Shown piece by piece: positions 1 through 37,249 of a stretch of 37,249 nt of DNA. The stretch is from an uncultured Erysipelotrichaceae bacterium (lineage in GTDB: Bacteria; Bacillota_I; Bacilli_A; RF39; UBA660): the NCBI GenBank assembly GCA_902789225.1, contig CADANC010000011.1, positions 1-37,249 on the forward strand, written 5' to 3'. Each line of letters starts with the position of its first letter. Position 1 is the stretch's first letter. Made by a program: the position numbers and the translations under genes. The notes beneath the pieces are model-generated. The model had not been told where the DNA came from, searched no databases, and was given only the letters and a program-made list of their open reading frames with translations.

Positions 1-1140
1 TTCATGTGATGATCCAGCAGTTGTTGTCCATTCATCTATTACTGTAGATCCTGATAATATTTGTAATTTTGCTCCTTCTAGTTTATTTCCTTGTGAATCC
101 ACTTTATTAATTGTTACTTTTGTCGCTCCATCTGTCATTACAATTTGTTGTGTTCCTATATCTGTATTCATTGTAAATCTGATATCTGAAGCAATTGTAT
201 AACCATCTGGTGCACTTGCTTCATGTAATATATATGCATGACCAGCAGTTAATCCTTCTACCACTTTAGCACTACTTGTTGTTGTCCATTCTTGTACTAC
301 TGAATTATTATTTGCATCTAATATTTGTAATACAACTCCTGATATATTTTGATTATTATTACCTACTTTTCTAACTTCTAATTTTGTTTTAGTATCAGAC
401 ATAGTAACTCTCATATTACTTCCATCTATTGGAACTGTGAATGTTTTTGATACTGCTTTTGCATATCCATTTGGTGGAGTAACTTCTTCTAGAGTATATC
501 TTTTTCCTGCTGTTAATATTCCAGTAACATTATGTGCACTTGTAGTACTTGTCCACTCATGTACTACTGTATTTCCATCTTTTATTCTTAAAACAGCTCC
601 TGCCAATCCATTTCCATTAGCATCTGTTTTTAAAATTGTAACTGTTAGCACTTCTCCGTTATTGTTGACTGTGAAGTTTTTATCTGATGATACTATATAT
701 CCATTAGGTGCACTTACTTCATGCAATTTATATGTTTTTCCTGGAACTAGTTTTCCTGTTATATTATGAGGTTCTGTTGTTGATGTCCACTCTTCTACTG
801 TTGTTATTCCATCTTTAACTTGTAAAACTGCTCCTGCTAATCCATTTCCATCTTCATCTTGTTTAATAATACTTACCTTAGTCTTTGGATCTGTCATTGT
901 TATTGTTTGATTTTCTTGAGTATTATCTACTGTAAATGTAACATCATTAGATTTAATATATCCAGCTGGAGCACTTACTTCATGTAGAGTATATTCTTTT
1001 CCATTGATTAAAACTTCTTTTACTGAAGTTGCTTCTGCCCCACTAGTAAATGAATAAACAACATCATTATTTTCATCTAGTATTTGTAAGCTTGCGCCAC
1101 TAACACTATTACCATTCTCATCTACTTTTTGAATTTTTAC
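1..1140 (-). repeat. At least five tandem CnaB/SpaA-type domain repeats
   Basis: The repeats start at about 1140, 876, 636, 381 and 117 (minus strand), with lengths of 88, 80, 85 and 88 residues and a partial fifth. Each has a first-strand Lys (IQK, IIK, ILK, VRK, INK). Complete repeats have a Glu in HEVSAP, EEVTPP or HEASAP. Repeats 1, 3 and 4 end with an Asp strand (TMTD, TMSD, VMTD). The second repeat lacks this last strand and runs straight into the third. The DNA copies are diverged, so this is not a recent expansion. Confidence 0.85.
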
Positions 1141-4100
1141 ATCTGCTGATTCTATTCTTACATCAACTATATTACCGTATGTTCCATCGACATTGTTTAG
1201 TATCTGTCCATATGTATCTATCGCGTTCCATTCTGCCCAGAAACCATTATATGCTTTTGGTGCACTTACATTATTAGGTGCCTTCATATTAATTATTACA
1301 TAAAGGGTTGTATCTGGTGGAATAATTGCTGATTGTCCTCGTGAATTTAATACTTCGAATGCTAGAGATTTAACTCTAGAATAATTTACTGTATCCAAGC
1401 TTGTTAGTAACTTCCATTCATCATTGATCATTACTCCGCTTTTTAGTGGACCGGCTTGTTCATTAGTTGAATAGTATGTTCTTACTGTGTATCCTTTTGA
1501 TTCTAAATAAGATGTATCAACTCCATCAAATGTGCCTTGCCACTTGCTATCATTTGTCACAGGCACAAAAGTATGATTTTCAGTATCATAATAATATGAT
1601 TCTATATTATCATATAAAACAACGTTTGTTACAGATGATTCGGTTGAATTATAAAATCTATTCTTATATTCATAATGACCGCTTTTTTCAGTTGTTGCTG
1701 AGTTTGCCCACTCATTATTATAGATTTTATTATTACTATCATCTAATTTGTATGATCTAACATATTTAGTTAGAGCTCCTTGTGATGCGTAAGCTTCTAA
1801 TAAAGTTACAGTAGAATAGTCATGCATCAATAAATCTGTGGTACTGCCATTTTCATTTATATCAACAGCATCACTATCATAATATCCTGAATCTTTATTA
1901 TAATAAGAACTATAATTATATGCTGGATCCCACACATCATTTGTTGGCTCAATTCCACCAGGTTCTAAATTAATATATGCATAATTTTTATAACTTAAGC
2001 CATACTCTGGAATTGATTCATATGGAACATATACATTAAAAAGTGCTATATATATTGGATTTACTGCTTCATCAATTTTTTTAAGCTCAACATCAGTAAA
2101 ATCAGAATGTATATGAACCCAAGTTCTACCTGTATTATTCCAGTTGTATTTAACTTCATATGAAGTATGATCTTCAATAAAACTTTGGAATTGATTTTTA
2201 GACGAAAAGACCTCGCCATTAACTGTATAATGATAATAGATCCCGCTAGATATTTCAATATTTGGATTATCTAAATACATACCTGCCGGTAATAAATCAT
2301 ACATATCTATTATAGTTACTGGGCCTATTTCTTTGTATCCATAAATATTCTTTCTATTTGGGTCTAGTCGAAGTATTCCTGTCCATCTATCTAATTGATA
2401 TTTCTCACTTCCAAAATATTTTCCTATATCATATCCTTCCTTACTCTGCAAATAACTTACATAAGCATAATCTCTTCTTGGATAATGACCATATGTTTCA
2501 TAATCCCACTGTGCTAGACCATCATTATATCCTGTACCTTTATATGATGATTCGCTCGCACCATTTAGTAGATTCCCTTGATCGTCATATACATCTAAAT
2601 AAGCAAAATTATATAGATAACCTTCTGTACCAATTTCTTCAATATCATCTTTTGAATAATTAACTTTTGTTGTCAAACTTTCATTAGTATTAATAGACTC
2701 TGTCATATTATATATTTCAATATACCAGCCTACTATATTAGTCTCACTGAAAGAAAATGACTTTCTTTCACTTGTATCAAAAATTCCTGCATTAGAATCA
2801 TCATTATTTGAATATAATACGTAATTATTAGTTCCAGCATAACGTACATATAATTTTGCCTGATATGTTTTTATAGGAATGCTATTGCCATTTTTTAATA
2901 TAGGAAGACTTATGTAGCTAAAGTAATAGTCATCATCACTAAGCCATTCTTTTTTTGTTCCATCTGCTGATTCAATATATTCTCTATCATCGCCAATTCT
3001 AACAGTTAATGGTGTTCCAGTATAATTGGTTATAGGTCTAATGTAATAATAATAACTTTCATTTGATTCTTTTATACGTTGAAAACTCATACTATGATAT
3101 TCATATGTTTTAAAATAAGTGATGTCTCTAGAATATACATGTTTAATAAGACCATAATTTCCTGGAGGATATTCAAACTTAAAATCACTTAGTTTAACTT
3201 CAACTGAATCTTCAGCAATATACTCTATTTCATGAGTATAGTTATTAGGTTTTGATCGATCATAAGCATTAACATAATTTGCATCTCTATACTGTCCATA
3301 AAACTGAGCAGTATTGGTAATTGTCTCAGATTCATACTTAGAAGTTGGATACCCTATATAAAATGACCAACTTATACTTTCTTTGGTTGAGTATGTTACT
3401 AACGATCTAATATAATATTCATTTGTGTCTGATTTTATCTCATTCATCTCATCATCTAAAATGATACAATCAGCACTTGGTAATGTCTCTTTTATAAGTA
3501 ATTTTTCTCTAGCTGAATAAGAACTTAATACTCTTCTTAAATCACTATTTTCTGGTGTCCTAGTGGCAGTGATTCTGTAATTAACCCATATATAATCATT
3601 TGATGGTAAACCATCAAGAGAAGTAATTTTTTTTGCTGTCTTAGTAAGTTTATACTTTTCTTTAGGATAGTTCAATGTAACTTTTTTACTATCACTTACT
3701 AAACTATTATCATCTAATGTATTAACAAATTTAGCATTAAACTCTTTGTATAATGGTATTTCTTGTTGAGTATTTGAGTCATATCTAATATAGACATCTT
3801 TTGCTTCTATAGCATAGGCAATTTGAAACATTCCTTCTAGATTTTCTTTTCCATCTTCAACAGCTAATTGTCTATTATTAGTAAATACATAGTATTCATT
3901 ATTATCAATTGTTTCTGTTGTATAATTCCATTCATATCCTTGTTCTACTGGGCCTGCCGCAACACTAGTTGTTACAGAATATAATTCATAATTAGAACTA
4001 TTACCATTTCCTATTTTATATTTAGGAATATAAATTTTTATTGCACCAGGTTCATAACTGTTTTGCCCTGTATATGTATATGAGGTTTGTAATGTAATAT

Positions 4101-4374
4101 ATTTATATCCATAAAAAGAATCAAATTCATGGTTTATTGTTGAAACTGAATTGGTTTTATCAACAGCAGGATCTCCCGGATTATTAGTATACATATCAAA
4201 TTGAAGTGCCCAGCCATCTAGAGATCCTTCACCATAAACTGGTGCCATATGATCTTGTTTTGTTATCTCATGTGAAAAATATTTTCTATTAAAAAATGCA
4301 ATTGCTACTAGCAATATTGCAATGACTATAAAAATTATACTTTTTCTTATTTTTAATTTTCTTGGCTTTTTCAT
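1..4374 (-). CDS. Giant membrane-anchored surface protein with tandem CnaB/SpaA repeats (3' end outside window)
   Basis: The frame is open from an ATG at 4374 to the left edge (1458 codons, no stop), so the C-terminus is missing. GAGGGG lies just upstream of the ATG. The N-terminus is basic (KKPRKLKIRK), followed by a hydrophobic segment at about residues 13-30 that acts as a signal peptide or anchor. About 1000 Tyr/Asn/Ser-rich residues follow that I cannot assign to a family. From about residue 1079 (position 1140) there are repeats of 80-88 residues of CnaB/SpaA type, each with motifs like KxDExGN, LHEVSAPxGY and a final MTD. Such stalk repeats are typical of sortase-anchored adhesins, so a sorting signal is expected beyond the edge, but none is visible. 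Probable role: cell-surface adhesin. Family type is fairly sure; ligand unknown. Confidence 0.85.
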   Translation of the reverse strand, partial: MKKPRKLKIRKSIIFIVIAILLVAIAFFNRKYFSHEITKQDHMAPVYGEGSLDGWALQFDMYTNNPGDPAVDKTNSVSTINHEFDSFYGYKYITLQTSYTYTGQNSYEPGAIKIYIPKYKIGNGNSSNYELYSVTTSVAAGPVEQGYEWNYTTETIDNNEYYVFTNNRQLAVEDGKENLEGMFQIAYAIEAKDVYIRYDSNTQQEIPLYKEFNAKFVNTLDDNSLVSDSKKVTLNYPKEKYKLTKTAKKITSLDGLPSNDYIWVNYRITATRTPENSDLRRVLSSYSAREKLLIKETLPSADCIILDDEMNEIKSDTNEYYIRSLVTYSTKESISWSFYIGYPTSKYESETITNTAQFYGQYRDANYVNAYDRSKPNNYTHEIEYIAEDSVEVKLSDFKFEYPPGNYGLIKHVYSRDITYFKTYEYHSMSFQRIKESNESYYYYIRPITNYTGTPLTVRIGDDREYIESADGTKKEWLSDDDYYFSYISLPILKNGNSIPIKTYQAKLYVRYAGTNNYVLYSNNDDSNAGIFDTSERKSFSFSETNIVGWYIEIYNMTESINTNESLTTKVNYSKDDIEEIGTEGYLYNFAYLDVYDDQGNLLNGASESSYKGTGYNDGLAQWDYETYGHYPRRDYAYVSYLQSKEGYDIGKYFGSEKYQLDRWTGILRLDPNRKNIYGYKEIGPVTIIDMYDLLPAGMYLDNPNIEISSGIYYHYTVNGEVFSSKNQFQSFIEDHTSYEVKYNWNNTGRTWVHIHSDFTDVELKKIDEAVNPIYIALFNVYVPYESIPEYGLSYKNYAYINLEPGGIEPTNDVWDPAYNYSSYYNKDSGYYDSDAVDINENGSTTDLLMHDYSTVTLLEAYASQGALTKYVRSYKLDDSNNKIYNNEWANSATTEKSGHYEYKNRFYNSTESSVTNVVLYDNIESYYYDTENHTFVPVTNDSKWQGTFDGVDTSYLESKGYTVRTYYSTNEQAGPLKSGVMINDEWKLLTSLDTVNYSRVKSLAFEVLNSRGQSAIIPPDTTLYVIINMKAPNNVSAPKAYNGFWAEWNAIDTYGQILNNVDGTYGNIVDVRIESADVKIQKVDENGNSVSGASLQILDENNDVVYSFTSGAEATSVKEVLINGKEYTLHEVSAPAGYIKSNDVTFTVDNTQENQTITMTDPKTKVSIIKQDEDGNGLAGAVLQVKDGITTVEEWTSTTEPHNITGKLVPGKTYKLHEVSAPNGYIVSSDKNFTVNNNGEVLTVTILKTDANGNGLAGAVLRIKDGNTVVHEWTSTTSAHNVTGILTAGKRYTLEEVTPPNGYAKAVSKTFTVPIDGSNMRVTMSDTKTKLEVRKVGNNNQNISGVVLQILDANNNSVVQEWTTTSSAKVVEGLTAGHAYILHEASAPDGYTIASDIRFTMNTDIGTQQIVMTDGATKVTINKVDSQGNKLEGAKLQILSGSTVIDEWTTTAGSSHE

Positions 4375-4418
4375 AATATCCCCTCGCTTTCGGTATTATG
4401 TTGATATTTTACAGTATC

Positions 4419-4427
4419 ATTCTATCA
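4419..4427 (-). promoter_or_regulatory. Possible extended -10 promoter of the giant surface protein
   Basis: The minus strand reads TGATAGAAT, an extended -10 form (TGnTAnAAT), about 45 bases before the ATG at 4374. No good -35 element is visible. Weak call. Confidence 0.3.
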
Positions 4428-4465
4428 TATTTATATCTTTTTTGTATATACCTTTATTAAACTAA

Positions 4466-4489
4466 AAAAAGTCGATTACTCGGCTTTTT
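4466..4489 (-). terminator. Intrinsic terminator of the 131-residue gene
   Basis: A ten-base stem with one mismatch (AAAAAGCCGA / TCGACTTTTT on the minus strand) and a four-base loop is followed by further T residues. The stop codon of the 4476-4871 gene lies in the loop and stem. Confidence 0.6.
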
Positions 4490-4871
4490 CTTTTGAATTT
4501 ATTATTCTTTTTAAATCATTGTAAATATCTAGATTATTAATATTAAAACTATTATTATTTATAGTACCAGAAACTCTAAATCCAGCATCTCTTGTAAAAA
4601 TATTTTCAAATTCTTTTCCTATTACATTTTCTTCTAAATAATTAACTAATTTAGAATAAATATCATTATCAATTATTTTTCCTTCAGAAATCTCTTCTAA
4701 ACTTATTTTATCTTTAAGATTATCTGGTACATGATGATATTTGTGATAATAATATATAGTTTTATCTTTTGTAATAATGATTCCTGTAGTACCTGGCATT
4801 GGACTAAGACCTGCCCATGAACTTAATTCTAAGAATTTATCTATTCTTAAACTTTCTAATCTTTCTTGCAT
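4476..4871 (-). CDS. Uncharacterised 131-residue protein
   Basis: I do not recognise this protein. It is predicted cytoplasmic, with no signal peptide or membrane segment, and it has a conserved-looking start (SWAGLSPMPGTTGIIITKD) and a Tyr/His cluster (YYYHKYHHV). An in-frame ATG also occurs at 4889, but AGGAAG sits seven bases before the ATG at 4871. A possible -10 element at 4896-4904 would place the transcript start near 4889. I therefore chose 4871. It lies downstream of exonuclease III on the same strand but probably has its own promoter. Its coding composition matches its neighbours. It is likely a real gene because of its good ribosome site and dedicated terminator. Confidence 0.7.
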   Translation of the reverse strand: MQERLESLRIDKFLELSSWAGLSPMPGTTGIIITKDKTIYYYHKYHHVPDNLKDKISLEEISEGKIIDNDIYSKLVNYLEENVIGKEFENIFTRDAGFRVSGTINNNSFNINNLDIYNDLKRIINSKEKAE

Positions 4872-4895
4872 ATAATTTCTTCCTTTCATGCATTA

Positions 4896-4904
4896 ATAAT
4901 ATCA
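4896..4904 (-). promoter_or_regulatory. Possible extended -10 promoter
   Basis: The minus strand reads TGATATTAT upstream of the 131-residue gene. No clear -35 element is seen. It would start the transcript near 4889 and so favours the ATG at 4871. Confidence 0.3.
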
Positions 4905-4941
4905 TTTATATATAAAGATTTGGTCGCATGAAATGGGACAT

Positions 4942-5691
4942 TTATTTTATTTCTATTCCTATTGGACAATGGTCACTGCCTAGAATTTTATCGTATATCA
5001 TTGTATTTTTTATATTTTTAATATTATCTTTATTTGTTATGAAATAGTCTATTCTCCAACCAATGTTATTTTCTCTTGCTTTTCCCATATAACTCCACCA
5101 TGTATATTTAACTTCATCTTTATTAAAATATCTAAATGTATCAATAAATCCTGCATTTAATAGTTCTGTCATCTTAGCTCTTTCTTCATCAGTAAAGCCA
5201 GCATTTCCTCTATTTGCTTTAGCATTTTTAATATCTATTTCTTCATGGGCAACATTTAAATCTCCACAATATACTACATTCTTCTTTTTAGTTAAATCTA
5301 GAAGATAGTTTCTCATTACATCTTCAAATCTCATACGAGATTCCATTCTACTTAGATCTCTTTTAATATTAGGAACATAACATGTTACAAGGTAGAAATC
5401 ATCAAATTCCATAGTAATTGTTCTTCCTTCATCATCATATTCTTGATCATTAATACCATAAACTACGCTTAATGGTTCTACCCTTGTATAAATCATTGTT
5501 CCAGAATATCCTTTTCTAACAGCTGGATATAAATAATGTTCATAGTTTTCTGGGATAAATTCTAATTGTTCTTCTAATAATTTAGTTTCTTGAAGACAAA
5601 ATACATCTGCATCTACTTCATTAAAGAAATCACTAAATCCTTTTTTTAGACAAGCTCTTAAGCCTGCGACATTCCAAGATATTATTTTCAT
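4942..5691 (-). CDS. xth: Exodeoxyribonuclease III / AP endonuclease
   Basis: This enzyme cleaves DNA at abasic sites and degrades 3' ends in base-excision repair. At 249 residues it has the usual length for the exonuclease-phosphatase fold. Visible family motifs are WNVAGLR at residues 6-12 (metal-site Asn), LQETK with the metal-binding Glu at 35, YVPN, GDLNVAHEEID with the catalytic Asp and Asn, WWSYMGKAR, and the C-terminal SDHCPIGIEI with the Asp-His pair. TAGGAGGAAAC precedes the ATG. The terminator of the upstream gene lies just before it, so it starts a new transcription unit. All catalytic residues appear present. The symbol exoA is used for the Bacillus homologue. Confidence 0.96.
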   Translation of the reverse strand: MKIISWNVAGLRACLKKGFSDFFNEVDADVFCLQETKLLEEQLEFIPENYEHYLYPAVRKGYSGTMIYTRVEPLSVVYGINDQEYDDEGRTITMEFDDFYLVTCYVPNIKRDLSRMESRMRFEDVMRNYLLDLTKKKNVVYCGDLNVAHEEIDIKNAKANRGNAGFTDEERAKMTELLNAGFIDTFRYFNKDEVKYTWWSYMGKARENNIGWRIDYFITNKDNIKNIKNTMIYDKILGSDHCPIGIEIK

Positions 5692-5741
5692 GTTTCCTCC
5701 TATAAGTACATTAATAATATATCAAAAATTAAATAATAAAA

Positions 5742-5778
5742 AAAGATTATTAACGTAGTTAATTTGTTAATAATCTTT
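5742..5778 (-). terminator. Intrinsic terminator of the glucosaminidase / NPQTG-protein unit
   Basis: A perfect 13-base stem, AAAGATTATTAAC / GTTAATAATCTTT on the minus strand, with an 11-base loop, is followed by a T run toward exonuclease III. Confidence 0.85.
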
Positions 5779-5785
5779 ATAATTA

Positions 5786-7276
5786 TTATTTCAAATGTAT
5801 TTTTTTATTATTTATAAAATAATATATTGATGTAGGAATAGCTATTATTGCTAATAAGATTCCTAAAATTATAGTTATTTTTATACCTGTTTGTGGGTTA
5901 GTTATTTCTGTAACTCTAATTTTAACAATATTAGTTTCTTTTGTAGTAGTATCATCATTAGCTCCAACTATTTTAACTTTTGCTTTATTTGGTATTATTT
6001 TGTATTCTACTCCATTTTCTTTTTTAACTTCATGTGATGAATCTGGATTTAATACTCTTAAATTACTAAATTTAAAAGTAAAATTACCATATACAGTTGT
6101 TGTATCTTCTCCAATATATTTAAGTGTTACATTTTGTCCTGATACTTCTTTTTCCCATTCACTAGTTACATCTTTATTGTTAGCATCAAATACTTGATAA
6201 GTTAATCCACTAATATTTAATGCTTTATCAAATGAATCGCTTAATTCTATACTTTTTGCTTTACTATGTGAATCAGTATATGGGAATGTCTCATTGATTG
6301 TATATTCTACTTTTTCACCAACCTTATATATGTCTCCTTCAACTGACTTAATAGGTTCATTTATTGTTGGATATGGATATTGATTAGAAACAGCTACAAT
6401 AGTTGTTCCACATTCACATCCCCACCACTCTGCTTCAGCTGAAGCACCAGTTTGATAAGCAACAACTGTAGAAAACTCTAATGGTTTTTCTACATCACTA
6501 TTATAACTTGTTGCTTCAGTAGCTATATATTTGGTATTGTTTTCTGTTATTTTTAATACTGAATCATTTATAACATAGAATTTATTATCAAATCCTGAAT
6601 CAAATTTTATTGATTCTGAAAACTCTGTTGGTACTCCATCATTTTCATAAATTCTTCTGTTTTTAGTTACAGTTCTATCAGCCATATCTAAATCACTTAT
6701 GCTCCATTGTAGATATAGACTATTAGCTAAATCACTATTTAATTCTGATCCATCATCATTATATAAAGTAATTGTAAAATAATCGTGAATACCCATATCA
6801 GAATTATAGTTCTTAAAATCATTATCATATCCTCTTGCAATTAACTCTAGACCAAAGCTTCCAACTTGACCAACTGAATAATATCTATAATTACTATCTG
6901 AAATGCCATTAGTCCATTTTATTATTATTTTATTTACTTTCAATTTAGCATCTAAGTAAACTGGATTTCCATTATCATCAACATAGTAACCTATTTTATC
7001 CCAAGATACTTCAAAAGGATTATTATATGTCTTAGTACTTGTTGGTATATTATGAATAACAATATAAGAATTACCTTTATCTAAAACTTCAAAATTAGCG
7101 TTATCATTTATTTTTATTGTGTAATTATCCATATTATTAAAGTATACATATTTTTTTTCAGATAATAATGGTGGTATGTTAATATTTGAAATTTCTTCTA
7201 CTGTACTAGCAGCATAAACTTTTGGTATAAGCATAAGTGTAAGTGTTATTACTATAAATAAAATTATTTTTTTCAT
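5786..7276 (-). CDS. Sortase-type surface protein with NPQTG signal and fimbrial D2-like domain
   Basis: This is a secreted, wall-anchored protein of 496 residues. It has a signal peptide (about 1-22, ending VYA), an unassigned N-terminal half, and a domain at about 305-455 that resembles the fimbrial isopeptide-forming D2 (CnaA-like) family. Candidate bond residues are Lys310 (PIKSVEG), Asp347 (LSDSFD) and Asn430 (IPNKAKV). The C-terminus has NPQTG at 460-464, a hydrophobic span at 467-487 and a basic tail (NNKKIHLK), the standard order of a sortase signal. An in-frame GTG lies at 7285, but GGAAAG is eight bases before the ATG at 7276, so I use the ATG. A WWGCECG motif near 284-290 is unusual in a surface protein. 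It follows the glucosaminidase by 30 bases and is probably cotranscribed. Confidence 0.85.
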   Translation of the reverse strand: MKKIILFIVITLTLMLIPKVYAASTVEEISNINIPPLLSEKKYVYFNNMDNYTIKINDNANFEVLDKGNSYIVIHNIPTSTKTYNNPFEVSWDKIGYYVDDNGNPVYLDAKLKVNKIIIKWTNGISDSNYRYYSVGQVGSFGLELIARGYDNDFKNYNSDMGIHDYFTITLYNDDGSELNSDLANSLYLQWSISDLDMADRTVTKNRRIYENDGVPTEFSESIKFDSGFDNKFYVINDSVLKITENNTKYIATEATSYNSDVEKPLEFSTVVAYQTGASAEAEWWGCECGTTIVAVSNQYPYPTINEPIKSVEGDIYKVGEKVEYTINETFPYTDSHSKAKSIELSDSFDKALNISGLTYQVFDANNKDVTSEWEKEVSGQNVTLKYIGEDTTTVYGNFTFKFSNLRVLNPDSSHEVKKENGVEYKIIPNKAKVKIVGANDDTTTKETNIVKIRVTEITNPQTGIKITIILGILLAIIAIPTSIYYFINNKKIHLK

Positions 7277-7306
7277 ATTTTTCACTTTCCATTTTTTTGA
7301 TTTTAA

Positions 7307-10300
7307 TTATTCTACAATTAATTCTATTCTATTATTTCTACTATTATTAATTGATGTAGTGTATTTCTTATTATTTATCTCTTTAGTTTGAGAATTTATT
7401 ACTCCAAATAAGTAGTTTAGTTCTCCATAGTCTTCTGCATCTTGTGTTTTAGTATATATATTCATAGAATATGTTCCTGCAGGTAACTCGCTAACATCAA
7501 TTTCTTTATTAAACCATGCATAATCTTTAGATTTATTATCTGGAGAAGTTACAACATAGCTTCCATTATTAGTAGAAGATAAATCAAATGCAAAAGTTTC
7601 ATAAGTAGAAATATTTTCTAGTATTAATGTTCTTCTAATAGAATTAGGTTTATCATAAGTTCCTCCATAGTTATATGAAGTTCCTTTCATAACCATGTTA
7701 TTATTACTAAATGTAATAGAATCATAGTTATTAATCATAGTTCTATATGTAGGAGCTGTTGATGTTGTTATTAATTTATTTCTTACATTTAATTCTATTT
7801 TTCTATTCTTTAAGTTCATTCTTGTTGATAAATTATATCCTTTATTAGAATCATTTACTCTTTTTGGAATATCTATATTAAATGTATTAGAAAGAACTGT
7901 TTCAGTATAGTATTCTCCTTTATATGCTCTCATATATAAATCATAATCACCTAGAGGAATATCTTCTAGTGAGAAATCTCCATTAAACCATGAGTTATCG
8001 TAATTGTTTTCTTCTCCTAATGGGAATGGTGTATTTTCTGTCCAACTAGATATTTCTTTAGTATATTCTTTATCACTATTAACATCTTTTAGAACTAATT
8101 CATATTTAACTAAATTAGAATTATCATGATCTTTTATAATTAAATATCCTGAAATATTATATTTATTATTAGAATATGTTAATCCTTTTAAATAGAATGA
8201 AGATTCTGCTTCTTTATATTCAATTTCTGTAGGATTATCATTTCCTGGATCTGGTGTTGGCTCAGGAGATGGTTCAGGTGTAGGTTCTGGAGATGGCTCA
8301 GGAGTTGGTTCTACTATTACTTCTTTTACTGTAACTTTTATTGTAATAGATGCTTCAACATTAGATGAGTCTTTTACTTTATAAGTAATATTGTATACTC
8401 CTGGAGTATTTATATCTACTGTTCCTTCAATCATTATACGTGATGTAATATCTTTATCTTCTTCATCATATGCTGTTACTAATGATCTTAAATCTATTTC
8501 ATCACCTTGATTTATTTCAACATCATGTCCTGTTAGGACAGGTGGTGTATTTGTAACTACAGTTTTACCAAACTTAGTTATTTCTACTTCAGAATCATAT
8601 GAGATTGACCAACCATACTCAGGCTTTGTACCATCTAAATCTACTGGCATTTTATACCAAGTATTACCATTCACTACTTTTTCTTCTACTATTGGGAAAT
8701 ATGCTCCATCGTAGTGTCCTGAAATCAAATTAGTTTCACTAGTAGTTGAATCTACTCTAGCATAAGTATTTGATGATACTTTTACTTTTTGTTTTCCATA
8801 AGCCATTTCTACAAATCTAATTGAATCACTTGGTACCCAGGCTTTTTGATCATAGAAATAATCGCTAGTTACTTGATATGCAACTGCCCTATGATTTTCA
8901 TCATAAGCTATGGCATATACCATTACATATCTATCTTTTACTAAAGTTTTAGATGTATTATCTAAAAGAGATGAATCATAATAATAATTTGTATTTTTTA
9001 AAGAGATTCCTACTTTTGGTGAAAGATTTTTATTTTCAATTAGTAAATCATAAGTATAATTTGAATCTTTATATTTAGTTACATTGTTTGGATCTTGATA
9101 TCCATTTACAGGTGTATTTATTTTTATTACATATGATGCTGGTACATATAAATGCTTATTCCAGTTATATGCAGCATCTATTTCATTATAGTTATTATCT
9201 ATATTTACATCTGTCATTACTTCATACCAGATATTTGATCCATTAACAGTTTCTCCTGTAGTCTCAGAAACTATTATTATGGCATCTTCATATTCTTGGT
9301 AATTATATATTTTCTTTGATGAAGTTCTTGGTTCAGCATATGCTCCTACTACTCCGGTTACAATTGCTTCTTGATAATAGTTATAATCTTGAAGACCGTG
9401 AGTTTTATCAAATGAATAGTAATTAGCTGCCATTTTTTCTGACCAATATATGTCTGATGCATATTTTACTCCCATACCTATTCCTTTGTTTCCGTATTGA
9501 GAACCAAAATATACACTTGAAGTTGCTTTAGAATAGAAATTTGTTATATATCCATCAGCAAATCCTAGGATTGATGCTGCATATGTTGGATACCAGTTAG
9601 CTTCTTGATATGGATTTGAATCTACTGCATTTAGTCCGAATCCATTGTTTTTAGTAACTGCTAAACTACTTCTTCCATAGCCAGTCTCATTTATACTTAA
9701 ACTCATAGTAAGTAATGCATTTGCTCCATATACTTCTTGAGAATTATAGAAATATGTTCCACTTCCATATAACCTTGAAGTACCTGGTAATGCACTAAAT
9801 CCATAAGCATCCATTTTATAACCTAAAGTATTTCTAATATATTCATCTATATTAATTGATGAATAATTAGTTCTTGTATGATTAGGTAAATACATATAAT
9901 AGTTATAATATGGATTATCTTTATTTACTGCATTATTATGATTATTATTTTTATAATCATTTAACATTGTCTTTAAACTATTATAGAAATAATGTCCATC
10001 ATATGAATAATACTTTCCAGGATTTAACATAACTGGCTTAGGACCTATTGTTCTTCCTGCAGTTCCAGAATATTCAAAAGCAGGTCTATTAACATAATTA
10101 TGTCTAATTTCTGTAGATGATACTGTATAAGATGAAGCTGCTTTAGTCCAAATTAATGGAGTTATTTCTACATCATTTATATCCATCCATCCTGTCATAC
10201 CGGCAAAAGTAACTTTTGCTGAATAACTAGATGAAGTTTGTGCTGTATCTGATAGAGCTGCATCAATTCCCATACATGTATCTAGAGTATGTATATAAGT

Positions 10301-10642
10301 ATATTTTCTTCCTGCTAAAGAACTTTTTTCATAAACGTTAGCAGTTTGTGTAGAAGAATAACTCATATCAACTAATGCATAGTTAGCTGCTACTATCTTT
10401 AATTTATCTTTGTATACTGTTACAACTACTGCATTTTCATTTCCTGATCTAATCATCGCTGCTTTTGCACTTTCAAAGTCTTTGTAACAACCTATTTCAT
10501 TTAGTCCACCACTTGCTGTTGCTTCACTTACTTCATAAGTATCACAAGGTTTCCAATTTTGATAGTCACTAGAGGTAGTCGCAAAAACTTTAGTACTAAG
10601 ACATACTAAAAATATAGTTATTATTAATAATATCTTTTTCAT
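7307..10642 (-). CDS. Secreted GH73-type endo-beta-N-acetylglucosaminidase with SH3-like, Ig-like and tandem C-terminal domains
   Basis: This is a peptidoglycan hydrolase of 1111 residues. A signal peptide (about 1-21, ending VFA) is followed by an N-terminal region and a glucosaminidase domain at about 265-420. Its SINETGYGRSSLA motif has the probable catalytic Glu at 319, followed by NNGFGLNA. SH3-like segments lie at about 430-510 and 615-690, and an Ig-like domain (DUF5011 type, starting PPVLTG) at about 700-773. A Pro/Glu linker (PTPEPSPEP repeats) at about 779-799 leads to two related C-terminal modules (about 811-953 and 976-1111). A longer in-frame start exists 21 codons upstream, but GAGGAGGT precedes the ATG at 10642, which also gives the clean signal peptide. 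There is no sorting signal, so it is probably released or bound through the C-terminal modules. It is transcribed divergently from the LCP gene. Confidence 0.9.
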   Translation of the reverse strand: MKKILLIITIFLVCLSTKVFATTSSDYQNWKPCDTYEVSEATASGGLNEIGCYKDFESAKAAMIRSGNENAVVVTVYKDKLKIVAANYALVDMSYSSTQTANVYEKSSLAGRKYTYIHTLDTCMGIDAALSDTAQTSSSYSAKVTFAGMTGWMDINDVEITPLIWTKAASSYTVSSTEIRHNYVNRPAFEYSGTAGRTIGPKPVMLNPGKYYSYDGHYFYNSLKTMLNDYKNNNHNNAVNKDNPYYNYYMYLPNHTRTNYSSINIDEYIRNTLGYKMDAYGFSALPGTSRLYGSGTYFYNSQEVYGANALLTMSLSINETGYGRSSLAVTKNNGFGLNAVDSNPYQEANWYPTYAASILGFADGYITNFYSKATSSVYFGSQYGNKGIGMGVKYASDIYWSEKMAANYYSFDKTHGLQDYNYYQEAIVTGVVGAYAEPRTSSKKIYNYQEYEDAIIIVSETTGETVNGSNIWYEVMTDVNIDNNYNEIDAAYNWNKHLYVPASYVIKINTPVNGYQDPNNVTKYKDSNYTYDLLIENKNLSPKVGISLKNTNYYYDSSLLDNTSKTLVKDRYVMVYAIAYDENHRAVAYQVTSDYFYDQKAWVPSDSIRFVEMAYGKQKVKVSSNTYARVDSTTSETNLISGHYDGAYFPIVEEKVVNGNTWYKMPVDLDGTKPEYGWSISYDSEVEITKFGKTVVTNTPPVLTGHDVEINQGDEIDLRSLVTAYDEEDKDITSRIMIEGTVDINTPGVYNITYKVKDSSNVEASITIKVTVKEVIVEPTPEPSPEPTPEPSPEPTPDPGNDNPTEIEYKEAESSFYLKGLTYSNNKYNISGYLIIKDHDNSNLVKYELVLKDVNSDKEYTKEISSWTENTPFPLGEENNYDNSWFNGDFSLEDIPLGDYDLYMRAYKGEYYTETVLSNTFNIDIPKRVNDSNKGYNLSTRMNLKNRKIELNVRNKLITTSTAPTYRTMINNYDSITFSNNNMVMKGTSYNYGGTYDKPNSIRRTLILENISTYETFAFDLSSTNNGSYVVTSPDNKSKDYAWFNKEIDVSELPAGTYSMNIYTKTQDAEDYGELNYLFGVINSQTKEINNKKYTTSINNSRNNRIELIVE

Positions 10643-10713
10643 GATTACCTCCTCTATTACGTATTCTCTCATTATTATTATATCAATTATATATATATTA
10701 ATCATTTTGTTGA

Positions 10714-10747
10714 TGTAAATTTAGTCTTTTATTTACGTTCTTTTACA
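10714..10747. promoter_or_regulatory. Cluster of TGTAAA-like hexamers in the divergent wall-gene promoter region
   Basis: TGTAAA (10714-10719) is followed by TTTACG (10732-10737) and TTTACA (10742-10747). On the minus strand the last two read as TGTAAA-N4-CGTAAA. This resembles, but does not match, the WalR direct repeat (two TGTWAH hexamers separated by five bases). The site lies between a wall hydrolase and an LCP gene, both plausible WalR targets. Confidence 0.25.
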
Positions 10748-10770
10748 TTATTAAATTCCACTCTGTAGAC

Positions 10771-10799
10771 TTGATAAATATATATAAATTTATTATAAT
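10771..10799 (+). promoter_or_regulatory. Sigma-A-type promoter of the LCP gene
   Basis: TTGATA (10771-10776), a 17-base spacer and TATAAT (10794-10799) stand about 30 bases before the ATG at 10830. Near-consensus match. Confidence 0.8.
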
Positions 10800-10829
10800 T
10801 ATATATAGATTTAATTATGGAGGACTACT

Positions 10830-12815
10830 ATGAGTAAAAAAGGGAAAGAAAAAAATTATAATAAAAAAAGTACTGGTGTTTTTTTATGGATATTCACACT
10901 ACTATCAATATTAGTATGTGGTACTGCTATATATGAAATAACATTACTTTCTAGTATAGAAAATAAACTAAGATATATCGGCATGGGTGTACTTGGTTTA
11001 ATTGCATTATTCTTTTTAATTAGAACTATTATTATTAATAAGAAGATTAAGAAAAAAGCAAATAAAAAAGGACATAAATTATTATTTATATTTATGTTCT
11101 TGTATATAATCTTATGTGCTGGAATTACATTAGGTATTTATTATATATATGGAAAACTTGATAGTATTAATAAAAAATATGTTACTTATGAAAGTAATTT
11201 AATTGTTTTATCTAGTAATAGTGCTACTAAGATTGAAGATATTAAAAATATGAAGATAGGTATTTTATCTGATGATAAATCTCCAGATGGATATATAATT
11301 CCTATGGAAATGGTTAAAGAAAATGATTTAGAAGATGATAATACTTTAGTTGATTATGATGATTATATGTCAATGATTGTTGATTTATATCAGAATGATG
11401 GTACAGTAGATGCCCTATTCGTTCCTGATAATTATGTTGAACAATTTAATCAAATTACAGGATATGAAAATATAGCAACTGATACTAGAATTATTATTAG
11501 TAAATCTAAAGAAATGTTAAAGAGTGATACATCTAAACAAGAAACTGCTTCTAGTGGAAAGAATCTTACTGAACCATTTACTATATTATTAATGGGAATT
11601 GATTCTACTGATGAAGTATTACAAAAGAATGCTATTGCGAATGGAGATACATTAATATTAATTACATTTAATCCTAAAACATTAAATGCTACTATGTTAT
11701 CTATTCCTAGAGATTCATATGTTCCTATAGCTTGTTGGCCTGGTAAAGAAAGAAATAAAATTACTCATGCTGCTGGATATGGAACAGATTGTATGATAAA
11801 TACAATTGAACAATATTTTGATACTGATATAGATTATTATGCAAAGATTAACTTTAAAGGTCTTGTTAAATTAGTAGATGCTGTAGGTGGAGTTGATGTT
11901 AATGTTGAACAAACTCTATGTACAGATAATTCTAATCGTGAACAACAAATATGTATTCAACCTGGATATCAAACATTAGATGGTGAACATGCTTTAGTTT
12001 ATGCAAGAAATAGAAAACAACTTAAAAATGGAGACTTTGGTAGAGGTCAACATCAACAAGAAATAGTTCTTGCTTTAGTGGAAAAGATTAAACAAATTAG
12101 AGATGTATCTCAATTTATGGATATATTGAATACAGTAAGTAATAGTGTTGATACTAACCTATCAACAAAACAAATATTAGCATTCTATAATATTGCGAAA
12201 GATATAGTTAGTTCAAGTTTAAGTTCAGAAAAAGCTGATATAGTTAATATTCAAAAATTATGGTTAGATGGATCTGGACAAATGATTTATGATAGTAGAA
12301 TGAGAATGCCTTTATATGATTATGTTCCTAATACTGAGAGTGTTAAAGATGTAATTAAGGCAATGCATCAAAACTTAGAATTAATTGATCATAAAGATAT
12401 TACTGAATTTAGTTTCTCTATTAATGAGCCTTATGAACAAAAAGTTATTGGTGAAGGTCCTTATAAAACTGGTTATGAAGTAGTAAAAAGTAATATTCCT
12501 GCAGATAAAACAACTAAAACAGAAAAAGAAAATACAAAAGTAAAAGATGAGGATGAAGAAGGAGAAGGAAGTTATACTACTGGAAATAATACTAGTGGTA
12601 ATAAGCCTTCAACTAGTGGAGGATCTGAATCTGGTGGAAACACTGGTGGAAATTCTAGTGGAGATACTGGTGGTAGCACTGGTGGAGAATCTGGCGGAAG
12701 TACTGGTGGAGATACTGGTGGAAGTACCGGTGGAGATACTGGTGGAAGTACTGGTGGAGATACTGGTGGTACTACCCAACCTGAGCCTAGAACTGAAGAA
12801 GCAACACAACCATAA
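10830..12815 (+). CDS. LytR-CpsA-Psr (LCP) family cell-wall glycopolymer ligase with an SBP-like lobe and Gly-rich tail
   Basis: LCP enzymes move teichoic-acid-type polymers from a lipid carrier to peptidoglycan, outside the membrane. The 661 residues hold three membrane segments (about 17-38, 48-68, 84-107), an extra domain at about 120-230, the LCP domain at about 250-420, and a Gly/Ser/Thr/Asp-rich tail. LCP signatures are NGDTLIL (Asp273), SIPRDSY (Arg294, Asp295), NKIT (Lys310), VGGVDV, LDGEHALVYAR and GRGQHQQ. The extra domain (IEDIKNMKIGILSDD to DALFVPDNY) resembles one lobe of an SBP_bac_3 substrate-binding protein. GGAGG at 10819-10823 sets the start. A strong promoter and a terminator make it a single-gene unit. 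The substrate polymer is unknown. The fusion is discussed under findings. Confidence 0.92.
   Translation: MSKKGKEKNYNKKSTGVFLWIFTLLSILVCGTAIYEITLLSSIENKLRYIGMGVLGLIALFFLIRTIIINKKIKKKANKKGHKLLFIFMFLYIILCAGITLGIYYIYGKLDSINKKYVTYESNLIVLSSNSATKIEDIKNMKIGILSDDKSPDGYIIPMEMVKENDLEDDNTLVDYDDYMSMIVDLYQNDGTVDALFVPDNYVEQFNQITGYENIATDTRIIISKSKEMLKSDTSKQETASSGKNLTEPFTILLMGIDSTDEVLQKNAIANGDTLILITFNPKTLNATMLSIPRDSYVPIACWPGKERNKITHAAGYGTDCMINTIEQYFDTDIDYYAKINFKGLVKLVDAVGGVDVNVEQTLCTDNSNREQQICIQPGYQTLDGEHALVYARNRKQLKNGDFGRGQHQQEIVLALVEKIKQIRDVSQFMDILNTVSNSVDTNLSTKQILAFYNIAKDIVSSSLSSEKADIVNIQKLWLDGSGQMIYDSRMRMPLYDYVPNTESVKDVIKAMHQNLELIDHKDITEFSFSINEPYEQKVIGEGPYKTGYEVVKSNIPADKTTKTEKENTKVKDEDEEGEGSYTTGNNTSGNKPSTSGGSESGGNTGGNSSGDTGGSTGGESGGSTGGDTGGSTGGDTGGSTGGDTGGTTQPEPRTEEATQP
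12615..12770 (+). repeat. 12-base coding repeat (Gly-Gly-Ser/Asp-Thr)
   Basis: Units such as GGTGGAGATACT and GGTGGAAGTACT alternate within the LCP gene, encoding GGDT and GGST. Unit length is a multiple of three, so slippage changes tail length without shifting the frame. The repeat leaves other frames free of stops, which creates spurious ORFs on both strands. Confidence 0.85.
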
Positions 12816-12822
12816 AAAATAT

Positions 12823-12847
12823 AAGATACACTTAGGTGTATCTTTTT
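12823..12847 (+). terminator. Intrinsic terminator of the LCP gene
   Basis: A perfect nine-base stem AAGATACAC / GTGTATCTT with loop TTAG is followed by TTT. It lies between the LCP stop and the dehydrogenase ribosome site. Confidence 0.8.
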
Positions 12848-12871
12848 GTTATAATAAAATTGGAGGGTAAT

Positions 12872-13666
12872 ATGAAGACTGTTGTTATTACTGGATCTGG
12901 TCGTGGATTCGGATTAGAGATGTTAAAAGTATTTCGTAAGAATAATTTTAATTGTGTTGTTTGTGATGTTAATGAAGAAGTAATGGATGAAGCTAAAGTT
13001 TCATTAGAGGCTATTCCTAGTAAAGGTGAAGTATATATCCACCCTATCGATGTTACTAATTATGAAAGTATTAATACATTAATAACAGATGTTAGTTCTA
13101 AGTTTGGAACTATTGATATTTGGATTAATAACGCAGGTGTTAATCAGCCTGATATGTATTTTTGGGAATTAGATGATAAGACTATTTCTAAACTTATAGA
13201 TATCGATTTAAAAGGTGTAATGTACTGTACTAATGCAATTGCTAGATTTATGTTAAAACAAGGATATGGAGCAATTTACGCTGTTGAAGGACATGGTTCT
13301 AATGATGCATTAATACCTAAACTTACATTATATGGTACTAGTAAAAGGGCTGTTACTTATTTTATGGATTCTATGAATAAAGAACTTCAAGATAAAAATA
13401 TAATTGTTGGTAAGATTACTCCTGGTATCATGATGACTAATTTTATACATAATTCTTTAGGAGATGGAGAACACATTGATATTGATCCTAAAACTATTAA
13501 AATATATAATATTTTAGGTGACTATCCTGAAACTATAGCTTCTAACCTAGTTCCTAAAATAATTAATAATAAAAAGAAGAATCCTAAATTTGTATGGTTA
13601 ACTAAAGTACGTGCTTTTGGTAGATTTATGAGTGCTCCATTTAAAAAGAGAGAAATATTCAAATAA
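12872..13666 (+). CDS. Short-chain dehydrogenase/reductase (SDR)
   Basis: This is a cytoplasmic NAD(P)-dependent oxidoreductase of 264 residues, the classical SDR length. It shows the Rossmann motif TGSGRGFG (residues 7-14), the acid after strand 2 (CDVNEE), INNAGV, and the catalytic YGTSK with a candidate Ser in GHGSND eleven residues before the Tyr. The usual Ser segment (ISS) is replaced by AVEGHGSND, so the active-site Ser is less certain. The substrate cannot be read from the sequence. An in-frame upstream ATG at 12836 exists inside the LCP terminator, but GGAGGG precedes the ATG at 12872. The LCP terminator lies between the two genes, so readthrough or an unseen promoter must supply its transcription. 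Confidence 0.9.
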   Translation: MKTVVITGSGRGFGLEMLKVFRKNNFNCVVCDVNEEVMDEAKVSLEAIPSKGEVYIHPIDVTNYESINTLITDVSSKFGTIDIWINNAGVNQPDMYFWELDDKTISKLIDIDLKGVMYCTNAIARFMLKQGYGAIYAVEGHGSNDALIPKLTLYGTSKRAVTYFMDSMNKELQDKNIIVGKITPGIMMTNFIHNSLGDGEHIDIDPKTIKIYNILGDYPETIASNLVPKIINNKKKNPKFVWLTKVRAFGRFMSAPFKKREIFK

Positions 13667-13667
13667 A

Positions 13668-13692
13668 AATAACGATTTATTAAATCGTTATT
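13668..13692. terminator. Bidirectional intrinsic terminator between convergent genes
   Basis: An eleven-base perfect stem (AATAACGATTT / AAATCGTTATT) with a three-base loop is flanked by an A run on the left and a T run on the right. It can serve both the dehydrogenase and the minus-strand operon that ends at 13696. Confidence 0.85.
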
Positions 13693-13695
13693 TTT

Positions 13696-14361
13696 TTATA
13701 AACATTCAACTATATATAATTTATTATCTATATGTACTATTGTTAATGTAGCAGATGATTGATATTTATCATATGCTGCTGTTGTATAAGTCCATTCTAC
13801 TTTTACAGTATATGCTTCTGGATCATTAAATGATTCTTTTGTTCCTTCTTCATTTATTGTTGTATAATCAAATGAAGTTTTTTCTATTTCTTTTACTTCT
13901 ACTTCATCTACTCTAGGTAGTTGTTGATTTCTATTATTATAAATATCACTTTCTACATATTTATAATATGTATCTTCTGCATTAAATAAGAAATTATCTA
14001 GAATAGCTGGATGAACAAATTCTACTCCACCAATATCTGTTTTTGCTTTCTTATAATCTAGTGAATAAAAATCATATATAAACATTTTAGATATTTGTTT
14101 TGCATATTTTTCTTCATCAACAGTATCTGCTAGAAGTATTTCTTTTAATTCTTCAAACATCTTTTTATAAGCTGCAGGATGAGAGTCTTTTAAAGTATAA
14201 CCATATTTATCGATGTTTCCTACAACTTTAACTTCTACTGGTTTTTTATCAAAGAAATGTTTATAACCAAAGTATCCACCTACACCCAAAATAGCTAGAA
14301 TAATTAAGATTATGAATGCTTTAGTTCCTTTTTTCATTTTTCTTTTTCCATGTTTTGCCAT
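13696..14361 (-). CDS. Membrane-anchored uncharacterised protein, last gene of the envelope operon
   Basis: I do not recognise this 221-residue protein. It has a basic N-terminus (AKHGKRKMKKGTK), one membrane segment at about 14-32, and an extracellular domain of about 185 residues with an alpha-helical first half (PAAYKKMFEELKEILL) and a beta-rich second half ending in LTIVHIDNKLYIVECL. The end resembles NTF2-like folds, but this is only an impression. TAGGTGAT precedes the ATG. It starts eight bases after the LTA-synthase-like gene and so is almost certainly cotranscribed. A role beside that enzyme in the envelope is inferred from position only. Confidence 0.75.
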   Translation of the reverse strand: MAKHGKRKMKKGTKAFIILIILAILGVGGYFGYKHFFDKKPVEVKVVGNIDKYGYTLKDSHPAAYKKMFEELKEILLADTVDEEKYAKQISKMFIYDFYSLDYKKAKTDIGGVEFVHPAILDNFLFNAEDTYYKYVESDIYNNRNQQLPRVDEVEVKEIEKTSFDYTTINEEGTKESFNDPEAYTVKVEWTYTTAAYDKYQSSATLTIVHIDNKLYIVECL

Positions 14362-14369
14362 ATTATCAC

Positions 14370-16430
14370 CTACTCTTCTTCATCTTCTTTTAATAAATTA
14401 AATACTATTATATCATTTGATACATCTAATAATCTATTAGCATATTCAGTATTTGTATCAATTTCTTCTTGTGATATAGCTTCTGTTGATATTGGATATG
14501 ATTCTTGTTTAGATAAATTGTAATATACTTTATTATTTACCCAGTTACCACTAGGGAATACTACAATATTGTTTTCTCCTATATCAAATATATCATGTCC
14601 TAGACTATATTTATTATAAAAACCAAACATGTTACCTAATGTAGGTTGTACATCATACATACCCATAACATTAGATACTTTCATATTTAGAGATGTTCCT
14701 TTCATATCTTTAGTCCAAATGATAAAAGGTACTTTTCTTCCTAATTCATATTTATATGAATTATATTCATCATATCTTGGATCATTCTCATCATATGTTT
14801 CATTTGTTTCTTTATTGTAATTATATAATCTATCATAATTATTTCTTGGAAGTCTTGCATCATGATCTCCATATAATACAACTACTGTATTTTCTAATAA
14901 TCCTGCTTCATCTAGTTCAGTTAAGAATTCACCTAATGCACTATCTGCATAATGAAGTGATTTGAAATAATTACCTAATTTAGTTCCTTCCATATATGGG
15001 TAAGTTACTTCTGATGTTGTTCCATCTGGATTAGTAACTGTTTCTTTTATATCTACAGGGAATTCACCATATTTTTCTACATCAGCAAATGGTGTATGGT
15101 TAGATAACATTATCATTAAGCCATACCATTTTTCATTTTCTTCATTTATTTTTTGTAGTTTAGGAATTGATTGTTTAAAGAATTCTTTATCACTTAATCC
15201 TAATCCTATAGTGTTTTCTTTTGTTACTTCATATTCTGATTTATCATATAATTTTTCATATCCTAATGAAGCATGCATTACAATTCTATTCCAGAATCCT
15301 CCATTATTAGCATGCATACTAAATGGATAGTATCCCATCTCTTTTAACATTGATGGTGTTGAAATATAAGTTCTATTATAGTATGAAACAAAAGCTGTTC
15401 CTGATTTAGTAGGCATTAGAGATGTTGTATTAGTTAATTCTGAATCTGATGAAGTACCTACACTTACTTGTGAATAGAAATTATCAAAAAACATTCCTTC
15501 ATTAGCCATTTTATTTAGATGAGGAGTAACTTCTTGTCCATTAAATTTTAAACTCATAGCATTAGTCATCATACTTTCACCATGAATAACAAGAATATTT
15601 TTTCCTTTAAATATATCAGTATATTTATTTTTATTAGTATTAGTATCAGGCTTATCTTTAAAGTATTCATCAAAGTTTTTCTTAGCCTGATCATATCCAA
15701 ACATTGAATTAATCTTTGGTTGAAGAGATGTAACTATATCTTCTCCTTGATAGATATAAATACCAAATCTCATAACTATATATTCTTTATTCCATTGTTT
15801 TACAAATCTTGTAACATCTAATGGTTTCATTGTTAAAAAGAATATTATTGCAAGTATTCCTGCCATAGATAATGTTGTAAACATTTTTCTTCTACGAATA
15901 GATTTTACTTCAACTCTTTTAAAATAACTTTTCTTTGATAATTTTTTCCATATTACTATTAAGAATATAAAACCTACTAAATAAATTAAATCTTTAGGTT
16001 GTAGTACATTTTTTACTACTGCATCTCCTACTTGGCCTACATATTGCATTAATTCGAGCATTGAAAGTGATGCGAATGATGAGTAGAATGTATAATAAAT
16101 AGAATTTATCATACATATGGCGACAAATATTACACTAAAGCCTATGTAATAGCCTGGCCTAGATTTAGGTTTTAATAAATAACCAAATGCTCCTATTAAA
16201 ATTACTATCATAGCATCTGATATAACAGCTCTAATTGATAAATAATTTTCTAGAGAGTGAATACAAAAAAATCTAAGAATAGTTGCATTTAATACATTTA
16301 CTATGACATATGCATAGAAAAACATATTATCTTTAAAGTATTCTCTTATTAAATGCTCTTTTTTTATTCTTTTTGCTTGTCTTTTTGCTTTGGTATATAA
16401 TCTTTTAATTTTAACTTTCAATCTATTCAT
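14370..16430 (-). CDS. LTA-synthase-family (sulfatase-fold) phosphoglycerol transferase
   Basis: This 686-residue protein is probably involved in polyglycerol-phosphate (lipoteichoic acid-type) synthesis outside the membrane. A basic N-terminus is followed by about five membrane segments (roughly 36-56, 67-86, 93-116, 147-162, 183-201) and a sulfatase-type domain from about 275. Visible active-site parts are VIHGES (Glu285, metal), GTSSDSEL (nucleophile region 325-332), SMHANNGGFWNR (His373), LSNHTPF and YGDHDAR. Aligned on TSDSEF of the S. aureus enzyme, the nucleophile falls on Ser327 rather than Thr. GAGAGGT precedes the ATG. It is fourth in the operon after the BrkB-like gene (29-base gap). 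The exact polymer cannot be told; other family members act as primases or modify glycans. Confidence 0.9.
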   Translation of the reverse strand: MNRLKVKIKRLYTKAKRQAKRIKKEHLIREYFKDNMFFYAYVIVNVLNATILRFFCIHSLENYLSIRAVISDAMIVILIGAFGYLLKPKSRPGYYIGFSVIFVAICMINSIYYTFYSSFASLSMLELMQYVGQVGDAVVKNVLQPKDLIYLVGFIFLIVIWKKLSKKSYFKRVEVKSIRRRKMFTTLSMAGILAIIFFLTMKPLDVTRFVKQWNKEYIVMRFGIYIYQGEDIVTSLQPKINSMFGYDQAKKNFDEYFKDKPDTNTNKNKYTDIFKGKNILVIHGESMMTNAMSLKFNGQEVTPHLNKMANEGMFFDNFYSQVSVGTSSDSELTNTTSLMPTKSGTAFVSYYNRTYISTPSMLKEMGYYPFSMHANNGGFWNRIVMHASLGYEKLYDKSEYEVTKENTIGLGLSDKEFFKQSIPKLQKINEENEKWYGLMIMLSNHTPFADVEKYGEFPVDIKETVTNPDGTTSEVTYPYMEGTKLGNYFKSLHYADSALGEFLTELDEAGLLENTVVVLYGDHDARLPRNNYDRLYNYNKETNETYDENDPRYDEYNSYKYELGRKVPFIIWTKDMKGTSLNMKVSNVMGMYDVQPTLGNMFGFYNKYSLGHDIFDIGENNIVVFPSGNWVNNKVYYNLSKQESYPISTEAISQEEIDTNTEYANRLLDVSNDIIVFNLLKEDEEE

Positions 16431-16459
16431 ATTATACCTCTCACTGTTTGATTATAGCA

Positions 16460-17374
16460 TTACTCGTCAATTTTTTCAATTTTGTCATCTTCAATTATCT
16501 CTTCATTTTCTTTTAGTATTAAAGTAGTTTTATTTGGCTCTTCTACTTGTATTACTTCTTTATCTTTAGGTATTTTTATTTCTTCAACTTCACCTGAAGC
16601 ATTTATTATTAAACCTAAAGAGAATATATATGATAAGAAATATACCCAAATTAATAATACTAATAAGGAAGATAAACTTCCGTAGAAAACATCATATCTA
16701 ACAAAGTATGTTGTATATAAAGAATAAAATTCACTTACTATTATCCAACCTATTGTTGTGAATAATGCTCCTTTTGTTGTTGTACTACTTTTAATCTTTA
16801 TATCAGGAGCCATAACATATATTAGTTTAATATTTAAGTATAAAATAACAATCATTAACGGGAACTTAATTATTTGATATAAATTATAAAATACATTAAC
16901 AGAGTGTTTATCATTTACATTTGTTCTAATTGATTCAAATATTTGATCACCGAATACTGGAACTACTAACAAGAAAAGAAATAATCCTACTATTAACATT
17001 GTCATTAATACTGCTTTTACTCTTCTTGATAAAAAATCACGTGACTTTATATGATAAATCTCATTAGAAGTAATTATCATTGAGTGAGCTCCGTTAGAAG
17101 CTAATATAAATCCTAATATAAAAAATGTTATTATATTAAAATTTACTGTAGCTTGATCCATGTTATTTAATAATTTCATTACGTCTTTAGGAATTGCTTC
17201 ACCAAAAGCAATTTCTGTTAGAGGTATTCCTAATCTAGTTGCGATAACTCTAATTATTGCGACTAATGGAATAAGTGCCATAACAATAAAAAAAGCAAGT
17301 TGTCCTGGCAAAACTCTCATTTCTGGTGATGTAATCATATCAATCATTTTTTTTGCGAACTTCCTTGCTTTCAT
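16460..17374 (-). CDS. YihY/BrkB-family integral membrane protein
   Basis: This 304-residue membrane protein matches the YihY/virulence-factor BrkB family: an N-terminal amphipathic start, the MRVLPGQLAFFIVMALIPL segment (about 18-42), and about six hydrophobic segments in total. Others lie near 75-95, 119-141, 165-190, 203-222 and 230-258 (with LLVLLIWVYFLSYIFSLGLIINA split across the last). An acidic/basic cytoplasmic tail follows. The family's biochemical role is not settled, and older annotations as ribonuclease BN are not supported. GAGGAG precedes the ATG. It sits 11 bases after the GGDEF gene and upstream of the LTA-synthase-like gene, so an envelope role is plausible. Confidence 0.88.
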   Translation of the reverse strand: MKARKFAKKMIDMITSPEMRVLPGQLAFFIVMALIPLVAIIRVIATRLGIPLTEIAFGEAIPKDVMKLLNNMDQATVNFNIITFFILGFILASNGAHSMIITSNEIYHIKSRDFLSRRVKAVLMTMLIVGLFLFLLVVPVFGDQIFESIRTNVNDKHSVNVFYNLYQIIKFPLMIVILYLNIKLIYVMAPDIKIKSSTTTKGALFTTIGWIIVSEFYSLYTTYFVRYDVFYGSLSSLLVLLIWVYFLSYIFSLGLIINASGEVEEIKIPKDKEVIQVEEPNKTTLILKENEEIIEDDKIEKIDE

Positions 17375-17385
17375 TTATTCTCCTC

Positions 17386-19425
17386 TTATTTATATTCTTC
17401 TTTATTTGTAATCATTTCTAAAGTTGCTTCATTAATAGCGTCATCTAATGTTTTAATTGAGTCATTGATCATACTAAATCCTATAGCAGCACCAAACTCA
17501 TGTGGAAGTGATTTCATTTCTTTTGATAATTTCTTAGCATAAGTAGATACTTGTCTTTCACTATATCCTACTAAGTAAATTAAGAATTCATTTCCATCTG
17601 TTCTTATAATTTCACTATTTTCTAATTGAGTATTTACTAATACTCCTGCAGTTTTGATGATTAAGTCATCTCCTGCTTGATGTCCATAATTATCATTAAC
17701 ATATTTAACATTATTTAAATCTACTATTACTATTGCTTGTGGATAAATATCACATTCACTCCATTCAGGCATTTTAGCATTTAAATAATTTCTATTCTTA
17801 AGTGATGTTAACATATCTGTATATTTTTGTCTGTTTTCAATCTTTACTTTTTTAACTTTTTTCTTATGATTATGTACTAAATATATAATCCAGAATATTA
17901 ATAATGGTATAAATATTATACACAATATAATTATATAAGCTTGTATCATTGATGTATTTGCTAAGATAGATTGATGTAAGTTATCTAGACCTGTATTTCT
18001 ATAATTATAATAAGAATTAGTATTAATAATATAATTAAATAAATTATAGAAAGCAGTATCTGATTTTTTGATCATAAACTTATAATCATTCATCATAGTA
18101 TCTTTATAAATTAAAGTATAATCTTTAAATTTAGTATTTTGATAATGAGAATATACTTCAAAATCTACTAATATTAATCTATTTCCTGCATGTTTAACTA
18201 AATCTTTAATATTAGAATATGTTTTTATTTTAGCTCTTGAATTGTTAGAAACATAATTATATAGTGAGTCTTCTTGTAACATAGCAACGTTCTCACCTTT
18301 TAGTGATTCAAATGATGTTACAACATGTTTATCTTCTTCTTTTCCTAATACTACATAATCCTCTATAAATGTAGATACTGTAGGAACGTACTTTGTATTA
18401 TTGTAATTATAATAATCAAAGTAAATATCTACTTCACCCTTATCAATAGCTTCTTTTAAAGCTTTCTTTGAATTATATTTTTTTAGAGTAAAGTTTATTC
18501 CTGATAAACGTGATAATCTATTTACATATTCTCCTGCTATACCTGCAAGTTCTCCATTTACTTTTGATTCAAATGGAATGTTTTCAACATAACCATATAC
18601 ATAATTCTTACTTAATAATTCTGCTTTAGTCTTAGCATTTATTTCATTTTCTGACATATAATAATCTAAGTATTCTTTATTATATTCATCTATGTAGTTA
18701 TCATTTTTCCATTTTTTATAATATTTAGTAACAATTGTATTTAATTTGTCATTCTTATCAGATAATGTTAGAACTACTTGTTTCTTCATTTCTATTAAGA
18801 AATAATTAATTGTATAATTGTTTAATTTAATAGTTCTATCAAGATACATCATATGAGGAACTACTATCATATTAACTTCACCATTATCTAGTGCAGTATA
18901 TAATTCATCTATAGTATTATATGTTTTATATGATAATGCTTGTCCACTCTTTAAGTAGTAAGAAATTTCTTCTTGATCTTCTGTGAATACTCCAAGAGTA
19001 AGATTTTTCATATCTTTAATATGATTAATTCTTGTATGTTCTTTTCCGATTATTACATAATAATCATCGAATATTTTTAAATCTTTATCAGTTAATTTAG
19101 TTTCATTTGATAAGATTCTTATTCTATAATCTGTTCCTGTAGGTTGTGCACTTTTTTGATATGGATTTTTATCGAATTCTAGACCTATATTTTTTTCAAA
19201 ATCTTCTATGAAATCAAATAATACTCCTTGTCCATTCATTGCATATACAGGATAATCATTTACTATTTCAAAATAAACTTCTGAATCTTTGTTTTTTTCA
19301 ACCCATCTTTTTTCATTAACAGTTAATGAAGTATTTTTATTCTCTTTATTATAATATCCATAAATAATAAGAAAAGCTATTAAGGCTATTGCGATAGGTA
19401 TTAGTATTAATAATCTTTTCTTCAT
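17386..19425 (-). CDS. Membrane sensor: two SBP_bac_3-like domains, TM, degenerate GGDEF domain
   Basis: This is a 679-residue signalling protein. An N-terminal membrane segment (about 5-23) is followed by two extracellular substrate-binding-like domains (about 35-245 and 270-475), a second membrane segment (about 493-518) and a cytoplasmic GGDEF domain (about 535-675). The GGDEF domain keeps Asp569, Asn577-Asp578, Gly581-His582 and Gly585-Asp586, but the signature reads DGNEF (610-614) instead of GG(D/E)EF. The metal-binding third acid is therefore Asn, and no RxxD inhibitory site is seen. It may bind nucleotide or c-di-GMP precursors without making c-di-GMP; this is inference. The ATG at 19425 is two bases after the preceding gene's stop, indicating translational coupling. 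It is cotranscribed with BrkB-like and LTA-synthase-like genes. Confidence 0.88.
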   Translation of the reverse strand: MKKRLLILIPIAIALIAFLIIYGYYNKENKNTSLTVNEKRWVEKNKDSEVYFEIVNDYPVYAMNGQGVLFDFIEDFEKNIGLEFDKNPYQKSAQPTGTDYRIRILSNETKLTDKDLKIFDDYYVIIGKEHTRINHIKDMKNLTLGVFTEDQEEISYYLKSGQALSYKTYNTIDELYTALDNGEVNMIVVPHMMYLDRTIKLNNYTINYFLIEMKKQVVLTLSDKNDKLNTIVTKYYKKWKNDNYIDEYNKEYLDYYMSENEINAKTKAELLSKNYVYGYVENIPFESKVNGELAGIAGEYVNRLSRLSGINFTLKKYNSKKALKEAIDKGEVDIYFDYYNYNNTKYVPTVSTFIEDYVVLGKEEDKHVVTSFESLKGENVAMLQEDSLYNYVSNNSRAKIKTYSNIKDLVKHAGNRLILVDFEVYSHYQNTKFKDYTLIYKDTMMNDYKFMIKKSDTAFYNLFNYIINTNSYYNYRNTGLDNLHQSILANTSMIQAYIIILCIIFIPLLIFWIIYLVHNHKKKVKKVKIENRQKYTDMLTSLKNRNYLNAKMPEWSECDIYPQAIVIVDLNNVKYVNDNYGHQAGDDLIIKTAGVLVNTQLENSEIIRTDGNEFLIYLVGYSERQVSTYAKKLSKEMKSLPHEFGAAIGFSMINDSIKTLDDAINEATLEMITNKEEYK

Positions 19426-19427
19426 AA

Positions 19428-19880
19428 CTATCTATCCTTTGTCCATGAAATTGTATTTTTACCATAATGCATGTAGCCAATTATTGGGAATTGTGTATTT
19501 TCTTTATTTGCTGATGAATACATTATTTGAATATCATATACTTTTCTAATATCTTCACTAAATGATTCTGCAATTTCTTGTCCTGTTCCTTTAGCTTGAT
19601 CACGTGTAGTTTCTACATTGCAAGTAACCATTATTTCAATGATTCTTCCTTGTACTCTTACAGTAACATTATCAGCAATATTTCCTAATTTTTCTTTTAA
19701 TATTTTTGTTGCTTCATCTGTATTAACATTTACATTTTCAACAACTTCTAATCTATCTCCATAAATTGCTTTATTATCAACATTTTTCATTATTTTAGTT
19801 AAATAAAAATATACAAATACGAATAATACTATTATTACTAATAATAATGTTATGTTTTTGTGTTTCTTAAAAAACTTCAT
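19428..19880 (-). CDS. Small membrane-anchored uncharacterised protein, first gene of the envelope operon
   Basis: I do not recognise this 150-residue protein. It has a basic start (MKFFKKHKN), one membrane segment (about 9-28) and an extracellular domain with alternating helix and strand (TDEATKILKEKLGNIADNVTVRVQGRIIEIMVTCNVETT). It ends with ISWTKDR. AGGATG precedes the ATG. The start lies behind a near-consensus promoter and the stop is two bases before the sensor gene, so the two proteins are likely made together. It could be a partner of the sensor, but only position supports this. Confidence 0.75.
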   Translation of the reverse strand: MKFFKKHKNITLLLVIIVLFVFVYFYLTKIMKNVDNKAIYGDRLEVVENVNVNTDEATKILKEKLGNIADNVTVRVQGRIIEIMVTCNVETTRDQAKGTGQEIAESFSEDIRKVYDIQIMYSSANKENTQFPIIGYMHYGKNTISWTKDR

Positions 19881-19901
19881 ATCATCACATCCTACTATCT
19901 A

Positions 19902-19930
19902 ATTATACACTAAGTAAATATCAATTTCAA
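19902..19930 (-). promoter_or_regulatory. Sigma-A-type promoter of the five-gene envelope operon
   Basis: On the minus strand TTGAAA (19930-19925), a 17-base spacer and TATAAT (19907-19902) stand about 20 bases before the ATG at 19880. No terminator is visible between gatB and this promoter, so some readthrough from gatCAB is possible. Confidence 0.75.
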
Positions 19931-19937
19931 TTTACAA

Positions 19938-21362
19938 TTAATTATCTAATTTATCTTTTAAGATTGACATTACTAGAGCTGGATTAGCTCCTCCTTTAGT
20001 CTCTTTCATTATTTGTCCCATTAGATATTTAATTGCTCTATCATGACCATTCTTATAGTCGTTTACTGATTCAGGATTAGCATCAATTATTTTATCAACA
20101 ACTTCTGTTAATAAGTTTTCATCAGTAATATTTTGAACATCTGATGAAGAAATAATCTTTTCAATTGAATCTTCTTTAGTCATAATAGTTTCTAAAATAT
20201 CTTTTAAATTCTTACTAGAAATAGTTTTATTAGAAACATTATTAACTAAATCTATAAATCTTTCAATATTTAGAGTTGTTTCTTCAATTGTCTTTTCTTC
20301 TTTATTTAAATATGCTGAAATATCTCCTAATAATAAATTAGCTGCTACTTGAAAGTCTATTTTTTCATCTAATAAATCATTTATATAATCTGATAAATCT
20401 CTATTTTGTACTAATTTATTTGAATTTATTTCTGATATTCCTAATTCAATATATTTTTCTCTTCTTTCATCAGGTAACATTGGAATAGTCTTTTTAACAT
20501 TTTCAATCATTTCATCAGTTATTTCTACAAATGGGATATCTGGTTCAGGGAAATATCTATAATCATTTCCTGTTTCTTTTACTCTCATTAGAACTGTATC
20601 ATTTAATTTTGAATCAAATCTACGAGTTTGTTCTTTAAATGATTCATTATTATCAAGCATCTTTTCTTGACGAGCTATTTCTTTTTCTAGTGATAATTTT
20701 ACATTAGAAATTGAACCTATATTTTTAATTTCTACTTTTGTTCCAAATGGATCAGATTCTTTCTTTCTAAGTGAAATATTAGCATCTGCTCTCATTGATC
20801 CTTCTTCCATCTTACAGTCAGATACATCTGTATAGAATAATAATTCTCTTAATTTTTCTAGGTATAGTTTTGCCTCATTTGGTGTAGTCATACATGGTTT
20901 TGTAACTATTTCTATTAAAGGTACTCCTGCTCTATTAAAGTCTAGATAAGTATTATCTTTTCTATGAGTAGATTTACAAGTATCTTCTTCAATATGCATT
21001 TCTTCAATGTATATTTTTTTCATTACTCCATCGTCATTTATTTCTACATAGCCATCATATCCTATAGGTGTATCATTTTGAGTAATTTGATAATTCTTTG
21101 GATTGTCTGGATAGAAATAATTTTTTCTATCAAAATGCATTTTTCTTCTTATTTTACAATTAAGTACAGTTGCTGCTTTAATTCCTAAATTAATTACTTC
21201 TTCATTTAGAGTTGGAAGTGTTCCTGGATATCCTAAGTCTACTACATTAGTTAAAGAGTTAACTACGCTTCCATAACCATTACGTGAATTAGAAAAAATC
21301 TTAGTATTAGTTTTTAATTCTACATGTACTTCAATTCCTATGGTAGGTAAATATTTACTCAT
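19938..21362 (-). CDS. gatB: Asp-tRNA(Asn)/Glu-tRNA(Gln) amidotransferase subunit B
   Basis: GatB phosphorylates and amidates mischarged Glu-tRNA(Gln) or Asp-tRNA(Asn), using ammonia delivered by GatA. The 474 residues show the family's N-terminal TIGIEVHVELKT, the central DYRYFPEPDIPFVEI, the SMRADANISLR motif, and the tail domain with GGANPALVMSILKDKL. A frame extension begins in gatA at 21377, but GGAGGTGA lies just before the ATG at 21362, which is the true start. gatB overlaps gatA by eight bases, with its ribosome site inside the end of gatA. Full length with no visible damage. Confidence 0.97.
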   Translation of the reverse strand: MSKYLPTIGIEVHVELKTNTKIFSNSRNGYGSVVNSLTNVVDLGYPGTLPTLNEEVINLGIKAATVLNCKIRRKMHFDRKNYFYPDNPKNYQITQNDTPIGYDGYVEINDDGVMKKIYIEEMHIEEDTCKSTHRKDNTYLDFNRAGVPLIEIVTKPCMTTPNEAKLYLEKLRELLFYTDVSDCKMEEGSMRADANISLRKKESDPFGTKVEIKNIGSISNVKLSLEKEIARQEKMLDNNESFKEQTRRFDSKLNDTVLMRVKETGNDYRYFPEPDIPFVEITDEMIENVKKTIPMLPDERREKYIELGISEINSNKLVQNRDLSDYINDLLDEKIDFQVAANLLLGDISAYLNKEEKTIEETTLNIERFIDLVNNVSNKTISSKNLKDILETIMTKEDSIEKIISSSDVQNITDENLLTEVVDKIIDANPESVNDYKNGHDRAIKYLMGQIMKETKGGANPALVMSILKDKLDN

Positions 21363-22794
21363 TAGTATCACCTCCAAAGTTTATTTTTTCTTCTAAGAAA
21401 CTAGCTAATTGATATATTTTTGCCTCTTCATATTTTGGAGCAATTATTTGCATACCTATTGGCATATTATCTTTAGATAGGCCTATTGGTATATTTAATC
21501 CTGGAATTCCAGCCATATTTACTGGAATAACTAAAACATCATCCATAAATGATTTAGATGGATCATCCATTGGATCATCTAAATTATAAGCAGTTGTTGT
21601 TGTAGTTGGTCCAATAATATAGTCATACTTTTCAAACACTTTATCAAATTCTTTAGCAATATCATCTCTAATAGATAGAGCTTTGTTGTAATAGATTTTT
21701 GCATTTTCTCCACTTAGTAAGTATGAACCAACCATAATTCTTCTTTTTACTTCTGCTCCGAAGCCTCTGCTTCTTGTTTTTACATATAAATCATAGATAT
21801 TTTCTGGATTTTCATAAGAAGATCCGTATCTAATTCCATCAAATCTTGCTAGATTAGATGATGCTTCACCCATAGCAATAATTTGATATAGAGTAACTGC
21901 TTTATCAATATATTTCATATCAATATAATCTACTTTAATTTTATTATCTTCTAATATCTTTATTGTTTCTTTTACTTTTTCTCTAATTTCATCTGAGACA
22001 ATATCTGACATAAAGAAGTTAGGTACTGCGACTTTAACATCTTTTAAAGGTTTTCCTATTAATCTTGTGAAATCTTCATCTGTTTCAATTGATGTTAAGT
22101 CTTTATTGTCTTTTCCAGATAAAACATTTAAAAGTAGTGCATTATTATAAACATTATTAGTCATTGGACCTATTTGATCTAGACTTGATGCGAATGCAAT
22201 TAGACCATAACGTGATACTCTACCATAAGTTGGCTTCATTCCTACAAGTCCTGTATATGAAGCAGGTTGTCTGATTGATCCACCTGTATCACTACCTAGA
22301 GCAAATAATACATCACCTGCTGCTACAGTAGTTGCACTTCCTCCTGATGATCCTCCGGAAATCTTATCATGATTCCATGGATTCTTTGGAGCTCCAAAAT
22401 ATGAAGTTCTTGATGAAGAACCCATAGCAAATTCATCCATGTTTGTTTTTCCTATGATAATCATGTTCTTTTCATTAATCTTTTCTACTACAGTAGCATC
22501 ATATATAGGAACAAAATTTTCTAAAATATGAGATGCTGCCGTTGTACGTAGGCCTTTTGTACAAATATTATCTTTAACAGCTATAGGAATACCAAATAAT
22601 AAATTATCTACTTCAATTGATTCTAATTCTTTAGCCTTCTTATATGCTTCTTCTTTATTTAGAGTAATATATGCATTTAAATCTTTATTAGCTTCAATAG
22701 ATGCATATACTTCATCTAATAAGTCTGTTGGCTTAATCTTTTTATCTTTTAATAATTTATTTATCTCTTTGATTGGTTTGTTTAGATATTTCAT
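21355..22794 (-). CDS. gatA: Asp-tRNA(Asn)/Glu-tRNA(Gln) amidotransferase subunit A
   Basis: GatA is the amidase that releases ammonia from glutamine (or asparagine) for GatB. The 479 residues carry the amidase signature with the Ser-cisSer-Lys triad: the Lys in AVKDNICTKG, one Ser in GGSSGGSATTVAAG and the nucleophile Ser in SDTGGSIRQPAS. The tail NMAGIPGLNIPIG is typical. The frame extends to 22821 inside gatC, but GAAGGTG precedes the ATG at 22794, one base after the gatC stop, which gives the normal family N-terminus MKYLNKPIKEINKLL. Middle gene of gatC-gatA-gatB. Confidence 0.97.
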   Translation of the reverse strand: MKYLNKPIKEINKLLKDKKIKPTDLLDEVYASIEANKDLNAYITLNKEEAYKKAKELESIEVDNLLFGIPIAVKDNICTKGLRTTAASHILENFVPIYDATVVEKINEKNMIIIGKTNMDEFAMGSSSRTSYFGAPKNPWNHDKISGGSSGGSATTVAAGDVLFALGSDTGGSIRQPASYTGLVGMKPTYGRVSRYGLIAFASSLDQIGPMTNNVYNNALLLNVLSGKDNKDLTSIETDEDFTRLIGKPLKDVKVAVPNFFMSDIVSDEIREKVKETIKILEDNKIKVDYIDMKYIDKAVTLYQIIAMGEASSNLARFDGIRYGSSYENPENIYDLYVKTRSRGFGAEVKRRIMVGSYLLSGENAKIYYNKALSIRDDIAKEFDKVFEKYDYIIGPTTTTTAYNLDDPMDDPSKSFMDDVLVIPVNMAGIPGLNIPIGLSKDNMPIGMQIIAPKYEEAKIYQLASFLEEKINFGGDTNE

Positions 22795-22795
22795 A

Positions 22796-23110
22796 TTAAG
22801 CACCTTCACTTTCATTTTCATTAATTACAGTAGGTACTGCTATATAATTAGCTGTATGATGTGGAGCATTTAATAATACTTCTTTTGGATCTAACATAGG
22901 TCCTTCTACATCACTTCTTAAAGTAGTATTATTTGTCCATGGAGCAATCATAATTTCATCATCATAGTTTTCTACTTCATTAATTTTTTCAACATCATCT
23001 AATAATTTTTTTAATTCTACTTGGTACTTTTCTAATTCTTCTTTTGTAACTTCTATACGAGCAAGATCAGCTACATGAAGAACTTCTTCTTTAGTTAATT
23101 TGTTTTTCAT
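22796..23110 (-). CDS. gatC: Asp-tRNA(Asn)/Glu-tRNA(Gln) amidotransferase subunit C
   Basis: This small stabilising subunit wraps around GatA and GatB. Its 104 residues start with LTKEEVLHVADLARIEVTKEE, the family's usual helical opening (normally HVAkLARL), and end in the LRSDVEG...LNAPHHTANYIAVPTVI segment that inserts between the partners. AAGGAG precedes the ATG. It is the first gene of the unit, behind an extended -10 element and after the terminator at 23169-23189. Confidence 0.95.
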   Translation of the reverse strand: MKNKLTKEEVLHVADLARIEVTKEELEKYQVELKKLLDDVEKINEVENYDDEIMIAPWTNNTTLRSDVEGPMLDPKEVLLNAPHHTANYIAVPTVINENESEGA

Positions 23111-23134
23111 AAGGTACTCCTTTCGACTTTTATT

Positions 23135-23143
23135 ATTATATCA
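23135..23143 (-). promoter_or_regulatory. Extended -10 promoter of gatCAB
   Basis: The minus strand reads TGATATAAT about 25 bases before the gatC ATG. TTGATA lies further upstream, but the spacer of 20 bases is too long, so the extended -10 probably carries the promoter. Confidence 0.5.
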
Positions 23144-23168
23144 CACTTGTCTATATTATATATCAAAA

Positions 23169-23189
23169 AAAGGATATATAATATCCTTT
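23169..23189 (-). terminator. Intrinsic terminator of the OB-fold membrane protein gene
   Basis: A perfect nine-base stem (AAAGGATAT / ATATCCTTT on the minus strand) with a three-base loop is followed by a run of T. It begins at the stop codon of the 23189-23953 gene. Confidence 0.8.
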
Positions 23190-23953
23190 TAACTTTGTTT
23201 TCCTGCAAAACAATATTTCATTGTAACTGTATTTGGAATAGTATCTGAGTGTCTTGCAAAACCTGTTACTGTTCCTATTACTCTTACATAGTCTCCAGAT
23301 TCATATGTTTCAATATCATTATCTTCTTCAGCCATGTAACATTCAATATCAATTGTATATTTATCTCCTTCATCAGAAAACTCTAATACAATCTTATTAT
23401 TTTTAGTATCAACAGATTTAACTACTCCACTAATTCTTATGAATTTCTTATAATATCTAGATAGTGCTTTTTCTGGATTTTCTTCAAATTCAATTGCTAA
23501 ATCAAGATCTGTTACATTTAATGGCTCTGTATAATATTTAAGATTCCATAAACCTACTTCTGAATCTCTTCTACCTTGAATTTGGTGATATTTAATAACT
23601 TTATATCCTAAACCATAATAAACCTTAGTTCCTCCATCCCCATAAGTCTTAGTATGGATTGCAAAGAAAGGCCCTTTATTATATTTAGAAACACTTACTA
23701 TATCAACTACAATTAAACATATTAATACTATTATAGTAATAAATATTATATTTAATATTTTCTTAGTATTAACTTTCTTTTTCTTTTTAAATTTTGCTTT
23801 TTTAACTATCTTCATTTTAGAAATATCTTGTTCAGAATTTTCTATTGGTGTAAGTAGTGGTTCATCAGTATATGCTATTTCTTCATCAATTTTCTTTTGT
23901 ATTTTTTTGACTTTTGAAGCTTTGTCTTTAGATAACTTTTTTTCTTTTGCCAT
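23189..23953 (-). CDS. Membrane protein with possible C-terminal OB-fold
   Basis: This 254-residue protein has a long charged, Lys-rich cytoplasmic N-terminus (about 1-64), one membrane segment (about 65-88) and an extracellular part. A segment with FFAIHTKTYGDGGTKVYYGLGYKVIKYHQ is followed at about 170-248 by RISGVVKSVDTKNNKIVLEF and YVRVIGTVTGF, which look like the strands of an OB-fold (tRNA_anti-like type). I cannot name it further. Two Cys (CYMAEE, YCFAGK) are near the C-terminus. It is a single-gene unit with a near-consensus promoter, an inverted repeat over the -35 element and its own terminator. Confidence 0.75.
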   Translation of the reverse strand: MAKEKKLSKDKASKVKKIQKKIDEEIAYTDEPLLTPIENSEQDISKMKIVKKAKFKKKKKVNTKKILNIIFITIIVLICLIVVDIVSVSKYNKGPFFAIHTKTYGDGGTKVYYGLGYKVIKYHQIQGRRDSEVGLWNLKYYTEPLNVTDLDLAIEFEENPEKALSRYYKKFIRISGVVKSVDTKNNKIVLEFSDEGDKYTIDIECYMAEEDNDIETYESGDYVRVIGTVTGFARHSDTIPNTVTMKYCFAGKQS

Positions 23954-23981
23954 AAGTATTCAATCCCTTCAATTCCTGCAT

Positions 23982-24010
23982 ATTATAACACTTTTAACAT
24001 TATTTGTAAA
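23982..24010 (-). promoter_or_regulatory. Sigma-A-type promoter of the OB-fold membrane protein gene
   Basis: On the minus strand TTTACA (24010-24005), a 17-base spacer and TATAAT (23987-23982) lie about 30 bases before the ATG at 23953. Confidence 0.75.
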
Positions 24011-24019
24011 GTTTTACAA
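24004..24019. promoter_or_regulatory. Inverted repeat TTGTAAAGTTTTACAA over a -35 element (possible operator)
   Basis: This perfect 7-2-7 palindrome covers the -35 hexamer of the promoter at 23982-24010. Its position suggests a repressor site. It also lies just after ligA, but the loop of two bases and the lack of a T run argue against a terminator. Confidence 0.4.
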
Positions 24020-24040
24020 TAATTAGAGTTTTATTCTTTT

Positions 24041-26035
<1,995 letters not shown>

Positions 26036-26040
26036 TCATT

Positions 26041-26802
26041 TTATTTATTTAATTGTTTCTTTTTTACACTATCTTTTTTAGATTTAGGTATTTTATTTAA
26101 TAGTTTATTAAAATATTTATCATCTATTAATAATATAGGTCTACTAATTTCTTGGATAAATGATAAACCGTCAATTCCAGCATCATCAAATCTTTCAATA
26201 ATATAATTTAGGTTTCCTTCGAAATATGCTTTTTCCATTTCTTCTCTTCCAATAAATTCTTCTATTCTTGATGCTAATAATACTTCTTTTTTATAATATT
26301 CATTATCCGTACATTTAAAATATCTTTTTGTTAAAAGTTCAGTATATCCTTCATTTAATAATGAACCTATTTCAGTTTTTGAAAAAGATGTTTTTATTTC
26401 AGTTAAAAATCCTGACACTTTTTTATCTTTACTAATATAAGATGAAGTCATATGTAATAATTCATGATATAGAGTTTCTCTAAATTCAGGAGATAATTCA
26501 TATTCTCCTGTTTTAGGTAAATAAACTAATAATACATTATTATCACTATAATATTTTCCAGTATGTTCATCATATTCATCTCTAGAAATATAAATTTCTA
26601 ATGAAGATAATTTGTCTAAAAAGTTAGGTATTGTATATGGTAATTTTTCAGATAATGTTAAATAGAAATTTGCTACATCACCATTTAGTTCTTCAAAGTT
26701 TCTTTGTAATACTTCTTCCCCTCTAATTGATGAAGGAGTATTTTTTACTCTTAGTTTTGATAATAATTCTTCTCTTCTTTTTAACTTGTATTTTTCAAAC
26801 AT
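26041..26802 (-). CDS. Putative zinc metalloprotease-like protein (HExxH)
   Basis: This 253-residue protein has no signal peptide or membrane segment. It shows LYHELLHMTSS at about 112-121 (HExxH, His113, Glu114, His117) and a downstream NEGYTELLTKRYF at about 150-162, whose Glu could be the third zinc ligand as in gluzincins. This supports a metallopeptidase-like fold; the substrate is unknown. A frame extension begins at 26820, but GGGAGGGG lies directly before the ATG at 26802. The protein is otherwise unfamiliar. It precedes ligA and is probably on the same transcript, which starts near a hairpin (see findings). Confidence 0.75.
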   Translation of the reverse strand: MFEKYKLKRREELLSKLRVKNTPSSIRGEEVLQRNFEELNGDVANFYLTLSEKLPYTIPNFLDKLSSLEIYISRDEYDEHTGKYYSDNNVLLVYLPKTGEYELSPEFRETLYHELLHMTSSYISKDKKVSGFLTEIKTSFSKTEIGSLLNEGYTELLTKRYFKCTDNEYYKKEVLLASRIEEFIGREEMEKAYFEGNLNYIIERFDDAGIDGLSFIQEISRPILLIDDKYFNKLLNKIPKSKKDSVKKKQLNK

Positions 26803-26822
26803 TTTAACCCCTCCCCACAAAG

Positions 26823-26854
26823 AAAAATAAGTAATAATTCTATTACTTATTTTT
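26823..26854 (-). terminator. Hairpin: terminator of the nucleotidyltransferase gene and/or 5' leader hairpin
   Basis: A perfect 14-base stem (AAAAATAAGTAATA / TATTACTTATTTTT) with a four-base loop ends in T residues. It lies between the nucleotidyltransferase gene and the metalloprotease-like gene. The promoter at 26863-26891 stands upstream of it, so the hairpin is also at the 5' end of the next transcript. Confidence 0.75.
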
Positions 26855-26862
26855 ATGGGTAT

Positions 26863-26891
26863 ATTATATCATAAAATGCTTTATTCTTCAA
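26863..26891 (-). promoter_or_regulatory. Sigma-A-type promoter of the metalloprotease-like / ligA unit
   Basis: On the minus strand TTGAAG (26891-26886), a 17-base spacer and TATAAT (26868-26863), preceded by TGA, form a good promoter just after the nucleotidyltransferase stop codon. Transcription would start near 26856. Confidence 0.65.
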
Positions 26892-26896
26892 ATCTT

Positions 26897-27811
26897 TTAG
26901 TTATTTTTTGGCCATAATTCTGATGGATAAATGCCTTCTTCAATTAGTTTATTTATGGCATTTTGCACTACATCTTTATCTTCTTTGTAAGTTACTCCAT
27001 ACCATGTTGCAGGTGTACTAATAACATTCATGTCAACACCATTAGCTTTCATAAAGTCATCTAATACATCAGGTAACAAATATTCACATTTTTCTAAATC
27101 ATCTTTATTATCTTCAAAGAATCTATCAATATCTTTATCTAGATAGTCAATTACATCTTTTTGAAGACCATACATTAACATTGATACTGGATGATCTTCT
27201 TCAACTGTGAATGTTTCATCTCCATTTAATGGTTCACATACTATTTCACCATCTATTTTTTCTACTTTACTTTCTTTAATTGATAATAGTTTATTATTTT
27301 CATCAACGAAAATAACACCTCTTTTTACTGATCCATTATCTGTAATTGTATTTCCTACTTTATATCCTATAATTGAATATTCTTCTTTATTTATAATTGA
27401 ATCTGCTAAAATATCGAAAGATTCATGTCCATAGAAATCATCTGCTGATATAACTGCAAATGGACCATTAATATTATCTTTTGCACAATAAAGTGCATGT
27501 GCTGTTCCAAATGGTTTAATTCTGTCTTCAGGTACTTCAACTCCTTCAGGAATTTTATCCATTTCTTGGAAAGCATATTCTACCTTAATATGTGGTTCTA
27601 TTCTCTTACCTATTGTTTCTTTAAATACTTCGTAATTTTCTTTTTTAATAATAATTACTACTTTATTAAAGCCTGCTCTTTTAGCATCATAGATTGAATA
27701 ATCAATTAAGAATTCTCCATTTGGACCTATTGGTTCAATTTGTTTTAGTCCACCGAAACGAGACCCCATACCTGCCGCCATAATAACTAATGTAATATCT
27801 TTATTTTTCAC
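26897..27811 (-). CDS. Sugar-phosphate nucleotidyltransferase
   Basis: This 304-residue cytoplasmic enzyme is of the NTP-transferase fold and probably makes an NDP-sugar for envelope polymers. The N-terminus has the nucleotide-binding motif AAGMGSRFGGLKQ (about 12-24), then FGTAHALYCAK and the metal-site Asp in VISADDFYG. It is not a standard GalU or RfbA sequence, so the sugar is left open. The start codon is GTG at 27811, supported by AGGAG seven bases upstream; no in-frame ATG nearby fits as well. It has its own promoter and a terminator. Confidence 0.88.
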   Translation of the reverse strand: MKNKDITLVIMAAGMGSRFGGLKQIEPIGPNGEFLIDYSIYDAKRAGFNKVVIIIKKENYEVFKETIGKRIEPHIKVEYAFQEMDKIPEGVEVPEDRIKPFGTAHALYCAKDNINGPFAVISADDFYGHESFDILADSIINKEEYSIIGYKVGNTITDNGSVKRGVIFVDENNKLLSIKESKVEKIDGEIVCEPLNGDETFTVEEDHPVSMLMYGLQKDVIDYLDKDIDRFFEDNKDDLEKCEYLLPDVLDDFMKANGVDMNVISTPATWYGVTYKEDKDVVQNAINKLIEEGIYPSELWPKNN

Positions 27812-27828
27812 AACATCACTCCTTATAA

Positions 27829-27859
27829 ATTATATTACAAATTTTTATTTACTTGTCAA
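27829..27859 (-). promoter_or_regulatory. Promoter of the nucleotidyltransferase gene
   Basis: Consensus TTGACA (27859-27854) and TATAAT (27834-27829) occur on the minus strand, but the spacer is 19 bases, longer than optimal. No terminator is seen after pcrA. Confidence 0.5.
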
Positions 27860-27862
27860 ATA

Positions 27863-29956
27863 TTATATTTTAGATAGTTTCTTGTGATTCTTCATAAGTT
27901 TCTTAATACCGTGTGGATGTTTAAAAGCAACACTTACTAATGTATTAGTTACTTCTACTACTTTTCCTGTTCCAAATGTTTCATGATATACAAGATCTCC
28001 TACAGCATAATCAACTTCTTCATCATGCATGACATTTCTTATATCTATTTTTTCTTCTTTATCTTTTGAATCTCTAGATTCATTTTCTATTAAATCTTTA
28101 TTTATTTCACTAATAAATCTACTTGCTGGATTTATTTGCTCTTTTCCAAATAAAGTTCTTTGTCTTGCATTTACTAATGTTAGATGATCTTTTGCTCTTG
28201 TGATTGCGACATATGCTAGTCGTCTTTCTTCTTCTGTTTCAGATGCATTCATTAGAGAATTCATATGTGGGAATATTCCTTCTTCTAATCCTACAATAAA
28301 GACATTATCAAATTCTAATCCTTTTACTGAGTGAACTGTCATTAAACTAATACGATTAGGATCATTTTTATATTCTTCAATATCTGTAACTAATGATGTT
28401 TCAAGTAAGAAGTCTTCTAATGAAACATTTCCTTCTCTTTCTTCGAAAGTCTTTGTAATTGATTTAAACTCTTCTAAGTTTTCTAATCTTATTTCTGAAT
28501 CTAGTGAATCTTCACTTTCATATTCTTCTTTCATTCCTGTAGAAGTTAATATTTTATCTATTAATTCAGTTAGAGTTAATTCATTAGATAATTCAATTAA
28601 TTTATCAATTATCTTTTTAAACTCTAATTCTTTTCCTTTAGAAATTGCTTCATAAATAGATATATCTTTTTCATCTGCTTCTTTAGTTAAATTGTCTATT
28701 GTCTTTAGTCCAATTCCTCTTTTTGGAGTATTAATTATTCTAAGTAGAGATACATTATCTTTAATATTATGAATTAATCTTAGATATGCTAATAAATCTT
28801 TAATTTCTTTTCTACCGTAGAAGTTAATACTTCCTACTACTTTATATGGAAGATTTGCTTTTAACATTTCTTCTTCTAAAGTTCTTGATTGAGCATTAGT
28901 TCTATATAGAACTGCTATATCTTTATATTCTACATTTTTCTTAATTAAATCTTTAATATTTCTTACTACATATTGAGCTTCATCTATTTCGTTATATGCT
29001 CTATAATATTTAATCTTTTCTCCTACTCCTCTAGCAGTCCACAATTTCTTATCTTTTTTCTCTTTATTATTTTTAATTACATCATTTGCGGCATCTAGAA
29101 TTGTACTAGTAGATCTATAATTTTGTTCTAGAAGAATAGTTTTAGCATCTTTATAATCTTTTTCAAAGTTAAGAATATTTCTATAATTAGCACCTCTAAA
29201 TGAGTAGATACTTTGAGAATCATCTCCTACACAAGTAATATTTTTATATTTTTCACTAATTAATTTAGTTAAAATATATTGTGCTTCATTAGTATCTTGA
29301 TACTCATCTATTAGAACATATTTAAATAATTCTTGATACTTTTCTAAGATATCTTTATGATTTCTAAATAGTTTTATTGGTATAATTAATAAGTCATCAA
29401 AATCTACAGAATTATTTTTATATAATTTATCCTCATACTTTTTATATACTTCATATACAGTTTCTTCATAATCACTTACTGTATATTTTTTATATTGTTC
29501 TGGAGTAATAAGTTCATTTTTACAACTACTAATTTTATTTCTAATAGCACGAGGATTATATACTTTACTATCTAGATTCATATCCTTTAATATCTTTTTA
29601 ACTACAGTTAAAGAGTCATCTGAATCCATAATATTAAAGTTTTTGTCATAACCTAAAACTTCAAAATTTTCTCTTAATAGTCTTAATCCAAAACTATGGA
29701 ATGTTGATACTTGAAGTTTTTTTGATAGATCTCCTACTAAAGTATATAATCTATCTTTCATTTCTTTAGCTGCTTTATTAGTAAAAGTTATCGCCAAAAT
29801 ATTATATGGCGATACTTCTTTTTCTTCTAATAAATAAGCTATTTTTGTAGTTAAGGCTTTTGTTTTTCCTGAGCCTGCTCCAGCTATTATAAGAAGTGGT
29901 CCTTCATTATATAGTACTGCTTCTTTTTGTCTTTCGTTTAAGTCATTTAAATTCAT
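27863..29956 (-). CDS. pcrA: ATP-dependent DNA helicase PcrA (UvrD/Rep family)
   Basis: This 3'-5' helicase acts in replication restart and repair. Its 697 residues contain all superfamily-1 motifs: LNERQKEAV (Q motif), AGAGSGKT at 25-32, LAITFTNKAAKEMK, STFHSFGLRLLR, the DEYQDTN Walker B, GDDSQSIYSFRGA, QNYRST, SVKGLEFDNVFI and AYVAITRAK. The C-terminal segment VGDLVYHETFGTGKVVEV is typical of Firmicutes PcrA. It follows the AIM24 gene by 26 bases, so the two are probably cotranscribed. Full length and intact. Confidence 0.96.
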   Translation of the reverse strand: MNLNDLNERQKEAVLYNEGPLLIIAGAGSGKTKALTTKIAYLLEEKEVSPYNILAITFTNKAAKEMKDRLYTLVGDLSKKLQVSTFHSFGLRLLRENFEVLGYDKNFNIMDSDDSLTVVKKILKDMNLDSKVYNPRAIRNKISSCKNELITPEQYKKYTVSDYEETVYEVYKKYEDKLYKNNSVDFDDLLIIPIKLFRNHKDILEKYQELFKYVLIDEYQDTNEAQYILTKLISEKYKNITCVGDDSQSIYSFRGANYRNILNFEKDYKDAKTILLEQNYRSTSTILDAANDVIKNNKEKKDKKLWTARGVGEKIKYYRAYNEIDEAQYVVRNIKDLIKKNVEYKDIAVLYRTNAQSRTLEEEMLKANLPYKVVGSINFYGRKEIKDLLAYLRLIHNIKDNVSLLRIINTPKRGIGLKTIDNLTKEADEKDISIYEAISKGKELEFKKIIDKLIELSNELTLTELIDKILTSTGMKEEYESEDSLDSEIRLENLEEFKSITKTFEEREGNVSLEDFLLETSLVTDIEEYKNDPNRISLMTVHSVKGLEFDNVFIVGLEEGIFPHMNSLMNASETEEERRLAYVAITRAKDHLTLVNARQRTLFGKEQINPASRFISEINKDLIENESRDSKDKEEKIDIRNVMHDEEVDYAVGDLVYHETFGTGKVVEVTNTLVSVAFKHPHGIKKLMKNHKKLSKI

Positions 29957-29982
29957 GTTATACCTACTTCCTATATTATTTT

Positions 29983-30708
29983 TTATTCACTACTTGATGA
30001 AGATGATGGTGTATCAGATGATGAAGATGATGAAGGTCTTCCTGGCATTGAGTAATATATTTTAGCAGCTGTTTTTTCTATAGGCATTGATTGAATATAT
30101 ACTTTACCTGGTCCTGTTACAACAGTATTAAATAATCCTTCTCCACCAAATACTATATTTTTAATTCCTTTTATAACTACTACATCTATTTTACATGTTC
30201 CATCCATAGCAACTAAGTAACCTGTATCGATTATTTTTCTTTCTCCTTCAGCTAAATCATATTCTGTTACTGATCCGTCAAATTCTAAAAATACTACACC
30301 ATTACCATAGAACTTTTGCATAATGAAACCTTTTCCTGCAAATAGTCCTGAAGTTATTTTCTTTTGGAAGAAAATAGACATTTGAATATTACCATAACTT
30401 GCTAGATAAGCACTATCTTGAGCAACTAAGGTTACTCCATCTGTTACTTCCATAGCTCCAATTGAACCTGGAAAACATGAAGCAAATGCTATTTCTCCTT
30501 CTCCTTTTTCAGCAGTATATTTATTTCTTAATAATTTTTCATTAGTAAGTGCTTTAGAAAAGAATGTCTTTGCTCCACCAATACTAGTATCCATTACTAA
30601 GGTATCATCCATCCAAGACATAGCTCCTGCTTCACAATAGATTGATTCACCTTGTTCTAGTTTACATCTTACTACTGGTAAATTACCTCCTGTAATTTTA
30701 TATTCCAT
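29983..30708 (-). CDS. AIM24 / TIGR00266 family protein
   Basis: This 241-residue protein belongs to the AIM24 family (beta-rich fold; function in bacteria not settled). It shows GESIYCEAGAMSWMDDTLVMDTSIGG, FASCFPGSIGAMEV, the GLFAGKGFIMQKFYGNGVVFLEFDG motif and FGGEGLFNTVVTGPGKVYIQSMP near the end. A low-complexity tail (PSSSSSSDTPSSSSSSE) follows the domain. The frame extends to a GTG at 30717, but GAGGTGAT precedes the ATG at 30708. It lies just upstream of pcrA. Confidence 0.93.
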   Translation of the reverse strand: MEYKITGGNLPVVRCKLEQGESIYCEAGAMSWMDDTLVMDTSIGGAKTFFSKALTNEKLLRNKYTAEKGEGEIAFASCFPGSIGAMEVTDGVTLVAQDSAYLASYGNIQMSIFFQKKITSGLFAGKGFIMQKFYGNGVVFLEFDGSVTEYDLAEGERKIIDTGYLVAMDGTCKIDVVVIKGIKNIVFGGEGLFNTVVTGPGKVYIQSMPIEKTAAKIYYSMPGRPSSSSSSDTPSSSSSSE

Positions 30709-30752
30709 AAGTATCACCTCATTCTTATTATATAGTAAATAACTACAAAAAA

Positions 30753-30775
30753 AAAGTGTAATTAAATTACACTTT
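30753..30775 (-). terminator. Intrinsic terminator of the sortase / coiled-coil protein unit
   Basis: A perfect ten-base stem (AAAGTGTAAT / ATTACACTTT) with loop TTA is followed by a T run on the minus strand. The stop codon of the 30762-32084 gene lies in the hairpin. Confidence 0.85.
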
Positions 30776-32084
30776 CATATAATGCTTGAAGTTTTAGATA
30801 ACTTGATTGATCATCTACAAACTCAGGTTTTTCAACTATTCTTCTAGCAATTGGTTCATCATCTAAGATATCAATTTTTTGAATAATTACAGGTTCTTCT
30901 TCCTTATTATCATTTACTTTATTAACTTCTTCTTTTACATCAGATAATTTTTCTAACTTGACATCTTTTTCAATTTCTTCTTTTACTGTTTTTTCAATCT
31001 TCTTATTTTCTTCTCTTATAGCTTTTTCATTTGTTATTCTCATTATCTTTTGAGCAGCATCATTTATTTGTCTTTCTTTATTTATTTCAGATTTCATTTT
31101 ATTGATTTCTTCTTGTAATCTAATATTTTCTTCTTTTATCATTCTATCATTATCAAGTACTCGTTGTTTTTCTTTTAATAAAGTTGACAAATATGTATTT
31201 TCATTAATTTCTTGATCTACTTTTTTAGATGCTTCATTATATTTATCTTTATCTTTTAACATTTGTAAGATAATCATATAATCTTTTTTAGATAACATAT
31301 TATCTAATACATGAGTTTCTCTTAAACGAGTATTAACTCTTTTTTGTATTTCAATTTCTGCTTTTCTATTAATATATTCTTCACTAATAGGTGTTTCTTC
31401 AATAGTAGCGAATGCAGGAATTGGTACTTCCTTAATATTATCAGGAAGAATTCTTTCTTTAACAATTTTTTCTTTAACTATTACTTCTTTTGAATTTAGT
31501 TCTTCTTTAACTTTATCTTTTGTTATGAACTTCTTAATAATTGTATATATAACTAAGAAGATTATCCATAACATAAATATTGTTGAAGTAAGAGAAATTA
31601 ATGCATGAGCACTAGTATTTTTATAAATAGATGCTTGAGAATATACATCTAAATCTGCTTTAGATATTACTCCTATTAATAGAATTAATAAATAAGTAAT
31701 AAATGTATAAACAATTATATTAATATTTTTAATTAGTTTAGTTATCTTTTGATTAAAGATACTTATTAATACAATAATATTTGATATTATTATTGCTGCA
31801 AAGTATATGGCGAAGTTAGGAAAATAGATAGCTATAAAGAAATTATTCATCATATAATCAAAGAATTTTCCTAGATATTTAAAATTAAATACAAGTAAAA
31901 ATATTGTTATAAAAGAATAAATTCCTATATAAATCTTCTTTGTAGTTTTAACATTCTTTTTATTAGTAGTAATAAATATGAAAGCTAAAAATAATAAGAA
32001 TAATAAAATGACAATTGAAAATTTATTTTCACTAATAATTTTAAAGAATAAATTTATTTCTTTTCCAAAAGTCAACTTTTCCAT
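30762..32084 (-). CDS. Multi-pass membrane protein with long cytoplasmic coiled coil
   Basis: I do not recognise this 440-residue protein. It has about five membrane segments in the first 185 residues (near 21-40, 48-69, 80-107, 119-140, 160-185) and then a charged region of about 250 residues. Stretches such as KEKQRVLDNDRMIKEENIRLQEE at about 305-360 should form a coiled coil. The C-terminus (YLKLQALYESVI) could be a short binding motif. GGGGGTGA precedes the ATG. It lies 32 bases after the sortase gene and shares its promoter. The layout resembles membrane-tethered scaffolds, but no function can be assigned. Confidence 0.75.
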   Translation of the reverse strand: MEKLTFGKEINLFFKIISENKFSIVILLFLLFLAFIFITTNKKNVKTTKKIYIGIYSFITIFLLVFNFKYLGKFFDYMMNNFFIAIYFPNFAIYFAAIIISNIIVLISIFNQKITKLIKNINIIVYTFITYLLILLIGVISKADLDVYSQASIYKNTSAHALISLTSTIFMLWIIFLVIYTIIKKFITKDKVKEELNSKEVIVKEKIVKERILPDNIKEVPIPAFATIEETPISEEYINRKAEIEIQKRVNTRLRETHVLDNMLSKKDYMIILQMLKDKDKYNEASKKVDQEINENTYLSTLLKEKQRVLDNDRMIKEENIRLQEEINKMKSEINKERQINDAAQKIMRITNEKAIREENKKIEKTVKEEIEKDVKLEKLSDVKEEVNKVNDNKEEEPVIIQKIDILDDEPIARRIVEKPEFVDDQSSYLKLQALYESVI

Positions 32085-32116
32085 AACTTCACCCCCTTTT
32101 AAGTTATTTTAAGTTT

Positions 32117-32782
32117 CTATTCGTCTTCAACATTTATAAGTTCAGAAATATAAACTGTTTGTGATGTTAAATCATGATTTGTACAAGTAATTAATGTTAG
32201 AGTAGATTTTTCATAATTACGGTATATTGCGATTTTTCCTGTTTTTTCTTGTTTATAAATATTTGTTAATTGATAAGTATATTTTTTTCCTTTATAAGTT
32301 ACGTATATTTGATCTCCTGTTGTTAATTGATATAGATCATTAAAGAATGCTTGCCATCCTGGTCCAGAATGGGCTGCTATAATAAAGTTTCCTTTTTCTA
32401 CATCTGGATATGTTGCTCCATCTACGATATAGATATTTTTTTCAACATCGTTTTCACTTGATCTTCTATCAACAAATCCTTTTGTTAAATTAATTTTGGG
32501 TATTATTAAATATCCGATATATTCATTACTAATAACAGGATCATCCTCTTGAATATATTCAGGCTTTTCTTCTTCTTTTTCTTTTTCTTTCTTAATTACA
32601 ACAGGTGTACCTTCTTCATCTTTTTCAGCAAAAAATTCAGTAGAAACATAATCATAGGCATAAACTTTTTTAGATTGAACATAATTGTAAGAAACTAAAT
32701 AACCACCAATCATAATTAGTAACGCTGATATAGCTGATACTAGAGTTGGTGTTAACAATTTTTTCTTATTTCTCTTTTTCAT
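32117..32782 (-). CDS. Sortase family protein with atypical active site
   Basis: Sortases cleave a sorting motif and join surface proteins to the wall or to each other. The 221 residues have one N-terminal membrane segment (about 12-32), an acidic/basic linker (KKEKEKEEEKPEY) and a sortase domain from about 88 with IIPKINL, NFIIAAHSG (His138), FFNDLYQLTTGDQIYV and TLITC (Cys200). Eight residues after the Cys, where the catalytic Arg is expected, there is Gln208 (TSQTVYISEL). I cannot fix the class; the FFNDL and GDQI motifs recall classes B and D. AAGGGG precedes the ATG. No substrate gene is adjacent, but an NPQTG protein is encoded at 5786-7276. Confidence 0.88.
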   Translation of the reverse strand: MKKRNKKKLLTPTLVSAISALLIMIGGYLVSYNYVQSKKVYAYDYVSTEFFAEKDEEGTPVVIKKEKEKEEEKPEYIQEDDPVISNEYIGYLIIPKINLTKGFVDRRSSENDVEKNIYIVDGATYPDVEKGNFIIAAHSGPGWQAFFNDLYQLTTGDQIYVTYKGKKYTYQLTNIYKQEKTGKIAIYRNYEKSTLTLITCTNHDLTSQTVYISELINVEDE

Positions 32783-32843
32783 AATACCCCTTCTTTTTCT
32801 ATACCTATTTAATTTATATATCTACTCTACCAAATGTGGCTAT

Positions 32844-32872
32844 ATTATATCACATTTCCTTTGATTTTGCAA
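32844..32872 (-). promoter_or_regulatory. Sigma-A-type promoter of the sortase unit
   Basis: On the minus strand TTGCAA (32872-32867), a 17-base spacer and TATAAT (32849-32844), preceded by TGA, make a strong promoter. The leader to the sortase ATG is about 55 bases. Confidence 0.8.
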
Positions 32873-32883
32873 CTATAACATAA

Positions 32884-32911
32884 AAAAAGCTAGTCATTAG
32901 ACTCGCTTTTT
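32884..32911 (-). terminator. Intrinsic terminator of the FIST / small membrane protein unit
   Basis: A stem with one mismatch (AAAAAGCGAGTC / GACTAGCTTTTT) and a four-base loop is followed by T residues on the minus strand. Confidence 0.7.
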
Positions 32912-32923
32912 ATAATCATATTA

Positions 32924-33256
32924 TTAATTAGTTTCTCTTTCATATTTAACAATATTAAAGTGTTCAGGCTCTCTAGTTGGTTTGATAATAAATTCATCTA
33001 TAGCTACAGCTAAGAGTAAAATTAGTAGTTGGCATATAATTGTACTAATTATAAAACTGTTTCTTTTTTTTATTATACCAATTGCAAATAATATATATGG
33101 AATAATTAAGATAATAGTGAATAGTGTGATATAACCATCAAAAATAACTTGTAATGTATAAAAGCTATAAATAATAGTAATTATAACACTTAGTATTACT
33201 AATGCTGTATTTAATTGTTCCTTATTATTTTTTTTATTTGTATTTTTCTTTTTCAT
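32924..33256 (-). CDS. Small three-segment membrane protein, unknown
   Basis: I do not recognise this 110-residue protein. It has a basic start (MKKKNTNKKNNKEQ), then three hydrophobic segments (about 17-37, 40-60, 68-88) and a short polar tail. AAGGACT precedes the ATG. It follows the FIST gene by 21 bases and shares its terminator, so it is likely cotranscribed and could be a membrane partner of the FIST protein. Confidence 0.7.
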   Translation of the reverse strand: MKKKNTNKKNNKEQLNTALVILSVIITIIYSFYTLQVIFDGYITLFTIILIIPYILFAIGIIKKRNSFIISTIICQLLILLLAVAIDEFIIKPTREPEHFNIVKYERETN

Positions 33257-33277
33257 AAAATAGTCCTTAATATTCTT

Positions 33278-34462
33278 TTATTCTTTTCCAAAGATTGTGA
33301 ATGATAACATTAATCCTCCACACATATTAGCAGAATGTTCATCGTAACCATATTCTCCACATGTAAATGGCATTATAAATGGTACCCCTTTAGTTTCTTT
33401 AACTAAATCTTTGTATACTTCATCTATTCTACTATCTATTTTAATTCTTCTTCCTGCACTATGTAATAATATATATGCAGCTGGTTCATTATATAGTTTT
33501 CTTTTAGCATCTTTTAATACTTTTACATTTGATAATATTAAATTATCTAAAGTTGTTTCTAATCCTATAATAGCTGTTTTTTCTACTATTTTATTTCCTA
33601 ATTCTATTGAGTCGTCTTTAGTTGTCTTAGTTCCTCTATCATTTGATAGAAGGGGTTGTCTAATAAGAGTTATACTTCCTATTGGATTTTTTATTCCTAT
33701 TGGATTTAGAACTGCTTTTTCATATAGTTCTCTTCCTTCTAGATTTTTTATATCTTGATTAATCCATGATGCATATTCTTTTAAAGCACCATTTCCATTT
33801 ATTTCTAATAATGATCTATCATTTTCTACTTTTGTTATTATTCCTATATGATCTGTTTCTTCATAATCTCCTGTAAATGATGTAACTATTTCTGTATCTG
33901 TATAGAAGAAAGCTACTGCGACACCATCAGTTATAACTTTATTATTACAAATTATTTTCCAATCACCTTCAAGATTATCATCTGCAGCACTTCCTCCAAA
34001 TAGAGGAACTCTTCCTATTACATCTTGAATACCTTGAAGATATTCTTCTTCATTATTAGGAGTTGCGACCATATAAAAATATGATGGTGCACGAGTTGTT
34101 TTGGCATTTTCTACTGCTTCTATTGCGACACGGCGTCCTATTGCTCTTGGATTTTTTCCTGCTTCATGACAAGCTAGGCCAACTGTTAGGTCTGGACTAT
34201 CTAGTGTCATCATTGCGGCAAAACCTGATGATCCTGTAACAATTCCATCAGGAACTATTACTCCGTAGTTTGATGTCATTCCAATTACTGGAATATCACT
34301 ATATTCTTTTATACCTCTAATTATATCTTCATTATTTTCATTGCATGATGTATATAGTAATCCAATCTTAGGATCTTTCATTTCAGATATTCCTGAACCA
34401 ATTTCTTGTCCTTTTAAATAACTTTCATTTAAAATACTATAATCAACTTGTGACTTCATCAT
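33278..34462 (-). CDS. FIST domain protein (FIST N and FIST C)
   Basis: This 394-residue protein has the FIST fold, a predicted small-ligand sensor usually found fused to or beside signalling domains. The N-terminal half shows IGLLYTSCNENNEDIIRGIKE, IPVIGMTSNYGVI and GRVPLFGGSAADD. The C-terminal half ends in the typical FTCGEYG, with NMCGGLMLSF. There is no output domain or signal peptide here. The frame starts with GTG at 34471, but ATG at 34462 (or 34459) is preferred; the ribosome site (GAGAAG) is weak, so the start is not certain. The only neighbour in the unit is a small membrane protein. Confidence 0.88.
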   Translation of the reverse strand: MMKSQVDYSILNESYLKGQEIGSGISEMKDPKIGLLYTSCNENNEDIIRGIKEYSDIPVIGMTSNYGVIVPDGIVTGSSGFAAMMTLDSPDLTVGLACHEAGKNPRAIGRRVAIEAVENAKTTRAPSYFYMVATPNNEEEYLQGIQDVIGRVPLFGGSAADDNLEGDWKIICNNKVITDGVAVAFFYTDTEIVTSFTGDYEETDHIGIITKVENDRSLLEINGNGALKEYASWINQDIKNLEGRELYEKAVLNPIGIKNPIGSITLIRQPLLSNDRGTKTTKDDSIELGNKIVEKTAIIGLETTLDNLILSNVKVLKDAKRKLYNEPAAYILLHSAGRRIKIDSRIDEVYKDLVKETKGVPFIMPFTCGEYGYDEHSANMCGGLMLSFTIFGKE

Positions 34463-34488
34463 ACTAACCACTTCTCTCTTTCAAATAC

Positions 34489-34497
34489 ATTATAGCA
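34489..34497 (-). promoter_or_regulatory. Extended -10 promoter of the FIST unit
   Basis: The minus strand reads TGCTATAAT, a full extended -10, about 27 bases before the ATG at 34462. No -35 element is clear. Confidence 0.6.
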
Positions 34498-34517
34498 TAA
34501 TTTTTTATAAATTATAA

Positions 34518-34542
34518 AAGACACATTAAATTAATGTGTCTT
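34518..34542 (-). terminator. Intrinsic terminator of tsaD
   Basis: A ten-base perfect stem (AAGACACATT / AATGTGTCTT) with a five-base loop is followed by a short T tract on the minus strand. The tsaD stop codon lies inside it. Confidence 0.65.
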
Positions 34543-35530
34543 GTGATTTTGCATTTAGTTTTAAATCTGCTTTTCTTCCATCTAGATATGCATAGTATCC
34601 TGCAGCTCCAATCATAGCAGCATTGTCTGTACAATACTTCATTGGTGGGATTGATAAATCTACTTTTAGATTGTCACATAACTTTTGCATTTCTTCTCTT
34701 AAGAATGAGTTTGCTGCGACACCACCTGCTATAATTACTGTTTTTATATTAAATTCTTCTATAGCTTTTTTAGTTTTATTTGTAATTGATGAGATAGCAG
34801 CATTTTCAAATGAACAAGCTAGATCTGCTTTTCTTATTTCATTATTTCTTTGTTCTTCATTATGAGCTAGATTTATTACTGCACTTTTTAATCCACTGAA
34901 TGAGAAATTATATGTATCATCATTTAATGGTATTGGAAGATCATAGGTATCTTTTCCTTCATGAGCTAATTTATCTAGTTTTGGTCCTCCTGGATATTCT
35001 AGACCAATAACACGAGCTACTTTATCATAGCATTCTCCTATAGCATCATCTAGTGTTCCACCTAGTTTTTTAAAACTATAATGTTTATCCATCTTAATTA
35101 ATTCAGTATGTCCTCCACTTACTACTACTGCTAGTAATGGAAATTCTAATGGTTTAACTAGTGAGTTTGCATAGATGTGTCCTGCGATATGATGTACTGG
35201 TATTAATGGTTTATTATAGATAAAAGCTAGAGTCTTAGCAGCTTCTAATCCTACTAATAATGATCCTATTAATCCTGGTCCATAAGTTATCGCAATCGCA
35301 TCAATTTCATCCATAGTCATATTAGCTTTTTCTAAACATTCTTCTAAAACTATAGTTATATTTTTTACATGATTACGACTTGCTATTTCAGGTACTACAC
35401 CACCATAGTCTTTATGAATATCTATTTGACTAGATATAACTGTAGATATTTCTTCAGTTCCATTTTTTATAATAGAAGCACTAGTCTCATCACAACTACT
35501 TTCTATTCCTAATATATATATATCTTTCAT
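34526..35530 (-). CDS. tsaD: tRNA threonylcarbamoyltransferase TsaD
   Basis: TsaD transfers the threonylcarbamoyl group to A37 of ANN-decoding tRNAs (t6A), with TsaB and TsaE. Its 334 residues show LGIESSCDETSASI at the start, GGVVPEIASRNH, the iron-binding VHHIAGHIYAN (two His), VVSGGHTEL, and the C-terminal DNAAMIGAAGYY. An in-frame ATG lies at 35548, but it has no ribosome site. GGTGATG precedes the ATG at 35530, and this gives the normal family N-terminus. It follows rimI after a hairpin terminator, so its expression may be partly separate from the other t6A genes. Confidence 0.96.
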   Translation of the reverse strand: MKDIYILGIESSCDETSASIIKNGTEEISTVISSQIDIHKDYGGVVPEIASRNHVKNITIVLEECLEKANMTMDEIDAIAITYGPGLIGSLLVGLEAAKTLAFIYNKPLIPVHHIAGHIYANSLVKPLEFPLLAVVVSGGHTELIKMDKHYSFKKLGGTLDDAIGECYDKVARVIGLEYPGGPKLDKLAHEGKDTYDLPIPLNDDTYNFSFSGLKSAVINLAHNEEQRNNEIRKADLACSFENAAISSITNKTKKAIEEFNIKTVIIAGGVAANSFLREEMQKLCDNLKVDLSIPPMKYCTDNAAMIGAAGYYAYLDGRKADLKLNAKSQDTLI

Positions 35531-35565
35531 GTCATCACCACAATTCATGATTATTTTAACATAAA

Positions 35566-35587
35566 AAACTCTTCATTTGAAGAGTTT
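35566..35587 (-). terminator. Intrinsic terminator between rimI and tsaD
   Basis: A nine-base perfect stem (AAACTCTTC / GAAGAGTTT) with a four-base loop is followed by TTTTTT on the minus strand. It splits the t6A cluster. Confidence 0.8.
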
Positions 35588-35594
35588 ATAGTTT

Positions 35595-35984
35595 CTATTT
35601 TCTTTCCATTAATATTCCATCTACTCCATTGTAGTAGTTCTTTCTAATAGCTACTTTTTTGAAGTTGAATTTCTCATATAACTTTATAGCAGGAATATTA
35701 TCTTCTCTGACTTCTAAAGTAATATTTTTATTAACAGTTTCTGTTAATTCTTTTAGTAATAAAGATCCTTTTCCACAGCTTCTGTGATTTTCTTCTATCT
35801 CTATTTGATTAATTTCTACTCTATCATAGATATCACTGTAATATAGATATCCTATTATTTTATCTTCTTTTAGAATTAATACCTTTATAAAGGGATTATT
35901 ATTAAATTCATTTTCTAAATATTCTTTATTTATAAAAGTATCATTTAATAGATTTAAATCTTCTTTTTTTAATTCACTAATCAT
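35595..35984 (-). CDS. rimI: GNAT-family N-acetyltransferase, RimI-type
   Basis: RimI acetylates the N-terminus of ribosomal protein S18 in E. coli; here the assignment rests on the GNAT fold and on its place between tsaB and tsaD, a common arrangement. The 129 residues, a little shorter than the usual 145-150, show YLYYSDIYDRVEINQIEIEENHRSCGKGSLLLKEL (acetyl-CoA loop RSCGKG) and LEVREDNIPAIKLYEKFNF. The ATG overlaps the tsaB end by eight bases, indicating coupling. The real target is not proven by sequence. Confidence 0.85.
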   Translation of the reverse strand: MISELKKEDLNLLNDTFINKEYLENEFNNNPFIKVLILKEDKIIGYLYYSDIYDRVEINQIEIEENHRSCGKGSLLLKELTETVNKNITLEVREDNIPAIKLYEKFNFKKVAIRKNYYNGVDGILMERK

Positions 35985-36606
35985 TTTTCTTAGATTCTTC
36001 TGCTGCAGTTAATTTTAAATAATTTGGATTAACTGAGTGTGGATTTAAATCTTCATTATCTTTTGTATAAGAAATAATTTTTGATAAATCAGGATCATAT
36101 TCTTCAATATCATCTATATCATCAAATTCATCATTACTTATATATTTATAATTATCATATTTTTCTAATTCTTTTAATAGTTTTTCTTCTTCTATATGTT
36201 GTGGTTTTAATAATTCTTTCATATCTTTATCATATATTGCGGCATATACAAATCCACGTCTAGCATTTATTATTGGAACGTGAATTCCATCAAATTTACT
36301 TGATAAAGCCATTGCATATAAAGATGTTGTTGTAGTTATTTTTATTTTTTTAGCCCAAGCATATACTTTTGCGATAGTTATACCTATTCTTGTACCTGTA
36401 AAAGAACCTGGTCCATCAACAACAATTATTTTATCCACATCATCTGGGGATAATTTAGCGTCCTCAAACATTTTAGATATTTCATCTAAGGCATATGCAG
36501 ATAAATCATGTTCTAACTTTGATTTTTTGAAAGATAAAACCTCATTATCTTTTGATAAAGCACTATATAGATATTCTGATGATGTATCTATATATAGATA
36601 TATCAT
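35977..36606 (-). CDS. tsaB: tRNA threonylcarbamoyladenosine complex dimerisation subunit TsaB
   Basis: TsaB is a TsaD paralogue without catalytic activity that forms the TsaBDE complex. Its 209 residues start with YLYIDTSSEYLYSALS and contain the family's IIVVDGPGSFTGTRIGITIAKVYAWA. The second half is reduced and divergent (ISNDEFDDIDDIEEYDP), as is usual. The ATG overlaps the tsaE TGA stop in an ATGA junction, so the two genes are translationally coupled. The TGA stop also supports the standard genetic code. Confidence 0.94.
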   Translation of the reverse strand: MIYLYIDTSSEYLYSALSKDNEVLSFKKSKLEHDLSAYALDEISKMFEDAKLSPDDVDKIIVVDGPGSFTGTRIGITIAKVYAWAKKIKITTTTSLYAMALSSKFDGIHVPIINARRGFVYAAIYDKDMKELLKPQHIEEEKLLKELEKYDNYKYISNDEFDDIDDIEEYDPDLSKIISYTKDNEDLNPHSVNPNYLKLTAAEESKKND

Positions 36607-37061
36607 AATACTTCCTCACATAACTCTTCATATTTTCTACCATATGGAATTATTGTAATAGTTCTTTTATTTTCATCATCATCGTAACTCTTAAATTTAA
36701 TTACTAATCTATTTTTAGGAAGATAGTCTCTAATTGTATCAGACCATTCAATTATAGTAACACCTTTTTTAGTATAGTATTCTTCTATTCCTAAATCATC
36801 TACTTTACCATCTAATCTATATACATCCATATGATATAGTGGTAGTTCTCCTGATGTGTATTCTTTTATTATATTAAATGTTGGAGATGTAATATCTTCT
36901 TGTACAGCCATTGCGCCTGCAAAACCTTTTGTAAAGACAGTTTTTCCACTACCTAAATCTCCTTCTAAACAAATTACCATGTTTGGAAATTTTTCAGATT
37001 CAATATTTTGAGCTAATTCAATTGTTTCTTCTTCTGAATATGTAACTACTTTGTAATCCAT
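36603..37061 (-). CDS. tsaE: tRNA threonylcarbamoyladenosine ATPase TsaE
   Basis: TsaE is the P-loop ATPase that drives the TsaBD complex. The 152 residues show the start TYSEEETIELAQNI, the Walker A GDLGSGKT at about 34-41, FTKGFAGAM, ITSPTFNIIKEY, and the LYHMDVYRLDG and TIIEWSD motifs, all diagnostic. GGGTGAT precedes the ATG. It is the first gene of tsaE-tsaB-rimI-(tsaD) and stands directly after the 5S rRNA gene, with its own promoter between them. Confidence 0.96.
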   Translation of the reverse strand: MDYKVVTYSEEETIELAQNIESEKFPNMVICLEGDLGSGKTVFTKGFAGAMAVQEDITSPTFNIIKEYTSGELPLYHMDVYRLDGKVDDLGIEEYYTKKGVTIIEWSDTIRDYLPKNRLVIKFKSYDDDENKRTITIIPYGRKYEELCEEVL

Positions 37062-37080
37062 TTTTTATCACCCAGTCCTT

Positions 37081-37108
37081 ATTATATCAAAAATTATTCC
37101 TTATACAA
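37081..37108 (-). promoter_or_regulatory. Promoter of the tsaE-tsaB-rimI unit
   Basis: On the minus strand TTGTAT (37108-37103), a 16-base spacer and TATAAT (37086-37081), preceded by TGA (extended -10), stand just before the tsaE ribosome site. The leader is short. Confidence 0.65.
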
Positions 37109-37159
37109 CTATTTAAAGTATATTTTCTTTTTTATAATACATTTTTAGTCAAAAAAAAA

Positions 37160-37249
37160 CTTGGCGACTTCTTATTTTAGCTTTCACTATCTTCAGCGTT
37201 TAGTAGCTTAACTTCTGTGTTCGGGATGGGTACAGGTGTCTCCTACTAG
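37160..37249 (-). rRNA. rrf: 5S ribosomal RNA (3' part; 5' end outside the window)
   Basis: The minus strand carries the conserved CACCTGTACCCATCCCGAAC followed by ACAGAAGTTAAGC and ends with GTCGCCAAG, the 3' arm of the terminal helix. About 90 bases are present; the first part of the gene lies beyond 37249. A run of nine T (37159-37151) follows and would end the transcript. This is presumably the end of an rRNA operon, the rest of which is not visible. Confidence 0.93.

Follow-up and report, generated by a model that had tools for sequence, protein, structure and literature searches.

Tandem SpaA domains with Lys-Glu-Asp triads in the predicted stalk of a truncated surface protein from an uncultured Erysipelotrichaceae bacterium

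The left end of contig CADANC010000011.1, from an uncultured Erysipelotrichaceae bacterium, encodes tandem repeats resembling the CnaB2 domain of Streptococcus pyogenes. This raises the question of whether the repeats form a stalk of domains crosslinked internally by Lys-Asp isopeptide bonds, and how unusual such a stalk would be. We analyzed the whole 37,249-nucleotide stretch (hereafter, the window), which is contig C11 of a 1.6-Mb assembly of 43 contigs. The repeats at 118-1140 are encoded on the minus strand within a single open frame, P0001 (4374..1, 1458 aa), whose 3' end, corresponding to the C-terminal part of the protein, is truncated by the left contig end. The SpaA profile PF17802 matched P0001 in five stretches (E = 4.8e-54; 180.9 bits, curated cut-off 23.1). 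As judged from the sequence, the SpaA repeat array is real and far beyond chance. The nearest named genome carrying the gene is RUG343 (an uncultured Firmicutes bacterium isolate), whose ortholog is 72% identical over residues 1-1411. The features are as follows:

1..4374, minus strand: P0001, 1458 aa, with an export signal, a ~1000-aa head and SpaA repeats (open reading frame list, Pfam and the RUG343 ortholog)
4258..4374, minus strand: N-terminal basic stretch and hydrophobic segment (MKKPRKLKIRKSIIFIVIAILLVAIAFF), a putative signal peptide or membrane anchor (sequence)
1150..4257, minus strand: head, residues ~40-1075 (homologous head in a same-genus genome)
886..1143, minus strand: R1, SpaA domain; K1083 (1126-1128), E1132 (979-981), D1162 (889-891)
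631..879, minus strand: R2, SpaA domain without the last strand and acceptor Asp; K1171 (862-864), E1219 (718-720)
636..637, minus strand: R2/R3 junction, where 27 bp (9 codons) are absent relative to the paralog on contig C10 (paralog comparison)
388..645, minus strand: R3, SpaA domain; K1249 (628-630), E1297 (484-486), D1327 (394-396)
130..384, minus strand: R4, SpaA domain superposing on FbaB CnaB2; K1336 (367-369), E1385 (220-222), D1415 (130-132)
1..120, minus strand: first part of R5; K1424 (103-105); the rest on contig C4-left or C10-left (candidates)
32117..32782, minus strand: predicted sortase, a candidate anchoring enzyme (profile match)

P0001 thus contains four full-length repeats (R1-R4) and half of a fifth. 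A preliminary description had listed the motifs IQKVD, ILKTD, VRKVG, MTD, MSD and EVSAPxGY, all of which are present on the minus strand of 118-1140, but it had overlooked the start of R5 (K1424), from which the array continues on other contigs. It had also described an uninterrupted chain of Lys-Glu-Asp domains. The complete triad was found in R1, R3 and R4, three of the four full-length repeats, with Lys in the first strand, Glu in a YxLxE motif and Asp in the last strand. R2 lacks the acceptor strand, so the chain is interrupted, and R5 is partial owing to the contig end. Spacing within the three triads is constant (48-49 residues from Lys to Glu and 30 from Glu to Asp), and Lys, Glu and Asp are kept at fixed spacing in the RUG343 ortholog as well.

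We next compared the repeats with solved structures. By sequence, the best matches of the repeat region were SpyCatcher/FbaB CnaB2 chains (E ~1e-9), and in the profile alignment the Lys and Glu of the window fell on the Lys and catalytic Glu of SpyCatcher. An AF2 model of R3+R4, built from an alignment of the window and RUG343 rows, reached a pLDDT of 92.1 and a pTM of 0.78, and its best structure matches were CnaB domains. Each Lys in the model lies within a first strand, and each Asp lies at or just after the end of the last strand. R3 and R4 are thus predicted to have a CnaB/transthyretin-like beta-sandwich fold. Using VIA-align, R4 was superposed on FbaB CnaB2 (2X5P; Z 13.6, 1.6 A, 87 residues, 29% identity), with model residues 90..179 corresponding to chain residues 22..118. 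We take the FbaB triad to be K31/E77/D117. The alignment is reported by its range ends only; if both ends are ungapped, K99 of R4 would fall on K31 and D178 on D117, which is strong but indirect evidence from the model. The net difference of seven residues between R4 and 2X5P is made up of +3 from Lys to Glu and −10 from Glu to Asp, and this is what a match of E148 to E77 would give. The profile alignment (Lys and Glu) and the R4 superposition (Lys and Asp) therefore bear out the proposed likeness to the parent domain of SpyCatcher. Lys31 is named in PMC12384687, and Asp117 in PMC5082641.

These features suggest how the protein may be built. The ~1000-residue head would be held off the cell by tandem SpaA domains of the CnaB, transthyretin-like fold. 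In an intact domain, the first-strand Lys and last-strand Asp would sit side by side in the core, beside the catalytic Glu, where they would join spontaneously to form an amide with loss of water. The resulting isopeptide bond would make the domain resistant to unfolding or digestion. This bond is predicted for R1, R3 and R4 but not for R2, whose last strand is missing; judging from sequence and model, self-crosslinking of R1, R3 and R4 is most likely.

We then asked how common Asp acceptors are. The survey of the host's order covered 30 SpaA-rich loci of that order plus other relatives, picked by profile score and not a random sample. Among the domains with Lys and Glu, the acceptor was Asn in 56 and Asp in 6, and for 22 more, many visibly Asn, the alignment did not resolve it. 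This agrees with the earlier statement that Asn is the commoner acceptor, as far as the host's order is concerned. The host's own genome has 12 Asp and 3 Asn acceptors. Across the surveyed complete SpaA domains, Lys and Glu were near-invariant and nearly all had an Asp or Asn acceptor; a few related domains had Gln in place of Glu or lacked the acceptor. When the phylum was scanned with an Asp-favoring profile of the window's repeat type, 31 of 295 genomes matched, including the host's own, and the fetched loci contained 36 K-E-D and 12 K-E-N domains. In other Bacilli genomes, several arrays comprised four or five K-E-D domains (L110, L117, L123), contrary to the idea that a Lys-Asp array is rare. 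On these sequence counts, the Asp acceptor is unusual for the host's order, while tandem Lys-Asp arrays are not unusual in Bacilli. No related repeats were found in viral contigs with a single-protein query. One relative appeared to have a frame of 24270 aa with SpaA domains (G098:C3 7414-80223), but it was produced by 72 kb of masked N and was discarded as an artefact.

The missing 3' end was sought on other contigs, as the preliminary description had suggested. The same 24 bases end C11-left and C10-right and begin C10-left and C4-left. C10-left and C4-left each supply the rest of R5, two further Lys-Glu-Asp domains and a sorting signal (NPETS and NPQTT, respectively), which is accompanied by a membrane helix and a basic tail. 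Two candidate ends were thus located for the gene, although the join is ambiguous: P0001 itself has the export signal and stalk repeats, and an NPxTx signal is present on both candidates. The lost 3' end would most likely comprise the remainder of R5, two Lys-Glu-Asp domains and a wall-sorting signal of the NPxTx type. Because the candidate contigs add these elements, a sortase-anchored, isopeptide-stiffened, adhesin-like protein is most likely. The host genome has five sortase genes, one of which is in the window.

The gene at C10-right (L061, G000:C10:31000-38134) is a paralog with 49% identity, a 1687-aa frame and six SpaA domains, which are similar apart from their mixed acceptors: Asn in R1 and R2 (VTIENAKT, VTMVNKKT) and Asp in R3-R6. 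In its seventh repeat, 70 bp are deleted out of frame between short GGAAA repeats (L061 ~6590-6644), which splits the gene into frames of 1687 and 182 aa; this may reflect a pseudogene, a strain variant or an assembly effect. In RUG343, three contig ends (L068, L069, L070) each carry the first 100-122 residues of further P0001-type copies (71-78% identical), so that the family is present there in several copies and breaks the assembly. The host genome also encodes SpaA proteins opening with apparent thioester-type domains (L064 and L065; YCVQP, YCIDP), one of which has its own sortase after it; the C30 copy is broken into several frames.

The head of P0001 matched no family in the Pfam profile search, and its AF2 model was unusable (pLDDT 32), with only two sequences in the alignment. 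We rejected a CnaA-like DUF11/CLIPPER domain for the part LTK...ITNTAQFYG, for which no Pfam or PDB match was found. A head 31% identical to that of P0001 occurs in a same-genus genome, where its stalk has five Cna_B domains and the signal is NPKTG (L067 585-5825, minus strand, G003:C5). Similar heads thus stand on different stalks, one of SpaA domains with Asp in the window and one of Cna_B domains in the same-genus genome.

Comparison with known systems places the repeats within an established group. FbaB CnaB2 shares the fold, a triad in the same strands and an EtaAPdGY-like Glu motif with the window repeats, which differ in forming a tandem array and in having 30 residues from Glu to Asp instead of 40, suggesting a shorter last hairpin. 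CnaB2 of Lactiplantibacillus plantarum (8BDW), compared in fold only, is also similar (Z 13.6, 1.8 A, 91 residues, 25% identity), although host and protein differ. The SpaA pilin of L. rhamnosus GG shares the CnaB fold and combines one Lys-Asn and one Lys-Asp domain; the Lys-Asp bond is proven in its C domain (5F44), and the neighboring domain uses Asn, as do some domains of the C10 paralog (PMC4923907). That pilin subunit has two domains, whereas in P0001 many stalk domains follow a long head. The PF17802 proteins and fibrillar adhesins described by Costa et al. 2025 (PMC12617251) resemble P0001 in being long surface proteins that carry isopeptide domains in tandem, and the exemplar bond given there for SpaA is formed by Lys 297, Glu 347 and Asp 595 in 2XID; the head of P0001 differs in having no Pfam family. 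In addition, a homologous domain of Streptococcus dysgalactiae, found by BLAST, was turned into SdyTag/SdyCatcher, with the self-ligated mass determined by MS (PMC5082641). Lys-Asp bonds and tag/catcher pairs derived from homologues are therefore already published (PMC12617251, PMC4923907, PMC5082641).

The R2/R3 junction requires separate consideration. The end of R2, ...NNNGEVLTVTILKTD..., passes directly into the first strand of R3, and the nine residues lost from R2 are retained in both the RUG343 ortholog and the C10 paralog. Because these 27 bp are missing, R2 and R3 share a single strand, the last of R2 merged with the first of R3. Were it assigned to R2 as its last strand, the acceptor position would be occupied by the Lys of R3, so R2 and R3 could not both be bonded. 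Identity to the C10 paralog is patchy upstream of the junction and ~93-100% from the junction to the contig end, a pattern that points to recombination or gene conversion, or else to an effect of assembly. It is possible, though we consider it doubtful, that part of the array, notably this junction, is an assembly artefact fusing two paralogous genes. Four contig ends converge in this repeat, and the near-identity to the C10 paralog downstream, but not upstream, of the junction would fit such a fusion. However, the gap measures nine codons exactly and leaves the frame intact, no more than ~12 bases match exactly at the join, and a similar R3 occupies the same position in the RUG343 ortholog. 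If the deletion is real, R2 might act as a natural 'catcher', with Lys and Glu but no last strand, that takes up an acceptor strand from another molecule, thereby covalently crosslinking neighboring surface proteins; we regard this as highly improbable.

The loss of the R2 acceptor strand would also suit another reading, that the repeats are plain SpaA-fold spacers that have inherited the triad as a relic and form few if any isopeptide bonds. The few related domains with Gln for Glu or no acceptor speak for it too. We nevertheless consider this reading improbable, as a relic would not retain the near-invariant Lys and Glu and the Asp or Asn acceptor seen in nearly all complete domains, and the L. 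rhamnosus Lys-Asp domain does form its bond (PMC4923907). Somewhat less improbable, but still unlikely, is that P0001 is a pilin subunit polymerized by sortase and not a monomeric fibrillar adhesin. The candidate tails and the paralog gave weak matches, far below cut-off, to the pilin models NF033396 (pilus ancillary protein) and NF033902 (SpaH/EbpB pilin). The neighboring frame at 5786-7285 (minus strand), which is wall-anchored with an NPQTG signal and weakly matches RrgB_K2N_iso_D2 (an isopeptide domain), could also be read in this way. Against this, the ~1730 residues with one long head and many stalk domains better suit a fibrillar adhesin, the window sortase lies ~28 kb away, and no pilin operon was found among the window genes surrounding P0001. 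The next gene, at 7307-10705 (minus strand), encodes a glucosaminidase with Ig-like domains. We therefore consider it very probable that the repeats form the stalk of a sortase-anchored, fibrillar adhesin-like surface protein in which R1, R3 and R4 are self-crosslinked through Lys and Asp and R2 is not.

The stalk of P0001 belongs to a kind already known and widespread among bacteria, of which it is a good example, and does not represent a new one. As a source of tag/catcher parts, the window repeats are one among many homologues. With this locus, a tandem Lys-Glu-Asp stalk is now documented from an uncultured lineage in which Asn is otherwise the main acceptor of SpaA domains. The two stalk types under a similar head, together with the paralog with mixed Asn and Asp acceptors, provide natural comparisons for the choice between Asp and Asn.
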